A stretch of 64,000 nucleotides of DNA, from positions 62,001 to 126,000 of the forward strand of contig NZ_JARKMZ010000039.1 in assembly GCF_029360775.1 (NCBI RefSeq), in the 5' to 3' direction. Below the pieces are notes generated by a model that was given only the letters and a program-made list of their open reading frames with translations, did not search any database and was not told the origin of the DNA. Numbering within the stretch: position 1 is the stretch's first letter; each line of letters begins with the position of its first letter. The stretch is from Daejeonella sp. H1SJ63. GTDB lineage: Bacteria > Bacteroidota > Bacteroidia > Sphingobacteriales > Sphingobacteriaceae. This document shows, piece after piece, positions 1-64,000 of this stretch. Position numbers and translations under genes: made by a program.

Positions 1-2
1 TG

Positions 3-41
3 ATTAAGCTTTCTGAGAAAACAGGCTTGATAAAAAAATAA
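3..41 (+). CDS. Possible 3' end of an upstream gene (partial)
   Basis: One frame is open from base 3 to a TAA at 39-41 and would encode a short lysine-rich tail ending in GLIKK. The stop lies eight bases before a strong terminator hairpin, which is where a gene end would be expected. Only twelve codons are visible, so the family cannot be named and the frame may be fortuitous. Confidence 0.3.
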   Translation: MKLSEKTGLIKK

Positions 42-48
42 TTTCACA

Positions 49-90
49 AAAATAAAGCAGCTGTTTATTCTGATACAGCTGCTTTATTTT
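49..90 (+). terminator. Rho-independent terminator, 16-bp perfect stem
   Basis: The arms at 49-64 and 75-90 are perfectly complementary over 16 bp around a 10-base loop. The right arm ends in a T-rich run and the left arm begins with A's, so the hairpin could work in both directions. It separates the upstream unit from the DUF1080 operon. Confidence 0.9.
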
Positions 91-138
91 TTATTTAAAA
101 CTAGATTCTGTCGTTTTATTTTTAATCTTATATATTTA

Positions 139-152
139 CGTGTACGTTAACG
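139..152. promoter_or_regulatory. LacI-type operator, copy 1 (CGTGTACGTTAACG)
   Basis: This 14-bp near-palindrome is one of five in the window with consensus CGkGTACGTwAmCG. A -7-like element, TATATTTA, sits at 131-138 directly before it, so a bound repressor would cover the start of transcription. Palindromes with a central CG step are typical of LacI-family operators, and a LacI-family gene is present at 41566. It lies 8 bases before the DUF1080 start codon, implying a very short leader. Confidence 0.75.
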
Positions 153-160
153 CAATCAAA

Positions 161-889
161 ATGATTAGGTTTTTGTCTTTGATATTTTTACTCCTGGCCG
201 GAATAAAGGTATCTGCATCTGAAGGTTCTGGATTGGAGCCTGATTTAAAATCCAATAAGCCGCCTAAAGGCGAATGGATCAGTTTGTTTGATGGCAAGAG
301 TCTGAATGGCTGGCATCTTTTTAACCGGAAAGGTGTTGAGATCAGAAGCTGGAAAGTGGAAGATGGATCGCTGGTTTGTTTAGGTGCTAAAGGTCCAAGT
401 GGTTCGGGAGATATTATCTCTGACCGCTCATTTGAAAATTTCGAACTGAAATGGGAATGGAAGGTAGATAAAGGGAGTAATAGTGGTGTTTTTTATCATA
501 TTGTTGAAGCTCCCAAATATAAAAGGGCAATTGAGACCTCGCCTGAATATCAGATTATTGATGATATTAATTTCCCTGCTAAACTTGAAGAATCTCAGAA
601 AGCCGGGGCTGATTATGGAATGTATATCCCATCAGATAAGAAGAAGCTAATGCCGGTAGGTGAATGGAATACCAGCCGTATCATATTTAATAAGGGTAAA
701 GTGGAATACTGGCTGAACGGTATCAGAATTATAAAGTTCAGAGCCTGGAGTGAAGATTGGCATAAGCTTAAAAACGAAGGAAAGTGGAAAGATTATCCTG
801 ATTATGGCTTATCTAAAGATGGCAGGATAGGTTTACAGGATCATGGTAATAAGGCCTATTTTAGGAATATTCTAATTCGCGAATTATAA
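161..889 (+). CDS. DUF1080 family protein (3-keto-disaccharide hydrolase-like), secreted
   Basis: The protein has 242 residues, with a Sec signal peptide (MIRFLSLIFLLLAGIKVSA) and then one DUF1080 domain that fills the rest. The family signature WISLFDGKSLNGW is at the start of the mature chain and KWEWKVDKGSNSG follows. The domain is a concanavalin-like jelly roll, and some members hydrolyse 3-keto-glycosides. The ATG at 161 is preferred to the in-frame GTG at 140, because the GTG lies inside an operator and would add residues ahead of the signal peptide. It is followed after 24 bases by a Gfo/Idh/MocA oxidoreductase, a common pairing in 3-keto-sugar metabolism. The substrate cannot be read from the sequence. 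Confidence 0.85.
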   Translation: MIRFLSLIFLLLAGIKVSASEGSGLEPDLKSNKPPKGEWISLFDGKSLNGWHLFNRKGVEIRSWKVEDGSLVCLGAKGPSGSGDIISDRSFENFELKWEWKVDKGSNSGVFYHIVEAPKYKRAIETSPEYQIIDDINFPAKLEESQKAGADYGMYIPSDKKKLMPVGEWNTSRIIFNKGKVEYWLNGIRIIKFRAWSEDWHKLKNEGKWKDYPDYGLSKDGRIGLQDHGNKAYFRNILIREL

Positions 890-913
890 ATTTAAGTATA
901 ACAAATTGATTCT

Positions 914-2320
914 ATGAATACCCAACAACTATTTTCAAATGGCAGGAGTTTCTTTATGAGCCTTGGTCTGGCATCTTTCTTGTTATCAGTGAACAGCTGT
1001 GGCAATAAGCAGGCATCTACAGAAAAGAAAGATGAAAAAATACGGATCATAACTCTCGATCCGGGACATTTTCATGCAGCTCTATTACAGAAGTCAATGT
1101 ACAATGAAATCGATTCTGTAGTTCATGTTTATGCACCTGATGGTACTGAACTAGATAATCATATGAAGCTGGTTGAGAGTTATAATACCAGAAATGAAAA
1201 TCCTACTGCCTGGAAACACGAAATTTACCGTGGTGCAGATTATCTGGAAAAAATGTTCAGTGATAAGGCCGGGAATGTGGTAATTATTTCAGGAAACAAT
1301 AAGCTCAAAACAAATTATATCAGCCGGTCAATTGATTCGGGTTTGAATGTTCTGGCTGATAAGCCATTAGCTATAAATCAGGAAGGGTTCAAATCGCTTG
1401 AAAAAGCATTTTCTGCAGCTAAGGATAAGAATGTTCTTTTATATGATATCATGACAGAGCGTTTTAATGTTTACTATGTATTGCAAAGGGCATTAAGTCA
1501 GGATACTACATTCTTTGGAGCTTTAGAGAAAGGTACTCCGGATAATCCGGCAGTTGAACAACGCAGCGTTCATCATTTTTACAAGAATGTATCCGGCAAG
1601 CCACTTGTAAGACCCGCCTGGTTTTTTGATGTTGAGCAGGAGGGGCGTGGTTTGGTTGATATTACAACCCATATGGTAGACCTGATACAGTGGGGATGCT
1701 TCCCGGATATTACACTTGATTATAAAAAAGACATCAATATGATCTCTGCCAGAGAGTGGTCAACTCAACTAAGCCTTGAACAGTTTCAGAAATCAACTTT
1801 GAAGGATAAATTCCCTGATTATTTGACTAAATACATCAAAGACGGCAAGCTTAACGTGATGTCGAATGGCGAAATGAATTATAGCATTAAAGGGGTGCAC
1901 GCAAGGGTTGGTATTCAGTGGAATTATGAAGCTCCGGCAGGTACGGGTGATACCCACTTTGCCAGAATGCGTGGAACTAAGGCCAATATCCTGATTAAGC
2001 AGGGTAAAGAGCAGAATTACAAGCCGGTAGTATATCTGGAAGTTCCGGGTAAAGAAGCTGATGCAGAAACTAAGGTAAAATCTGCAATTGATGCCTTGCA
2101 GGCGAAATGGCCGGGTGTTTCATTTAAGAAGTCAGGAAATTTATGGGAAGTAATTATTCCTGAAAAATACAAGGTGCCACATGAAGAGCATTTCGCAGAA
2201 GTAGTGAAAAACTATCTGAACTATATCAAGGGAGGCAAATTGCCTGATTGGGAAATACCAAATATGCTGGCAAAGTACTATACAACTACTAAAGCTGCAG
2301 AAATAGCAAAAGGCAAATAA
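914..2320 (+). CDS. Gfo/Idh/MocA-type oxidoreductase, putative lipoprotein
   Basis: The 468-residue protein begins with a hydrophobic signal ending at a lipobox-like cysteine (SVNSC, about residue 29), so it is probably a lipoprotein. An N-terminal Rossmann-like domain follows (IRIITLDPGHFHAAL, then NVLADKPLAI, the usual DKP motif of the family). The C-terminal half, from about residue 200, resembles the putative-oxidoreductase C-terminal domain found in Bacteroidota. The first glycine-rich loop is replaced by LDPGHFH, so NAD(P) binding may be atypical. It is 24 bases after the DUF1080 gene and is presumably cotranscribed and controlled by the operator at 139. Its reaction is inferred to be redox chemistry on a sugar; the substrate is unknown. 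Confidence 0.8.
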   Translation: MNTQQLFSNGRSFFMSLGLASFLLSVNSCGNKQASTEKKDEKIRIITLDPGHFHAALLQKSMYNEIDSVVHVYAPDGTELDNHMKLVESYNTRNENPTAWKHEIYRGADYLEKMFSDKAGNVVIISGNNKLKTNYISRSIDSGLNVLADKPLAINQEGFKSLEKAFSAAKDKNVLLYDIMTERFNVYYVLQRALSQDTTFFGALEKGTPDNPAVEQRSVHHFYKNVSGKPLVRPAWFFDVEQEGRGLVDITTHMVDLIQWGCFPDITLDYKKDINMISAREWSTQLSLEQFQKSTLKDKFPDYLTKYIKDGKLNVMSNGEMNYSIKGVHARVGIQWNYEAPAGTGDTHFARMRGTKANILIKQGKEQNYKPVVYLEVPGKEADAETKVKSAIDALQAKWPGVSFKKSGNLWEVIIPEKYKVPHEEHFAEVVKNYLNYIKGGKLPDWEIPNMLAKYYTTTKAAEIAKGK

Positions 2321-2374
2321 CAGATGCCAATTGATTGAACAATTTTGTTAAGATAGTCTACTTTATACATAGAA

Positions 2375-2382
2375 TAGTTTTG
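2375..2382 (+). promoter_or_regulatory. Candidate -7 promoter element (TAGTTTTG)
   Basis: TAGTTTTG matches the Bacteroidota -7 consensus TAnnTTTG exactly. It lies in the 140-base gap before the epimerase gene, and no terminator was seen upstream of it. A well-spaced -33 TTTG was not found, so it may be an internal or weak promoter giving a leader of about 70 bases. Confidence 0.4.
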
Positions 2383-2460
2383 TAATTTTCAACTTTCGGT
2401 GCAGGTTGTTTAATTAATTCCGGCAACGATTTTTAATGATTTTTTTAATAATATACAAAA

Positions 2461-3477
2461 ATGACTGAATTAGAAGCACTAGAACAAGAGTTATTGAAGC
2501 CAACGGATGCATTGATAAATGATATCACCAGGATCGAAGGAGATATAATTCTATTGGGTGTAGGTGGTAAAATGGGGCCGGGTATGGCTAAACTTGCCCG
2601 CAGAGCGATAGAACGTGCTGGAATCAATAAAAGAATTATCGGAGTTTCACGTTTCTCTGAAGCCGGAACACGCGAAGAGCTTGAAGCAGATGGTATTGAA
2701 ACTATTTCAGCAGATTTGCTGAACGAAAAAGATCTTGCAGCATTGCCTGATGCACCGAATATTTTATATCTGGCCGGAACCAAATTTGGTACAACAGGTA
2801 AAGAATCTTTTACCTGGGCTATGAATTCATATTTACCCGGACGTGTAGCTGAAAGGTATAAGAATTCACGAATTGTAGCATTTTCTACCGGTAATGTTTA
2901 TCCATTTACTCCAATTGGTTCGGGTGGCCTTTCTGAAGAACATACTCCTGCGCCGGTAGGTGAATACGGACAATCATGTTTGGGAAGAGAACGTATTTTT
3001 CAGTACTTCTCAGAGAGGTATCAAATTCCGACTCTGATCTATCGTTTAAACTATGCCATAGATCTTCGTTATGGAGTGCTTCTTGAAATTGCAAAATCTG
3101 TGAATGAGGGTAGACCAATTGATCTGACTACCGGAAATGTGAATGTAATCTGGCAGGGTGATGCCAATGAAATAGCAATCCGCTCATTACTTCATTGCCA
3201 GGTTCCTGCTAACATTCTGAATGTTACCGGACCTGAAACTTTATCGGTGAAGTGGCTGGCAGAACAATTCGGAATTCTAATGAATAAAGAACCCTTATTC
3301 GTTAATGAAGCTCAACCTAATGCTCTTTTGAACAATGCTTCAAAGGCACATAAATTGTTTGGATATCCGCGGGTAAGTGTCCGTGAGATGATTGAAATGA
3401 CTAATTCATGGCTACAGGGTGGCGGAAAAACGATTAATAAACCAACACATTTTCAGGAGAGAAAAGGTCAGTTCTAA
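2461..3477 (+). CDS. NAD-dependent epimerase/dehydratase-like (extended SDR), atypical active site
   Basis: The protein has 338 residues, cytoplasmic, with no signal. The dinucleotide-binding fold is visible as ILLGVGGKMGPG near residue 30 (GxxGxxG), followed by LYLAGTKF and the STGNVY strand that carries the usual catalytic serine/threonine region. The expected YxxxK catalytic pair reads YGQSC, so the lysine position is cysteine and the tyrosine stands alone. That suggests altered chemistry or a non-catalytic or specialised SDR. It begins a three-gene run (epimerase, DapA-like enzyme, enolase-superfamily enzyme) suited to breaking down a sugar acid. SDR membership is clear; the reaction is not. 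Confidence 0.75.
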   Translation: MTELEALEQELLKPTDALINDITRIEGDIILLGVGGKMGPGMAKLARRAIERAGINKRIIGVSRFSEAGTREELEADGIETISADLLNEKDLAALPDAPNILYLAGTKFGTTGKESFTWAMNSYLPGRVAERYKNSRIVAFSTGNVYPFTPIGSGGLSEEHTPAPVGEYGQSCLGRERIFQYFSERYQIPTLIYRLNYAIDLRYGVLLEIAKSVNEGRPIDLTTGNVNVIWQGDANEIAIRSLLHCQVPANILNVTGPETLSVKWLAEQFGILMNKEPLFVNEAQPNALLNNASKAHKLFGYPRVSVREMIEMTNSWLQGGGKTINKPTHFQERKGQF

Positions 3478-3504
3478 TTTTATTGAAGCTTAATCGATTA
3501 ATAT

Positions 3505-4566
3505 ATGTCATCAAAAACATTGGATCCGGTTCTTAAGAATATACTGCATAGTGGAACAGTTATTCCTGCAATTCCATTAGCATTAAACTCTTCCAGACAG
3601 TTTGACGAGGCCCGTCAGAGAGGTTTGGCGAGATATTATCTGGCTACAGGTGCAGGAGGACTTGCAGTGGCAGTGCATTCAACACAGTTCGAAATCAGGG
3701 ATCCTGAAGTAAATTTATTTGAAACTGTTTTAAGAGTTGTTTCTGAAGAGCTGGATACAGCAAATGCCGGAGGACGTCCCTTTATTAAGGTTTCCGGTCT
3801 CTGCGGCCCAACTGCTCAGGCTGTGAAGGAAGCTGAAACCGCCTTAAAATATGGATATGATCTTGGCTTATTAAGCATGGGTGGATTGCAGGGATGGACT
3901 GAAAAGGATATCCTGCAAAGAGTTAGGGATGTAGCAGCGGTAATGCCTGTTATTGGATTTTATCTTCAACCTTCTGTCGGAGGCAGAATTTTTACATATG
4001 ATTTCTGGCAGGAATTTGCAGAAATAAAAAATATTGAGGCAATTAAAGTTGCTGCTTTTAATCGGTATCAAACTCTCGATGTGGTAAGGGCGGTTTGTGC
4101 ATCTTCAAGATGTAACGAGATCGATCTTTATACAGGAAATGACGATAATATCATTCCTGATCTTTTGACCAAATATAGCTTTGATATTAATGGTAAAAAG
4201 GTCGAAAAGGAGTTTGTAGGTGGTTTGCTGGGGCATTGGGCTGTTTGGACCAGAAAAGCGGTAGAGCTATTGGAAGAGATTAAGGAATGTAAGGTTAATG
4301 GCAATAAAGATATAGCCGATTTATTAACCAAAGGTATAGAGGTTACTGATATGAATGCTGCGATCTTTGATCCGGCACATAATTTCCACGGTTGTATTCC
4401 CGGAATTCATGAAGTATTACGCAGGCAGGGACTACTTGAGGGGCGCTGGTGTTTAAATCCTCATGAAGAACTTTCACAAGGACAGATGGAGGAGATCGAT
4501 AGAGTATGCAAAGCTTATCCTCATTTAATTGATGACGATTTTGTAAAGCAGTTACTGCAGGCATAA
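3505..4566 (+). CDS. Dihydrodipicolinate synthase (DapA) family protein
   Basis: The 353-residue TIM-barrel protein is in the Schiff-base aldolase/dehydratase superfamily. The motif IGFYLQPSVGG corresponds to the catalytic tyrosine strand of DapA, and IEAIKVAAF carries the candidate Schiff-base lysine. It is longer than DapA itself (about 290 residues), with a C-terminal extension ending in a DDDFVKQLLQA helix. Members of this superfamily often act in sugar-acid catabolism as 2-keto-3-deoxy-sugar-acid aldolases or dehydratases. The gene is 27 bases after the SDR gene and before an enolase-superfamily dehydratase-like enzyme, which supports a catabolic role over lysine synthesis. Confidence 0.8.
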   Translation: MSSKTLDPVLKNILHSGTVIPAIPLALNSSRQFDEARQRGLARYYLATGAGGLAVAVHSTQFEIRDPEVNLFETVLRVVSEELDTANAGGRPFIKVSGLCGPTAQAVKEAETALKYGYDLGLLSMGGLQGWTEKDILQRVRDVAAVMPVIGFYLQPSVGGRIFTYDFWQEFAEIKNIEAIKVAAFNRYQTLDVVRAVCASSRCNEIDLYTGNDDNIIPDLLTKYSFDINGKKVEKEFVGGLLGHWAVWTRKAVELLEEIKECKVNGNKDIADLLTKGIEVTDMNAAIFDPAHNFHGCIPGIHEVLRRQGLLEGRWCLNPHEELSQGQMEEIDRVCKAYPHLIDDDFVKQLLQA

Positions 4567-4581
4567 AAATCAAACTAAGAT

Positions 4582-4610
4582 ATTCCCGGTTAATCTGATT
4601 ATCCGGGAAT
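4582..4610 (+). terminator. Intergenic hairpin with T-rich tail (terminator or attenuator)
   Basis: ATTCCCGG at 4582-4589 pairs with CCGGGAAT at 4603-4610. An inner TAAT/ATTA pair extends the stem after one mismatch. A T-rich tract follows and runs straight into the ATG at 4619, so the hairpin could reduce expression of the next gene. Confidence 0.6.
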
Positions 4611-4618
4611 TTTATTTT

Positions 4619-5986
4619 ATGGACAGAAGAAAATTTGTGAAAGCAGCAGGCTTGATGGCTGCATACAGCTCAGTTGGTTTACGTGCGGCTTCATCCGGCA
4701 TGTCTAAAATGATTAGAATTGTTAAGACTGATTCTGCATTTGAACGTGAAAAACTGATTCGTCCATTTGGTTTCAAAGGAGGATATCTTACTGAACTTTG
4801 GCAGGTAGTATCAAGATTACAGTCTTCTTCAGGTATCAGTAAAACCGGCATATCCACTCAAAGTGTACTTTATGGTGATGCAGATCTTTTTGCCAGTCAT
4901 TCTGAAGCAGAAGGGAATGCAATTATGTACTCTCTGGTAAACAGAATATCAGACATTGTCAGGCAGACTCCTTTTCAGAACCCGGTCGATCTGGTTGATA
5001 ATATACTCCCTGAGCTTATTGTGCAGGGGAAGCAAATAACCGGTAAACGCGATCTGAACATTAATTTTATATATAATGCTTTGGTCAGTATTGATAATGC
5101 TGCCTGGCTGGTTTATGCTGCCGAAAACAAAGTGAACAGTTTTGAAAGCATGATTCCAAAGGAATATCAGAAGGCTTTATCTCACCGTAATGATAAGATT
5201 GCCATTATGTTTCAGATTCCATACGGTATGCCTGTTCAGGAGATGATTCATGCGGCAAAACAAGGTTATTTTGTTTTTAAAATAAAAACCGGTGCACCCG
5301 GTACTCAATCAGAGATGCTTGAGGCTGATATGACTCGTTTAAGCCTCATCCATCAGACCTTAAAAGATCTTCGTACAGATCAGACCGGTGATGGTAAATT
5401 GATTTATACGATGGACTCCAATGCGAGGTATCAGAAGAAAGAAACATTGCTCAGATACCTTGATCATGCCCGTAAGATAGGAGCATATGATCAGATCCTG
5501 CTCATTGAAGAGCCTCTTGAGGAGCAAAATGAAGAATACCTTGGTGATGTAGGGATAAGAATTGGAGCGGATGAGAGTGTTCATGATGAAGAATCTGCCA
5601 TCAGGAGGCTGGATCAGGGCTATAATGTAATGGTACTAAAGGGCATAGCTAAAACCCTGAGCCTCTCAGTTAAAATTGCTTCATTGGCAGCTGAGCGTAA
5701 TGTGCCATGTATGTGTGCAGACCTCACAGTGAATCCTATCCTGGTTGATTGGCATAAGAATTTAGCAGCTCATCTTGTACCATTCCCTGTTATCAATATG
5801 GGATTAATGGAAACGAATGGCGACATGAATTATGTTAACTGGACTAATATGTTGAGTTATAATCCTGCGGCCGGTGCATCATGGACTGATCGAAAGAATG
5901 GTGTATTTGAGCTTTCTGATGACTTTTATAAGAGAAGCGGAGGGATTTATGAGTCATCTGCTCATTATGATGGGTTATTTATGTGA
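4619..5986 (+). CDS. Enolase-superfamily enzyme (mandelate racemase/MLE-like), Tat-exported
   Basis: The 455-residue protein starts MDRRKFVKAAG, a twin-arginine signal with its hydrophobic stretch. The C-terminal barrel shows the superfamily ligands in order: FKIKTG (KxK base), MDSN (Asp), IEEP (Glu), ADES (Glu) and VLK (second lysine). These are the three acidic metal ligands plus general bases of the mandelate racemase/muconate lactonising subgroup, so a magnesium-dependent epimerisation or dehydration of a sugar acid or dipeptide is expected. Export by Tat is unusual for this group but recurs in carbohydrate clusters of Bacteroidota and Planctomycetota. The gene follows a hairpin, so its level may differ from that of the DapA-like gene. 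Confidence 0.8.
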   Translation: MDRRKFVKAAGLMAAYSSVGLRAASSGMSKMIRIVKTDSAFEREKLIRPFGFKGGYLTELWQVVSRLQSSSGISKTGISTQSVLYGDADLFASHSEAEGNAIMYSLVNRISDIVRQTPFQNPVDLVDNILPELIVQGKQITGKRDLNINFIYNALVSIDNAAWLVYAAENKVNSFESMIPKEYQKALSHRNDKIAIMFQIPYGMPVQEMIHAAKQGYFVFKIKTGAPGTQSEMLEADMTRLSLIHQTLKDLRTDQTGDGKLIYTMDSNARYQKKETLLRYLDHARKIGAYDQILLIEEPLEEQNEEYLGDVGIRIGADESVHDEESAIRRLDQGYNVMVLKGIAKTLSLSVKIASLAAERNVPCMCADLTVNPILVDWHKNLAAHLVPFPVINMGLMETNGDMNYVNWTNMLSYNPAAGASWTDRKNGVFELSDDFYKRSGGIYESSAHYDGLFM

Positions 5987-6097
5987 TAAAAACACATTTA
6001 TTAAAACAGTCATCATTTTAAAAATAAGAAATGAAAAATAATATTTCTTTTGATTTTAAATAAAAAATTCTAAATTGGTATAAGAATCTGAATTATA

Positions 6098-6181
6098 CTC
6101 TCTCAACGGTTAGCTGAATTTACTCTCTCAACAATTAGCTGGATTATCGCTCTCAACGATAATTAAATTTTCTCTCTCAAT
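6098..6181. repeat. Four imperfect 25-bp tandem repeats upstream of the eCIS operon
   Basis: The core CTCTCTCAAC or a close variant begins at 6098, 6123, 6148 and 6172, a period of 25, 25 and 24 bases. Units 1 and 2 also share TTAGCTG followed by ATT. The array ends about 105 bases before the first eCIS gene and sits in a non-coding 299-base gap. There are no spacers, so this is not CRISPR. A multi-site regulator-binding region is the simplest reading, but no binding protein is known from the sequence. Confidence 0.7.
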
Positions 6182-6285
6182 TTATCTAAACAGGTGCACC
6201 TTAATAAGTGAATGTAAGTAGATCTTTCTTTCAGGGATAGAGATATTAAGAACTGTACCGTTTATCTAAGGCTTAACTAATTGGC

Positions 6286-6879
6286 ATGATAAACGAAACG
6301 TTAAAGTTCATTTCAGATGAGGTGAATTCCTACCTCTCTTTAAAGCTTGGTATAAATACCGATCCAAGACTTATTCTGGGTAATATATCCAGAGCAATGG
6401 ATAATGATGTCCCGGGTGTTAATTCACTTGCAAACAGAGCTATCCTTTCTTTAGTCAATGTTGAGGAAGACCGTGTTGCCAGGCAACAAGAAAATTATGT
6501 TAAAACGGATTCAGGAATAACGTATAAAAATCCGCCGACTTACATTAACCTCTACATCTTATTTGCAGTAAATCGTACCGAATACACCGATTCTTTAAAA
6601 TGGCTGGCTTACATTATCCAGTTTTTTCAATATCAGAATGTATTTACCCCAATCAGTCATCCGGCATTAGATGAAAAAATAGAAAAGCTTATTGTGGATC
6701 TGTATACGCTCAATTTCGAACAGATTAACCATCTGTGGAGCACGATGGGCGGGAAGTATATTCCTTCAGTTTTATATAAAGTAAGGCAAATTACCATTAA
6801 TGAAGATGCTGTGGTTTCGGGTGGCGGACTGATTACTGAAATTAATAATCAGGCTAAATCTAAACTCGTGGTATCATGA
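6286..6879 (+). CDS. DUF4255 (Pvc16/Afp16-like) tail cap protein
   Basis: This 197-residue protein matches the DUF4255 family: the N-terminal MINETLKFISDEVNSYL helix, the IVEED-like NVEEDRVARQQ segment, and NLYILFAVNRTEY followed by LKWLAYIIQFFQ. The family caps the sheath and tube at the end far from the baseplate and sets termination of polymerisation. It is the first gene of the locus, whereas in Afp and PVC the cap gene is last. Its stop overlaps the next ATG by four bases (ATGA), so the two are translationally coupled. Assignment is firm from motif order and from the sheath gene nearby. Confidence 0.85.
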   Translation: MINETLKFISDEVNSYLSLKLGINTDPRLILGNISRAMDNDVPGVNSLANRAILSLVNVEEDRVARQQENYVKTDSGITYKNPPTYINLYILFAVNRTEYTDSLKWLAYIIQFFQYQNVFTPISHPALDEKIEKLIVDLYTLNFEQINHLWSTMGGKYIPSVLYKVRQITINEDAVVSGGGLITEINNQAKSKLVVS

Positions 6880-8054
6880 ACCTGCGGTATAAAATACTTT
6901 TTAGCATTGAGGTCAGGCATGACTATTATACCGATACCCGGTGTAATGATTTTGAGATAAGCCCCTCAGGAGAAACTGCTTCTGTTTTAAAAGGGCAGGG
7001 AATGTTATTTAAAATGGTCGGTAATAAGCTGATTGTACTGCTTAGAGTAGATGAAAGTGATAAACCACTGAGTGATTTCAGTAAAAGCGGGAAATTGACT
7101 TTTTTTATGAAGCTGACCAATCCGTATTTCAATAATTTTACTAACCTGGATTATCATCCCTCTGAACCCCGGAAATATTATTTCAGTAATGCAAATCAGT
7201 CAAAGGTTGGATCCGACCTTTATCTCAATTCAAAAATTCCGGTTTATAATAACACAAACGATTATCCGATAGGGACACTTGCCTCTAACGTGTCTGATAC
7301 TGTTTTTGAAGCGATAAAACCCAGCAGTAATTCCTCCAAGCGTCCATTGACTAATAAGGATTACTGGATGAACAGAGGGAAAATACAATATGTAAATTCT
7401 AATGATCTTGTTGAAGTTACCCCATTCGTATATTTATTTAATACCATTAGTGATACCGATTTTACAGTTAATATATACGGGCTGAACCCTAACACCGGGG
7501 CCTATGATATTCAGGTGACCAATACTGTAAATCTTAGTTTTTCAAGTTTTCAAACCTCGGTACCTGTTCGCCTTGAGAAGCTGCCAAAGGGTTATTATAG
7601 AATAGAAATTAATGGCGAAAGCCGGTATGTATATACAGACAGTGATGCCGTTTACAATAATATATTTGGCATCATAGAAATCTTTAATTTTCTGCCTGCT
7701 TCCAATGCCTTCGCTTTATTTAACGGATCAGGTACGGCTAATGGCTCCTTGTTTACTATCCGTTTTCCTAACAGGTTGCTTATCTGGAAATATATTGCAC
7801 GAAGCAATGATGTTGTATCAGTTAGCGACAGTCGCCCCCCGCCACATAAATTATCATTCATTCCTCAGGCGGGTAATGAATTTGTATCTGCAAAGCCGGT
7901 ACCTATTAGTCAAAAGCCCCTGAAAACATTATCTCTGGAATCTACTGCACTTGGTAACATATCAGCGATAGCTAATCCGGGCACGGATCGGCTTGGAACA
8001 ATTGAAATCGATGGAGATGCTTATTACAGTGCAGAAGTGCATTTAAATTATTAA
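6876..8054 (+). CDS. Unrecognised eCIS-associated protein, probable cap-side structural partner
   Basis: The 392-residue protein has no signal peptide or membrane segment and I recognise no named domain. It begins with a beta-rich module (RYKILFSIEVRHDYYTD, then FEISPSGETASVL) and continues as an alternating beta-sheet protein with many aromatic residues. The four-base overlap with the DUF4255 cap gene and its place directly before the sheath point to a structural role at the capped end, for example an adaptor between cap and sheath. That role is inferred from position alone; a surface or fibre function is also possible. Confidence 0.5.
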   Translation: MNLRYKILFSIEVRHDYYTDTRCNDFEISPSGETASVLKGQGMLFKMVGNKLIVLLRVDESDKPLSDFSKSGKLTFFMKLTNPYFNNFTNLDYHPSEPRKYYFSNANQSKVGSDLYLNSKIPVYNNTNDYPIGTLASNVSDTVFEAIKPSSNSSKRPLTNKDYWMNRGKIQYVNSNDLVEVTPFVYLFNTISDTDFTVNIYGLNPNTGAYDIQVTNTVNLSFSSFQTSVPVRLEKLPKGYYRIEINGESRYVYTDSDAVYNNIFGIIEIFNFLPASNAFALFNGSGTANGSLFTIRFPNRLLIWKYIARSNDVVSVSDSRPPPHKLSFIPQAGNEFVSAKPVPISQKPLKTLSLESTALGNISAIANPGTDRLGTIEIDGDAYYSAEVHLNY

Positions 8055-8068
8055 CTAAAAATAAGAAC

Positions 8069-9511
8069 ATGGCAACATCTTACAGATCACCCGGTGTTTA
8101 TATTGAGGAAATACCGAAGCTCCCACCATCTGTGGCGCAGGTAGAAACAGCTATTCCTGTTTTCATAGGCTACACAGTCCGAAGTGGCATAGAGGGAACG
8201 CCACTTTCCACAGCTGTTATTGATGCAATAACAGTGTCGGAAGCAAAGCGAATCACATCATTGCTGGAGTATGAAACTTACTTTGGTACAGGTGTTAATG
8301 AAACATTCAGTGTAAAGATTGAAGAATCCTATACAGCAGGGACTCCACCGGTTTTAAAAAAGCGTGTAGTTACAGCATCAGTACCAGCGCCATCCATACA
8401 TACGATGTATTACCAGATGCAAATGTATTTTGCTAATGGCGGAGGGCCATGTTACATTATCAGTGTTGGAAATACCACTGCAGCTACAATTTCGAAAACA
8501 AATTTAATTGCCGGGCTTAAAATGTCCAGTCGGTATGATGAGCCTACACTGATCGTATTTCCTCAGGCCGTAAATATTTCAGGAGCCAGTGATGCCTATG
8601 ATGTGTATGATTCCGCATTGATGGAGGCTGGTAAATTGCAGGATCGTTTTGTTGTCATGGATTGTCATGGAGATGATCCGGAAACTTTGCGTGCTGTTTC
8701 CGGAATAGGAACTACTGATCTCAAATATGGTGCAGCATATCATCCATTTTTGCGTACTTCCCTAAATTATCTGTATAGTCTTGATACACTAACAGTTATA
8801 TGGAAAAGCGATAAAAATGACGATGGTGATTTAACTGATGCAGATGATAAAAATCTCCCTGCAGCTCCGTATAATACCTTGCCAACAGAATTACAATCTC
8901 TCGTAAAACTCGAAATGGATAAACAGAGGGTTGTTTTATCACCATGCAGTACAGTGGTGGGTGTTTACGCCTTGGTTGACAGCACCAGAGGTGTTTGGAA
9001 AGCTCCCGCTAATGTTAGCCTTAATATGGTTTCAGGCCTAACAAAGCAGATTACTGAGGAGGCGCAGGGAAGTTTAAACATTGATTCAGTTGCAGGTAAA
9101 TCAATAAATGTAATACGGGCCTTTACCGGAAGGGGAATTTTAATATGGGGGGCCAGAACCTTAGCCGGTAACGATAATGAGTGGAGATATATTCCGGTTC
9201 GTCGCTTCTTTAACATGGTCGAAGAGAGCTGTAAAAATGCTTCCGGAGGTTTTGTTTTCGAGCCCAATGACTCGAATACCTGGGTTAAAGTTCAGGGTAT
9301 GCTGGAGAACTTCCTGGTTACATTATGGAGACAAGGTGCATTGCAGGGTGCCAAACCTGAACATGCATTTTATGTTTCTGTTGGCCTAAACAAAACAATG
9401 TCTGCTTTAGATATTCTGGAAGGCAGAATGATTGTTGAAATAGGTTTGGCAGTTGTAAGACCAGCAGAATTTATAATTCTGCGTTTCAGTCATAAAATGG
9501 CAGAAAGTTGA
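8069..9511 (+). CDS. Contractile tail sheath protein
   Basis: The 480-residue protein opens with the sheath signature YRSPGVYIEEIP and ends with a C-terminal domain of the phage-tail-sheath type (YIPVRRFFNMVEES, then VGLNKTMSALDILEGRMIVEIGLAVVRPAEFIILRF). It forms the outer contractile helix around the inner tube; extended N- and C-terminal arms link neighbours. Afp and PVC carry three sheath paralogues, but only this one is present here, so the particle should have a simpler sheath. It is followed after 40 bases by the main tube gene, the expected order for high, matched expression. Confidence 0.95.
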   Translation: MATSYRSPGVYIEEIPKLPPSVAQVETAIPVFIGYTVRSGIEGTPLSTAVIDAITVSEAKRITSLLEYETYFGTGVNETFSVKIEESYTAGTPPVLKKRVVTASVPAPSIHTMYYQMQMYFANGGGPCYIISVGNTTAATISKTNLIAGLKMSSRYDEPTLIVFPQAVNISGASDAYDVYDSALMEAGKLQDRFVVMDCHGDDPETLRAVSGIGTTDLKYGAAYHPFLRTSLNYLYSLDTLTVIWKSDKNDDGDLTDADDKNLPAAPYNTLPTELQSLVKLEMDKQRVVLSPCSTVVGVYALVDSTRGVWKAPANVSLNMVSGLTKQITEEAQGSLNIDSVAGKSINVIRAFTGRGILIWGARTLAGNDNEWRYIPVRRFFNMVEESCKNASGGFVFEPNDSNTWVKVQGMLENFLVTLWRQGALQGAKPEHAFYVSVGLNKTMSALDILEGRMIVEIGLAVVRPAEFIILRFSHKMAES

Positions 9512-9551
9512 TTTTAATTATAAATAATTTAATCTGTTTAAAAAGCACATT

Positions 9552-9980
9552 ATGGCAACATATCCTCTTCCCAAGTTCCACTTCCTTGTTCAATGGGGTG
9601 GTAAACGTATCGGTTTTTCTGAAGTAACAGGATTAGATATACAAATTGAACCCATAGAATACCGGGAGGGGTCCAGTCCTCAGTATTCAAAAATAAAAAT
9701 GCCCGGAATGCAAAAATCAAGTAACATTACGCTCAAACGCGGAACCGTTGCTGGTGATAAAGAGTTTTATACCTGGATAAAAACGGTAAATCTGAATACC
9801 ATAGAACGCAGGGACTTAACCATTTCTCTTTTAAATGAAAATCATGAACCCGTTATCAGCTGGAAAGTAATGAATGCTTTTCCGATTAAGGTACAAGCCA
9901 GCGATTTGAAAGCAGATGGTAATGAAGTAGCTATTGAGACCATTGAGCTGGCTCATGAAGGCCTTGATATCATGAATTAG
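9552..9980 (+). CDS. Inner tube protein (gp19/Hcp-like, Afp1 type)
   Basis: The 142-residue protein matches the T4 gp19-like tube family: PLPKFHFLVQWGGKRIGFSEVTGLD, here seen as its first 25 or so residues, then a YREGSSP loop and the NITLKRGTV strand. Such proteins stack as hexameric rings that make the inner tube in which cargo is thought to be carried. The following gene is a divergent paralogue of similar length, so this one is the likely bulk tube subunit because it directly follows the sheath. Tube identity is clear; which paralogue is major is inference. Confidence 0.9.
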   Translation: MATYPLPKFHFLVQWGGKRIGFSEVTGLDIQIEPIEYREGSSPQYSKIKMPGMQKSSNITLKRGTVAGDKEFYTWIKTVNLNTIERRDLTISLLNENHEPVISWKVMNAFPIKVQASDLKADGNEVAIETIELAHEGLDIMN

Positions 9981-10017
9981 TGCAAGTTTTTGGTTTTTAA
10001 TAACATACTCATTCACC

Positions 10018-10473
10018 ATGGCTAAAGTACCAACAGCCGGCGGATATTATCCTCCGGTGGGTTTTCATTTTAAGGTAGAATTTGTAGGTATAGGCAACGA
10101 TAACGACGTGCGCTTTCAATCTGTTGCAGGCCTTAGTTTAGAATATGATACCGAATCTTATAAAGAGGGAGGAGAGAACAGGTTTGAACATAAGTTGCCT
10201 TTAAGAACCAAGTATCCGGATCTTTCTTTAAAGCGTGGTATGCTTACAGATTCTAAAGTAATTAAATGGTGTTTGGATGCTCTGCAAAACAGGGATTTTA
10301 AACCTGTACAAATTAATATCAGTTTGCTTAATGAAGAGCATCAGCCCTTAAAAACATGGAATGTATATAATGCATGGCCAAAGAAATGGTCGGTTTCCGA
10401 TTTTAATTCGCAGGATAATTCGATAGTAATTGAAACGCTTGATCTGAGTTATAACTATTTCACACTGAACTGA
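10018..10473 (+). CDS. Second tube protein (Afp5-like tube initiator)
   Basis: This 151-residue paralogue shares the gp19 fold signals with the preceding gene: GFHFKVEFVGIG, SVAGLSLEYDTESYKEGGENRF, DLSLKRGM and the closing LKTWNVYNAWPKKW. It has a longer N-terminal loop (TAGGYYPPVG) and an EHKLPLRTKYP insertion. In Afp/PVC particles a second tube protein forms the first ring on the spike or baseplate, and the position here, right before the baseplate genes, fits that. It starts 37 bases after the main tube gene. Confidence 0.85.
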   Translation: MAKVPTAGGYYPPVGFHFKVEFVGIGNDNDVRFQSVAGLSLEYDTESYKEGGENRFEHKLPLRTKYPDLSLKRGMLTDSKVIKWCLDALQNRDFKPVQINISLLNEEHQPLKTWNVYNAWPKKWSVSDFNSQDNSIVIETLDLSYNYFTLN

Positions 10474-10474
10474 T

Positions 10475-10648
10475 ATGTCACTTGAGATAAAAGAACTGAA
10501 CATACGGGTTACTGTTAACCAGCCGCAGCCAGAAAGTGATTCGGCCGCTGTTGCCCTGAGCCAGGCTGACAAGCCGGATAATGAGGCTTTAATTCAGCAA
10601 TGCATTGAGCAGGTAATCGAAATTTTTAACAACAAAAATGAAAGATGA
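10475..10648 (+). CDS. DUF5908 small eCIS protein
   Basis: The 57-residue product begins MSLEIKELNIRVTVN and ends with the helix ALIQQCIEQVIEIFNNK, the pattern of the small DUF5908 family that sits between tube and LysM-baseplate genes in Bacteroidota eCIS loci. It begins one base after the preceding stop, and its own stop overlaps the next start (ATGA), so it is embedded in a translationally coupled chain. The length is normal for the family. Function is unknown; a small baseplate or assembly factor is plausible. Confidence 0.8.
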   Translation: MSLEIKELNIRVTVNQPQPESDSAAVALSQADKPDNEALIQQCIEQVIEIFNNKNER

Positions 10649-11334
10649 TGGCACAGGGAAAGCTCGAAAAAATAAAAATACTGGCTTATAATAATCCTGA
10701 TTATGCTGATAGCCATAAGATAGGCGATACGTTTACTGCCATGGTAAATCCGGAAACCTACGTGCTGGATTATAAAGTTGAGTTTACAGAAGGCCAGGGA
10801 ACAGGGACAAGTGCAGCAACACAGCGGTTTAATGTAAAAAAGCCTGAAGAAATGGCCTTCGAGTTTCTATTTGATTGTACAGGTATTATCAACGGAGAAA
10901 AAAAAGCAAGCATACATGAGGAGGTAGAGGCATTTAAGCAAATGCTGCTTGAATATGATAGCGCGTCGCATGAGCCGAAGCATTTCAAACTGGTTTGGGG
11001 AAATTTTATTTTCAAAGGGCGCTGTAATTCCTTAAGCATTACCTATAAGTTATTTAATCCGGATGGCAGTCCCATCAGGGCTATTTGCAAAGCCGGTTTT
11101 AAAGGTAGTGTTGAGGAGACCTTGCGGGTGGCAACAGAAAATCCTCAATCAGCTGATTTGACACATTATCGTACAGTAAAAATGGGCGATACTTTACCAT
11201 TGATGTGTTATAATATTTATGGGGATTCGAAATACTATCTGCAGGTAGCCTGTGTTAATAAGCTTTACAATTTCAGGCATTTGATACAGGGTACAGAATT
11301 GTTTTTTCCCCCAATGGTAAAAACTCAGAATTAA
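10645..11334 (+). CDS. LysM-containing baseplate protein (Afp7/gp53-like)
   Basis: The 229-residue protein has two parts. Residues 1-165 form a CIS-tube-type domain (MVNPETYVLDYKVEF, then the FEFLFDCTG strand and FKLVWGNFIFKGRC). Residues about 173-225 are a LysM module (HYRTVKMGDTLPLMCYNIYG ... LIQGTELFFPP). In Afp7/PVC7 the LysM domain grips the central spike and joins it to the tube and wedges, so it is a structural glue rather than a cell-wall binder. It overlaps the DUF5908 stop by four bases, and the spike gene follows after one base. Confidence 0.9.
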   Translation: MMAQGKLEKIKILAYNNPDYADSHKIGDTFTAMVNPETYVLDYKVEFTEGQGTGTSAATQRFNVKKPEEMAFEFLFDCTGIINGEKKASIHEEVEAFKQMLLEYDSASHEPKHFKLVWGNFIFKGRCNSLSITYKLFNPDGSPIRAICKAGFKGSVEETLRVATENPQSADLTHYRTVKMGDTLPLMCYNIYGDSKYYLQVACVNKLYNFRHLIQGTELFFPPMVKTQN

Positions 11335-11335
11335 T

Positions 11336-13084
11336 ATGCCTAATGAAAGAACGATCGCTTCTGATGAGCCTAAAAGTGTTTGTACATACACAATACTTTC
11401 AGAAGGGACTGAAGTGTCAAAAACCTATCATGTATTATCCATAATAGTGAGCAAAGAGATTAACCGGATTCCCTCTGCCACCCTCATAATACTGGATGGC
11501 GAACCCTCCAGGGGATCGTTTGATATTAGTAATAAAGATGATTTTGAACCTGGTAAAAGGTTAGAGATAAAAGCAGGTTACCGGAGTGATGAAGAAACAA
11601 TTTTTAAGGGTATTGTTATTAAACACGGTATTAAACTCAGAAAAACAGCTTCGGTATTAATGGTTGAATGTAAAGATGAGGCTGTTAAAATGACCATAGC
11701 CGCTAAAAGTAAGTATTTCAAAGATGTAAAAGATAGCGAAGTTATAGAGGAGCTGATAAACTTACATGGAATAGAAAAGGATGTAGAAACAACACTCATT
11801 TCACACAAAGAAATTGTGCAGTACAATACAACAGATTGGGACATGATGTTATGCAGAATTGATGCAAATGGATTATTGTGTATTGCTGACGATGGTAAGT
11901 TAAGTATTGCTAAACCTGATTTTTCATCTGAACCGGTTTTGACAGTGCAATATGGAGCAACAGTGCATGATCTTGATGCTGAAATTGATGCCAGACTTCA
12001 GTTTAAATCAGTAAAGGCAAGTGCGTGGAATTCAACAGATCAGGAAATGCTTACCGGTGTTGAAGCAGAGGATCCCGGTGTGCCGGATACCGGAAATATT
12101 ACAGCTGATACACTTGCGGATATATCGGGGGAGGAAAGTTTTCAATTACAGCACAGTGGTAAATTGAGCGAACAGGAACTTCAGCAATGGGCCAATGCTA
12201 AAATGCTCAAACATAAGCTGGCAAAAATAAGGGGTCGTGTTACTACCGACGGAACCGCAGCAGTTAAACCTGGAAAGATGTTTGAGTTAAAGGGGGTTGG
12301 TGAGCGTTTCGAGGGAAAATTGTTTGTAACGGGGGTTCGGCATCAGGTAGCTAAGGGCAATTGGCAAACTACCCTGCAATTTGGCATCAATCCCGAATGG
12401 TTTGTACAAACTTATCCGGTACAACAGCCATTAGCCGGTGCGCTGTTGCCTGCCATTCAGGGTTTGCAGATTGGTATAGTAACAAAACTGGAGGGCGATC
12501 CCGATGCTGAGGATCGCATTATGGTTCGTCTGCCTCATATTAATTCAGAGGATGAGGGGATTTGGAGCAGAATAAGCACTCTGGATGCAGGTAGTAACAG
12601 AGGAACTTTCTTCAGGCCTGAAATAGGAGATGAAGTTATTGTTGGGTTTATAAATAACGACCCGCGGCATGCTGTGATATTGGGTATGTGCAACAGCAGT
12701 AAAAATGCCGCACCATTAGAGACCAGTGATGATAATCATGAGAAAGGTTATGTATCCCGAAGTGGTATGAAAGTAATATTTAATGATGAAAAAAAGACGG
12801 TCTGCATTGAAACTCCTTCAGGGAATAAATTTCTTCTTTCCGAAGAAGATAAAGCCATAAAAATGGAAGATCAGCATGGAAATAAATTCAGCATGGATCA
12901 GGATGGGTTTAAAATAGAAAGTATCAAAGATATTGTGCTGAAAGCGGCAACAGATATAAAAGCAGAAGGGGTAAACATAAATTTAAAAGGAAGCGGAGGA
13001 GTTAAAGCTGAAGGTAGTTCAACAGCAGAAATATCTTCAGGAGGAAATACAACGGTTAAAGGATCGATTGTGAAAATTAATTAA
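11336..13084 (+). CDS. VgrG-like central spike protein (Afp8/PVC8)
   Basis: The 582-residue protein fuses a gp27-like part (about residues 1-360) to a gp5-like OB fold (about 375-465; GIVTKLEGDP, then MVRLPHINSEDEGIWSRIS and GTFFRPEIGDEVIVGF). The tail is a repetitive beta-helix: alternating short strands in KFLLSEEDKAIKMED, KAEGVNINLKGSGG and the serine/glycine-rich end. The trimer forms the piercing needle capped by the PAAR protein encoded next. No enzymatic domain is attached, so the spike itself is not evidently an effector. The start follows one base after the LysM gene stop. Confidence 0.9.
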   Translation: MPNERTIASDEPKSVCTYTILSEGTEVSKTYHVLSIIVSKEINRIPSATLIILDGEPSRGSFDISNKDDFEPGKRLEIKAGYRSDEETIFKGIVIKHGIKLRKTASVLMVECKDEAVKMTIAAKSKYFKDVKDSEVIEELINLHGIEKDVETTLISHKEIVQYNTTDWDMMLCRIDANGLLCIADDGKLSIAKPDFSSEPVLTVQYGATVHDLDAEIDARLQFKSVKASAWNSTDQEMLTGVEAEDPGVPDTGNITADTLADISGEESFQLQHSGKLSEQELQQWANAKMLKHKLAKIRGRVTTDGTAAVKPGKMFELKGVGERFEGKLFVTGVRHQVAKGNWQTTLQFGINPEWFVQTYPVQQPLAGALLPAIQGLQIGIVTKLEGDPDAEDRIMVRLPHINSEDEGIWSRISTLDAGSNRGTFFRPEIGDEVIVGFINNDPRHAVILGMCNSSKNAAPLETSDDNHEKGYVSRSGMKVIFNDEKKTVCIETPSGNKFLLSEEDKAIKMEDQHGNKFSMDQDGFKIESIKDIVLKAATDIKAEGVNINLKGSGGVKAEGSSTAEISSGGNTTVKGSIVKIN

Positions 13085-13090
13085 GAATAA

Positions 13091-13381
13091 ATGCCCGCAG
13101 CAGCAAGAGTTGGTGATATGCATGTTTGTCCGATGGTGACCGGAACGGTTCCTCATGTAGGAGGGCCGGTATTACCACCGGGTGCGGCAACAGTTTTGAT
13201 TGGTGGTATGCCTGCCGCTTGTGTGGGTGATATGCTTACCTGTACCGGTCCGCCGGATACTATAGCTGCCGGTTCATCTACAGTTATGATTTGTGGAAAG
13301 CCTGCAGCAAGGATGGGAGATTCGGCAACACATGGCGGTTCAATAGTAGCAGGCTGTCCAACGGTAATAATTGGTGGTTAA
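13091..13381 (+). CDS. PAAR-domain spike tip protein
   Basis: The 96-residue protein is a single PAAR domain: AARVGDMHVCP near the N-terminus, repeated glycine-rich beta turns (VLIGGMPAACVGD, MICGKPAARMGD) and the terminal TVIIGG. Conserved histidine and cysteine residues would bind the zinc that stiffens the cone. It sharpens the VgrG-like spike encoded six bases upstream. There is no extension or fused toxin, so its role is purely structural. Confidence 0.95.
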   Translation: MPAAARVGDMHVCPMVTGTVPHVGGPVLPPGAATVLIGGMPAACVGDMLTCTGPPDTIAAGSSTVMICGKPAARMGDSATHGGSIVAGCPTVIIGG

Positions 13382-13390
13382 ATTTTTGTT

Positions 13391-13840
13391 ATGGCAGAGG
13401 TAAAAACAAATGATTTCCTGGGGCGGGGCTGGAGTTTTCCGCCGGAATTTAATATTACATCTCAGTCAGTGGAAATGACAGAAAAGGTAGATGATATTTA
13501 TAAGAGCCTTGAAATATTACTTACCACGAAGGTTGGTGAACGCATAATGCAGCCCAAGTATGGTTGTAATATGGATGAACTGATCTTTGAATCATTGGAT
13601 ACTGCCACAAAAACTATCATCATAGATAAAATCAAAACTGCTATACTCTATTTTGAACCTCGTATTGATGCTAAGAAGATAGAACTGAATACCGATAATG
13701 AATCTGAGGGAATTATTGTTTTGGAAATTGAATATGTGGTAAGGGCAACAAATTCGCGGTTCAATTTTGTATACCCTTATTACCGTAACGAAGGAACTGA
13801 ATTACAATTTATTAGTACCAATAATCCTGTAGCATTTTAA
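13391..13840 (+). CDS. GPW/gp25 family baseplate protein (Afp9-like)
   Basis: The 149-residue protein shows the gp25 signature: GRGWSFPPEF at the start, KSLEILLTTKVGERIMQPKYGCN, and the FFEPRI-like ILYFEPRIDAKKIEL strand. gp25 binds the wedge proteins and the first sheath ring and nucleates sheath assembly. Length matches the family. It sits nine bases after the PAAR gene and four bases before the large baseplate protein that it would contact. Confidence 0.95.
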   Translation: MAEVKTNDFLGRGWSFPPEFNITSQSVEMTEKVDDIYKSLEILLTTKVGERIMQPKYGCNMDELIFESLDTATKTIIIDKIKTAILYFEPRIDAKKIELNTDNESEGIIVLEIEYVVRATNSRFNFVYPYYRNEGTELQFISTNNPVAF

Positions 13841-13843
13841 GTC

Positions 13844-16800
13844 ATGGCTTGTATAACTAACAAAAACCCTTTAAATCATGGCGGAACAAGCCAGGAGCAG
13901 CGTCTGCTCAACGAGATGAAAAGGGGATATGTGAGTATTGATGAGCGCGACTATGCCGATTGGATTGTCTTTGCCAGCAGGTTCTCTGCCTACCTTAATT
14001 ATTATAATCTGGAAAATAAGGTTACTAATAATTGGCAGCCATTTTTCGAAAGTGATGTATCTGCAGTATTAGGTTCAATAGCTATACAAGACATTGAGGA
14101 GTATAAGCTCGAAATAAAAACCAGGTTTGATATTTTAAAAACTAATGAACAGCAGGTAAACCCTAAAAAAGAAAACTTAAGCGCTTTAATTGCGGGTGTA
14201 CTTACTTTATCTAAAGCATTAGATTTCTATACTTCAAAACTGGCCGATGATAATCAACTGAAAATTAATATCCGGAACCTGGTTCATGTCAAATTACAAC
14301 CAGCACTGCAAAAGCTGCTTGCATATTATAAAGGCGGAAAAAAATTGAACTTGGTTAAGGATAAAGATCAGCCCGGCTGGAAGGTCATTGGTATTCCGGT
14401 TGAAAAGATTTCTGCAATTCTGGCAGAAGGATTATCCTCTATGTGGTTTAAAAATGAGGCTAACTGGACAGATTTTTATACCGGTATTCCGGAGGATAAA
14501 AGCATTTATGGTGATCCGGCCTCAGATCCAATCAGAAAGATAGGTCATGCAGCCAATCATAATTTATTCAGAGGAATATTCGACCAATTTCTAATGTCCT
14601 ATGCCAGGATCATTAAAGAGTCTGAAACTGCATTGATGCAAAGTTTAACTACAGTAAATAATCATACCCCTGATTATACACTATTCCTGAGTTTTTTACA
14701 ACTTTTCCGATATTCAAAAGAACATATAAATACATTAACTCAGTCTCATTTAGACTTTTACTATAAAGATGTTTTAAGGCTTAAATCACAGCCTGAAACC
14801 CCTAATAAAGCACATATTCTGTTAGAGCTTGCTAAACAGGCAGATACCCATTTGCTAAAGAAAGGCACTTTATTAAAAGCAGGGAAAGATAGTCTGGGTA
14901 AAGAGGTGTTTTATGCAATGGAAAATGATGTAGTATTTAACAAATCGAAGGTTGTTAAACTTATGTCTGTTTACAGGGCTAATGCTACCGATAATTATTC
15001 TTCAATTAATAATGCCGGCAGAATATTCGCTTCGCCGGTTATCAATTCTGCTGATGGCCTTGGCGCTGAAATCGAAACTGAATTTAAGGAGTGGCATCCC
15101 TATATAAATAAGGATGCTGTTGAGGGTATAGTAACAAATATCAGGATGCCCATGGCACAGATTGGATTCTCTGTTGCATCCTCAAACTTATATTTAACTG
15201 AGGGGGAGCGGATAGTTAACATCAAATTTGCACCGGCATTTACGGCAGGTCAGCTCACTGCTTTAGGATCTGTTGAATGCTTTTTAACAACAGAAAAAGG
15301 ATGGTATAAAGTAAGCGCTCATACCTGGAGCGCAGGTACAATCACCGGGCCCATAAATGCAAGTATTTTAACACTTAAAATTCCGGGAGATGTTGCCGCG
15401 ATAACAAATTATAATGCATCTGTTCACGGGGGCTTGTTTAACTGTAATGTTCCGATGCTAAAGGTTTACCTGACTAATTCAGCTGATGTGATTTATAAGT
15501 ACGATCTGCTTAAAGATATTAATGTCAGCAATATTGAAATTGAGGTTAAGGTTGGGCTTGATGATAATGATTTAATTATAAATGGCGGATTAAAAGATCT
15601 GCTTTTATCAAATGATTTTGGTGAGCTGGATCCTTCAAAACCTTTTCTTCCTTTTGGCCCGGCTCCAAAGGCAGGAGCTTCCCTCATTATTGGGAACAAT
15701 GAACTGTTTAAGAAAAAAGCAAAACTTTATTTTAGTGTAGGCTGGAAAGATCTGCCTTCAACTACCAGAGCTATTGATTATGAGACGGCTGCTGCTGCAA
15801 CAGATAACAGCCCCAGGGTAAGTTTATTTTCTCTTGAAAAAGGAATCTGGAAGGATCCTGATATAGAACTAAGCATACTTAGCGACTCGAATTTATCATC
15901 ACCAAGCCCAAACATAAGCTTCCCATCTTCCTTTTACCAGTTGTCAGATAATGTTATTGCAGAATATTCTGAAAATTACAACCGGTATAATATCGCTTCG
16001 AATAAGGGTTTTCTGAAACTTAAGTTGAAGGAAGGGTTTGGTCATGCAGCTTATCAAAAGCAATTGACTCTCTATCTGATTGATAAGGCCAAGCCAACTC
16101 CTGCCGGTCTTACTGAACCAACAGAACCTTATACCCCTATGCTTGAAAGAATATCACTTCATTATAAGGCGCTTGTTACTACCGATATCAGTGATGCGGA
16201 TGATTATGCTGATCGTCAATTACAATTCTTTCATCTGTATCCTTTTGGGGAAGCGGAACAGCACGCCGTTCTGAATGATGGTGCTGAAGTTTCTTTATTG
16301 CCGGATTTTAAAGGCAGTAATGAAAATGCCGGAGAACTGTACATCGGGATAGAAAATTTACAGGCAGGACAGAGTGCAGCTCTATTGTTTCAGGTATTGG
16401 AAGGAACCAGTAATCCTTTGCTCGACAAGCCCGAGAAACATATTACCTGGAGCTATTTAAGCAATAATACCTGGAAAAAATTCGATGATCAATCGGTAAC
16501 AGATAATACTGGTCAAATCGTTCAATCAGGTATCATCTCTTTTGTTATTCCTGCTGACGCTGGTACAGACAATACCCTGTTGGAACCAGGTTATATCTGG
16601 CTGCGGGCGGCTGTAGAAGAGCAGGCAGAAGCAGTTTGTAAGATACTATCTGTAGATGCACAGGCGGCAGTGGTTACTTTTGTATCAAATAATAATGCTT
16701 CTGACTTTCAGCAGACTGCTTTGCCGGCCGGCAGTATTTCAAAATTGAAAGAGGCTTCCTCAGCAATTAAAAAAATTAAACAGCCATATCCTTCTTTTGG

Positions 16801-17503
16801 AGGTCGTTCTGCCGAAACCTCTGAACAGTATTTTATCAGGGTAAGTGAGCGTTTGCGTCATAAGTCCAGAGCCATAACGATTTGGGACTATGAACACCTG
16901 ATACTTGAAGCTTTCCCTTCGATACATAAGGTTAAGTGCCTGAATCATACTAAATATTCAGGCAATGATTATAATGAACTTGCACCCGGGCATGTAACAA
17001 TAATTACGATTCCTGATTTAATAAACCGCAATGATGCAAATCCGCTGCGCCCTTATACAAATCAGAATGTTCTGGAACAAATAGAAGCATTTTTAAAAAA
17101 GAAGATTTCCTGCCACATAAAACTGGATGTCAGACATCCTCAGTTTGAAGAAGTGAGACTGGAATTCAAATTAAAGTTGATCAGCGGGCTCGAGTTTAAT
17201 TATTACCGCGAATTATTGCAGAAAGAAATAACTGAGTTTCTTACACCCTGGGCGTATGGTAAGGCAACAGATATTGTCTTGGGAGGTAAGGTACATAAAT
17301 CTGTTCTCATAAATTTCATAGAGGAGCGCAGCTATGTAGATTTTATAACTGATGTGAAGATGTATCATCGGACTGATGAAAGTCTTACCGAGAGTTCTGA
17401 TACTGATACTATTGAGGCCTCAACTGCCAAATCTGTTTTAGTATCGGCACCATCATCAAAACATACTATTTGTGAGGTAGGAGTAGCTTGTGTATTAATG
17501 TAA
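13844..17503 (+). CDS. Large baseplate wedge protein (Afp11/gp6, baseplate J-like)
   Basis: The 1219-residue protein carries baseplate J features in its C-terminal third: PSFGGRSAETSEQYFIRVSERLRHKSRAITIWDYE is the conserved region near residue 985-1020, followed by FPSIHKVKCLNHT and the dimerisation domain (LEQIEAFLKKKIS, FNYYRELLQKEITEFLTPW). The N-terminal two thirds is a long, divergent insertion rich in predicted beta strands. Such proteins form the ring of wedges that holds the sheath in its extended state. It is larger than phage homologues, as usual in Bacteroidota eCIS, and pairs with the next gene to form the wedge heterodimer. Confidence 0.85.
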   Translation: MACITNKNPLNHGGTSQEQRLLNEMKRGYVSIDERDYADWIVFASRFSAYLNYYNLENKVTNNWQPFFESDVSAVLGSIAIQDIEEYKLEIKTRFDILKTNEQQVNPKKENLSALIAGVLTLSKALDFYTSKLADDNQLKINIRNLVHVKLQPALQKLLAYYKGGKKLNLVKDKDQPGWKVIGIPVEKISAILAEGLSSMWFKNEANWTDFYTGIPEDKSIYGDPASDPIRKIGHAANHNLFRGIFDQFLMSYARIIKESETALMQSLTTVNNHTPDYTLFLSFLQLFRYSKEHINTLTQSHLDFYYKDVLRLKSQPETPNKAHILLELAKQADTHLLKKGTLLKAGKDSLGKEVFYAMENDVVFNKSKVVKLMSVYRANATDNYSSINNAGRIFASPVINSADGLGAEIETEFKEWHPYINKDAVEGIVTNIRMPMAQIGFSVASSNLYLTEGERIVNIKFAPAFTAGQLTALGSVECFLTTEKGWYKVSAHTWSAGTITGPINASILTLKIPGDVAAITNYNASVHGGLFNCNVPMLKVYLTNSADVIYKYDLLKDINVSNIEIEVKVGLDDNDLIINGGLKDLLLSNDFGELDPSKPFLPFGPAPKAGASLIIGNNELFKKKAKLYFSVGWKDLPSTTRAIDYETAAAATDNSPRVSLFSLEKGIWKDPDIELSILSDSNLSSPSPNISFPSSFYQLSDNVIAEYSENYNRYNIASNKGFLKLKLKEGFGHAAYQKQLTLYLIDKAKPTPAGLTEPTEPYTPMLERISLHYKALVTTDISDADDYADRQLQFFHLYPFGEAEQHAVLNDGAEVSLLPDFKGSNENAGELYIGIENLQAGQSAALLFQVLEGTSNPLLDKPEKHITWSYLSNNTWKKFDDQSVTDNTGQIVQSGIISFVIPADAGTDNTLLEPGYIWLRAAVEEQAEAVCKILSVDAQAAVVTFVSNNNASDFQQTALPAGSISKLKEASSAIKKIKQPYPSFGGRSAETSEQYFIRVSERLRHKSRAITIWDYEHLILEAFPSIHKVKCLNHTKYSGNDYNELAPGHVTIITIPDLINRNDANPLRPYTNQNVLEQIEAFLKKKISCHIKLDVRHPQFEEVRLEFKLKLISGLEFNYYRELLQKEITEFLTPWAYGKATDIVLGGKVHKSVLINFIEERSYVDFITDVKMYHRTDESLTESSDTDTIEASTAKSVLVSAPSSKHTICEVGVACVLM

Positions 17504-17547
17504 GTGCCGGGGGAATTTAATGATATACGAAATACCGAAAAGAAACT

Positions 17548-20500
17548 ATGGCTGAAAATATTACCATATTGAAAAATCCGGTTCTTAACAACAGTGAAGA
17601 CTTTAACTTCCTGCGTTCAAAAGGAATGGAATATATTGAAGCTTTGAGCAGCAGCTTATGGACTGATTACAATATACACGATCCGGGTATCACTCTTCTC
17701 GAGTTACTTTGTTATGCAATTACCGACCTTGGCTATCGGACATCTTTTGATATTAAAGATATTCTTGCTGAGGCACCAGGTGTAAAAGCTGATCATAATA
17801 AGCAGGCCTTTTTTACCGCCAGGGAAATTCTTACGGTCAATCCCTGGACAATTCAGGATTATCGCAAGTTACTGATTGATATCGACGGGATAAAAAATGC
17901 ATGGCTCTTCTGTAAGGAGATCTCTTGTGATGATCTCCTGATTTACGCCAATTGTGCCAAAAGTATATTGCAATATTCGCCTCCAACTGAACATCAGATA
18001 ATAATTAATGGCTTTTATGATGTTCTGATTGAATTTGAGGAAGAAGAAGGTGTGGGAGATCTTAACAGTGGTAAGATAAAGTATAATTTCAGTTTTATTA
18101 CTGATTCGCTTAACCTGGAATATTCAACTGCTGCAATCGAAATGCGTTTGCCGGCCTGGCATGATTTAGAGGCAAATAAGTCCGTTTACAAATCATTCAG
18201 GAACACTGATACTGTAATTACAGGCATTATAGTCAAGTTTATTTCTGGCAATAAAGGCGATAACTCCAATATTCCTCAAAATGAGCTGGCCAGAGCCTTG
18301 CGTAAACCGCTTTATGCGACAATTGATATCATTTATGCTGCCGATAAGGCTGATTTAACAGTCACAGAAACATTAACCCTTCCGGATACTCCATTTACAG
18401 TTTCGTTCGGCAGCGAATCCGATAGAAAAATTATACAATTGAGCGATCTTGAATTAGCTATTGAAGATTCTTCGGCATCAGGAATTATACCCAAATACCT
18501 TGAAAAAATTAAGAAGGCTGATGAAGTCATAGCGGAAACAAGGTCATTACTGCATCAGCATCGTAATCTCTGTGAAGATTTTTGTTCTGTAAAAGGTATA
18601 GAAGTTGAAGACATGGCAATCTGCGCTGACATGGATCTAAGTTCTGATGCAGATATCGAACAGGTGATGGCCCGGGCCTATTACCTGATAAGTCAATATT
18701 TTAGTCCTGATATCCGCTTTTACTCCCTGAAAGAACTGCTTCAGACAGGCATAGCTGTTGAGGAAATATTTGAAGGGCCGAAATTAAACAGCGGATTTAT
18801 TAATAATAATGAGCTGGACCAGACCCGGCTTAAAGAGGAACTATATACCTCAGATATAATCAATCTGTTAGCTGATATCCCGGGAGTAATCGCTATCAGG
18901 AACCTGGTTATTGTAAAGTATGATAAAGAAGGCAATCGTATTCAGAGCGAATCCTGGACGATGCCGGTTACATTGAATCATCAGCCCCGCTTGTATATTG
19001 AAGGCTCCAAATTTTTGTTATTTAAAAATGGTCTTCCTTTTCTTCCCGACAAACTGGAACTATCTGATTCACTTCAGGTTATCAGAGGGATGAATGTACA
19101 TCTTCAGTTCTCAGTAACTGATAATGATCTGCCTGTTCCTGAAGGAACATATTACCAGCTGAATAGCTATCAGCCGGTACAATATGGTTTGCCTTTAACC
19201 TACGGACTGGGCGATGAGGGTTTGCCTTTGAATGCCCCGGATAAAAGACGTGCACAGGCAAAGCAACTGAAGGCCTTTCTGCTTGTATTCGAACAGGTTC
19301 TGGTTAATTACCTGGAACAATTAAGTCATGTAAAGGACTTATTTTCACTGGATAAAACTGTTTTAAAAACATATTTCAGCCGGCTTCTTGACAATGATGA
19401 TATCAATGGTATTAGCGATTTGTATGCTCTGGTGAATGGTGCAATATTAGATCAAACAACTCTGGATGATTTAACAGAGTCTAAAACAGTTTTTCTCGAC
19501 CGCAGAAATCGCTTTCTGGATAGTCTGATGGCCCGTTTTGCCGAGCGTTTTACCGATTATGCATTAATGCTTTATTCTTATGAAGGGAATAAAAAACTGG
19601 CAGATGAAATTCTTATAAACAACAAGATCAGCTTTCTCAAAGATCTGCCTTTCATGAGTGCTAACAGGGCCAGGGCATTTAACTATAAAGATGCCGGACA
19701 CGTATGTGATAATGAAAATATTGCCGGTTTAAAAATGCGGATTGAGCGCCTCTTAGGTCTTAAAAAGGCCAGAGACTATTTCGAGTTGTATGAAGAAAAG
19801 GATATAGACAATGTTTCATTCGAACAAAGGTGGCGTTTGGTTGATGATGACGGGAATATTTATATCAGCAGCAGTACCAGATATACAGACCCCGATTTAA
19901 CTCTTGCTGAAGCAAAAGCACAAAAAGAAATAGATGAGGTACTGAAGTATATCACAAATGAAGGCAGCTTTGAGATAAAGAAGGAGAAGAAATGGATTCT
20001 TAATTTAAAAGACGGGACCGGAGAGACCATAGCCACACGTAAACAAAGTTTTCTCACAGAGGCAGCGGCAAAAGAGGCCCGTGATGAAATAATAAAATAT
20101 GTTAAGCAGTTACAGCTTTCCAATAAAATATTTATTGTAGAACATCTTCTATTACGTCCCCGAAATATGCCCGGCACTGAAGTTGTGAATGGTGATCCTT
20201 TTTTGGGTATCTGTATCCCGGGGAACTGTGATTTATGCGGTCAGGAGGATCCATACTCATTCAGGATGACTATCGTTATGAACGGGGAAGCTGGTCTGGC
20301 AAATTCGGGTATCGCATTCCGCCGCTTTGCTGAAGATACAATCCGGATGGAAATTCCCGCACATCTGGCACTTAAAATTTGCTGGGTAAGTAACCTGCAG
20401 CTGGAAAAATTTGAACAATTGTATTGTGCCTGGTTAAATGAACTTGCAAAGAATGAACAGGATACATTAGCCTTACATACCAAACTGACTCTTCTCCTGA

Positions 20501-20604
20501 ATGAATTTATAAAGCTTAAATCAGTTTACCCTAAAGCTTCTTTGCATGATTGTGCAGATGGCAACGACGAAAACAGGGTGTATCTGGATCAAACAATAAT
20601 ATAG
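17548..20604 (+). CDS. Second large baseplate wedge protein (Afp12-like)
   Basis: The 1018-residue protein begins with a conserved baseplate segment at about residues 27-70 (GMEYIEALSSSLWTDYNIHD, PGITLLELLCYAITDLGYRT). This segment is shared by Afp12-like wedge proteins that partner the baseplate J protein. The C-terminal portion includes a cysteine-bearing LGICIPGNCDLCGQEDPYSF stretch near residue 885, followed by FRMTIVMNGEAG and an ending with another cysteine. That segment resembles a structural zinc or disulfide motif, though I cannot prove metal binding. It follows the Afp11-like gene by 44 bases. Confidence 0.75.
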   Translation: MAENITILKNPVLNNSEDFNFLRSKGMEYIEALSSSLWTDYNIHDPGITLLELLCYAITDLGYRTSFDIKDILAEAPGVKADHNKQAFFTAREILTVNPWTIQDYRKLLIDIDGIKNAWLFCKEISCDDLLIYANCAKSILQYSPPTEHQIIINGFYDVLIEFEEEEGVGDLNSGKIKYNFSFITDSLNLEYSTAAIEMRLPAWHDLEANKSVYKSFRNTDTVITGIIVKFISGNKGDNSNIPQNELARALRKPLYATIDIIYAADKADLTVTETLTLPDTPFTVSFGSESDRKIIQLSDLELAIEDSSASGIIPKYLEKIKKADEVIAETRSLLHQHRNLCEDFCSVKGIEVEDMAICADMDLSSDADIEQVMARAYYLISQYFSPDIRFYSLKELLQTGIAVEEIFEGPKLNSGFINNNELDQTRLKEELYTSDIINLLADIPGVIAIRNLVIVKYDKEGNRIQSESWTMPVTLNHQPRLYIEGSKFLLFKNGLPFLPDKLELSDSLQVIRGMNVHLQFSVTDNDLPVPEGTYYQLNSYQPVQYGLPLTYGLGDEGLPLNAPDKRRAQAKQLKAFLLVFEQVLVNYLEQLSHVKDLFSLDKTVLKTYFSRLLDNDDINGISDLYALVNGAILDQTTLDDLTESKTVFLDRRNRFLDSLMARFAERFTDYALMLYSYEGNKKLADEILINNKISFLKDLPFMSANRARAFNYKDAGHVCDNENIAGLKMRIERLLGLKKARDYFELYEEKDIDNVSFEQRWRLVDDDGNIYISSSTRYTDPDLTLAEAKAQKEIDEVLKYITNEGSFEIKKEKKWILNLKDGTGETIATRKQSFLTEAAAKEARDEIIKYVKQLQLSNKIFIVEHLLLRPRNMPGTEVVNGDPFLGICIPGNCDLCGQEDPYSFRMTIVMNGEAGLANSGIAFRRFAEDTIRMEIPAHLALKICWVSNLQLEKFEQLYCAWLNELAKNEQDTLALHTKLTLLLNEFIKLKSVYPKASLHDCADGNDENRVYLDQTII

Positions 20605-20622
20605 AAATTTAAAACCTTTGTT

Positions 20623-23600
20623 ATGTTAGCTTCAAAACTCAATTACCCGGAATTTGTTCCAGATCAGCTGCTTAGCTCGGAACATTTGAACCAGCTGTTC
20701 GAATATCTTGAGGAGCAGGGCAGGCTTAGCAGAACCAACTTGATTGGTATTGGTATAGTATGTGGTTTGGAGCTTCAGCCTTCTGCCGACGGGAAGTCAA
20801 TATACATCACCAAAGGTTGCGGTGTAACATCCGAAGGGTATTTAATTTCTGTTGAGGGGATTAATTATACAAAATATAAGGATTTTAATGCTGTGCAGGA
20901 CAGACTTTACAACAGGTTTGTTGATAGCGGAAGACAGCCCCGTTTTCATATTGATGAACTGAAACAGGACTCAGTAGAGGATGCGACTAGTCTTGACGCT
21001 GATTTCCTGAAAAATAAAATTGTTCTGCTATTCGTCGAAATTCTTGAAGAAGGTGCCAAGAATTGTAATCCTAATTCCTGTGATGATAAAGGTATTAATG
21101 TAACAGTAAGTTTCAAGCCTCTGCTGATTGATATAAACGATGCCAAGTCCCTGCAGAGTGGTAATAATGGAACTTCAAATAACAAAATCCGGAATCTTGA
21201 TGAACTGAGAATGCCAAGGTTTGATGTGCCGGCGACTTTACTGGCTGATACATCAGCAATATTTGAAGTGTACCAAAAGGTTTTAAATACTACCTTTCTT
21301 ACCAAAACAGAATCGGTTTTAACAGAAGCCTACAACACAATTGCGCCTTTGGTGCTGGATATTTATCCGGCTAATCCCTTTAATAATCTGTCGGGCAGCT
21401 TTAATTTTATTAATGATAAAAGCATAAGCGGCAAACAGCTAATTAATATTCAATATTATTATGACCTTTTCTCAGACCTTTTGCTGGCCTATGAAGAGTT
21501 TCGTCATGTTGCAACCCGGGCCATCAGCATGTGTTGCCCTGATAGCAATTTGTTTCCCAGACATCTAATGCTTGGATTAGCCAGTGTGGATACTTTAAAA
21601 TCTACAGGTGAGTATAGAGATTATTTTATTCCATCACCTGTTTTGAATTCAAATTTATACCTGACAAGGGAATTAAGGTCCTTATTTACACGTATGGCAT
21701 TGCTGATAGAAAAGTTCTCTCTTCCACCGGTTACAGCGGGTGATTTTAAGGAGAAATATCAGAATGCAAAACGGGTCAGGATTACCCCCACTAAATTTGG
21801 TGCTATACCTCTTTCTGAAAAATCAATACCTTTTTATTACAATCCGGTTGTTGGTGATCTTAAATTATTCCGCTTTTGGAATTATGAAAAAACAAGTCTG
21901 GGCAGGGAAAAACGAATTTTATCATACAATGTTCAGGATTATAATACCAGCGATGATGATATTATGAATCCTCTTAATTATGATTTAGAACCTAATAATT
22001 TTCTCAGAATAGAGGGACATGTAGGCATGAATTATAAGGAAGCCCTGAGAAGTATTATTTCCATTAAAAATGAAAAACGTTTGCCATTTGAGGTTATCGC
22101 CTTAAGCGGAGATGTTAAATCCTTACGCACACAGATCAAAGAATTATCGGCCGGGGCAAAAGGTGATTTATTAAACGATTTGGGTTCTGAAAAAATAAAA
22201 TGCCAGTTTAAAGATCTCGAATCCATATATGATACACTGGCTACAGGCTTTACCTGCACCTTGTGCGGTGAAATGAAATACTTTTATAATATGCCTGGGG
22301 GAAATACAACTTTACCTGCCCCTTCATCTGTTATACCTCAGGTACCTCTGTTAAAAAAATGCGATAGGAGGTTCAGATTTAAAGCAAATTCGCTTGGGCA
22401 TGAGTTTGAAATATATTATAACGAAATTAAAGATGATGATTACATCGGCTCAAATGTTTTGCTGAATAATCAAACTGACCTTAAAGATGGCGAACAAAAT
22501 ACTGCCGCTTATGCCTTATTGTACTATATCGAAAAGCTTTCAGAAAGTATTTCTTCGAATCTTGGTAATTTTGATATAAGGATTTTTATCAGACGGCAGA
22601 CGGACCTCATCAGGGTTGCTGAATATTTGAAAAATTTAATTAGCAAAGCTAAGGCAACAAATATCGGCATCTTAACTGAAGATATAATTGACCATCTGGA
22701 TGTACTGATTTACAACTGTAAACAAGTTCAGTTTTTATCATTATACCGTGATTATTTAATCCGCTTGTTCTCTGTCCTTTTACAGCAGAAATTTGCATTT
22801 TTTATCAGAAAGCATCCTGGAATACAGCATAAAGCCGGTGTAAGCGTAGGGGGCACTTTTATATTAGTTTATCATGAAGAGGTAATTGAACCGGAGAAAA
22901 AAGAAATCACCAATTCAATGGAAAAGAGGTACGTAGAGTCGTCAGATTCAACCAATTCAAAGTCGGGTGAAGAAGCTTCGAACAGGTATACAGCAATTGA
23001 CCCCGAAGATGATGACGATCTATTTTCCAAAAACGATGTAGAAGTGCTTCGTGAATTGTTTAACGAAAAGGATATTAACCAGAACTTAGAGAACTTAATT
23101 GGCGAAATAGATCATGGAACTGTAATAGCTGATTTTTATCTGCCTTACCTGTGTTATTCTGATTGTCAGCCAATTAACTTTATTATAAATGAAAGTAAAC
23201 CGCCAGCAGAGAAGCCTAGCATTGATATAAAAATTAAAGAATTCTGTTCTGATGATAAACAGGCCTATGCAGTGTTTGTTTCGCCTGAAGGTGGAAACTT
23301 AAGCGGAGAGGGTATAGTTACAGCCGCCGATAATACGGTTACTTTTCAGCCATCAATCGTTGATCTTCAGACCGGTACTCAGAAAAGTATAAAAATTATT
23401 TATACAAAAGATGGAGAAACCGTTTCAGTTGATGTTTTAGTTTTTAAGAAACCAATTGCTGCATTTGACTTTAAAGGAGGCATTAATGTAAATGAGATAA
23501 GCTTTATCAATAAATCTCAATTTGCCGACAAGTTTGAATGGGATTTTGGGGATGGTGGAACATCTGATGAGAACAGTCCGAAGCACACTTATACTACTAA

Positions 23601-24252
23601 TGGAACCTTCACTGTTAAATTGAAAGTAAGCAATGGAATATGTTCAAATACGGTTAGCAAACCGATAGACATAAAAGTTCCGGTAGTTAAAACCTGCTTA
23701 ACTGTGAGCCAGATAATTGAAGCATTTAAGAAATTAGAGTCCCTTGATCTTCAGCTTTTTAGAGTTTTTGTTAATGCTTATCCTTCTTATCAGGATATTG
23801 CTGCATTTTTTAAAGAATTTGAACAGATTTCTACCGAAGAAACCGATAAACAGATTGAATTTTTAGCTGTTCAGGAAATAAATGCCAGAATTAACGAATG
23901 GCTGGAAAAACTGATTGAACTGGTACTGAACAGTGATTTGCAGTTAATTGCTGCAAACTTATACAGGATCCTCGAAAACCTTACCATGTATATTTCCTGT
24001 ATTCAGAAAGAAGATGTGAATTCAGCTAAGGTTTCCATGGCAGGTACATTTGATTTAATCATCAGTCAGATCGAAATGATCAAATCACTTCCTGACCTTT
24101 CTGATCCTTTGAAAGAGCTGATAAAGACTCTTACAGAAGACCTGTCTGCTGAGTTGACAAGGATCAAAGACAATAAAGAAGAGAGCAGTAAGCCTGTTTA
24201 TTTTGAAATAATTCAAAAATTACTTGAGCTGATAAAATCAATCAATTTGTAA
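20623..24252 (+). CDS. Large PKD-containing eCIS protein, possible fibre or baseplate shell
   Basis: The 1209-residue protein has a conserved N-terminus (PEFVPDQLLSSEHLNQLFEY, then LIGIGIVCGLELQ and GCGVTSEGYLIS) that resembles baseplate-attachment modules of other eCIS loci. A PKD domain lies at about residues 942-1018 (WDFGDGG near 973), preceded by a probable immunoglobulin-like module. Residues 1025-1209 are helical and could form a coiled coil. No dedicated tail-fibre gene is otherwise present in the locus, so this is the best candidate for surface recognition. The PKD fold is common in extracellular binding proteins. The role is an inference from position and domain type. Confidence 0.55.
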   Translation: MLASKLNYPEFVPDQLLSSEHLNQLFEYLEEQGRLSRTNLIGIGIVCGLELQPSADGKSIYITKGCGVTSEGYLISVEGINYTKYKDFNAVQDRLYNRFVDSGRQPRFHIDELKQDSVEDATSLDADFLKNKIVLLFVEILEEGAKNCNPNSCDDKGINVTVSFKPLLIDINDAKSLQSGNNGTSNNKIRNLDELRMPRFDVPATLLADTSAIFEVYQKVLNTTFLTKTESVLTEAYNTIAPLVLDIYPANPFNNLSGSFNFINDKSISGKQLINIQYYYDLFSDLLLAYEEFRHVATRAISMCCPDSNLFPRHLMLGLASVDTLKSTGEYRDYFIPSPVLNSNLYLTRELRSLFTRMALLIEKFSLPPVTAGDFKEKYQNAKRVRITPTKFGAIPLSEKSIPFYYNPVVGDLKLFRFWNYEKTSLGREKRILSYNVQDYNTSDDDIMNPLNYDLEPNNFLRIEGHVGMNYKEALRSIISIKNEKRLPFEVIALSGDVKSLRTQIKELSAGAKGDLLNDLGSEKIKCQFKDLESIYDTLATGFTCTLCGEMKYFYNMPGGNTTLPAPSSVIPQVPLLKKCDRRFRFKANSLGHEFEIYYNEIKDDDYIGSNVLLNNQTDLKDGEQNTAAYALLYYIEKLSESISSNLGNFDIRIFIRRQTDLIRVAEYLKNLISKAKATNIGILTEDIIDHLDVLIYNCKQVQFLSLYRDYLIRLFSVLLQQKFAFFIRKHPGIQHKAGVSVGGTFILVYHEEVIEPEKKEITNSMEKRYVESSDSTNSKSGEEASNRYTAIDPEDDDDLFSKNDVEVLRELFNEKDINQNLENLIGEIDHGTVIADFYLPYLCYSDCQPINFIINESKPPAEKPSIDIKIKEFCSDDKQAYAVFVSPEGGNLSGEGIVTAADNTVTFQPSIVDLQTGTQKSIKIIYTKDGETVSVDVLVFKKPIAAFDFKGGINVNEISFINKSQFADKFEWDFGDGGTSDENSPKHTYTTNGTFTVKLKVSNGICSNTVSKPIDIKVPVVKTCLTVSQIIEAFKKLESLDLQLFRVFVNAYPSYQDIAAFFKEFEQISTEETDKQIEFLAVQEINARINEWLEKLIELVLNSDLQLIAANLYRILENLTMYISCIQKEDVNSAKVSMAGTFDLIISQIEMIKSLPDLSDPLKELIKTLTEDLSAELTRIKDNKEESSKPVYFEIIQKLLELIKSINL

Positions 24253-24253
24253 A

Positions 24254-25693
24254 GTGACTTCAACTAATGGAAATATTATCCGGAAGCAGATCATTGATGT
24301 AATTGTCAATGCACCTGTTAATGGTTTTGAGTTTCAAAACGAAGTTGAAAGCCTTTGCCGGCTTAAATTGAAGACCGGACTGGAAAACTTAATGCTTAAA
24401 TATGGTTCAATGGAGGATGTAATCTGCATTGATCTGTTGTTTGCGGAGGTTGAATATAATAGTATGGAGGATTTTCAAAATTTGTTTGCGGAGAAGATAT
24501 TAGCTGAAATTGAAAAGCAACTGGATGAAAAAATAAGTTATTCGGATGCATCAAATACTGATTTAAATTGGTCAAAAGCAGACAGATTGCTTAATTTATT
24601 GATTTTTTATCTCCGCAAAGGATTTTTACCCTGGTGGAGCACTGTTAAAACATCATCTGATTGGCAGGCACAATTAAATAAGCTTATTTCTGAGGGAAAT
24701 GGACCCGCTAACTGGACGATACTTTACCCGCCACTTAAAGAAAGTGGGGTCAGAACGCGGTTATTGGAGATTCTTAACCAGGAGCAGTTTTGGAAATTGA
24801 TTAAGAGTTTAACAGAAGTTAACACGGGCAGTCTCAGGGCTGATTATGAAATTATCCTGAGCACTTTTAAGGACGCCAAAGAAAAGCACATTTTGGGACA
24901 GCTTTATAAAAACCTTTTATTATACTCAATTTCCGAAGCCGGAAATGGCAAAACTCTTATTGATTTGTTTTCAGGTATCCTGACGAATGATATTGAATTA
25001 AAATACCCTGAGCTGCTTTCCTTAATTATTATTGATAAGATTAATACGCCTGCATTAAGAGGTTTTATGGTTAAGGCAATGCGAAAATCTGTGAATAATC
25101 CTTTGGAGATTCGCACAAAAGAAACAAGATCAGCTGATAATACAAAACTTGAAAAAAATCAGCCTGCCGAACGCGGCTTCAAACAAGATAGCCCAACAGA
25201 AAAGGATGAAATTTATATTAATAATGCCGGTTTAGTCATTGTTTCGGCCTTTTTACCTATGTTTTTTAATGATATCCGACTAATTTCAAAAGCAGGAGTT
25301 TTAGACAGTAATAAGGCAATCGCAGTGATGCAATATATTGTCAATGGCCGGGATGAATATGAAGAATTTGAAGCAGTGTTAGCTAAAATACTATGCGGAA
25401 TAGAAATAAGTGATCCGATTTCAAAATATAGGTTAAGCAGAAAGGAAAAGCGTAAAGTAAAAGACCTGCTGGAATCAGTTGTGGAACATTGGGCGGCATT
25501 AAAAAGCACTTCTGCAGATGGATTAAGGGCTTCATTTTTACAAAGGGAAGGCAAATTGAATTTTAAAAATAATAACTGGAACCTGAAGGTTAAGCAGGAA
25601 GCTTATGATATGCTGATACCCCATATTCCATGGAATATCAGTCTGATAAAACTGCCCTGGATGAAGTGCATGCTAAATGTAGAATGGACATAG
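24254..25693 (+). CDS. Contractile injection system tape measure protein (Afp14-like)
   Basis: The 479-residue protein matches the CIS tape-measure family at both ends. The N-terminus has IIRKQIIDVIVN and EVESLCRLKLKTGLENLMLKYG, and then LLIFYLRKGFLPWWS. The C-terminus has INNAGLVIVSAFLPMFFND, KAIAVMQYIVNG, ILCGIEISDP and the closing SLIKLPWMKCMLNVEW. Such proteins set tube length and may sit in its lumen. It starts with a GTG one base after the previous stop. The size, between the shared ends, suggests a rather short particle, but converting residues to nanometres would be guesswork. Confidence 0.9.
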   Translation: MTSTNGNIIRKQIIDVIVNAPVNGFEFQNEVESLCRLKLKTGLENLMLKYGSMEDVICIDLLFAEVEYNSMEDFQNLFAEKILAEIEKQLDEKISYSDASNTDLNWSKADRLLNLLIFYLRKGFLPWWSTVKTSSDWQAQLNKLISEGNGPANWTILYPPLKESGVRTRLLEILNQEQFWKLIKSLTEVNTGSLRADYEIILSTFKDAKEKHILGQLYKNLLLYSISEAGNGKTLIDLFSGILTNDIELKYPELLSLIIIDKINTPALRGFMVKAMRKSVNNPLEIRTKETRSADNTKLEKNQPAERGFKQDSPTEKDEIYINNAGLVIVSAFLPMFFNDIRLISKAGVLDSNKAIAVMQYIVNGRDEYEEFEAVLAKILCGIEISDPISKYRLSRKEKRKVKDLLESVVEHWAALKSTSADGLRASFLQREGKLNFKNNNWNLKVKQEAYDMLIPHIPWNISLIKLPWMKCMLNVEWT

Positions 25694-25761
25694 AAATATT
25701 GGGATAATAAATAAGGGTTTTATAGAATATAATTAAGGCATAATTAAAACAGATCAGCAAG

Positions 25762-28700
25762 GTGTTCGCAGCCCCAGAAAGTACGACAAAAAGCACAAGT
25801 ATTGCCCGGAAACAGGCAGATACCAGTACCACTTTTTTTCGGAAGGCTGATGAAGCAAGTTTTTTTGGAGAAAAAAAATCGGATGCGTTTTTTGGGCCGT
25901 CTGTACAGGCTAAATTAAATATCAGTCAGCCTGATGATCCCTACGAAAAAGAGGCCGATCAGGTAGCCGATACCGTCATGCGGATGCCGGAACCAGCCAC
26001 TCAGATTGCCGGGGACACAGGGGAAGAAAAATTACAGCTAAAGGAAGATGATGAGCAAGAGGAAGTAATCCATCCCAAACTGCAGATCCCTCAAATAAGT
26101 GCAGTCCAGTGCAAAGAGGAGGAAGAAAATCTTCAGGCAAAATTCTATAACAGTATTTACAGAAAGAGTTATGACGAGAATTTTGAGTTTAATGATACCA
26201 CTAACGAGGGATCCGGAGAACAATATTCGATTAATAGAAAATCTATTTCCTTATTTCAGTCAAATGTAATACAGTGCAGCGGGAGAGGTCCCCCGCAAAC
26301 TTCATCATCCTTTGAACATACATTAAGCAGCTCCAATGGAGACGGAAGCGCAATGTCACCTGAAACAAGAAGTTTTATGGGGAGTCGCTTCAATGCCAAT
26401 TTTGATGATGTTCGTATACATACAGGCAGCAGGGCAGAAATGCTGAGCAGCAGTATCCATGCCCATGCTTTTACGCATGGCAATGATATCTATTTTAACA
26501 GCGGTAAATATTCTCCGAGTACCGCTGAGGGTGGGTTATTGCTTGCCCACGAGCTTACTCATACCATCCAGCAGGGTGCCAGTAAAACGAATCAAACATC
26601 GGCCGTAGTCGCAAGGAAAGCAATTATCCAGCGAAGTCCCAATACAGGTTCTTCTGTTCCTCAATTAAATAATGCCCTTGCAAAAGCTAAGGGAGAAGAA
26701 GGTAAGGTCAATGCCAACAGGGAAGGACCTGATGGCTATCGTGAAGGATGGGAACGATTATTAGAATATTTCAAAACAACTTTTGGTGAGGATAAGATTA
26801 TAAGTGGAAGCGGCGGAACTGCTGTAAGCGGTGCAGTGAGTGAGATGGATATCAAGAAAAAGCGGCAGGCGATGGGTATGCGTCCTAATCAGCCAAGGCC
26901 AAGCACAGATGACAGAGTGATGCGCGATGCCATGCCAAGCTGGTGCGGCATATTCGTATTCTGGGCCTTAAACAAAGGTGGAATCCCAATGAAGAAATGG
27001 GAGCTTGGTGGCCGGATGGTTACACCTGATGCATCCCGGACACCGGGAGAAATGCCTCAAACCGGTGATATTGCCTATCGAAATGAGTTTTCTCATTTTG
27101 CAATTGTTGAGAAAGTAACCGGCAGTACAGTTACAACGGTCAATGGAAATACATCCGGTGAGGACAACCTTGGGGCACAGGTACAAACCCGTGATCATCC
27201 TTTGTCCGGCTGGACCGCCTTTTTCGATCCTTTAAAATTAAAAACCGGTGCTCTTGGTGATGGTGAAGGAACCCAGGTTGAAGAAAAACCAAAAACTATA
27301 AAAGAATTAAGGAAAGAGTTGTTCAATATCGACAGAAAAGAAGATACTGATCGGGATGAAATAACAGTTTCAGGCGATCATACAGCTATTCAAACCAAAC
27401 CTGAGTTAAGCAATTGGAATGTTAGTGGCAAAGGCGATCTTGTTCAATTGCAGAATGCCAATCTTAACCGGGAAAATGAAATTCAGCCCAAAGAGGAAGG
27501 AGAACAGGAGGATGAAATATCAGGAGGGCTGATTGAGCATAGTTTGCAAAGAAAAACGACCTCTGTAATACATCAATTACCTTTTAATAAGCCAGGGGGT
27601 TCAATCCAGTCTAAGGAATCTGCGACCCCGGCGTATTCTATTTTAGCAAACAACGCCTCAAATAGCACATCTTTTGTACAAAAACAGGAAGAAATCTCAG
27701 AAAATAACCGTGGCCCGCCGGTTTTGCAAAGAACAAGCAGTGACTCTGTTCAATGTTCATGGTTTGATGATGCATTTTCTGCCGTAACATCTTTTGTTGC
27801 CGAAACTCTGGAAGCCGGGAAACGTTTGTTCCTTAACGAGGCCAGAGATTTTGTTATGGCTATACCCGGTTATCGTGCGCTCAGGGTAATTTTAGGCGAA
27901 GATCCGATTACCGGTGAAGAGATCGAACAGAATGGTCACACCTTTATTGAAGCCGCATTCGATATTATGCCTGGCGGCAGATTGCTGCATCAGAAACTGA
28001 ATGAACTTGGTGCATTAAATGATGCGGCCTTATGGGTTGATCAGCAGATTGCAACCGTCCATGGATTGGTGCAGGGAGTAATTAACCGTGTTAGTCAGTT
28101 CATTGAGAGTTTAAGTTTAGAAAGACTGGCATCTCCGCGCCAGTTGTTTGAAGAGGCCGGAAATATTATATACTCAACCATTCAGAGTATTATTGATTTT
28201 GCTATTACCGCCGCTACCGAATTGCTTGAAACCGTTAAGCGATTCCTTCTAACTCAAATTGTAGAATTCGTCAGAAATCATACTACAGCTTATCCGCTCT
28301 TAAGGGTTGTCCTTGGTCAGGATCCGATAACCGACGAGCCCGTAGAACGAAATGGTACTACTATCCTGAGTGCATTGCTTGAACTGGGTGGTGAAGAGGG
28401 AATTGCCCAGCGTACCCAAATGCAGGAAACCGGAACCTTCCAGAAGGTAGCCGACTGGATAGATCGGGGTATAGGTGTATTCAGTGATGCTTACGATCAG
28501 ATAAAAACCGGATTTACTACTATTTGGAGCAGAGTTTCAATAGAGAGCCTGATGCATCCTGTTGATACCTTCAATATGATTTATGATCAGTTTGCTGCAC
28601 CGGTACAAAGGGTTTGGGATTTTGTAAGGGATACTGCTATAGTCATCCTCCGCTTTATCAAGGAGGTCTTAATGCGAAGATTATCCACCTGGGCAAGAAC

Positions 28701-31038
28701 AGTCAGAGGTTTTGCCCTTGTTACAGTGATCATCGGAAAAGATCCTTTCACTGATGAAATTGTTCCGCGTACCATGGAAAACCTCATCAGAGGATTTATG
28801 AGTCTGATGGAGGGTGGGGAGGAACAGTTCAATCAGCTCAAAGAATCCGGCGCGATAGAACGTACCACTGCACGCATAGAAGCGGCAGTTGCCCGACTGA
28901 ATATGACTCCGGTTTATATCGTGCAGCTCTTTACCAGTTTGTGGAACTCCTTTAGTTTAAACGATCTTGCTCAACCTATACAAGCTTTTGAACGGATTAT
29001 AGCCCGGTTTGGAGAGCCAATCGGCAGGCTGATTGCTTTTGTAGTCGAGATTGTCAGGATTGTCATTGAAGTAATTCTGCAGGTGATGAACTTCCCTATT
29101 GCCCTGATAGGTAACATCATCACCAAAGCCATGCAGGCATTTGATATGATCAAGGCAGATCCGGTGGGCTTCCTTAAGAATTTGCTGAAAGCCATCAAGC
29201 AGGGCTTTATGCAGTTCTTTGATAATATTTTAAAACATCTGATGGCTGGTCTGGTGGGCTGGCTAACCAGCGAATTAAAGGATTCAGGAGTAAAAGCACC
29301 TGAAGATTTTAGTTTACGCGGAATTATCGGCTGGGTGCTTGAAGTTCTCAACATTACGATGGAGAAAATATGGGAAAAACTGGCTGCCCATCCGCGTATA
29401 GGTCCTGAAAGAGTAGCCCGGATCCGGAGTATGATCAATACGCTTGAGGGGATCTGGACATTCATCAAAGATGTGCAGGAAAGAGGAATGGCTGCTATCT
29501 GGGATAAGATAAAAGAACAGCTTACCAATTTGTGGGATACTGTTCTGGGTGCAGTCAAAAACTGGATCATGGAACAGATTGTTACCAAGATGGTGACCAA
29601 GCTGTTATCAATGCTCGATCCGACAGGTATTATGGCTGTAGTAAACAGTGCGATCGCTTTATACAGCGCGATACAATCATTCATGAAATACCTTCGTGAG
29701 ATGCTTGAGATCGTCAATTCATTTGTGGAAGGAGTGGTGGAAATAGCCAGTGGAAATACCAAACGTGCAGCCGATTATCTGGAAGGAACATTAGCCAGAA
29801 GCATACCGGTTATTATTGGATTCTTAGCTAACCAGGTTGGACTAAGTGGTATTGGAAGAAGAATAGGAGAGATGATTGAAACCGCCCGTAATTTGGTGGA
29901 TCAGGCATTAACCTGGCTGGTGAATAAAGCCGTAGATGTTGGAGGAAGATTACTTGAAATGGGAAGATCTGCTGCGAATACTGTTCTGGGTTGGTTAGGC
30001 TTCAAGAAGACCTTTCATCTTGCTGATGGAGAAGAGCATGAGCTGTATTTTGAAGGGGAATCGCCAACGGCTGCTATCACTCTTGCCAGTAAAGATCCAA
30101 AAACCCTGCAGTCTGTTATCGCTTCGAAATCATGGTTAGGAAAGAGCATACCTGATCCGAAAGTTGCTCAAATTCAAGCGGAGGCTACTTATATTGATGC
30201 ACGAAGGGCGAATCAGACGGTTACAGCCGGCACAGAAATAAAAGCGGCATTTGATAGAATTATAGCTGTTTTAAATACCATTACAGGTAATCCTGTTCCC
30301 TCTACTTTAGCTGCTGTACAGGAGACGAGAGGAAGTGGCACAGCTTTAATGGGGCGACACGTGTTCATTAATCCATTGAGTTTAAATCCGGGTGGATTGG
30401 TTGGTACGCAGCCCACTATGGACTCTGATATGGGTGCTGAATTGCTGAGACGATATCCGGGAAAATTAGTTGAAGGCCATCTGTTAAATCACAATCTCCA
30501 TGGACCAGGTAATCAGCGCTGGAACCTTACTCCAATATCCCATGCAACTAATAATGCAATGAAGTTGAAAGCAGAAAATCAGGCCAAATCTAATGTTTTA
30601 TCTCAGGGTAAAGTGATTTCCTACAGGGTCAGGGTAAATTATAAAGCTGATCTTGATCCATCAGCTTCTACCTATCCAGAGGGTCAAATTGCGGATAGTA
30701 TTGATATGACTGTACAGGAACTCGAGTTTAAAAATAATGCCTGGGTACCAATGGCAACACAACCTGGATGGGCCATTGCAGCCAGTGGTAATATTCAGCA
30801 TGATACATCTGGTATACCTGGTTTTGGCGGATCTGTTGCCTCAATGAAAATAAACTTAAATACCGGTAGCAGAAGAGACCTGGAAAGATTACCTGCAATA
30901 GGGCAATCTAAAGTTAACGCCATACTAGCTTACCGTTCAACCAATTTATTCACTCAGATTGATGATTTATTAAAAGTTCCGGGTATAGGCGAAACAGCAG
31001 TAAATAGCATTAAAAATGATCCCAATGTAGAAGTTTAG
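25762..31038 (+). CDS. Giant DUF4157 eCIS cargo candidate: CHAP-like, helical repeats, nuclease-like and HhH domains
   Basis: This 1758-residue protein starts at a GTG 68 bases after the tape-measure gene. Residues 1-60 carry an FFRK...SFF...FF pattern shared with the second cargo. DUF4157 (about 198-271) holds HELTH at 263-267. A CHAP/NlpC-like segment follows with Cys395 (PSWCGIF), His445 (FSHFAIV) and Asn461/463 (VNGNTS), the order expected of a cysteine amidase or peptidase. A disordered linker with many LQRK-like motifs spans about 500-670. Three 140-residue repeats have LGEDPIT-type cores at Asp714, Asp854 and Asp994, then long helices run to about 1410. A nuclease-like segment has GHLLNHNLHGPG from Gly1572 and NLTP at 1588. 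Residues 1695-1758 form a ComEA-like double helix-hairpin-helix. No signal peptide was seen. Enzyme activities are predictions. Confidence 0.7.
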   Translation: MFAAPESTTKSTSIARKQADTSTTFFRKADEASFFGEKKSDAFFGPSVQAKLNISQPDDPYEKEADQVADTVMRMPEPATQIAGDTGEEKLQLKEDDEQEEVIHPKLQIPQISAVQCKEEEENLQAKFYNSIYRKSYDENFEFNDTTNEGSGEQYSINRKSISLFQSNVIQCSGRGPPQTSSSFEHTLSSSNGDGSAMSPETRSFMGSRFNANFDDVRIHTGSRAEMLSSSIHAHAFTHGNDIYFNSGKYSPSTAEGGLLLAHELTHTIQQGASKTNQTSAVVARKAIIQRSPNTGSSVPQLNNALAKAKGEEGKVNANREGPDGYREGWERLLEYFKTTFGEDKIISGSGGTAVSGAVSEMDIKKKRQAMGMRPNQPRPSTDDRVMRDAMPSWCGIFVFWALNKGGIPMKKWELGGRMVTPDASRTPGEMPQTGDIAYRNEFSHFAIVEKVTGSTVTTVNGNTSGEDNLGAQVQTRDHPLSGWTAFFDPLKLKTGALGDGEGTQVEEKPKTIKELRKELFNIDRKEDTDRDEITVSGDHTAIQTKPELSNWNVSGKGDLVQLQNANLNRENEIQPKEEGEQEDEISGGLIEHSLQRKTTSVIHQLPFNKPGGSIQSKESATPAYSILANNASNSTSFVQKQEEISENNRGPPVLQRTSSDSVQCSWFDDAFSAVTSFVAETLEAGKRLFLNEARDFVMAIPGYRALRVILGEDPITGEEIEQNGHTFIEAAFDIMPGGRLLHQKLNELGALNDAALWVDQQIATVHGLVQGVINRVSQFIESLSLERLASPRQLFEEAGNIIYSTIQSIIDFAITAATELLETVKRFLLTQIVEFVRNHTTAYPLLRVVLGQDPITDEPVERNGTTILSALLELGGEEGIAQRTQMQETGTFQKVADWIDRGIGVFSDAYDQIKTGFTTIWSRVSIESLMHPVDTFNMIYDQFAAPVQRVWDFVRDTAIVILRFIKEVLMRRLSTWARTVRGFALVTVIIGKDPFTDEIVPRTMENLIRGFMSLMEGGEEQFNQLKESGAIERTTARIEAAVARLNMTPVYIVQLFTSLWNSFSLNDLAQPIQAFERIIARFGEPIGRLIAFVVEIVRIVIEVILQVMNFPIALIGNIITKAMQAFDMIKADPVGFLKNLLKAIKQGFMQFFDNILKHLMAGLVGWLTSELKDSGVKAPEDFSLRGIIGWVLEVLNITMEKIWEKLAAHPRIGPERVARIRSMINTLEGIWTFIKDVQERGMAAIWDKIKEQLTNLWDTVLGAVKNWIMEQIVTKMVTKLLSMLDPTGIMAVVNSAIALYSAIQSFMKYLREMLEIVNSFVEGVVEIASGNTKRAADYLEGTLARSIPVIIGFLANQVGLSGIGRRIGEMIETARNLVDQALTWLVNKAVDVGGRLLEMGRSAANTVLGWLGFKKTFHLADGEEHELYFEGESPTAAITLASKDPKTLQSVIASKSWLGKSIPDPKVAQIQAEATYIDARRANQTVTAGTEIKAAFDRIIAVLNTITGNPVPSTLAAVQETRGSGTALMGRHVFINPLSLNPGGLVGTQPTMDSDMGAELLRRYPGKLVEGHLLNHNLHGPGNQRWNLTPISHATNNAMKLKAENQAKSNVLSQGKVISYRVRVNYKADLDPSASTYPEGQIADSIDMTVQELEFKNNAWVPMATQPGWAIAASGNIQHDTSGIPGFGGSVASMKINLNTGSRRDLERLPAIGQSKVNAILAYRSTNLFTQIDDLLKVPGIGETAVNSIKNDPNVEV
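27841..29100 (+). repeat. Three 420-nt (140-residue) protein-level tandem repeats in the cargo gene
   Basis: The aligned aspartate codons at 27901, 28321 and 28741 are spaced by exactly 420 bases each. Each unit contains a core of the form LRVILGxDPITxE followed by a helical stretch and a DxxI-rich helix. Nucleotide identity is low, so the duplication is old and kept at protein level. Boundaries are approximate. Confidence 0.75.
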
Positions 31039-31195
31039 TTAATCCCCGTGCAACCTGAAAATAATGACATTATTGATAATTGATAGACTTTGGATATATC
31101 GTAAAAAACATTTCTAATAAAAAATCAAACATAATCCTAAATCTATTGTAGAAATATAAATGGTTTAAACAGAATGATATAATTAATAAAAGATC

Positions 31196-32374
31196 ATGAA
31201 AGCTTCACCAACCCGCATCATCTATCGCCGCAGAAGATCTTCTGCCGATGGTGTTTTTTTCAGAAAAGAAAACAAAGCCGACCAAAGCTTTTTTAGCGAT
31301 CCGGCTCATGAACCCTTCTTTCAACAGGTTCCGGTAACAGTTCAACGAAAATGTGATACTTGCGAAGAAGAAGAAAAATCTCTTCAGCGCAAGCCACTGA
31401 AAGAAGAGGAAGAAAAGAAACTTCAACGCATCCCGGATAAAAAAGAGGAAGAAGAGAAGAAAAAAGTCCAATTGAAATCCGGGGATAAAAAAGAAGAAGA
31501 GGAAAAGAAACTTCAGAAGAAAGAAAAGGAGAAGGAAGAGGAAAAATTGCAACTAAAAGAAGCGAATGGTAAAGCTGCCGCAACAAATACACCAGCTTAT
31601 CTGAATACTCTCAATAGTAAGGGCAGTGTTCTGCCCAAAAAAACTCAGCATTTCTTTCAGAGTCGTATCGGGCACGACTTCTCAGCAGTGAAAATACATA
31701 CCGGTACTGAAGCCGAAGCCTCTGCAAAAGAAGTAAATGCGAAGGCCTATGCTTTTGAAAATCATATTGTATTCAATAAGGGTGAATACAACCCGGCTAC
31801 GCGGGAAGGAAAGTGGTTACTGGCTCATGAACTGGTACATACCATACAACAGGGCAATGCATCCATCTCAAAGAAAGAGAAAGATGAATCCGGGGCACCA
31901 TGTACAGCCGGATCCGTTGATCTGGAAGCTGAAACAACTGCCGGTTTTGCAAAGAAGGCAGGAAGCGTTGTGAACGAAAAAACCAGGAAAAGCAAGGGAT
32001 GCACAGATTGTGAGGATGAATGTGTAAACATTACCGGTACTTTAAAGGTTCCGTTTAAAGCAAGTACTAAAATTAGTTTACCGGCAGTACCCGGAAATCT
32101 TAGTCCATGTCAGCAGGACAGAGTACATGCCGCAATAAATGGTCCTTTACTTAAACATGAAAAACAGCATGTAAAAGCCTTCGAAACTTTTGATGGTACC
32201 GCATCACTTGCTATCAATTTCATTGGTTGTGAAAGTGATTATACATCTTATCAGGAGAATCTGGCAGAACAGGAATTTCAGAGAAGGAAATCTTCTGCAG
32301 AGGCTAAAAGCGCAGCCCTCGACCCATTTACTGTACCTGTAGATTTATGCTGTACAGACAAGCCTAAAAAGTGA
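31196..32374 (+). CDS. DUF4157 protein with second HExxH motif, eCIS cargo candidate
   Basis: The 392-residue protein has an N-terminus with FFRK...SFF...FF, like the giant cargo. A lysine/glutamate-rich low-complexity section (about residues 58-124) is punctuated by LQRK, VQLK and LQKK. DUF4157 spans about 140-220, with HELVH at 211-215. A C-terminal region then holds paired cysteines (CTDCEDEC) and a separate HEKQH at 321-325 followed by glutamates, as in DUF922-like zinc-peptidase folds. No Sec signal was seen. It lies between the giant cargo and the ATPase and overlaps the ATPase start by four bases. Cargo status and protease activity are inferred from motif and position. Confidence 0.7.
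   Translation: MKASPTRIIYRRRRSSADGVFFRKENKADQSFFSDPAHEPFFQQVPVTVQRKCDTCEEEEKSLQRKPLKEEEEKKLQRIPDKKEEEEKKKVQLKSGDKKEEEEKKLQKKEKEKEEEKLQLKEANGKAAATNTPAYLNTLNSKGSVLPKKTQHFFQSRIGHDFSAVKIHTGTEAEASAKEVNAKAYAFENHIVFNKGEYNPATREGKWLLAHELVHTIQQGNASISKKEKDESGAPCTAGSVDLEAETTAGFAKKAGSVVNEKTRKSKGCTDCEDECVNITGTLKVPFKASTKISLPAVPGNLSPCQQDRVHAAINGPLLKHEKQHVKAFETFDGTASLAINFIGCESDYTSYQENLAEQEFQRRKSSAEAKSAALDPFTVPVDLCCTDKPKK
31400..31567 (+). repeat. Low-complexity KEEEEKK-LQ repeat segment
   Basis: About four imperfect units of 14-16 residues (KEEEEKK followed by LQR, VQL or LQK) are encoded by a purine-rich strand. The bias makes the sense strand almost all A and G. It lies between the N-terminal FFRK region and DUF4157 and is probably disordered and highly charged. 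Confidence 0.75.
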
Positions 32375-33762
32375 TTGTGCAGATTTTTTTTTTTAACTTA
32401 GAAATAAAAACGGTGCTATATCCAGTTCATAAAAACAGACCGGCTCAATCTTCGGTTGAGAATGCATTGACCAATATCAGGGATCTGCTTGCCTGGCGAA
32501 TCCAATCGCATTTTAATGAGAGTCCTGCAGATCTGGATAAGTGGTTGGAAAAAAATGGTAATGAACTTATTCCTGCTGATCTTAAAGTAAACCTTCCTGC
32601 TCTTAATAACGAAGAATGGATAGTTATTATGCTTTCTCTTATTCCTCATATTCAAACTAATTTTTTTGAATCTGTCATCCTCGGGCATCTTCCTTCAGGG
32701 GGCGACTTTCCGGAGTTTGGCGGAGTAAAAGCCAGTAACCATCGCGGCATGCTTCCTACGGGTGAGACTATCCAGTTTATACTTTCGGGCACTGATATCG
32801 AAAAGCGCTTGCAGGTACAGGATATGTTCCGTGAGCAGCATATTTTCTTTAAAGAAGGAATTTTGTGGCTTGAACCTGTCAAAGAAGGCGAACCTGTAAT
32901 GAGCGGCCGTATAATCCTTGCGCAGGATTGGATAGAGAAATTGATTTTTGGCAGGGAAAGTGCACCACGTTTCGGACTCGATTTTCCTGCCAAACATATT
33001 ACCACAAGTATGCTTTGGGATGATGTTGTACTGCATCCGCGTACAGTACAGCAGGTTAATGATATCAGTAACTGGCTGGAACATCATCATAAACTGGATG
33101 ATGATGAAAACCTTAAAAGAAAGATAAAACCGGGGTACCGTGTTTTATTTTACGGTCCCTCCGGAACAGGTAAAACTTTAACTGCCGCTTTACTTGGCAA
33201 GCAGTTTAAGAAGGATGTTTACAGGATAGACCTTTCTCAAATTGTAAGTAAGTTTATAGGCGAAACCGAAAAAAATCTTGAAGGAGTTTTCAAAAAGGCG
33301 GAAACTAAAAACTGGATATTGTTTTTTGATGAGGCTGATGCGCTTTTTGGTAAACGTACAAATGTGCAGAGTGCGCATGATAAATATGCAAACCAGGAAG
33401 TCAGCTATTTGCTTCAGCGTGTGGAAGATTATACCGGCCTGTTGATCCTTGCATCAAATTTTAAGAATAATCTTGATGATGCCTTTATTCGCCGTTTTCA
33501 TTCTGTGGTACACTTTCCGATGCCGAATACCACTGAACGGCATATTTTATGGCAAAAATCAATGCCTTCAGGATTAAAAAAGCATTCTTCAATTGACTTG
33601 TCAGAATTATCCGGTAAATACGAACTTAGCGGGGCCTCAATTTTAAATGCAGTACACTTTGCAGTCCTTCAATGTTATTCCAGAAATGATAATACACTTT
33701 ATCATAAAGATCTGGTTGAAGGTGTCCGAAAAGAATTTTTGAAGGAAGAAAAATCAATTTAA
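32371..33762 (+). CDS. AAA+ ATPase of the eCIS (Afp15/PVC15-like)
   Basis: The protein has 463 residues from the GTG at 32371. Its C-terminal half is a AAA+ module with Walker A GPSGTGKT (262-269), Walker B LFFDEAD (D320, E321), the LILASNFKNNLD sensor-1 segment and RRF arginine finger region. Related ATPases are thought to help load cargo or disassemble sheaths. The N-terminal half is helical and specific to eCIS ATPases. The true start is uncertain. The GTG at 32371 overlaps the upstream stop (GTGA) and puts an 11-T tract inside the coding region, whereas the GTG at 32413 avoids the tract. No convincing Shine-Dalgarno site separates the two. Confidence 0.85.
   Translation: MIVQIFFFNLEIKTVLYPVHKNRPAQSSVENALTNIRDLLAWRIQSHFNESPADLDKWLEKNGNELIPADLKVNLPALNNEEWIVIMLSLIPHIQTNFFESVILGHLPSGGDFPEFGGVKASNHRGMLPTGETIQFILSGTDIEKRLQVQDMFREQHIFFKEGILWLEPVKEGEPVMSGRIILAQDWIEKLIFGRESAPRFGLDFPAKHITTSMLWDDVVLHPRTVQQVNDISNWLEHHHKLDDDENLKRKIKPGYRVLFYGPSGTGKTLTAALLGKQFKKDVYRIDLSQIVSKFIGETEKNLEGVFKKAETKNWILFFDEADALFGKRTNVQSAHDKYANQEVSYLLQRVEDYTGLLILASNFKNNLDDAFIRRFHSVVHFPMPNTTERHILWQKSMPSGLKKHSSIDLSELSGKYELSGASILNAVHFAVLQCYSRNDNTLYHKDLVEGVRKEFLKEEKSI
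32384..32394 (+). repeat. T11 homopolymer at the 5' end of the ATPase gene
   Basis: Eleven consecutive T's begin 13 bases after the GTG start. Under the upstream start, gain or loss of one T would frameshift the ATPase. Under the downstream start, the tract would lie in the leader and be neutral for the frame. Confidence 0.9.
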
Positions 33763-33918
33763 TCGGAATAATATATTTTTCTGAATCGATTATTATATAC
33801 TCCGTCAGTTTAATCTTGAAATATTAATTTTCCTAAAGAGCTGATCAGCTATAAAAGATTGATCCGGGTTTATACGTTTACATTTAATTTTTATTGATTT
33901 TAAAATAGGAATATATTT

Positions 33919-34671
33919 ATGAGGAAGGAAGAACGAAAAAAAATGATCATGAGGGAGGTGAATCTCCATAATAAAGTTCTTTCAACCGATCTGAGCATTT
34001 TAATGGATGTTTCGGATGATACTGTCAGACGTGATCTGAAAGAACTTGCAGATGAAGGAAGGATTCTAAAGGTTCATGGCGGTGCCGCCAGTTTATCTTT
34101 TGTGGCCCCTTTTAATGTTCAGAATGAGGTTTATGCTTTAGAGGCCAAGAAAAAGATAGCTGAAAAGACATTAAAACTCTTGAAAAGCAATATGATCATT
34201 TTAACAGAGGGTGGAACTACCATTCTTGAACTTGCGAAAATGATTCCTGATTATCTTAAATCAACTGTTTTCACAATTAGTCCTCAGGTGGCTATTACCC
34301 TTTCCGGGCATGAAAATCTGAATGTAATCAGTATAGGGGGGAACCTGTACAAAAATGCTAACCTGCATGTAGGTTCGGGTACGATCAATCAACTCGCTGA
34401 TATAAGGGCCGACCTTTGTTTATTAGGAGCTAATGCCTTTTCTGTGGATGAAGGTTTAAGTGATGTAGACTGGGAGGTTGTTCAGGCTAAGAAAGCCCTG
34501 ATTCGTTCAGCAAAAAAGGTGGCAGTACTTGCCATTTCTGAAAAACTGAATACGAATCAGACCATAAAAATATGTGGGATCGATAAGGTTGATTATCTGA
34601 TTACTGAATTATCTCCTGATAGTGAATTGTTAAGTCCATTTCGGACTGTGGAAAGTTTAAAGCTTATATGA
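33919..34671 (+). CDS. DeoR/GlpR family transcriptional regulator
   Basis: The 250-residue protein has an N-terminal winged helix-turn-helix (residues 1-60), with VSDDTVRRDLKELADEG as recognition helix and the family LKVHGGA signature at the wing. A C-terminal sugar-phosphate-binding sensor of the DeoR type follows (ILTEGGTTILELAKMIP, ISIGGNLYKNANL, DLCLLGANAFSVDEGLSD). These repressors bind phosphorylated sugars. It lies 156 bases after the eCIS ATPase and convergent to murQ, so control of aminosugar or muropeptide recycling is a reasonable guess. It may alternatively regulate one of the sugar operons. Confidence 0.9.
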   Translation: MRKEERKKMIMREVNLHNKVLSTDLSILMDVSDDTVRRDLKELADEGRILKVHGGAASLSFVAPFNVQNEVYALEAKKKIAEKTLKLLKSNMIILTEGGTTILELAKMIPDYLKSTVFTISPQVAITLSGHENLNVISIGGNLYKNANLHVGSGTINQLADIRADLCLLGANAFSVDEGLSDVDWEVVQAKKALIRSAKKVAVLAISEKLNTNQTIKICGIDKVDYLITELSPDSELLSPFRTVESLKLI

Positions 34672-34675
34672 TAAA

Positions 34676-34715
34676 AACAAACAAGGCCATGCAATCAGCA
34701 TGAGGCCTGTTTGTT
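34676..34715. terminator. Bulged hairpin downstream of the deoR-type gene
   Basis: AACAAACA (34676-34683) pairs with TGTTTGTT (34708-34715), then GGCC with GGCC, then ATGC with GCAT around a short loop. There is no long T-run after the right arm, but the stem directly follows the stop codon and is GC-rich in the middle. Confidence 0.55.
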
Positions 34716-34798
34716 AGATAAACAATTTATTTTCTGATCAATGCCTGTGATAATCTGCACCAGGAAGGATCATATATTCAACCTTAGCCGGAGTTGCT

Positions 34799-34891
34799 TT
34801 AACCTAACCAGATTACAAAGCCGAATACAAAAAATAAAATTCCTATGATCGTAATGGGCTTTGTAAGAATTTTGGATAAACTTAGGAACAT
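34799..34891 (-). CDS. Candidate 30-residue membrane microprotein
   Basis: An ATG at 34891 begins a 30-codon frame on the minus strand, ending at a TAA at 34799-34801. The peptide has a short polar start (MFLSLSKILTKP) and then one hydrophobic segment ending FVIWLG. It sits 53 bases downstream of murQ on the same strand. No Shine-Dalgarno motif is evident and I do not recognise the family, but the transmembrane pattern is better than expected for non-coding DNA. Confidence 0.4.
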   Translation of the reverse strand: MFLSLSKILTKPITIIGILFFVFGFVIWLG

Positions 34892-34944
34892 GAATATCTT
34901 AATTAATTGGTTATCATTGTATAACCGGGTTTATATAAACTAAA

Positions 34945-35754
34945 TTATTTAGATAAATAATCCATAGTAAGCTTCACACTGCCATGCTTTAGCAATAGTT
35001 CTCTTGCTTTATCATAATCGTTGATACTCGAATTTTGCATTAACATTTTAACTGCACGGTCAGTAATCTTATCGTTGATCAGTTTTACATTGACCATTTG
35101 GTTATCATAAACACGTCCCAGTTTAATCATGGTTGTGGTACTGATCATGTCAAATATCATTTTTTGAGCAGTTCCGCATTTCATACGTGTACTTCCGGTT
35201 ACGAATTCAGGACCGGTAATTACTTCAACGGGCAGATCTGCCTGTTCAGCAATAGGAGATTTGGGATTACTTACAATACATGCAGTTTTAATATTGTTCT
35301 TTCTGCATTCTTTCAGTGCAGAAAGAACGAAAGGGGTGGTTCCACTTGCAGAAATACCTATAACAATATCATTAACAGATACATTGTTCTTTTGAAGCAT
35401 TTCCCAGCCGGCATTTATATCGTCTTCCTTCTCTTCCAGAGCCTCAATCAGATGTTCTTTGCCACCTGCAAGCATAACATTGAAAATGCCTGGTTCTACT
35501 CCAAAAGTTGTTGGGAGTTCAATCACATCCAAAACAGATAAACGTCCGCCACTACCGGCACCCAGGTAAAATAATCTTCCTTTGTTTTCAATTTTGGATA
35601 CAATAGTATCTATCAGAAGATTTAGCTGAGGCAATGCTTTTTCAATGGCTAACGGTACTGTCTTGTCTTCATTATTCAAATTTGCAGTTAGCTCTGCAGT
35701 TGACATTTTTTCTAAATGCCTGTATTTTGAGGATTGCTCTGTTATCCTGGTCAT
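34945..35754 (-). CDS. murQ: N-acetylmuramic acid 6-phosphate etherase
   Basis: The 269-residue cytoplasmic SIS-fold enzyme cleaves the lactyl ether of MurNAc-6-phosphate to give GlcNAc-6-phosphate and D-lactate during cell-wall recycling. The visible motifs are TEQSSKYRHLEKMSTAEL at the start, FYLGAGSGGRLSVLDVIELPTTFG, VIGISASGTTPFV and GSTRMKCGTAQKMIFDMIST, which are the family's substrate loops. The ATG at 35754 is chosen over the in-frame TTG six bases upstream. It is slightly shorter than E. coli MurQ (298). A 10-bp inverted repeat lies upstream. It is convergent with the DeoR-type gene, and no anhydro-MurNAc kinase gene is adjacent. Confidence 0.95.
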   Translation of the reverse strand: MTRITEQSSKYRHLEKMSTAELTANLNNEDKTVPLAIEKALPQLNLLIDTIVSKIENKGRLFYLGAGSGGRLSVLDVIELPTTFGVEPGIFNVMLAGGKEHLIEALEEKEDDINAGWEMLQKNNVSVNDIVIGISASGTTPFVLSALKECRKNNIKTACIVSNPKSPIAEQADLPVEVITGPEFVTGSTRMKCGTAQKMIFDMISTTTMIKLGRVYDNQMVNVKLINDKITDRAVKMLMQNSSINDYDKARELLLKHGSVKLTMDYLSK

Positions 35755-35787
35755 AGTCAATTTATTATTGAAGTATTTATATTTTAT

Positions 35788-35830
35788 TTTGCGTATTTTA
35801 TGCGGTTTTAATTAATCAATAATACGCAAA
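35788..35830. promoter_or_regulatory. Perfect 10-bp inverted repeat upstream of murQ
   Basis: TTTGCGTATT at 35788-35797 and AATACGCAAA at 35821-35830 are exact reverse complements, 23 bases apart. The centre-to-centre distance is 33 bases, about three helical turns, so a repressor dimer pair could bind one face. It lies 34 to 76 bases upstream of the murQ start. The DeoR-type regulator encoded nearby is the obvious candidate, but this is untested. Confidence 0.55.
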
Positions 35831-35973
35831 TAATAAACATGTATTTAGTATTTTAATCCAAAATTTCTTAATAATCTCAGAGCTGCTTATTCATTTAAAG
35901 TGAAGACCAGAGCCGGATTCCTGGTTTTGATATGCCGGGGCAAATAAAAAATCAGAATTTTGTTTTATTCTTT

Positions 35974-35987
35974 CGTGTACGTAACCG
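35974..35987. promoter_or_regulatory. LacI-type operator, copy 2 (CGTGTACGTAACCG)
   Basis: The palindrome matches the reverse complement of copy 5 exactly. TATTCTTTCG at 35966-35975 resembles the -7 element and ends in the first two operator bases. It is 45 bases upstream of the amidohydrolase pair at 36033. Confidence 0.75.
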
Positions 35988-36032
35988 TAAAATATTAACT
36001 TGCTTACATAAAGATATTTTGATCAGATTTCT

Positions 36033-36977
36033 ATGAGCAGTTTTATTAATCGCAGAAAATTCCTTGCCGGTACAGCTTTTTCAGCTGCCGGACTGTTACT
36101 TTCTGACCAAGTTGGGGCAATGCCTGCACCTGATTTGCAGTCAGAATTTGATATACCTTCAGCAGGTTATGACCTGATGAAGGAAGTAAAGAAATACCGA
36201 AAGCTCGACTCGCATGTTCATGCTCATTTATTTGATGGCGGACCGGATGGAAATATTGCCTTTGCAGATCGTTTGGGAATAGATAAAATGTATATCTCCC
36301 GTCCGGTTTATGATGGAGAGGGGATGCCTAAAGATTTCAGGTCTTATAATGATCTGATGTATGATTGCATGAAGCAATATCCCGACAGGCTTATTGGTCA
36401 GCTTACGGTTAACGTTATTCATCAGAAAGAATCTCTGGAGGAAATTAAACGTTGTATTGATCTGGGGATGGTTGGTTTGAAAGTTTATACTCAGGTTAAA
36501 ATTAACGATCCCTTGTTTTATCCCATTATTGAAAAGATGACCGACCTTAAAATGATTATTCATATGCATGCAAACTGCCAGCTGGGTGTGGGTGGTTACC
36601 GTAAGAAATATGATACGGGTATCAGGCCTCAGACTTCCATTCCTGAGGATTTTGTTGAGATTGCCCGGCGCTATCCTGAAGCTATGTTTCAGTATGCACA
36701 TATAGGTATGGGGAGCGACTGGGAATATGCCTGTAAGATGTTTGCTCCTTATTCCAATATTTATGTTGATTCATCGGGCAGCAATAATGCTGAACATATG
36801 ATTGACTTTGCTGTTAGTCAATTAGGGGAGGACCGGATCTTTTTCGGAACGGATAATTGCTATTATCAGAGTGTCGGAAAAATTCTGGCATCTAAACTTA
36901 CAGAAACCCAGAAAAGAAAGATCTTTTTTGATAATTATAATAATATTTTAAGAAAATCAGGAAGACATGTTGATTGA
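36033..36977 (+). CDS. Amidohydrolase family protein, Tat-exported, metal site present
   Basis: The 314-residue protein begins with a twin-arginine signal (INRRKFLAGTAFSAAGLLL). The TIM-barrel amidohydrolase ligands are visible: DSHVHAHLF (HxH), IIHMHANCQ, QYAHIGMG and FFGTDN. This is the PF04909-type family, which hydrolyses or decarboxylates small ring or acid substrates with zinc or manganese. It overlaps the following amidohydrolase by 11 bases, implying coupled translation. Operator copy 2 sits upstream. The exported location and linkage to oxidoreductases suggest periplasmic sugar lactone or acid processing, without proof. Confidence 0.8.
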   Translation: MSSFINRRKFLAGTAFSAAGLLLSDQVGAMPAPDLQSEFDIPSAGYDLMKEVKKYRKLDSHVHAHLFDGGPDGNIAFADRLGIDKMYISRPVYDGEGMPKDFRSYNDLMYDCMKQYPDRLIGQLTVNVIHQKESLEEIKRCIDLGMVGLKVYTQVKINDPLFYPIIEKMTDLKMIIHMHANCQLGVGGYRKKYDTGIRPQTSIPEDFVEIARRYPEAMFQYAHIGMGSDWEYACKMFAPYSNIYVDSSGSNNAEHMIDFAVSQLGEDRIFFGTDNCYYQSVGKILASKLTETQKRKIFFDNYNNILRKSGRHVD

Positions 36978-37773
36978 TATTAATGCCTATGTCGGGCAAT
37001 GGCCATTCCAGCAGTTACAATATAATACCTGTGATGCTCTGCTCCGAAGAATGAAAGACTTTGGTGTGGATGTTTCTGTGATCAGTAACCTGAATGGTAT
37101 TTTTTATAAAAATACCCAATCAGCCAATGAGGAACTTATAGCTGAAATTAGTTCAAAACGTTATTTTTCTGATCGTTTTATCCCTTTTGCAGTAATTAAT
37201 CCAATATATGCAGGCTGGAAAGCGGATCTTGATGTTTGCATCAATAAACTTGGTTTTAAAGGCGTCAGACTATACCCCAACTACCACGATTACGATATTC
37301 TTGATCCTGCGTGTATTGAATTGGTTAAAAGAGTCAGAGATTGTGGTCTACCTGTTTCATTTAATTACAGAATGGTTGATGGCAGACAGCGGTCATGGAT
37401 GGATATTGCCTATGTTAAAAATAATGTGATCAGGGAATGGAATTTTAAAAATATTCTGCCCATTATTAAAGAAGTACCTGATGCGAAATATATGATTCTC
37501 AATTATGCCAACGAGGTTAAGCTTAGCTCAGAAGAAACTGATCTGATAAAAAGGGCCGATCTTTTGATTGATACTTCAGGAAGAATGATTGTGAATATGC
37601 CTGTTTTTCTGAAACGTTTCGGAGCTGATAAGTTTGCTTTTGGCACACACGCTCCGATACTGGATTATCTAACCGGTTTACTTCGTATCGAGTCGCTCTA
37701 TGACAATGAAGCTGATCAAACGACCAGAGAATTACTGAGATCGGGTAATGCAAGAAAGATGCTTCGTTTATAA
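36967..37773 (+). CDS. Amidohydrolase-like protein lacking the HxH metal motif
   Basis: The 268-residue protein has the same barrel family as its neighbour but starts MLIDINAYVGQWPF, where the family normally shows D-x-H-x-H. The later aspartate strand is also altered (FGTHAP rather than FGSD). Other barrel strands persist (KGVRLYPNYHDYD, IKEVPDAKYMILNYAN), so the fold should be intact without a canonical metal site. No signal peptide was seen. It may act as a cytosolic metal-independent enzyme or a structural partner of the catalytic neighbour, with which it overlaps by 11 bases. The product is real by position and length. Confidence 0.7.
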   Translation: MLIDINAYVGQWPFQQLQYNTCDALLRRMKDFGVDVSVISNLNGIFYKNTQSANEELIAEISSKRYFSDRFIPFAVINPIYAGWKADLDVCINKLGFKGVRLYPNYHDYDILDPACIELVKRVRDCGLPVSFNYRMVDGRQRSWMDIAYVKNNVIREWNFKNILPIIKEVPDAKYMILNYANEVKLSSEETDLIKRADLLIDTSGRMIVNMPVFLKRFGADKFAFGTHAPILDYLTGLLRIESLYDNEADQTTRELLRSGNARKMLRL

Positions 37774-37801
37774 ACTATATTCAAAGTTTAAAGGTTTGAT
37801 T

Positions 37802-38800
37802 ATGAAAAAGTACCTTGCTCTGGCCTTAATGGCTGCGTTTTCCGTACTCAGCGGAAATGCACAGCAGAATATAAGCTGGATGATGGAAGCTCCTGCAGCT
37901 GCATGGCAACCTCGCGATTCACAGGCTGAATTAGTTTATAAGAACCGATTATGGATCTTTGGCGGATGGTTTAATTCGAATGAAGCACCACCCCGTGATG
38001 TATGGAGCTCTGATGATGGTAAAAACTGGGAGCTTATCAATCCTTCAGCACCATGGATCCACAGTGATCTTTCGATGTCTGTTGTTTTCAGAAACAGAAT
38101 GTGGATGATGGGTGGTTGGTATAATGGCCGATTGAAGGGACATTCGGCCAGTAATAGAGTATGGTCATCAAAAGATGGCATAAATTGGGAATCTGAAACA
38201 GAAAATGCAGCATGGACCCCTCGCATTGCCAGTGCCGTTGTGGAATTTAAAGGTAAAATATGGCTGCTGGGAGGAACGGAGAATTATTATTTCGGAGATA
38301 AAAACAGTCTTAAAAATGATGTCTGGTATTCTTCAAATGGAAAAGACTGGCAATTGGCAACAGCTGATGCCGGATGGCAGCCTCGTGCTTATCATCAGGC
38401 AGCTGTATTAAATGGCAGGATGTATGTTTTTGGTGGTGGAAATTATGTCCCCGGGTATTTGGCGCTAAATGATGTCTGGAGTTCTGAGGATGGTGTTCAC
38501 TGGCTTAAAGAAACATCAAATGCTCCATGGCATCAGCGTCTGTGGTTTAATTCTGTTGTTTATCGCGATCGTATATGGGTTATGGGAGGATGGTCTAACA
38601 ATCCCTATAAAAATCATGACGATGTATGGAGTTCTAAAGACGGTAAGAATTGGGAAAAATTCCAGTCAAAAACTGTTTGGAAAGGTCGCCATGAAGCCTC
38701 TGCTTTTGTTTTTAAAGATAAGATATGGATTGCAGGAGGGATGACCCCGCCATTGGTGAATGATGTATGGTCTTTAAAGCTTCCAAAAGACTGGAGATAA
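37802..38800 (+). CDS. Kelch-repeat beta-propeller protein, secreted
   Basis: The 332-residue protein has a Sec signal peptide (MKKYLALALMAAFSVLSGNA), then six Kelch-like blades of about 50 residues. Each carries a pattern of the form VWSSxDGxNW with an upstream WIFGGW-type strand (VFRNRMWMMGGW, KIWLLGG, MYVFGGG, RIWVMGGW, KIWIAGG). The ATG at 37802 fits the signal peptide, and the longer in-frame start inside the previous gene is rejected. Kelch propellers in such clusters are often sugar-binding or epimerising (NanM-like), but no catalytic motif is certain. It ends 2 bases before a strong bidirectional terminator. Confidence 0.8.
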   Translation: MKKYLALALMAAFSVLSGNAQQNISWMMEAPAAAWQPRDSQAELVYKNRLWIFGGWFNSNEAPPRDVWSSDDGKNWELINPSAPWIHSDLSMSVVFRNRMWMMGGWYNGRLKGHSASNRVWSSKDGINWESETENAAWTPRIASAVVEFKGKIWLLGGTENYYFGDKNSLKNDVWYSSNGKDWQLATADAGWQPRAYHQAAVLNGRMYVFGGGNYVPGYLALNDVWSSEDGVHWLKETSNAPWHQRLWFNSVVYRDRIWVMGGWSNNPYKNHDDVWSSKDGKNWEKFQSKTVWKGRHEASAFVFKDKIWIAGGMTPPLVNDVWSLKLPKDWR

Positions 38801-38802
38801 CA

Positions 38803-38840
38803 AAAAACAAATCTCCGGATATGTTCGGAGATTTGTTTTT
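38803..38840. terminator. Bidirectional terminator between convergent genes
   Basis: AAAAACAAATCTCCG at 38803-38817 and CGGAGATTTGTTTTT at 38826-38840 form a perfect 15-bp stem with an 8-base loop. A's precede and T's end the stem, so both the kelch gene and the oppositely oriented isochorismatase gene can terminate here. Confidence 0.9.
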
Positions 38841-38841
38841 A

Positions 38842-39756
38842 TCAGACTTTACCGGAAAAACCGCTCACAATTTCATCAGATGTAACGGTGTATTGTCCGA
38901 ACATTTCAAAAAACAATAAAGCACCATTGGTTTGCCGCAGTTCAGCCTGAGTTTGCTTGTTTTCCATACCCGTAGTACAATCGCGTATTACGCTTACCTG
39001 ATAGCCCCTGTAATTCATTTGTAAGGCACCATAATCTCTGGTAATCATGCAGGCATTGGTATTAAAACCGGCCATAAATAAGAAGAGAATACCTTTTTGT
39101 TTACAATAACGATGCATTTCCTCTCCAGTGGCTATTACAGCTTCTCCTTCTTTGGGCATAGCAGCGGGATGGATGAGATGGGGGTTTACCATTTGTTGAA
39201 TTTCTATCTCCCTTGGCTCAAAAGGTCTTCTGTAGTTTTTATAAGGGCCGCTTAATCCTCTGAACTCTTTTGGTGGCCACACATCCTGACGGGGGTATAA
39301 TTCCTCCTCAGAGATAAGTTTTATCCAGTTTGGATGCTTAACAGCTACCTGAGGAGAGGGAGCGTGGATAATAGCCATACCTGATTCCCTGCATTTTTTC
39401 AGGAGAGGGGCATATTTCTCATTGATAATCTTCTCAGCTCTGTCATTAGGTTCTTTCAGGTAATGTCTGCTCCATACATCAAGCAGCACCAGTGCACACT
39501 GAGAAACCGGAATATTCCAGTCGAGCTGATTATATCCGGTATTTTTCTCCAGCCATTCATCACCTGCATTCACATGCCACCTGTGATAACGCGGTTTTAG
39601 ATGAAGTGTTTCAGCACTTACTGAATGCGCTGAGGTGTCAAAAGTCTGATCAGCAAAAGCAGGAACTGAAGCAGCAGATATCCCCAATGCTGTCCCTAAG
39701 CTTCCCAAACTAGTTTTTTTTAGAAATTCACGTCTTGAATTGCTTTTATTTTTCAT
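38842..39756 (-). CDS. Isochorismatase-family cysteine hydrolase, Tat-exported
   Basis: The 304-residue protein begins with a Tat signal (NSRREFLKKTSLGSLGTALG). The hydrolase fold shows ALVLLDVWSRHY (catalytic Asp), a basic region, and GFNTNACMITRDYG with the nucleophilic cysteine. Relatives hydrolyse amides, nicotinamide-type rings or ureas. It starts 17 bases downstream of the stop of the larger gene at 39773-41335, so both are probably one minus-strand operon driven from the operator at 41371. The substrate is unknown, but its coupling to sugar enzymes suggests an N-acyl or carbamoyl group is removed. Confidence 0.8.
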   Translation of the reverse strand: MKNKSNSRREFLKKTSLGSLGTALGISAASVPAFADQTFDTSAHSVSAETLHLKPRYHRWHVNAGDEWLEKNTGYNQLDWNIPVSQCALVLLDVWSRHYLKEPNDRAEKIINEKYAPLLKKCRESGMAIIHAPSPQVAVKHPNWIKLISEEELYPRQDVWPPKEFRGLSGPYKNYRRPFEPREIEIQQMVNPHLIHPAAMPKEGEAVIATGEEMHRYCKQKGILFLFMAGFNTNACMITRDYGALQMNYRGYQVSVIRDCTTGMENKQTQAELRQTNGALLFFEMFGQYTVTSDEIVSGFSGKV

Positions 39757-39772
39757 ATCAATGATCTCTATA

Positions 39773-41335
39773 TTATTGCTTTTTTTCTTTCAGTTTTTTC
39801 TCCCATCTCAGTAATTCTGCCGTAAATGCAAGATTCTCTTCTCCGCGATTCAAATAGGTTTGTCTGATAGTATGATAAACTTCGGGATTAGTATCAGCAA
39901 GCATAAGCCATCCGTGCAATATTGGAAAGTAAGCAGCATGATCTCCACCTTTTCCATCTACAGCCCTTCTGATACCGCTGCGGTCAGGCAGAACAACATG
40001 CTTTAAGAGAGTATTTGAAAATCTTAAAAGATCTTCCCTGTTGAATACAATTCCTGCACGATAGGCAGAAACAACCATGGCAATGTCTAAAACACCATGT
40101 GAGCTGTCTTCAACATTGGGTGAACCTTTATAGATCATTACATTTGAAGAAAGCTTGTCTTCCGGCTTCCAGCCAATAGTGGTCATTGGCTCATACCAGT
40201 ATGTCCATACATAGGCCTCATTCTCCTGATTATATTGTAAACGGTTTTTCAGTAGTCCCGACATTTTTTCCGAACGTTCCAGATAATCTTTTTTACCGGT
40301 TAATCTGTAAAGAGCCAGTTGGGTACTGGTATGCATACCCAGAAAATTGATTGGCTGGCCAACATTGTCGGCAGGGAAAGATTCTCCGCGCTCACAGGTA
40401 AGGTAATATCCTTCACCATTATTTGGGCCGTTACGCCATAAACGGGCATTTGCGTCTTTATAAGATTCTTCAGCAGCTTTTATAAAACGGTTAGCAGCAG
40501 GACGAAGCTCCTTTAATTCAGATTTTTCTTTGGCATATTCAGCTAGCCGGAGTAATGGATTGTAAATAATGCCAAGATACCCTGTATAGGCTAAGGGAAT
40601 AGAGTTTAAAGTAATATTTTGAGCAATCGGTGCCGATTTACCGGTAACTTTTACTCTGATCAGATTTGATTTTTCATTCGAAAAATTTCCCGGGCGTGTA
40701 ACATAGGGTGATAATGGATCATTTACGATTTTTTCAATAAACCGATCATCAGCTGGGTCAGTACTCAGATCTTTGAAAATCTCACTTCGCCTGAAAAAAG
40801 TATTGCTGGTTTTCAGATCGAAACGATTGCTCCCTGATGCTGGAATAATCTCTACCAATGTCAGGTTATTATTCGAAGAAGGAGTGGAGCGTATAGTGAT
40901 TGCCACTTTGCCCGAGACATCCTGCAATTCTCCTTTTGCTACCACATATTTCAGCCCCATACTCCATGCCGGTCTGCTTTTTCCTGATCCGTCACTAACA
41001 CCTCTTCTGTCGTCACGATGTGTTAAGAGTCTGTCTCCGCGTCTGGCAACTTCCAATAAATATTTTATATCATCAGTAGCTTCATACATATCTACTAATG
41101 TTTCGAGAGTGGCGGCTTCACCCCATGCCAGCGAACTTCCATCAGGTTTTTCAATCCAGGGATCAGTTTGAGGAAGTTTTGATATCAGAAAATCGGCACG
41201 TGATCTTGAAATATCAATAGGGTCTGCTTTTGATTGTTCTTTATTGTTTGCCGGGCCTGTAATTGTACCGGTATCATAAGTGCCGGGTGCCAAAGGTATC
41301 AGCAGAAATAATGGCAGATATTGATAGGTTTTCAT
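39773..41335 (-). CDS. Secreted toroid-like polysaccharide-processing protein, family uncertain
   Basis: The 520-residue protein starts with a Sec signal (MKTYQYLPLFLLIPLAPG). It has helical pairs typical of alpha/alpha-toroid glycan enzymes: SLAWGEAATLETLVDMYEAT, YLLEVARRGDRLLTHRD, a central beta-rich insert, then FLGMHTSTQLALYRLTGKKDYLERS and VYTIR-type terminal helices. I cannot assign it to a named glycoside hydrolase, epimerase or lyase. Operator copy 3 lies 36-49 bases upstream, and the downstream isochorismatase-like gene follows closely. A role on an extracellular glycan or its fragments is likely from the signal and the operon. An inactive carbohydrate-binding protein is an alternative. 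Confidence 0.55.
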   Translation of the reverse strand: MKTYQYLPLFLLIPLAPGTYDTGTITGPANNKEQSKADPIDISRSRADFLISKLPQTDPWIEKPDGSSLAWGEAATLETLVDMYEATDDIKYLLEVARRGDRLLTHRDDRRGVSDGSGKSRPAWSMGLKYVVAKGELQDVSGKVAITIRSTPSSNNNLTLVEIIPASGSNRFDLKTSNTFFRRSEIFKDLSTDPADDRFIEKIVNDPLSPYVTRPGNFSNEKSNLIRVKVTGKSAPIAQNITLNSIPLAYTGYLGIIYNPLLRLAEYAKEKSELKELRPAANRFIKAAEESYKDANARLWRNGPNNGEGYYLTCERGESFPADNVGQPINFLGMHTSTQLALYRLTGKKDYLERSEKMSGLLKNRLQYNQENEAYVWTYWYEPMTTIGWKPEDKLSSNVMIYKGSPNVEDSSHGVLDIAMVVSAYRAGIVFNREDLLRFSNTLLKHVVLPDRSGIRRAVDGKGGDHAAYFPILHGWLMLADTNPEVYHTIRQTYLNRGEENLAFTAELLRWEKKLKEKKQ

Positions 41336-41370
41336 AGTATAAATGAGTTTAATTAAAATTAATATAATTA

Positions 41371-41384
41371 CGGGTACGTAAACG
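41371..41384. promoter_or_regulatory. LacI-type operator, copy 3 (CGGGTACGTAAACG)
   Basis: On the minus strand a -7-like TAAATTCG (complement of 41383-41390) ends in the first two operator bases, directing transcription of the gene at 41335. The site also lies between that gene and the divergent LacI-type gene, so autoregulation is possible. Confidence 0.8.
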
Positions 41385-41565
41385 AATTTAATTGAATATA
41401 TTTAAATAACATTTATTTGATTAAATAATGCCATTAATACACCCGGTTTATCAATTCTGACCAAATCATATAAATTATTTGGCCAATACTTTGATTATGA
41501 AAAGCGGGAGATATGAGCTATAATTGTGTATAAGATACACACCATCAATATCAGAAGTTTTAAGA

Positions 41566-42627
41566 ATGAAAAAACAAATTACTGAGCTTACGGGAGTAAA
41601 GGAAATTGCCAGAAGAGCCAATGTTTCTATTGCAACCGTCGACAGAGTACTTCATAACAGAAAGGGTGTATCTGAACAAACTAAGGAAAAGATCAGCAAG
41701 ATCATAGAAGAGCTTAATTATAAACCTAATCTGCTGGCTCAGCGTTTAGCTTCAAGGAAAACATTGCGTATTGCAACACTTATTCCGGAAAGTTCAAATG
41801 AAACCAGTTTCTGGGAGGCTCCTTTGCAGGGCATTGAACAGGCTGATGCAGAGATTAAGCAATTGGGTATTATAGTTGATAAATATTTCTACGATCAAAA
41901 TCTTATTGATTCATTTGTCGATCAAACCCGTATTATTCTTGAAAGTAAACCGGATGGAATACTGCTCGCCCCCTCATTCATCGAAGAATCTGTAGTATTT
42001 ACTGAGAAATGCAGGGAACTGAAAATACCCTATGTTTTAATAGATTCTGATTTACCCAATCAGGGAAGTTTAAGTTATATTGGCCCCAATCTCTATCACA
42101 GCGGCTATCTGGGAGCACATTTGGTAAGTTATCTTACCGGGCCTGAAGATAAAACCCTGATTGTAAATATTTCGCGTGAAATTGATAATCATCACCACCT
42201 TTTAAAGAAAGAGGAAGGGTTCAGAGCCTATTTTAAAGATCATCACAAACCTGATAATATCATCAAAATAGATATCAGAGAAACCGATCTTAAATCAATA
42301 GAACATCAATTGTCTAAAGTTTTTGAAGAGAATAATGATATAAAAGTTGTATTTGTCACCAATTCCAGAGTCTCCACTGTTGCTCATTTTATAGAATCTC
42401 TGGGAAAAGATCTGATTCTGATCGGATATGACTTTCTGAAAGAGAATATCGGGTACATGGATAAAGGAGTAATTGATTTTCTGGTTTGCCAGAAACCTAA
42501 ACAACAGGCTTACAGAGGACTCATGTCTTTATATCAGCATCTGGCCTTTTCATCTCCTGTAGAGAAGATCTATTTCATGCCTATTGATATTTTAACGAAA
42601 GAGAATTCTTCTTTCTACAGGAATTAA
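41566..42627 (+). CDS. LacI-family transcriptional regulator
   Basis: The 353-residue protein has a LacI helix-turn-helix at residues 5-60: VKEIARRANVSIATVDRVLHNRKGV, seen here as the two helices, with a hinge near PNLLAQRLASRKT. A periplasmic-binding-protein-type sensor fills the rest (IATLIPESSNETSFWEAP, then DGILLAPSF and DLILIGYDF). The ATG at 41566 is preferred; a TTG 42 bases upstream would add residues before the HTH. Five matching palindromes in the window make it the leading candidate for the local regulator. The effector is probably a sugar or sugar derivative. It stands alone, with operator copy 3 in its upstream gap. Confidence 0.9.
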   Translation: MKKQITELTGVKEIARRANVSIATVDRVLHNRKGVSEQTKEKISKIIEELNYKPNLLAQRLASRKTLRIATLIPESSNETSFWEAPLQGIEQADAEIKQLGIIVDKYFYDQNLIDSFVDQTRIILESKPDGILLAPSFIEESVVFTEKCRELKIPYVLIDSDLPNQGSLSYIGPNLYHSGYLGAHLVSYLTGPEDKTLIVNISREIDNHHHLLKKEEGFRAYFKDHHKPDNIIKIDIRETDLKSIEHQLSKVFEENNDIKVVFVTNSRVSTVAHFIESLGKDLILIGYDFLKENIGYMDKGVIDFLVCQKPKQQAYRGLMSLYQHLAFSSPVEKIYFMPIDILTKENSSFYRN

Positions 42628-42755
42628 AATATTCAGGGTTTTGCTTGCCTTTCTTTAAAGATTCTGTTTAAAGTTTGCATGTCGTTCTGATGGAATAGAC
42701 TTGTTACAATAATTCCCCGGGTTAAGTTCATACTTAAATAATTGATTACTATATT

Positions 42756-42769
42756 CGGGTACGTTAACG
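42756..42769. promoter_or_regulatory. LacI-type operator, copy 4 (CGGGTACGTTAACG)
   Basis: TATATTCG at 42750-42757 matches the -7 element with one change and overlaps the first two operator bases. This places transcription start inside the operator and a leader of about 33 bases before the ATG at 42796. Confidence 0.8.
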
Positions 42770-42795
42770 TATATAAAAAGCTACATATAATAATC

Positions 42796-43833
42796 ATGAA
42801 AAACTCCCTTAACCGTCGCAGGTTTATAAAAGCGGCAGGTATTGCCGGAATCGGATTTAGTCTGTCTGATTTAATTAATCCATTGAGTGCAAATGCAATG
42901 AGTACGAAATTTAATAGTAAACGTATTGGAATTATTGGTCTGGATACTTCACATAGTGTTGCATTTACGAAAAGTCTTAATAATCCATCTGCAGCTGCTC
43001 ATTTTGCAGGATATAAAGTGGTAGCTGCATACCCTAAAGGCAGTAATGATATTCCAAGCAGTGTGGAAAGGATTCCCGGATATATAGAAGATGTTAAAAA
43101 ACTGGGAGTGGAGATTGTTGATTCTGTAAAGGAATTGCTAAACAGGGTTGATTTCGTATTGCTTGAAACCAATGACGGGCGTCTGCATCTTGAACAGGCA
43201 TTAGAGGTAATTAAAGCCGGAAAGCCATTCTTTATTGATAAACCTATTGCCGCATCCCTTGCAGATGCAATTGCTATTTTTAAGGCTGCCGAAAAGAAAA
43301 ATGTACCCGTTTTCTCATCGTCATCATTAAGATATACTGTTGGTGCTCAGGAAATTGCAAATGGAAAAGTCGGACGTGTTTTGGGTGCTGATACCTTTAG
43401 TCCTATTAAAATTGAAAAAACTCATCCGGATCTGTTCTGGTATGGAATTCATGGGGTAGAGACCTTATTTACAGTTTTGGGTACAGGTTGTAAGACGGTA
43501 AGCCGTATCAGGACTGAGATCAGTGATGTTTCTACCGGAATTTGGGAAGATGGTAAAATTGGTACTTTCAGAGGTCATTATAATGGAAGACAGGATTATG
43601 GAGGTACAGCATTTGGTGAGAAGGGAGCTGCAGTAATTGGTGCATATGGTGGATATGATCCGCTTTTAGTAAAAATTATAGAATTTTTTGAAAGCGGAAA
43701 AGTGCCGGTTAGTAAGGAAGAGACGCTGGAAATCTGTGCATTCATGGAAGCGGCTGATGAAAGTATAAAAAATGGCGGAAAGCCGGTCAGTATTGCCTCG
43801 ATATTTCAGCGCGCATCAGCCAAATTAAAATAA
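42796..43833 (+). CDS. Gfo/Idh/MocA-family oxidoreductase, Tat-exported
   Basis: The 345-residue protein begins MKNSLNRRRFIKAAG, a Tat signal. The Rossmann segment RIGIIGLDTSHSVAFTKSL has the expected GxxxxSH variant seen in exported relatives, and the DKPIA motif follows near residue 150 (FFIDKPIAASL). The C-terminal beta-sheet domain contains FWYGIHGVETLF, a likely substrate-binding His. Tat export fits a cofactor-loaded enzyme folded in the cytoplasm. The ATG at 42796 follows the operator and promoter, whereas an in-frame upstream start would lie in front of them. It is followed after 69 bases by a ceramidase-like gene. Confidence 0.85.
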   Translation: MKNSLNRRRFIKAAGIAGIGFSLSDLINPLSANAMSTKFNSKRIGIIGLDTSHSVAFTKSLNNPSAAAHFAGYKVVAAYPKGSNDIPSSVERIPGYIEDVKKLGVEIVDSVKELLNRVDFVLLETNDGRLHLEQALEVIKAGKPFFIDKPIAASLADAIAIFKAAEKKNVPVFSSSSLRYTVGAQEIANGKVGRVLGADTFSPIKIEKTHPDLFWYGIHGVETLFTVLGTGCKTVSRIRTEISDVSTGIWEDGKIGTFRGHYNGRQDYGGTAFGEKGAAVIGAYGGYDPLLVKIIEFFESGKVPVSKEETLEICAFMEAADESIKNGGKPVSIASIFQRASAKLK

Positions 43834-43902
43834 GGCTTTAACTTGTTTTGAACAGTATGAATATATTAGAAACAGATATTCATTTGCATTAATCAATTTC
43901 AT

Positions 43903-45282
43903 ATGAAAAAAAGTATTTCAAAAAGTATAAAACTGCTGTTATTTACCGGTGTTTTTGTTTGTATTTCTATCGGAAGTTCTGCGCAGAACGCTGCAAATAT
44001 ACTTAAGCTTGCCACATTCGATCTGGATGCAACACCTCCGGTTGGAAGTACACTGACTTATGATCCTATGATTAATGACTGGGATTTAGGTCTGAGGGCA
44101 AAAGGTATAGTTATTCTGGGAGCGGGTCAGCCAATAGTGATTTGTTCAGTAGACTGGATCGGAATTGCAAACGATAGTCAGGATGAATTCAAAAAGGTAA
44201 TGGCTGCCGCCGCCGGTACTATTCCATCCAGAGTTGTGGTTCATGCTATACATCAGCACGACGCACCTGCATCTGATTTTGGTGCTGAAAAGCTATTAAT
44301 ATCCAAAGGTTTAAGCCCGATGGCTTTTGAGGGCACCTATGCAAGAGATCTGATAAAAAGGCTGGGCACGGCTATCTCCCTGGCCATTCCTAAAGCTGTT
44401 CCGTTCACACATATTGGCACCGGTAAAGCAGAGGTTTATGAAGTGGCTTCAAATCGCAGGGTTCTTGGGCCTGATGGTAAAGTTAAGTATACCCGAAGTT
44501 CTGCTACCAAAGATTCCTTGATAAGGGCTGAACCATTAGGCTTAATTGACCCAATGGTGTCTCTAATCAGCTTCTGGAATAATAAGAAGCCGGTAGCTGT
44601 GCTCAGTTATTACGCTTCGCATCCTCAGAGTTATTACAGAACAGGGGTGCCTAATCCTGATTTTCCGGGTATTGCACGTTTTATGCGCCAACTGGCTGTT
44701 CCGGATGCCTTACATATTCATTTCAACGGGGCAGGAGGTAATATTACAGCCGGGAAATACAACGATGGTGCAAAAGAGAACAGAATGATACTTGCCACGA
44801 GGCTCGCTGATGGGATGAAGCGTGCCTGGGAAAATACGAAACTTGAACCTGTAAATGCCTCCTCAGTACAATGGAACGTTGAGCCAATGGTTTTTAAACC
44901 AGCAGCGGGAATTGAAAATCTGGAAGCCAGAATGAAAAATGACAACCAGGTTTTTATTTCCAATAATCTATCAAAACTTGTTTGGTTAAAGAGGTTACAG
45001 GCCGGAAAAACAATTGATATGTCTTGTTTAAATATCGGGAATGCCAGAATTGTTCATTTACCCGGGGAGCCATTTGTTGAATATCAGCTGGCAGCAAAAG
45101 CTCAGCGCCCTGATCTTTTTGTAGCTGTTGCCGGTTATGGTGATTATGCTGTTGGGTATATCGGCACTGCAATAGGATACACTCAGGGTGGTTACGAAAC
45201 CGGACAGGCATCAGGTGTTACTGCAGATGCTGAAACAACAATGATGAATGCAATCAAAAAACTGCTGATCCTCAATAGGTAA
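43903..45282 (+). CDS. Neutral/alkaline ceramidase-like N-terminal domain protein, secreted
   Basis: The 459-residue protein has a Sec signal (KSIKLLLFTGVFVCISIGS). The body matches the N-terminal domain of neutral/alkaline ceramidase-type proteins: DLDATPPVGS, LRAKGIVILGAGQPIVICSVDW, VHAIHQHDAPASDF (metal-binding His residues) and SYYASHPQSYY. It lacks the C-terminal ceramidase domain (which would need about 650 residues), so it is a short form common in Bacteroidota carbohydrate loci. Metal-dependent hydrolysis or lactonase chemistry is possible. It is in the operon of the exported oxidoreductase, under operator copy 4. Confidence 0.75.
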   Translation: MKKSISKSIKLLLFTGVFVCISIGSSAQNAANILKLATFDLDATPPVGSTLTYDPMINDWDLGLRAKGIVILGAGQPIVICSVDWIGIANDSQDEFKKVMAAAAGTIPSRVVVHAIHQHDAPASDFGAEKLLISKGLSPMAFEGTYARDLIKRLGTAISLAIPKAVPFTHIGTGKAEVYEVASNRRVLGPDGKVKYTRSSATKDSLIRAEPLGLIDPMVSLISFWNNKKPVAVLSYYASHPQSYYRTGVPNPDFPGIARFMRQLAVPDALHIHFNGAGGNITAGKYNDGAKENRMILATRLADGMKRAWENTKLEPVNASSVQWNVEPMVFKPAAGIENLEARMKNDNQVFISNNLSKLVWLKRLQAGKTIDMSCLNIGNARIVHLPGEPFVEYQLAAKAQRPDLFVAVAGYGDYAVGYIGTAIGYTQGGYETGQASGVTADAETTMMNAIKKLLILNR

Positions 45283-45323
45283 GAACTTAGCTTGTTCAGT
45301 TAAGAATGATTTTCAAATAAATT

Positions 45324-45337
45324 CGGTTACGTACACG
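45324..45337. promoter_or_regulatory. LacI-type operator, copy 5 (CGGTTACGTACACG)
   Basis: Its reverse complement equals copy 2. The -7-like TAAATTCG at 45318-45325 overlaps its first two bases. The leader to the ATG at 45443 would be about 112 bases, longer than for the other copies. Confidence 0.8.
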
Positions 45338-45442
45338 CATATTTTTATATTAGTTAAAGTTTTACAGGAATAGTCGGAAATGCTTTAACATGGTTGATTA
45401 TTCATAATGACAAAGACCCTGATTTAGGTAAAAACAAATTCT

Positions 45443-46792
45443 ATGAAATTCAAAGACTTAAGCAGAAGAGGTTTTATTTCTGCGGTAACAACCACTACGG
45501 TGGCCACCGCATTTTCAAGTGTGATGCCGGCAATTGGCAAAACAGGTAATGCGGGGGAGCTGGCAATATTGGGAGGCACACCGGTTCGTACAAAAGCATG
45601 GCCTAAATGGCCCGCAATGATTGCTGATGAAAAATTAATGGAATCGGTCATCAAAACCACCAAGAGTGGTATATGGAGCCGTATTCAGTCGCCTACCGGT
45701 ACTGTAGCTACTTTTGAGAAAGAATATGCCCGTTTAATGGGTACTCAGCTATGCATTGGAACCGGATCAGGAACCCAGGCACTTGCCACTTCTGTGGAAG
45801 CAATGGATTTTGGTCCCGGTGATGAGGTTATTACCTCCCCATACAGCGATTTTGGAACTGTTTCGGCAATTCTGACCAGTCGTGCTCTTCCGGTACTTGC
45901 CGATCTTGACAGAGATTCATTTCAGCTTGATCCTGATGAGGTCGAGAAAAAAATTAATAAGAATACTAAAGCAATTATACCTGTTCATATCATGGGTATG
46001 CCATGTAATATGGAGCGTATTATGGCAATTGCCAAAAAACACAATCTTAAGGTAATTGAGGATGCATGTCAGGCAAATTTTGCAAGATATCAGGGCAAGC
46101 AGCTGGGCACTATTGGCGATCTCGGATGTTTCAGTTTTCAGGCAAGTAAGCAAATCTCATGTGGTGAAGGTGGTGCAATCATTGGAAACGACCCTGAATT
46201 GATGGACAGATGTTTTACAGTTCAGAATCATGGTACGAACCGTAAAGGTTTCAACGTAACTATCGGTCCGAAATATAGGATGAATGAGTTTGAGGGTGCT
46301 GTACTAATGGGACAGATTGCAGGTGCTAAAGAACGTTTTGAACGGCGTAATGCAAATGCTGCATATCTGGATTCAAAGCTGAAAGATTTTCCGGGATTAA
46401 TGCCTCAGAAAAAATATCCGGGAACAGAAAGTTCAGGATATTATAAATATGCTATGAGTTACAGGAAGGAGCATTTTAATAATGCTGACAGAAGCAAATT
46501 TCTGAAAGCTGTAGCAGCAGAAGGAATTAATTTGAGCCCTTATATTGCAAGAGGTTTTCATGTAGAGCCATGGGTAGATGAGATCATCAGTTTAAGGGAA
46601 TATCAGGCTATGTATTCAGCTTCGAGACTAAAACGTTATAAAGAAGAAATGAAAATGCCTAATTGTGATCTGGTTTGTAATGAAGAGATGGTCGTGCTTG
46701 AAGGTGTGGCTTCTTTGTTAGGTACAACACAGGACATGGATGATGTAGTAAATGCGATCATGAAAGTATACGAAAACAGAGCCAGGCTTTGA
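45443..46792 (+). CDS. DegT/DnrJ/EryC1-type sugar aminotransferase, Tat-exported
   Basis: The 449-residue protein has a Tat-like signal (LSRRGFISAVTTTTVATAFS) before a complete DegT fold. The fold shows IGTGSGTQALATSVEAM, PVHIMGMPCNMERI, VIEDACQANFARYQGK and SFQASKQISCGEGG, the last containing the PLP-Schiff-base lysine. PLP enzymes of this class transaminate keto-sugars. An exported PLP enzyme is unusual; Tat transport of the folded holoenzyme would explain it. Operator copy 5 lies upstream and a strong terminator follows, so it is probably monocistronic. Aminated sugar would fit the neighbouring amidohydrolase and isochorismatase genes. Confidence 0.85.
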   Translation: MKFKDLSRRGFISAVTTTTVATAFSSVMPAIGKTGNAGELAILGGTPVRTKAWPKWPAMIADEKLMESVIKTTKSGIWSRIQSPTGTVATFEKEYARLMGTQLCIGTGSGTQALATSVEAMDFGPGDEVITSPYSDFGTVSAILTSRALPVLADLDRDSFQLDPDEVEKKINKNTKAIIPVHIMGMPCNMERIMAIAKKHNLKVIEDACQANFARYQGKQLGTIGDLGCFSFQASKQISCGEGGAIIGNDPELMDRCFTVQNHGTNRKGFNVTIGPKYRMNEFEGAVLMGQIAGAKERFERRNANAAYLDSKLKDFPGLMPQKKYPGTESSGYYKYAMSYRKEHFNNADRSKFLKAVAAEGINLSPYIARGFHVEPWVDEIISLREYQAMYSASRLKRYKEEMKMPNCDLVCNEEMVVLEGVASLLGTTQDMDDVVNAIMKVYENRARL

Positions 46793-46820
46793 TTGATAAA
46801 TGTATATAATCAGGTTTTTT

Positions 46821-46854
46821 AAAGGGAAACAGAAATTCAATTCTGTTTCCCTTT
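46821..46854 (+). terminator. Rho-independent terminator, 14-bp stem
   Basis: AAAGGGAAACAGAA at 46821-46834 pairs with TTCTGTTTCCCTTT at 46841-46854 around a 6-base loop, followed by more T's. It ends the sugar aminotransferase unit. Confidence 0.9.
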
Positions 46855-46955
46855 TTTTATAAACAGAGTTGCATCTTAAGATATGGCGAACTATGCTTAT
46901 ATTTAAACAGGCTCAACACATATTTGATCTGTTTAATAATTAGTTCAGTCAGGTT

Positions 46956-47966
46956 ATGGATTCATTAACTCATATTGCTTTAGGTGCATGTATGGGGGAA
47001 GCCTTTGCCGGTAAAAAGCTCGGGAAAAAAGCATGGCTGTGGGGTGCAATGTCTCAGAGTCTTCCTGATATTGACTTTGTAACATCTTTTTGGATGGATA
47101 CAGCTGAAAATTTACTCGCCCACCGTGGCTTTACTCATTCTTTTCTTTTTTGCGTAATCGCAGCATTCATACTTGGACTTATTGCAGAGAAATGGCATAG
47201 ACCTCATAATATCAGTCTTTTAAAATGGTGTATGTTTTTCGGAGCAATGATTTTCATTCATATTTTTATTGATGCCTTTAATAATTATGGAGTTGCCTGG
47301 TTTGAGCCCTTTAGTAATAAACGAATTTCCTTTAATGCTATTTATGTAGCTGATCCATTCTTTACCATCTGGCCTGTAATTGCATTTGCTGCAATTTTAA
47401 TCATGAAAAGAAGGGATAACAGGAAAAGGAAATGGTATTTATCCGGACTGGGTTTAAGTACCCTGTATCTGATGTATTGCCTTGTTAATAAGGCAATTAT
47501 AGAAAGAGATTTTATGACTATTCTGGCTGAACGAAAGATATCTTATTCGCGGCATTTCACAACTCCGGCACCATTGCAAAACTGGCTCTGGTATGTAGTA
47601 GCCGGTGATGATAAAGGATATTATGTTGGCTTTCGTTCATTGTTTGACAGTAATAGATCGATGGATCTAACTTATTTCCCGCGAAATGATTCATTACTTG
47701 TTCCTGTAAAGGATCATCGTGATATTCAGGATCTGATTCGTTTTTCGCAGGATTTCTATACGGTTGAACATTATGGAGATACTTTGGTATTTAATGATCT
47801 TCGTTTCGGACAAATGATCGGTTGGCATAATCCTAAAGGGAAGTTTGTTTTTCATTATTATATTCAACATCCTGACGATAATGATCTGGTGGTACAACGC
47901 GGGAGATTTGCCGGATGGAATAAGGAAACAGCATGGGCCCTGATAGACAGGATTAAAGGGAATTAA
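46956..47966 (+). CDS. YdjM-like metal-dependent membrane hydrolase (DUF457)
   Basis: The 336-residue protein starts with the DUF457 signature MDSLTHIALGACMGEAFAG, then PDIDFVTSF and HRGFTHSFLF. These contain the family's conserved histidines and aspartates, thought to bind a metal, on a hydrophobic base. Several membrane segments follow (LFCVIAAFILGLIAE, FFGAMIFIHIFIDAF, TIWPVIAFAAILIM, and a fourth near residue 165). The C-terminal third is soluble. The substrate is unknown. It is a single gene between the terminator at 46821 and the MCE transporter operon. Confidence 0.85.
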   Translation: MDSLTHIALGACMGEAFAGKKLGKKAWLWGAMSQSLPDIDFVTSFWMDTAENLLAHRGFTHSFLFCVIAAFILGLIAEKWHRPHNISLLKWCMFFGAMIFIHIFIDAFNNYGVAWFEPFSNKRISFNAIYVADPFFTIWPVIAFAAILIMKRRDNRKRKWYLSGLGLSTLYLMYCLVNKAIIERDFMTILAERKISYSRHFTTPAPLQNWLWYVVAGDDKGYYVGFRSLFDSNRSMDLTYFPRNDSLLVPVKDHRDIQDLIRFSQDFYTVEHYGDTLVFNDLRFGQMIGWHNPKGKFVFHYYIQHPDDNDLVVQRGRFAGWNKETAWALIDRIKGN

Positions 47967-48022
47967 GGGTCTAAATCAATTTATAAGTGACTGAGATCAG
48001 ACTTTTTGTACAGAACATAAAT

Positions 48023-48030
48023 TAGTTTTG
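48023..48030 (+). promoter_or_regulatory. Candidate -7 promoter element (TAGTTTTG) for the MCE transporter operon
   Basis: TAGTTTTG is an exact match to the Bacteroidota -7 consensus, with a TTTG about 14 bases earlier at 48005-48008. It lies 27 bases before the permease ATG at 48058 and overlaps the TTG that would begin a longer reading frame, which argues for the ATG. Confidence 0.55.
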
Positions 48031-48057
48031 TATTTTAAAGCAAAATCAATAAATAAT

Positions 48058-48825
48058 ATGTCCTTAAGGTCAGACTTTACCGCATTCTTAAACGGAAATG
48101 GGGAATTATTCAGTTTCAGCCTTCGTTTTTTCAGGCATGGATTGAATCCTCCTTTTGAATTTGCTGAATTTATTAAGCAATGTTATGTTATTGGTTATAA
48201 ATCTTTGCCGCTGATCGGACTGACGGCCTTTATTATGGGAATTGTGTTGACCATGCAATTAAGACCTTCGATGGCCGATTATGGTGTCGAGTCTCAATTG
48301 CCGGCAATTGTAGCTATTGCAGTGGTCAGAGAGGTTGGACCGGTAATTACTGCCTTGATATTTGCAGGTAAAATTGGCAGCAGCATTGGAGCCGAGCTTG
48401 GATCCATGAAGGTTACAGAGCAGATCGATGCTATGGAAGTCAGTGGAACCAATCCTTTTAAATATCTTGTGGTTACCAGAGTGTTGGCATGTACATTGAT
48501 GCTGCCTGTACTCGTAATGCTTGGTGATGCAATATCCCTTTATGGGGCTTATCTGGGGGTTAATATTCATACAAATACCAGTTTCAATCTATTCTGGACT
48601 CAGGTTTTTGATAATCTTGTATTTGGGGATGTATTACCTGCTTTTATAAAGAGTTTCTTTTTTGGATTTGCTGTAGGAATTATAGGATGTTACAAAGGTT
48701 ATAACAGCAGCAGAGGTACTGAAGGGGTAGGTTTGTCGGCTAATTCCGCTGTTGTTGTTTCTTCGGTGATGATATTTATTATTGATCTTCTAGCCGTTCA
48801 GGTTACTAATATTTTTGATTATTAA
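48058..48825 (+). CDS. mlaE: MlaE-type phospholipid ABC transporter permease
   Basis: The 255-residue inner-membrane protein belongs to the MlaE/YrbE family: YKSLPLIGLTAFIMGIVLTMQ, the REVGPVITALIFAGKIGSSIGAELGSM core, TEQIDAMEVSG and LFWTQVFDNLVFGD. It should span the membrane about five times. With the ATPase and MCE protein encoded next, it forms an MCE lipid transporter that moves lipids between the inner and outer membrane. The stop is four bases before the ATPase start codon, so the genes form one operon. The ATG at 48058 is preferred to an upstream TTG that overlaps the promoter. Confidence 0.9.
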   Translation: MSLRSDFTAFLNGNGELFSFSLRFFRHGLNPPFEFAEFIKQCYVIGYKSLPLIGLTAFIMGIVLTMQLRPSMADYGVESQLPAIVAIAVVREVGPVITALIFAGKIGSSIGAELGSMKVTEQIDAMEVSGTNPFKYLVVTRVLACTLMLPVLVMLGDAISLYGAYLGVNIHTNTSFNLFWTQVFDNLVFGDVLPAFIKSFFFGFAVGIIGCYKGYNSSRGTEGVGLSANSAVVVSSVMIFIIDLLAVQVTNIFDY

Positions 48826-48829
48826 GGCT

Positions 48830-49591
48830 ATGACTTCAGATAAACAAGTACTTAATAGTAGTTTAGATAAAGTTATGTTAATTAATAACTTATGTAAATC
48901 ATTTGGTGACCGGCATATACTCATCAATTTTAATCTTGAACTTATCAGAGGTGAAAGCGTAGTAGTTTTAGGAAAATCTGGTTCTGGTAAATCTGTCCTT
49001 ATCAAGTGTGTTATTGGTTTATTGAGACCCGACAAGGGCAGTATCAAAATATTTGGGAAAAACATTCCTGATCTTAATCATGATGAACTTGACCAGGTTA
49101 GAGCTAAGATTGGATTTCTTTTTCAGAGTAATGCCCTGTATGATTCAATGACTGTCAGAGAAAATCTGGAATTTCCATTAAGACGTCACTGGATCGAAGT
49201 ATCACAGGAGGAAGTTGACAAAATGGTTGAAGATGCATTGGAGGATGTGGGCTTAAGGCATACGATTGATATGATGCCGGTTGAATTATCGGGTGGTATG
49301 AGAAAACGTGTTGCTCTTGCCCGGACACTTATTCTAAAGCCAGAGATCATCCTTTATGATGAGCCTACTACCGGACTTGACACTATTACCAGTAAAGAGA
49401 TTATCGAACTCATGATCGAGATTCAGGAGAAGTATAATACCAGCTCTTTAATCATTTCTCACGATATGAATTGTGTTCGTATGGCAAGTGACAGGGTTGT
49501 TATGTTAATGGATGGCAGGTGTTATGCAAATGATACCTATGAAAATCTGATTAAATCAGAAGATCCGAAGATTAAAATGTTTTTTGAGTAA
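48830..49591 (+). CDS. mlaF: MlaF-type ABC transporter ATPase
   Basis: The 253-residue protein has a complete ATP-binding cassette: Walker A GKSGSGKS near residue 48, Q-loop FQSNALYDSMTVREN, signature LSGGM near 147, Walker B ILYDEPTTGLD and the switch histidine in LIISHDMN. The LSGGM/KRVALARTL order matches MlaF. It energises lipid transport with the MlaE-type permease, whose gene ends four bases before this start. The ATG at 48830 is chosen; an in-frame TTG 15 bases upstream would overlap the permease. Confidence 0.9.
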   Translation: MTSDKQVLNSSLDKVMLINNLCKSFGDRHILINFNLELIRGESVVVLGKSGSGKSVLIKCVIGLLRPDKGSIKIFGKNIPDLNHDELDQVRAKIGFLFQSNALYDSMTVRENLEFPLRRHWIEVSQEEVDKMVEDALEDVGLRHTIDMMPVELSGGMRKRVALARTLILKPEIILYDEPTTGLDTITSKEIIELMIEIQEKYNTSSLIISHDMNCVRMASDRVVMLMDGRCYANDTYENLIKSEDPKIKMFFE

Positions 49592-49599
49592 AACTGTTT

Positions 49600-50586
49600 A
49601 TGGCAAAACGATTAGTAAATAATGTAAGACTTGGAGCATTTGTAATGGCCGGCTTACTGTTTTTAGTTCTGCTCCTGTACATGATAGGAAGGAACAGAAG
49701 CCTTTTTGGCTCGAATTATATACTTAAAGCAAGGTTTGAGAATGTTCAGGGTTTGGTGCCGGGTAATAATGTCAGATATTCCGGCATACAGTCTGGTACC
49801 GTGAAAACTATTGAAATTGTTAATGATACAAGCATAGAGGTTTCAATGCTGATCGATACCAAAATGGAGGATATTATAAGAAAGGATGCCATAGTATCAA
49901 TTGGTTCAGACGGTCTGGTAGGCAATAAGGTTGTCAATATTATTCCGGGCGAGATTCATGATGATCTGGCAAAAGAGGGTGATGTACTGGTTTCAAAAAA
50001 TCCTATTGATACCGAATCTATTTTGAAAACCTTGTCAAAAACTAATAATGATGTGGCTGAAATAGTATCAGGCTTAAAGGTTACTGTAGAACGAATTAAC
50101 AACAGCACTGCACTTTGGTCAATCCTGTCTGAAGAATCCTTACCTGAAGATCTGCGTCAATCGGCTGCAAATATACGTAAAGCAACTTCAAGGGCAGGTT
50201 TGATGGCTGATGATCTGCATGTTATTGTTTCTGACCTGAAATCAGGTAAGGGATCTGCTGGAATCTTGCTTAGAGATACTTCATTTGCAAATAATCTGAA
50301 TCAGGCAGTTTTAAAAATGAGGCAGCTTAGTACCAATGCTGATAAACTTAGTCTGCAGATGACTACCCTGATTTCGGGTATTCAAAATGATTTGAACTCA
50401 GGTAAGGGAGCTGCCAGCACTATTTTAAAGGATACTTCTGTTGTAAATAAACTGAATACCAGTCTGGATAATATTCAAAGGGGCACCGATGGCTTTAATC
50501 AGAATATGGAGGCATTAAAGAAGAGTTTTCTGCTGAGAGGATATTTTAAGCGTCAGGAGAAAAAGAGGGCATCATCCAACCCTTAA
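49600..50586 (+). CDS. mlaD: MlaD-family MCE protein
   Basis: The 328-residue protein has one N-terminal transmembrane anchor (LGAFVMAGLLFLVLLLYMIG), then an MCE domain at about residues 40-120 (VQGLVPGNNVRYSGIQSGTV, then IGSDGLVGNKVVNI). The C-terminal half is a helical tail, which can form a coiled tunnel in the periplasm, as in related MCE rings. It begins 9 bases after the ATPase stop. It is longer than E. coli MlaD (183) by the C-terminal extension, as is common in Bacteroidota. Confidence 0.9.
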   Translation: MAKRLVNNVRLGAFVMAGLLFLVLLLYMIGRNRSLFGSNYILKARFENVQGLVPGNNVRYSGIQSGTVKTIEIVNDTSIEVSMLIDTKMEDIIRKDAIVSIGSDGLVGNKVVNIIPGEIHDDLAKEGDVLVSKNPIDTESILKTLSKTNNDVAEIVSGLKVTVERINNSTALWSILSEESLPEDLRQSAANIRKATSRAGLMADDLHVIVSDLKSGKGSAGILLRDTSFANNLNQAVLKMRQLSTNADKLSLQMTTLISGIQNDLNSGKGAASTILKDTSVVNKLNTSLDNIQRGTDGFNQNMEALKKSFLLRGYFKRQEKKRASSNP

Positions 50587-50605
50587 TGCTTTTCAGAGAA
50601 AAGCA
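50587..50605 (+). other. Perfect 8-bp hairpin after the MCE gene
   Basis: TGCTTTTC at 50587-50594 and GAAAAGCA at 50598-50605 form a stem with a three-base loop, starting one base after the MCE stop codon. No T-run follows, so it is more likely an mRNA-stabilising or pausing structure between two parts of the operon than a terminator. Confidence 0.6.
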
Positions 50606-50644
50606 GTTGATTAATTAGGAAATGTTTAATCAATTATCAGATAA

Positions 50645-51385
50645 ATGACTATCTATTTGTATTTCATTTTACAATTACTGGCATCTTTTACACAGGTAAA
50701 TGATGCCAGGGATATTGTTAAACGTGCAAACGATAAAATGCGCGGTAATACAATGATGGCTGAAATGACCATAAAAACTATTCGTCCGGGATGGTCAAGG
50801 GAAATGCAATGTAAAACCTGGATGAAAGGCAAGGATCTGGCTATGATTCTTATCCAAAGCCCGGCAAAAGACAAGGGAATTTCTTTCCTGAAAAAGAAAA
50901 AAGAAGTATGGAACTGGCTTCCGGCTCTGGAACGTACAATCAAACTTCCTCCGTCAATGATGACTCAAAGCTGGATGGGGACAGATTTTACAAATGATGA
51001 TCTTGTTAAAGAATCTTCTGTGGTAGACGATTATAATCATACCATAATAGGTGATACTATAATCAGGGAAAGAAACTGTCATATTATACAAATGATTCCT
51101 AAACCGGATGCTGCAGTTGTTTGGAGCAAAGTTATTGTATGTATTGATAAAAAAGATTACCTGGAGCTTCACAGCCGTTTTTATGATGAAGATAATGAGC
51201 TGATCAGTATAATGAATGGTTATGATATAAAAATGATGCACGACCGTTTGATACCTGTACGCTATGATATGATACCTGCGGATAAGAAAGGTTATAAAAC
51301 AGAGATGATCTATCGAAACATTGTTTATAATCAGTCAATTACGGATAATCTGTTCACTATTGAGCAAATGAAAAGACTGAAATAA
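50645..51385 (+). CDS. Outer-membrane lipoprotein-sorting protein (LolA-like)
   Basis: The 246-residue protein has a short Sec signal (MTIYLYFILQLLASFTQ) and a LolA-like half-barrel. Its features are DIVKRANDKMRGN, the MTIKTIRPGWSREMQ strand, KEVWNWLPALERTIKLPPSM and the DDLVKESSVVDDY loop, as in the outer-membrane lipoprotein-sorting family. It may carry a lipidic substrate across the periplasm for the two permeases encoded downstream, with the barrel protein at the far end. It starts 58 bases after the MCE gene and ends one base before the first permease. Confidence 0.8.
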   Translation: MTIYLYFILQLLASFTQVNDARDIVKRANDKMRGNTMMAEMTIKTIRPGWSREMQCKTWMKGKDLAMILIQSPAKDKGISFLKKKKEVWNWLPALERTIKLPPSMMTQSWMGTDFTNDDLVKESSVVDDYNHTIIGDTIIRERNCHIIQMIPKPDAAVVWSKVIVCIDKKDYLELHSRFYDEDNELISIMNGYDIKMMHDRLIPVRYDMIPADKKGYKTEMIYRNIVYNQSITDNLFTIEQMKRLK

Positions 51386-51386
51386 T

Positions 51387-52604
51387 ATGTTTCTGATCAG
51401 AATGGCATGGAAAAATATCTGGAGGAATCGTAACCGTACGATGATTACGATGGCTTCTATTTATTTTGCAGTGATCCTTTCGGTTCTGGCTGATAGTTTG
51501 CAGGATGGTGTTTTTGATAATCTGATCAAAAATATGGTTAGTTATTATACCGGCTATGTTCAGGTGCATAAAACCGGATATTGGGATGAACAGGTGCTTG
51601 ATAATAGTTTTGAGTCTTCCATCCGGACAGAAGCCAAAATTATTAGCCTGAATGAAACAGGAGGGCTAACAGGACGATTGGAGTCTTTTGTTCTTGCTTC
51701 TTCAAATGATCAGACTAAAGGGAGTCTGCTTGTTGGCATCGATCCGGAAAATGAAAGTAAAGTCACCAATCTGAAAACTAAATTACACGAAGGAGATTTT
51801 ATTAAGGCCGATGATCAATCAGTTTTACTGTCGGAAGGACTTGCGGAACGATTAAATCTCAGGCTTACAGACACCATTGTATTATTAGGGCAGGGTTATC
51901 ATGGTGCTACAGCAGCCGGGAAATATCCGGTTAAAGGTATCTTAAAGTTCGGAACACCGGCAATGAACGACAGGACGGTGTTTATGCCTCTAAAGGCTTC
52001 CCAGGATCTGTTTCAGGCTTATGGAATGATCACTTCTTATATTTTATTGGTTAATGATACTGAACAGCTGAATACTATTTCTGCTGCTGTTAAAAAATCT
52101 CTTGGCAGTAATTATGAAGTAATGACATGGGAGGAAATGCTACCCGATATTAAACAGCATATAGAGTCTGATTCACGAAATATGAAATTTATACAGGGAA
52201 TACTTTATCTGTTGATTTGCTTTGGAATTTTTGGAACTCTTTTAATGATGTTGGAAGAAAGAAAAATAGAAATGGGGATGCTGGTAGCTATCGGTATGAA
52301 AAAGATGCAACTGGCTATATTATTGTTATTAGAATCTTTATTTACCCTGCTGTCCGGGTGTATTTTCGGATTGCTGACAAGTATTCCGCTTGTTTACTAT
52401 TTAAAGTTAAACCCTATTAAATTGTCGGGTGATGCAGCTGAAGCATACCAACGATTTGGTTTTGAACCTGTTTTCCCGACTTCATCAGATCCGGAAATTT
52501 TTCTTAATCAGGCTCTGGTAGTGTTAGTCATAGGACTTGTTCTTTCATTATATCCGGTTTATAAGGTAATAAGATTGGATCCGATTAAATCAATGAAAAG
52601 ATAG
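51387..52604 (+). CDS. FtsX-like ABC permease 1 (LolCE/MacB type)
   Basis: The 405-residue protein starts MFLIRMAWKNIWRNRNRT, the N-terminal motif of LolCE/MacB-like permeases, and has a first transmembrane segment followed by a large periplasmic domain. The C-terminal FtsX motif and three further membrane segments are visible (YLLICFGIFGTLLMMLEERKIEMGML, LLESLFTLLSGCIFGLLTS, ALVVLVIGLVLSLYPVYKVI). These permeases extract lipoproteins or move lipids with a cognate ATPase and no rotation through a channel. The next gene is an equal-length paralogue, and an ATPase gene follows that. Confidence 0.85.
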   Translation: MFLIRMAWKNIWRNRNRTMITMASIYFAVILSVLADSLQDGVFDNLIKNMVSYYTGYVQVHKTGYWDEQVLDNSFESSIRTEAKIISLNETGGLTGRLESFVLASSNDQTKGSLLVGIDPENESKVTNLKTKLHEGDFIKADDQSVLLSEGLAERLNLRLTDTIVLLGQGYHGATAAGKYPVKGILKFGTPAMNDRTVFMPLKASQDLFQAYGMITSYILLVNDTEQLNTISAAVKKSLGSNYEVMTWEEMLPDIKQHIESDSRNMKFIQGILYLLICFGIFGTLLMMLEERKIEMGMLVAIGMKKMQLAILLLLESLFTLLSGCIFGLLTSIPLVYYLKLNPIKLSGDAAEAYQRFGFEPVFPTSSDPEIFLNQALVVLVIGLVLSLYPVYKVIRLDPIKSMKR

Positions 52605-52610
52605 AAGAAT

Positions 52611-53828
52611 ATGATACTATCGATAGCGTGGCGGAACATCTGGAGAAATAAAGTAAGAAGTATTACTATTATGCTATCTATAGCGCTTGGACTATTTTCA
52701 GGTCTTCTGGTACTTTCTCTTTATCAGGGAATGATGAATAGCCGTATTCGCAGCGTTATTGAATCTGAAGTCGGACATATTCAGCTGCATCATCCTAAGT
52801 TTAAAAATGATTATGAGCCTGAATTTGTAATTAAAAGAGGTGAAGATATTTTAAATCAGATTTCAAAACTTCCGGAGGTGAAATTTGTCGCCCCAAGAAG
52901 TATAAGTATGGGGATGTTAAGTACAGCAAACGGAACTGCGGGTGTTCAGATTAATGGAGTTGTACCCGGGCTTGAAAATAATATCTCACAGCTCAAATCA
53001 AAGATTCAGGAAGGTGATGATTTCGATACTCTTAAACGGAATCAGATAATGATTGGTCGAAAACTTGCAGGTAAGTTAAAGGTAAGAAGAGGTTCGAGGG
53101 TGGTATTAACTTTTACTGATCCTGCCGGCGAGATCATTGCCGGGGCATTTAAAATACGGGCCATTTATAAGAGCGAAAATACCCAGTTGGATGAAAGCTA
53201 TGTTTTTATAATGAAAAATGATCTTAACAGATTACTGAATATAGACCCCGATTTTCACGAAATTGTAATACTGTTGCATCATAATGAAGATGTTAAACCT
53301 GTAAACCAAAAGCTTAAGAAAATCTTTAGTAGTCTCAGGTCGGAAACCTGGATGGAAATATCTCCTGAAACCGAACTGATGACAAAAACTGTTGATCAGT
53401 ATTCTTATATAATAATGATCATAATCATGATGGCTCTTGCCTTTGGGATAATTAATACTATGCTCATGGCAATTCTGGAACGTACCAGAGAGATAGGGAT
53501 GATGCTTGCTCTGGGAACTAACAGACTCAGGATATTCCTGCTTGTTTTATATGAAACTGTGATTTTGACATTGGCAGGTACTCCATTCGGGTTGTTTGCT
53601 TCATGGTTGCTTATATCTTATTTCAATAAGCAGGGGCTTGATCTTTCCTATCTTGGCTCAACAGAAATGCTGAATAACTTTGGTTTCGGTACTATGATTT
53701 ATCCTGAATTTCCTAAGGAAAAGCTATCAGGAATTGTGATAATAGTTATTGGTACAGCTTTGATTTCGAGTTTATTTCCGGCATTAAAAGCTATACGCAT
53801 GCAGCCGGTTGATGCTTTGAGAAAATAG
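52611..53828 (+). CDS. FtsX-like ABC permease 2 (LolCE/MacB type)
   Basis: Also 405 residues, with MILSIAWRNIWRNKVRSI at the start and the same arrangement of one N-terminal and three C-terminal membrane segments (IIMIIIMMALAFGIINTMLMA, LLVLYETVILTLAGTPFGL, GIVIIVIGTALISSLFPALKAI). Identity to the preceding gene is modest, so the pair is an old duplication likely forming a heterodimer like LolC/LolE. The interval to the preceding stop is six bases. It precedes the ATPase gene by 51 bases. Confidence 0.85.
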   Translation: MILSIAWRNIWRNKVRSITIMLSIALGLFSGLLVLSLYQGMMNSRIRSVIESEVGHIQLHHPKFKNDYEPEFVIKRGEDILNQISKLPEVKFVAPRSISMGMLSTANGTAGVQINGVVPGLENNISQLKSKIQEGDDFDTLKRNQIMIGRKLAGKLKVRRGSRVVLTFTDPAGEIIAGAFKIRAIYKSENTQLDESYVFIMKNDLNRLLNIDPDFHEIVILLHHNEDVKPVNQKLKKIFSSLRSETWMEISPETELMTKTVDQYSYIIMIIIMMALAFGIINTMLMAILERTREIGMMLALGTNRLRIFLLVLYETVILTLAGTPFGLFASWLLISYFNKQGLDLSYLGSTEMLNNFGFGTMIYPEFPKEKLSGIVIIVIGTALISSLFPALKAIRMQPVDALRK

Positions 53829-53879
53829 TTAAAAATGAACGATAAGGAATACCTTATTCCGGACTTAATCTGAGGATAA

Positions 53880-54590
53880 ATGGATACAGTAATTGATGCA
53901 CATAATATCAGTAAGGTTTACAACCGGAATACAATACCGGTTTATGCGGTAAATAATGTCCATCTGCATTTGAACAGGGGAGAATTTACTGCCCTGGTCG
54001 GACCTTCAGGATCGGGTAAGACTACTTTATTGAATATGATTGGTGGGCTGGATAAACCGGATGAAGGAAATATTTTTATTAATGGTCAGGATATTACAGC
54101 TTTATCTGCAAATGAGCTGATAGATTTCAGATTAAGGAATATTGGTTTTGTATTTCAATCATTCAACCTGATTCCGGTACTCACAGCCAAGGAAAATGTC
54201 GAATTTATCATGCAATTGCAGAAAATGGATAAAAAAGATCGGGATGAAAGGGTATTACAGTTATTTCAGCAGATTGAAATGGTAGATAAACTGGATGAAC
54301 GGCCTTCCAGATTATCGGGTGGTCAGCAGCAAAGGGTAGCTGTTGCAAGGGCACTGGCAACAAAACCTCAGTTTATTCTGGCCGATGAGCCTACTGCAAA
54401 TCTTGATTCTAAATCTGCATCTAACCTCCTCGACATCATGGCCAAATTAAATAAGGAGGAAAATATTACCTTTTTATTTTCCACTCATGACCAGCGTGTA
54501 ATTGACCGGGCAAGAAGAGTTATTACCCTGGTAGACGGAAGAATAATAAATGATACTGCTGCTGTATCAACCGCTCATCAGCAAGCCTGA
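53880..54590 (+). CDS. ABC transporter ATPase (LolD/MacB-type)
   Basis: The 236-residue protein has all ABC motifs: Walker A GPSGSGKT near residue 41, Q-loop FVFQSFNLIPVLT, signature LSGGQQQRVAVARAL, Walker B FILADEPTANLDSK and the switch LFSTHD. This belongs to the MacB/LolD subfamily, in line with the two FtsX-like permeases encoded just upstream. It is predicted to power them at the inner membrane. A GAGG Shine-Dalgarno-like motif lies six to nine bases before the ATG. The barrel protein follows after three bases. Confidence 0.9.
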   Translation: MDTVIDAHNISKVYNRNTIPVYAVNNVHLHLNRGEFTALVGPSGSGKTTLLNMIGGLDKPDEGNIFINGQDITALSANELIDFRLRNIGFVFQSFNLIPVLTAKENVEFIMQLQKMDKKDRDERVLQLFQQIEMVDKLDERPSRLSGGQQQRVAVARALATKPQFILADEPTANLDSKSASNLLDIMAKLNKEENITFLFSTHDQRVIDRARRVITLVDGRIINDTAAVSTAHQQA

Positions 54591-54593
54591 TTA

Positions 54594-55748
54594 ATGAAAG
54601 GTCTTCTAAATATTGTTTTGCTGATCGTATTCTCCGGCAGACTTCTGGCTCAGGACTCTGCTGCTGTTGTACCGCAAATTCAGCTGAATGGTTATTTAAA
54701 GGATATGCAAACTTTAAGACTGTACAGCTTTGCCGATCGGTCTGTAACCGATAATCTGATTCATAACCGGTTAAATTTTAAGTGGATACCTCCCGGAAAG
54801 TTTAGAGCTGCAGCTGAACTCAGGAACAGAGTATTTATCAGCAAAGAATTAATTCAAACCATCGGATTTAAAGACGGATTGAAAAATAATAATGAGCTAT
54901 TTGATCTGTCAATTTCCTCGGAGATCAATAAATCCATGTTCTTTCATTCAAATATCGAGCGATTGAATTTGGAATATGAGGATAAGGGTTTAAACATCAG
55001 AATAGGAAGGCAAAGAATCAACTGGGGGCAAACAACAACCTGGAATCCCAATGATATTTTCAATGCCTATAATTTTCTTGATTTTGATTATGAAGAAAGG
55101 CCTGGTGTTGATGCTGCTAAGATTTATTATTCTTTAGGAAGTACTTCAGGCCTGGAATTTGCGTATGCCGGACGTTCTGGTAATTCGGGAGATATCGTCG
55201 CGCTTAAATACACATTTAATAAGCTTAATTATGACTTTCAGTTGATAAGCGGGGTGTTTAACAGAAGAATTACTGCCGGAGCCGGATGGTCGGGTTATAT
55301 TGGCGATGCAGGGTTCAAGGGTGAAATTCAATACTTTGGGGCAAAACATGCTGACCCGGCACATTTGAATATCAGCCTTGAAACTGATTACATGTTTAAG
55401 GGAGGCTGGTATTCGAATTTCGGTCTGTTGTACAATAGAAAAGGAATTTCAGGTTATATTTCAGACTGGCAATCGGTCGATCTTAATCTCTCACCAGAAA
55501 ATCTGATGCCCACCAAATGGAATGCAATCCTGAGTCTTGGAAAAGAATTAAATCCGATAACTTCAGCACGAATGAGTGTGCTTTATGCACCCGGTACTAA
55601 TTTGATGATTCTATATCCGACTCTGCAGTATGGAATAGCTGATAATCTTGATCTGAGTTTAATCTGGCAATCATTTTTTGCCAATATAAATCATGAGTTT
55701 AAACCTCTTAACCATCAGGGAGTTATCAGAATAAAATTAAGTTTCTGA
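54594..55748 (+). CDS. Outer-membrane beta-barrel protein (DUF1302-like)
   Basis: The 384-residue protein has a Sec signal (GLLNIVLLIVFSGRLLAQ) and alternating beta strands ending in a terminal phenylalanine (LSF), the pattern of outer-membrane barrels. A conserved-looking GRQRINWGQTTTWNPNDIFNA block resembles the DUF1302-type barrels encoded with other lipid or hydrophobic-compound exporters. It closes the operon and may form the outer-membrane end of the transport path. A sterol- or lipid-related substrate cannot be named from sequence. Confidence 0.65.
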   Translation: MKGLLNIVLLIVFSGRLLAQDSAAVVPQIQLNGYLKDMQTLRLYSFADRSVTDNLIHNRLNFKWIPPGKFRAAAELRNRVFISKELIQTIGFKDGLKNNNELFDLSISSEINKSMFFHSNIERLNLEYEDKGLNIRIGRQRINWGQTTTWNPNDIFNAYNFLDFDYEERPGVDAAKIYYSLGSTSGLEFAYAGRSGNSGDIVALKYTFNKLNYDFQLISGVFNRRITAGAGWSGYIGDAGFKGEIQYFGAKHADPAHLNISLETDYMFKGGWYSNFGLLYNRKGISGYISDWQSVDLNLSPENLMPTKWNAILSLGKELNPITSARMSVLYAPGTNLMILYPTLQYGIADNLDLSLIWQSFFANINHEFKPLNHQGVIRIKLSF

Positions 55749-55767
55749 GTTCTTAAACTCATTTTTT
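55746..55767 (+). terminator. Short terminator overlapping the stop codon
   Basis: TGAGTT at 55746-55751 pairs with AACTCA at 55756-55761 around a four-base loop, followed by six T's at 55762-55767. The hairpin includes the stop codon of the barrel gene. Confidence 0.6.
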
Positions 55768-55870
55768 AAGATTACGCCTAAAGGGATCTTCTTCTTTTGA
55801 ATATGTTTAAAATATTTATGGATTGATTAACTTCCGGAACTAATTAATAATAACCTTTAATCTGGTTCAA

Positions 55871-57148
55871 ATGGGCGCCATATACATAACTGCAGAGCAG
55901 GCGGTACAAAATATAAAAAGTGGTCAGAAGGTTTTTGTACAGGGTAGTGCCGCTACTCCTTCAATACTTTTAAAAGCTTTATTCAAACGTAATACCGAAT
56001 TGCGTAATGTAGAACTGATTAGTATTACTACTCTGGGGAGTGATATTTTTAAGATTGCAGACTTTGGACAAAGCTTTTTTATGAATTCGCTCTTTGTTTC
56101 TCAGAATGTCAGAGAGATTATAAATAGTGAGTCCGGGGATTATGTACCTGTTTTTTTAAGCGAGATTCCGCAGTTATTTAATAAGGGGATACTTCCATTG
56201 GATGTGGCCCTTATTCATGTTTCTCCACCTGATAAACATGGGTTTTGCTCACTTGGAACTTCCGTTGATATTACCAGATCTGCTGTTAAAAATGCAAAAT
56301 ATATCATTGCACAAGTAAATAATCAGATGCCAAGAAGCCATGGTGATGGTATTATCCATATTCGTGAGATCAATGCAATGGTTCATGTCAATGAACCATT
56401 GCCCGAAGTAAATTATAGCAACAGGTTAGATGAAGCTTCAAGGATAATAGGTAAATACTGTGCAGAACTGATTGAAGATGGTTCAACTTTGCAAATGGGT
56501 ATCGGAGGAATTCCGGATGCAGTATTTTCCTGCCTTGGCGGTCATAAAGATTTAGGCATTCATACCGAAATGTTCTCAGATGGCCTCGTTCCTCTTGTAG
56601 AGAAAGGTGTAATTACCAATAAATTCAAGAAAAAGCATCGGGGAAAGATTGTTACGAGTTTTGCAGTCGGAACACGTAAATTATATGATTTTGTAGATGA
56701 TAATCCTCAGGTTGTATTTCTTGAAATTGATTATGTAAACGATACTAAAGTTATCAGAGCCAACCCTAAGGCTGTTTCTATTAATTCTGCAATTGAAATT
56801 GATCTTACCGGACAAGTCTGTGCTGATTCAATCGGAACCTATCAATATTCGGGGGTAGGCGGACAAATTGATTTTATGAGAGGGGCCGCATTATCAGATG
56901 GGGGTAAACCAATAATAGCCTTATCTTCCACCACCTCAAAGGGCGAATCCAAAATAGTTCCATTCCTTAAAGAGGGTGCAGGAGTTGTTACTACAAGAGC
57001 CCATATGCATTACGTAGTAACTGAATATGGCGTTGCCTATCTTTTTGGAAAGAATATGAGACAAAGAGCAATGGCATTGGTTAATATTGCCCATCCGGTT
57101 CACAGGGAATGGCTTGAAAAGGAAGTGATTAAGCGATTTGGGAAATGA
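55871..57148 (+). CDS. Acetyl-CoA hydrolase/transferase family CoA-transferase
   Basis: The 425-residue protein has two domains. The N-terminal half shows SGQKVFVQGSAATPSILLKAL and LIHVSPPDKHGFCSLGTSVD. The C-terminal half has LQMGIGGIPDAV, IHTEMFSDGLVPLV with the candidate catalytic Glu, and YSGVGGQIDFMRGAALSDGG. This is the 4-hydroxybutyrate/acetate CoA-transferase-type family, which moves CoA between short acids and acyl-CoA. No signal was seen; it is cytoplasmic. It stands alone and is not obviously linked to the neighbouring transporter, so its regulation cannot be inferred. Confidence 0.9.
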   Translation: MGAIYITAEQAVQNIKSGQKVFVQGSAATPSILLKALFKRNTELRNVELISITTLGSDIFKIADFGQSFFMNSLFVSQNVREIINSESGDYVPVFLSEIPQLFNKGILPLDVALIHVSPPDKHGFCSLGTSVDITRSAVKNAKYIIAQVNNQMPRSHGDGIIHIREINAMVHVNEPLPEVNYSNRLDEASRIIGKYCAELIEDGSTLQMGIGGIPDAVFSCLGGHKDLGIHTEMFSDGLVPLVEKGVITNKFKKKHRGKIVTSFAVGTRKLYDFVDDNPQVVFLEIDYVNDTKVIRANPKAVSINSAIEIDLTGQVCADSIGTYQYSGVGGQIDFMRGAALSDGGKPIIALSSTTSKGESKIVPFLKEGAGVVTTRAHMHYVVTEYGVAYLFGKNMRQRAMALVNIAHPVHREWLEKEVIKRFGK

Positions 57149-57365
57149 TTTAGTTTCTTTTTTGTCAGGTTTATTTAACAAATATCCCGGTTAATTAATC
57201 ATTGAATTATTCATGTTCCAATCTTTATCTCATCTTAGTAAATAGTCTTAATAGGTTTAATGTTATCAGTCAAAATGATATAAAATTTCAATTGGGATAT
57301 CAGTCAGGATCTTAAACAGGACTTAATTTTATCTTTAAGCTGATTCATAAATGGGATGGGATCTT

Positions 57366-60300
57366 TTATTGAGCAACGCTCAGTATGAAATTATCATAAA
57401 TTTCCTGCAGCTTCGATACCAGATGCTTAATATCAATTGGCTTTGTTAAAAAGCTATTTGCACCGGCATTCAAACAGCTTTCTTTATCTTCATTTGATGA
57501 ATTGGCAGTTAAAATAATAATATAAGGCTTTTGTCCATAGATCTTTCTTACCAGTCTGGTTGCTTCTAATCCATCAATATTGGGCATTTGCATATCCATA
57601 AGTATCAGATCAAAACTGTTTGTTTTTAGCAGATCTAATGCTTCTTGCCCATCATTTGCTAATTGAGGGGCATAGCCAAGTTTTTGCAAAATGAGGATGA
57701 TTAATTTTTGATTCATCAGGTTATCCTCAGCTATAAGTATTCTTAGGGGATGATTCAGCGCAAAATCCTGTTTCATATTAAGTTTTGTTTCTGAATGATC
57801 AGGATTGTTCAAATTTGATGTAGATATTGACTTTATGTTTTTTGAGGCAACTTTACAATGAATTGTAAAAGAAACACAGGTTCCAACGCCTTTACTGCTC
57901 TGAATTTCTATGCTGCCATTCATCATTTTTACCAGTCTTTCACAAATGACCAAACCTAAACCTGTACCGCCAAATTTTCTGCTGATGGATGAATCCAGTT
58001 GATGAAAGGCTTTAAACAGATTGGCATGCTGATCTTCTGCTATTCCTATTCCTGTATCTTTAACTTCAAATAATAATTCCTGACCCAAATCAGAGCTGTT
58101 TTTCAGTTTGACTTCAACAAGGATTTCTCCCTTTTCAGTAAACTTTACAGCATTCCCGACAAGATTTATGAGGATTTGTTTCAGACGAAGACTGTCGCAA
58201 TATAATTCCTGGGAGACTAAATAGCCGATATTGTATCTCAGTGTTACACCACTTCGTTTAATTTTGGGTTCAAATACCCTGAATACATCTTCAATCAGTT
58301 TATTTAAAGTAAAATCGTGATCATTGAGATCAAATTTTCCGGATTCTATTTTTGAAAAGTCGAGCACATCATTGATAACATTCAGCAGAGATTCACCGCT
58401 TTCTATAATAGATTGTGTATAATTATTCTGGAGTTTATTAAGTCGTGTTGCTGACAGGAGAGAGGCCATACCCAGCACACCATTCATTGGAGTTCTGATC
58501 TCATGACTAATGGTCGCAAGAAACGTACTTTTAGCGCGGTTTGCTTTTTCTGCTTCCATTTTTAAATTTTCAGCAAGTAATCTGGCTTGCTGTTCCTGAT
58601 GTTTTTGCTTCTTTAAAATATTAGTTTGTTTTTGAAGCTCAAAGTTTAGATTTTGTACATTGATTGATTGTTTGGTGATTTCAGAGGTCCTTTCAGCAAC
58701 CAGTTTCTCCAGTTCTGATTTCTGTATACTGATATTATGCATCATATACCTGAAGTACAGGTATATGAATATAATTATGACCAATATAATTATAGATCTG
58801 AACCACCAGGTCATCCAGTATGGAGGTTCAATAATTACCTTCAGACTTATTCCTTCGTTATTCCAGATATTATTTTCATTTGCTGCCTTAACCCTGAAAA
58901 TATAGGTTCCCGGATCAAGATTAGTATAGGTAGCTTTTCTATCTGTACCTACAAAATTCCATTGCTCATCAAAACCTTCCAGTTTATAAGCATAGCTGTT
59001 ATTTTCTGAAATAGTATAATCCAGAGCGGCATATGATATGGTGAAAACTGATTGGGAATACTTTAAACTAATCTCTTTGGCAATCAGCAGACTTTCCTTT
59101 AAAGGAGAATCTGCTGAACCAACTTTTACTTTCTTATTTAATACTTCGAGGGTGGTAAATGCAATTGGAGGTTTATTGTAGTTGAATTTTATATTCCCGG
59201 GATTGATAATATTAAATCCATTGATTCCTCCAAGAGCTATTTCTCCATTTTTTAGTTTGATACCTGAAGCAAGATTAAACTCCAGGCTTTTGATACCATT
59301 GTAGTATGAAAAGTTCTTGAATATTTCCTTAAAAGGATCTATTCGCACTATTCCTTTGTTTGTGCTTAGCCAGATTGCACCTTGTTTATCTTCTGTTATG
59401 TAATTTATAGTGTTGTTTATCAGTTTGTTATCTTCGTTATATACAGTAAAATTTTTGGTTTTTAAATTGTACTTATTTAATCCTCTCTCCATTGTCCCGA
59501 TCCAAATATTACCAGATCTGTCTTCATAAATTACACTAACTACATTGCTGCTTAGCTTGCTGTTGGCGGTATTTAACCTGGAGAAAGTTTGTTTTACAGG
59601 GTCGTAAATACTGATTCCGTTTGAATATCCGGCAATCCAGATATTTCCACGACTATCTTCAAATATGGATTGAATACTATTATCCGAAATACTTTCAGGC
59701 TTATTTTTACTATGAAGGTATTTACGGAAAATTCCATTTTTTGGGTTAAGTACATTTACACCGCCACCATCAGTACCTATCCATATATTCCCGTTCCGGT
59801 CTTCGATGAGGGAGTAGATATGATTAGTGTTTAAATTTTCAGGGTTGTTTCCCGCTCTGTAATGTTTAAACTTTCCTCTTTTCAGATCAAGAAAATCAAG
59901 ACCATTAGACGAAGTACCAACCCATACTCCGGTGTTTTGCCCGTTAACAAGTACAGAGCTTGTATAATTACTTGCCAGACTGCCCTGATCGGACGATACG
60001 TGTTTATAGGTTTTATATTTCTCAGTTGAGCGGTCAAAGTATTCAAGACCGGCATCTGTAGCCAGGTAAAGATTTCCCTTATTATCTTCTGATATACCTC
60101 TTATAATATTTGTTGCTGAAGGAGTTTTTGTTGCAGAGTATTTATATGCCGGGAAATAGGTTAGGTTACGATCATATTTTATGACACTCTGACTGGATGT
60201 TCCAATCCACAAAATTCCGCTTTTATCTTCTTCAAGGCTATAAACCCCATCATTTGGGCTTAGGTCTTCAACAATTGAATTATCGCTTACGGCTATAATC

Positions 60301-61208
60301 TTTTTGGTGTTGATATCGAATTGCTGAAGAGAGGTATTGGTACCTACCCATAATTTATCATTTTGCGATTTTGCAAGAGCATATACAGGATTTATACTCA
60401 ATGATGAATTTTTATCCGGTTCAACAGCATAATATGTAAATGATCGACTTTCTTTATTAACAAGATTTAAACCTTTGCTTGTTCCTGTCCAGATTTGCTT
60501 TTTATTGTCTTCAATTATGGTAAAAGCATAATTCTTGTCATTATTCTTCTCTTTTTTGCAGGTAAATCTGAGCCATTTATTAGTTTTTCGATTCAGAAGG
60601 TTCAAGCCTTTGTCTGTACCTACCCATATATTATGATTACTGTCTTCATAAATAGAAATAATTTTTGAACTGATCAGGCTGGTTGAATCTGCCGGATCAT
60701 GAAAGTGTTTTATGAATATTTTAGTTTTTTCATCGTAAATATTCAGTCCTCTGGAAGTCCCGATCCATATTAAACCTGCATGATCAATCAGTACCTTATT
60801 AATTTTGTTATTACTTAATGAGTTTTTATCCTTTGAGTCATGACTGAAATTCTTAAATTTTTTATCTGACCTTTGGTATTTGCTCAAACCAGCTGTTCTG
60901 GTTCCCAACCACAGGTTTCCATCTTTGTCTTCCGCAATTGTTTGTATATGATTTGACGGTAGCGTACCCTTTGTGCTTTCTGAATGTTTAAAAATTTCAA
61001 ACTTAAAACCATCATACTTATTCAACCCATCCTGTGTTGCAAACCAAATAAATCCGAATTTGTCTTTATGAATATCAAGTATAGAATTTTGCGAAATATC
61101 ATTGGAACTGCTGATGCTGTTCAAATTCAGTGATAGTTTTTGGGAATTGGCATTGAAAACTGAAAAAACAGTGATCAAAAGATATAGATGTAAGCCTTTT
61201 ATATTCAT
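57366..61208 (-). CDS. Reg-propeller hybrid histidine kinase with receiver, no DNA-binding domain
   Basis: The protein has 1280 residues from the ATG at 61208, beginning with a Sec signal (MNIKGLHLYLLITVFSVFNA). Residues about 25-690 form two beta-propellers of repeated WIGT..GLN.Y units, then a Y_Y_Y domain (about 720-790; YKLEGFDEQW). A membrane helix lies at about 810-830, then a coiled coil. The HisKA box is FLATISHEIRTPMNGVLG with phospho-acceptor His902. The ATP-binding domain has ILINLVGNAVKFT and FGGTGLGLVI, and a C-terminal receiver has D1205 in MDMQMPNIDG. Such kinases sense glycans in the periplasm in Bacteroidota. The usual AraC domain is absent, so phosphorylation must pass to another partner. 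A start 15 bases earlier is possible. Confidence 0.9.
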   Translation of the reverse strand: MNIKGLHLYLLITVFSVFNANSQKLSLNLNSISSSNDISQNSILDIHKDKFGFIWFATQDGLNKYDGFKFEIFKHSESTKGTLPSNHIQTIAEDKDGNLWLGTRTAGLSKYQRSDKKFKNFSHDSKDKNSLSNNKINKVLIDHAGLIWIGTSRGLNIYDEKTKIFIKHFHDPADSTSLISSKIISIYEDSNHNIWVGTDKGLNLLNRKTNKWLRFTCKKEKNNDKNYAFTIIEDNKKQIWTGTSKGLNLVNKESRSFTYYAVEPDKNSSLSINPVYALAKSQNDKLWVGTNTSLQQFDINTKKIIAVSDNSIVEDLSPNDGVYSLEEDKSGILWIGTSSQSVIKYDRNLTYFPAYKYSATKTPSATNIIRGISEDNKGNLYLATDAGLEYFDRSTEKYKTYKHVSSDQGSLASNYTSSVLVNGQNTGVWVGTSSNGLDFLDLKRGKFKHYRAGNNPENLNTNHIYSLIEDRNGNIWIGTDGGGVNVLNPKNGIFRKYLHSKNKPESISDNSIQSIFEDSRGNIWIAGYSNGISIYDPVKQTFSRLNTANSKLSSNVVSVIYEDRSGNIWIGTMERGLNKYNLKTKNFTVYNEDNKLINNTINYITEDKQGAIWLSTNKGIVRIDPFKEIFKNFSYYNGIKSLEFNLASGIKLKNGEIALGGINGFNIINPGNIKFNYNKPPIAFTTLEVLNKKVKVGSADSPLKESLLIAKEISLKYSQSVFTISYAALDYTISENNSYAYKLEGFDEQWNFVGTDRKATYTNLDPGTYIFRVKAANENNIWNNEGISLKVIIEPPYWMTWWFRSIIILVIIIFIYLYFRYMMHNISIQKSELEKLVAERTSEITKQSINVQNLNFELQKQTNILKKQKHQEQQARLLAENLKMEAEKANRAKSTFLATISHEIRTPMNGVLGMASLLSATRLNKLQNNYTQSIIESGESLLNVINDVLDFSKIESGKFDLNDHDFTLNKLIEDVFRVFEPKIKRSGVTLRYNIGYLVSQELYCDSLRLKQILINLVGNAVKFTEKGEILVEVKLKNSSDLGQELLFEVKDTGIGIAEDQHANLFKAFHQLDSSISRKFGGTGLGLVICERLVKMMNGSIEIQSSKGVGTCVSFTIHCKVASKNIKSISTSNLNNPDHSETKLNMKQDFALNHPLRILIAEDNLMNQKLIILILQKLGYAPQLANDGQEALDLLKTNSFDLILMDMQMPNIDGLEATRLVRKIYGQKPYIIILTANSSNEDKESCLNAGANSFLTKPIDIKHLVSKLQEIYDNFILSVAQ

Positions 61209-61528
61209 CAGCATGCTCATCATGCAAAACCTGTGCCTTGCCTGATGTCTGATTCCTATTTATTTACGATTTATTATTCTAACTTATTTTTAATATCCTA
61301 TCGCTACTATTAAATTTATTTCTTTGATAATAAGATTAATCAGATTGGTTTTCCGGTTTGTTTATGAGGATTATATTTCCCGGTTTGTGGATATTATTCC
61401 CGTATAGTAAAATATGGGTAAGATGTTTTCAAAATTCTTCTGCACAAATTCCGGGTATTGCTATTGATTTAAAGCAATGGTATATTAGATAAACCAAGTA
61501 AGGTATTTAACTGATAAACAAATCAATA
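61209..61528. other. Divergent intergenic region, no gene seen
   Basis: This 320-base AT-rich stretch separates the kinase from the cytochrome-type gene. It has two copies of CCGGTTTGT at 61353-61361 and 61380-61388, 27 bases apart, which may be a regulator site. No RNA gene or coding frame was seen. Confidence 0.4.
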
Positions 61529-63850
61529 ATGAACAAAAAGGCCTGTTATCTTTTGATTTTATCTGTATTGCTTATTTATGGGATTCAGGCCTGTAATTCT
61601 ACATCTGATGATTCTGCAGAGCCGGATATTCCTGAAACAGTTAGCTATAATTTTGACATCAGACCCATACTTTCTGATAAATGTTTTACATGTCATGGCC
61701 CTGATGGTAATAAAAGAGAGGCCGGACTTCGTTTGGATAATGAAGAAAGTGCCTTCAGGGCTCTAAAGGATAATCCCGGAGCACATGCTCTTGTTGCTGG
61801 TAAACCTGATCTATCGGAAGTATTCATACGGATATCATCTAAAGACACTGCCGTCTTGATGCCACCCCCATCATCAAATCTTAAATTAACTGTCCGTGAG
61901 ATCGGCTTAATTGAAAAATGGATCAAACAGGGAGCTAAATACGAGAAACACTGGTCGTTTACTGCACCCAAAAAGGCTCCCCTGCCTGAGGTGGATGATA
62001 AAGACTGGATAAGAAATGAAATAGACCACTTCATTCTTGCCAAAATGGAAAGCCGCGGACTTTCGCCCAATAAGGAGGCAGGAAAGGAGTTCCTTTTAAA
62101 GCGGTTAAGCCTCGATCTAACCGGATTACCTCCCGGTATAGATCTGATGGATAGCTTCCTTGCAGATAAAAGTCAGGACGCTTATGAAAAAATAGTAAAC
62201 AGGCTTTTAAATAGTCCGGCTTATGGAGAAAAAATGGCTTTATACTGGCTTGATATTGCACGTTTTGCAGATTCACATGGTTATCAGGATGATAGTTACA
62301 GGTCGCAATGGCCCTGGCGCGACTGGGTGATCTATTCATTCAATAAAAATATGCCTTATGATCAGTTTGTGACCATGCAGCTTGCCGGCGATCTTATGCC
62401 CAATGCAAGTAAAGAACAGATTCTTGCAACAGGGTTTAACAGAAATCATAAGATCACTGAAGAGGGTGGAGTAGTGGACGAAGAGTACCGTGTGCAGTAT
62501 GTGATTGATCGTACAAATACTTTTTCAAAAGCTTTAATTGGTGTTACTATGGAGTGCGCGCAGTGTCATGACCATAAGTATGATCCGTTTTCCCAGAAAG
62601 ATTATTTTAAGCTCTATGCTTTCTTTAATAATGTGAGGGAGGTTGGACTTGAATCTGACGTTGGGGGCCCTGAAACGTATGCCAAAACTCCTTTTATAGA
62701 GATCAGTAATGATGAAGTTAAGAAGATTCTGAAATTCATTAATAAACGCGATACTAACCGGTTGATTGTTTCTGTGATGGGAGAAAAGGATACACTAAGG
62801 AAAACCTATATTCTTAAGAGAGGTGCCTACGATGCCCCTGATCAGGAAGTCGAACCCGGTACACCAGCTTCCATTCTGGATTTTGACAAGAATTATCCGC
62901 AGAATCGATTAGGCCTTTCCAAATGGCTGTTTGATAAAAGGAATCCGCTGACTGCGAGGGTTTTTGTTAATCAGATTTGGCAGGAAATTTTTGGACGCGG
63001 ATTGGTTAAAACTGCGGGCGATATGGGAATGCAGGGTGAATTACCTTCACATCCCGAACTGCTTGACTGGTTAGCCGTAGATTTTATGGATCATGGCTGG
63101 AACATTAAGCGATTAATAAAACAGATTGTGAGTTCTGCAACCTACCGTCAGTCTGCTGTGATTAGTTCAGATAAATTGAAATCTGATCCTGAAAATATCT
63201 TTCTGTCCAGAGCACCCCGTTACAGGATTAAGGCTGAGTTGATCCGTGATATTGTGCTTTCCAGCAGTGGGTTACTTGTAAAAACTATCGGTGGTCCAAG
63301 TGTAAAACCATACCAGCCTCAGGGTTTATGGGAAAATGCCACTTCCGGACGCGGGATATTAAGAACCTATAAACAGGATCATGGAGAAGATCTTTACAGA
63401 AGAGGAATGTATACCTTTATTAAGCGTACTGTTCCTCCGCCGGTTATGGGAGTGTTTGATGCCAGTAATCGTGATCAGTGCGAGGTTTCACGTCTGAAAA
63501 CCAATACCCCTTTGCAGGCTTTGATTATGATGAATGACCCTGCGGTTCTGGAGGCATCGAGGGTATTGGCAACAAGGCTGGATACGGAGCCTGCTCAAAT
63601 TAATGAAAAGCTTATTAAGGCATTCAGATTGATTGTATGCAGAAAGCCGAGCGAGAAGGAAATCCGATTACTGACTGAGTACTATAAGGATCAGCTTAAT
63701 ATTTTCAGCAGGCAAAAGATAAGAGCTGAAAAATTACTGGCTGTTGGAGAGGCTCCATTTCCAGATAAAATGGATAAAATTCGTGTAGCGGCCATGATGC
63801 AGGTTGTTACAGCACTTTATAATCTTGAAGAAACCATAACTAAATCCTGA
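61529..63850 (+). CDS. PSCyt1/PSCyt2/PSD1 (DUF1549/DUF1553) cytochrome-type lipoprotein
   Basis: The 773-residue protein has a signal with a lipobox-like IQAC near residue 22. A c-type cytochrome-like PSCyt1 domain contains CFTCHGPDG (CxxCH) at about residues 52-56. DUF1549 spans about 150-380 (HWSFTAPKK, RLSLDLTGLPP, ARFADSHGYQDD) and includes CAQCHDHKYDPF, a second CxxCH. DUF1553 forms the end (RVFVNQIWQEIFGRGLV). This architecture is common in Planctomycetota and Bacteroidota and is linked to sulfated or other complex glycans. It is probably coupled to the DUF1501-like gene two bases downstream. Confidence 0.85.
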   Translation: MNKKACYLLILSVLLIYGIQACNSTSDDSAEPDIPETVSYNFDIRPILSDKCFTCHGPDGNKREAGLRLDNEESAFRALKDNPGAHALVAGKPDLSEVFIRISSKDTAVLMPPPSSNLKLTVREIGLIEKWIKQGAKYEKHWSFTAPKKAPLPEVDDKDWIRNEIDHFILAKMESRGLSPNKEAGKEFLLKRLSLDLTGLPPGIDLMDSFLADKSQDAYEKIVNRLLNSPAYGEKMALYWLDIARFADSHGYQDDSYRSQWPWRDWVIYSFNKNMPYDQFVTMQLAGDLMPNASKEQILATGFNRNHKITEEGGVVDEEYRVQYVIDRTNTFSKALIGVTMECAQCHDHKYDPFSQKDYFKLYAFFNNVREVGLESDVGGPETYAKTPFIEISNDEVKKILKFINKRDTNRLIVSVMGEKDTLRKTYILKRGAYDAPDQEVEPGTPASILDFDKNYPQNRLGLSKWLFDKRNPLTARVFVNQIWQEIFGRGLVKTAGDMGMQGELPSHPELLDWLAVDFMDHGWNIKRLIKQIVSSATYRQSAVISSDKLKSDPENIFLSRAPRYRIKAELIRDIVLSSSGLLVKTIGGPSVKPYQPQGLWENATSGRGILRTYKQDHGEDLYRRGMYTFIKRTVPPPVMGVFDASNRDQCEVSRLKTNTPLQALIMMNDPAVLEASRVLATRLDTEPAQINEKLIKAFRLIVCRKPSEKEIRLLTEYYKDQLNIFSRQKIRAEKLLAVGEAPFPDKMDKIRVAAMMQVVTALYNLEETITKS

Positions 63851-63852
63851 TC

Positions 63853-64000
63853 ATGGAAAAAGATTTTTTAGAGCATGGTCTCAATTTTAACCGTCGCAGA
63901 TTTCTGTCAAGACTTAGCCTCGGTCTGGGAAGTGTAGCCCTGGGTTCATTACTCGTGCCGGATATTTTTAATGGAGACTCTTCTGATTCTGGTTGGGTAC
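63853..64000 (+). CDS. DUF1501-like Tat-exported protein (partial, cut by window end)
   Basis: The first 49 codons are visible: a polar start, a Tat signal (NRRRFLSRLSLGLGSVALG) and LLVPDIF. It begins two bases after the DUF1553 gene. The pairing of a DUF1553 gene with a DUF1501 sulfatase-like gene is very common, so that family is inferred. No catalytic region is present in the window. Confidence 0.6.
   Translation, partial: MEKDFLEHGLNFNRRRFLSRLSLGLGSVALGSLLVPDIFNGDSSDSGWV

Follow-up and report, generated by a model that had tools for sequence, protein, structure and literature searches.

Directly downstream of the tape-measure gene of an eCIS cluster in Daejeonella sp. H1SJ63, one reading frame encodes a 1758-residue protein that is probably an antibacterial cargo of the polymorphic-toxin type, built on a Tme-like tape-measure trunk with an integral wall hydrolase. 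Dozens of sequenced Bacteroidota share this plan: the trunk is conserved and includes the predicted wall-hydrolase domain, nuclease tips are exchanged on it, and in some of them a neighbouring gene matches the tip. The parts are each known, and what is new is their combination in this family, with a conserved trunk and exchange of the tip. The family makes it testable how a tape-measure-like eCIS cargo crosses the target wall and whether bacteria are the target, and its architecture would bring phage tape-measure proteins together with polymorphic toxins and eCIS effectors.

The window (the whole stretch of DNA analysed, 64,000 nucleotides) contains one eCIS cluster at approximately 6.3–33.8 kb. 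The genome (3.65 Mb, 56 contigs) yields two DUF4157 matches, both of them in this cluster. Pfam names Pvc16_N, sheath, gp19 tube, CIS_tube, spike-hub (Phage_base_V/GPD) and PKD-containing genes in the cluster, places a Baseplate_J match just under the cut-off (20.7 versus 21.1 bits) and gives no match for the genes encoding 392 (6876–8054) and 1018 (17548–20604) residues. The effector is the longest ORF of the cluster. Across the 36 full-length relatives described below, the tape-measure gene is usually followed by the effector, an optional small gene, the DUF4157 protein and AAA. The second DUF4157 protein of the Daejeonella cluster carries an HEKQH motif towards its C-terminus, which could represent a second metalloprotease site, like the one predicted for AlgoCIS Cgo1 in the available text of PMC8894135.

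Features of the eCIS effector and its adjoining genes, in window coordinates
Feature	Coordinates	Strand	Basis
eCIS tape-measure protein gene (CIS_TMP), directly upstream of the effector	24254..25693	+	Pfam PF19268, E 3.5e-97
Giant eCIS effector gene, 1758 aa, single frame	25762..31038	+	ORF; gene order common to most of 36 relatives
Polar N-terminal segment, residues 1–190	25762..26331	+	FFRKADE/FFG and DPYEKEAD motifs common to other eCIS effectors
DUF4157 / eCIS_core, residues 198–273, HELTH 263–267	26353..26580	+	Pfam PF13699, E 2e-27
CHAP/NlpC-P60-fold domain, residues 290–500; C395, H445, N461	26629..27261	+	
Variable linker, residues 505–655	27274..27726	+	mean identity to effector 0.10–0.37 in blocks 501–650
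Helical tape-measure-like trunk, residues 660–1440	27739..30081	+	phrog_58 match; conserved to ~1440
Three 140-residue repeats, PT-TG-like	27802..29067	+	markers at 712, 852, 992
Swappable C-terminal tip, residues 1445–1758	30094..31035	+	identity to P. mongoliensis ortholog 0.06–0.38 past 1450
DNA/RNA non-specific endonuclease fold, residues 1512–1688; H1573, N1588, N1597, E1605	30295..30825	+	
ComEA-like double helix-hairpin-helix (HhH), residues 1693–1751	30838..31014	+	Pfam HHH_3, E 5.9e-12
Second DUF4157 protein, 392 aa	31196..32374	+	Pfam PF13699, E 1.3e-27
eCIS AAA+ ATPase	32371..33762	+	Pfam PF00004, E 5.6e-27

The initial annotation had described a 1758-residue protein adjoining the tape measure with DUF4157, CHAP-like, repeat, nuclease-like and HhH parts, and this description was borne out by the ORF, Pfam and fold searches. 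It had also named, as grounds for abandoning its reading, a structure prediction in which the papain-like and the nuclease fold were both missing; both were found, and the predicted folds of the effector domains are well supported. The N-terminal segment is a probable loading signal, judging from its motifs; by eye, a similar motif is present in the eCIS proteins G389 and G370. The DUF4157 domain scored 95.6 bits against a PF13699 gathering score of 22. Over the whole effector, PT-TG reached 30 bits (cut-off 23.5), with no single stretch passing alone.

A trunk-alignment search of genome contigs gave 38 loci, mostly from Bacteroidota, with one from Chloroherpetonaceae and one from Polyangiaceae (Myxococcota). 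Two of these were left out (L123, in which the frame is split over two ORFs, and L145, at a contig end), and the remaining 36 full-length proteins were aligned with the effector. The HExxH residues of DUF4157 (H263, E264 and H267) are kept in all 37 aligned proteins. Recurrence of the same order in the 36 full-length relatives rules out that the effector is a one-off fusion or an assembly artefact.

Conservation across the effector was examined in 50-residue blocks. The ortholog used for comparison has 1712 aa and comes from a genome that appears to be Paradesertivirga mongoliensis (Sphingobacteriaceae). Its identity to the effector was 0.76–0.98 over residues 201–1400, with 0.26–0.6 in the linker (501–650), and fell to 0.52 at 1401–1450 and to 0.06–0.38 from there to the effector end. 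Mean identity to the effector in the 37-protein alignment was 0.33–0.66 over 651–1400 and 0.11–0.12 at 1451–1550, and the boundary between trunk and tip, near residue 1445, is sharp in the aligned sequences. Residues 885–1652 matched the PHROG family phrog_58, tail length tape measure protein (E 1.1e-14), three further PHROG tape-measure families matched with E values of 7e-5 to 0.0017, and the Polyangiaceae relative (L122) also matched several such families; the helical composition of the trunk may account for part of these matches. Hydropathy, used here in place of a dedicated transmembrane predictor, gave a strong peak at 1090–1108 (2.36) and weaker ones at 1281–1308 and 1347–1365. Among 72,556 plasmid records, 78 matched the effector, none with a single region covering 80% of the query. 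In three of the matching regions, on plasmids of Streptomyces, Deinococcus and Oscillatoria (L152–L154), trunk-like proteins were seen with transposase genes nearby, and no eCIS structural gene is annotated in the stretches read, the gene tables of which are incomplete.

Among known effectors the nearest is Tme (BN159_7576) from Streptomyces davawensis, reported in the available text of PMC11126660 as a large CIS effector with an N-terminal DUF4157, a tape-measure-like trunk and an EndA-type C-terminal nuclease. The two proteins, compared by description of Tme rather than by its sequence, share a very long ORF and these three features. They differ in that the Tme gene lies immediately upstream of baseplate genes, whereas the Daejeonella gene comes after the baseplate region and CIS_TMP, with the DUF4157–AAA pair behind it, and in that the same text reports neither CHAP nor HhH for Tme. 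Sle1 and Sle2 of Streptomyces lividans and the Sle1-type proteins are likewise CIS effectors related to tape measures, with C-terminal domains that differ between species and, in one case, a neighbouring immunity gene demonstrated by co-expression (PMC13277306). In that system, however, DUF4157 resides on a separate protein, Sle2, and the portion of the paper available reports no CHAP, no nuclease–HhH tip and no Bacteroidota members for Sle1-type effectors. More generally, eCIS-associated toxins have been described with an N-terminal DUF4157, a linker that can itself exceed 1000 aa and a C-terminal toxin, and peptidoglycan hydrolysis (EAT10), nucleases and a toxin–immunity pair are each known among them (PMC8213781, PMC11297309). 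The available texts of these two papers do not describe a wall hydrolase and a nuclease in one effector, nor an enzyme within the long linker. A search by title and abstract opening, with most subscription papers outside its reach, likewise found no eCIS effector with both enzymes.

The tip passed the gathering score of PF13930, the DNA/RNA non-specific endonuclease family (32.6 versus 27 bits), and its fold was matched by VIA, including EndA. H1573, N1588, N1597 and E1605 were kept in all 26 tips chosen for comparison. Foldseek with a 669-residue model gave no match at E ≤0.001 (Serratia endonuclease, E 0.48, probability 0.90), and a PDB sequence search with the tip profile gave chance-level matches only (best E 0.51). 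When the 37 tips were compared with Pfam at E 0.05 or better, Endonuclea_NS_2 was found in 24, HHH_3 in two and HNH families in single members. The pairing of CHAP with a nuclease, considered uncommon in the initial annotation, is therefore common in this family, since all 24 of these nuclease tips sit on a CHAP trunk. The related proposal of a cargo with two cleavage activities holds in so far as both folds are predicted, but CHAP belongs to the conserved trunk and only the nuclease to the swappable tip, which rules out CHAP as a second warhead.

Exchange of the tip is evident from pairwise comparisons, in which L137 was left out. The effector and its P. mongoliensis ortholog (L111) share a trunk identity of 0.82 with a tip score of 0.06 of self, and closely similar trunks carry unrelated tips in L138/L140 (trunk 0.95, tip 0.08) and L127/L129 (0.90, 0.03); between L128 and L135 the tip is retained (trunk 0.87, tip 0.75). 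The family thus combines a conserved N-terminal part with an exchanged C-terminal toxin, as polymorphic toxins do. Two variants of the arrangement were seen. In L137 (7179–15866) the tip of a 2895-aa effector on the same trunk itself contains DUF4157 and another HExxH (residue 1830). In L110 (3896–5614) a 572-aa protein bears a hairpin-plus-nuclease tip on a short carrier with no trunk match and no HExxH; carriers other than the trunk may also spread this tip.

A gene of 197–235 aa abuts the effector end in 12 of the 36 related loci, with a start anywhere from 19 nt ahead of that end to 17 nt past it, and was not seen in the other 24; shorter abutting ORFs at L134 (117 aa) and L142 (149 aa) were not counted, and at L115 the contig ends there. 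For the 11 neighbour genes tested (L137, L134 and L142 being left out), similarity correlated with that of the tip at r 0.97 and with that of the trunk at 0.37, and in a partial Mantel test (0.97) none of 5000 permutations was as high. Since they resemble one another as their tips do and not as their trunks do, we infer that these neighbours are candidate immunity genes; linkage alone would also make gene and tip travel together, and a few related clusters dominate the correlation. Pfam, applied to eight of the 12, gave one SUKH-1 match (E 0.0026, below cut-off), one strong DUF7003 match and none for the other six. The L137 effector is directly followed by a DUF7003 gene. Behind the Daejeonella effector, no immunity gene candidate was present in the 157 bp gap; once the two flanking genes and reading frames that run into the next gene are set aside, ORFs there reach at most 23 aa. 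Neither SUKH-1 nor the candidate immunity family of the relatives was found in the genome, the latter in a search that had no positive control.

From the domains and their arrangement we infer a route that spans loading, both activities, membrane passage, the target and the role of HhH. The N-terminus and DUF4157, with the second DUF4157 protein and the AAA+ ATPase, would load the effector into the tube. After contraction, CHAP would cut peptidoglycan cross-links or stem peptides in the target envelope, and the hydrophobic helical trunk would then help the chain across the inner membrane, as in the model for phage tape-measure proteins discussed in PMC11126660 (available text). The nuclease tip, kept on DNA by the HhH pair, would finally cleave target nucleic acid. 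The trunk and wall hydrolase would form a conserved vehicle and the tip, in some relatives with its immunity gene, an exchanged cassette, for which the Sle1-type effectors offer a precedent; the likely targets are other bacteria.

A self-acting effector is an unlikely alternative. Tme acts on its own producer (PMC11126660, available text); a protein of this kind would loosen the wall of the producer or its siblings with CHAP and cut the cell's own DNA for eDNA release, lysis or development. It would need no immunity gene, in agreement with the Daejeonella locus and with the two-thirds of relatives that lack an abutting gene of the given size. The abutting genes in the remaining third, tip-matched in the 11 tested, argue against it, as do tips exchanged on a conserved trunk, a pattern expected of conflict with other cells.

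The assignment of CHAP as a wall hydrolase built into the trunk, with an activity that is predicted from sequence and fold, draws on several observations. The segment is predicted to adopt a papain-like NlpC/P60 fold, and most of its higher-scoring fold matches bear titles of peptidoglycan hydrolases, endolysins or NlpC/P60-family proteins. C395, H445 and N461 are kept in 37 of 37 proteins, C395 being part of the scan pattern and H445 and N461 lying outside it. Because the scan patterns used for the relatives were CHAP motifs, the presence of CHAP in every relative is a matter of selection and carries no information on frequency; its position between DUF4157 and the helical part is common to all 36. 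The effector sequence did not reach any CHAP family cut-off (no PF05257 row at E 0.1), the homologous segment of G370 matched Pfam CHAP at E 3e-4 with 21.7 bits, below the cut-off of 26, and a PDB sequence search with the CHAP profile gave chance-level matches only (best E 0.044). Synonymous sites in CHAP are saturated, precluding dN/dS. Among the trunk homologs examined, six align over CHAP and 12 do not; two further proteins, G389 and G370, have CHAP without the trunk and ahead of DUF4157. This reversed order of the two modules is seen in the trunkless eCIS proteins at L106 (4790–6865) and L107 (6257–10417).

A separate muralytic gene lies between the tape-measure and effector genes in six of the 36 loci (L112, L114, L116, L118, L119 and L137), as assigned by Pfam for L116 and L137 and by similarity to these for the other four. 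In four of the six it encodes a 250–252-aa protein with 26–29% identity to the effector CHAP (blastp E 9e-8 to 1e-4 in a very small subject set), the L116 copy consisting of CHAP (E 1.1e-11) and PG_binding_1; in the other two it is an amidase (Amidase_2 in L137, E 4e-28). A comparable enzyme is known from diffocin CD1368 (PDB 8v3w), where an NlpC/P60 hub domain is placed to cut the wall, and such hub hydrolases are stated to be absent from systems targeting Gram-negative bacteria (PMC10996793, available text). The diffocin hydrolase thus belongs to the baseplate hub, whereas that of the Daejeonella effector would be part of the cargo.

CHAP and NlpC folds also include proteases and other amidases, and the domain might instead be a papain-like protease that processes the effector itself, releasing trunk or tip after ejection, or cleaves another substrate. 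We consider this quite unlikely, given the wall-hydrolase and NlpC/P60 titles of the fold matches, the PG_binding–CHAP and amidase genes that six of the 36 relatives carry just ahead of the effector, which point to the wall, and a distance of about 1000 residues between CHAP and the tip boundary.

The tail of the effector passed the HHH_3 (PF12836) gathering score with 45.9 versus 27 bits and is matched by ComEA, although ten-residue blocks of the HhH region have pLDDT values of only 40–62 in the model. EndA-type nuclease and ComEA are paired in pneumococcal-type DNA uptake, and EndA shares the nuclease fold of the tip as ComEA shares its HhH; there they are separate proteins for DNA import, whereas the effector has both in one chain. 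On a decidedly improbable reading, the cargo would bring its own entry kit, with the wall enzyme moved from baseplate hub to cargo, the trunk serving membrane passage and the tip fusing an EndA-type nuclease to a ComEA-type DNA grip. One chain would then unite the two components of a DNA-uptake machine, and it could capture the target chromosome at the membrane and process it there, going beyond simple digestion. It is highly improbable that the effector acts in eukaryotes, as the MACs nuclease effector does, with CHAP directed at a host protein or vestigial: eukaryotes are known targets of eCIS nuclease effectors (Rocchi et al., 2019, cited in PMC11297309, available text), but a muralytic fold whose three catalytic residues are all conserved would have no eukaryotic substrate, and the tip-matched candidate immunity genes also speak against such a target.

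Within the family, the HhH tail is rare but recurrent in the sequences compared. The second of the two HHH_3 tips was assigned to the Polyangiaceae relative (L122) from its sequence, its tail being 39% identical to that of the effector. The nuclease domains nearest to that of the effector belong to L130 and G762 and those nearest to that of L122 to L118 and L117, and none of these four has an HHH_3 match. Since the two nuclease domains are not each other's nearest, HhH and nuclease were probably joined at least twice, separately in the effector and L122. In G422 an HhH tail, with HHH and HHH_3 matches below the cut-off, is joined to another type of tip, which shares 41% identity across 275 aligned columns with that of L119, a protein lacking the HhH; HHH_3 is also matched weakly behind the nuclease-like part of G313 (0.0033) and G111 (0.063).

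Derivation of the tail from the ComEA-like HhH of the same genome was considered and is unsupported. Those sequences are 34% identical to the tail (E 0.004 and 0.014), and their raw scores of 79 and 74 are below the 101 of L122; the ComEA-like HhH of two genomes of the same genus scored 104 and 100, so the tail is no closer to L122 than to these and may have come from either kind of source. Third-position GC is 0.26 in the HhH part (30682–31035) versus 0.46 in the trunk core, which is in keeping with a later acquisition of this part.
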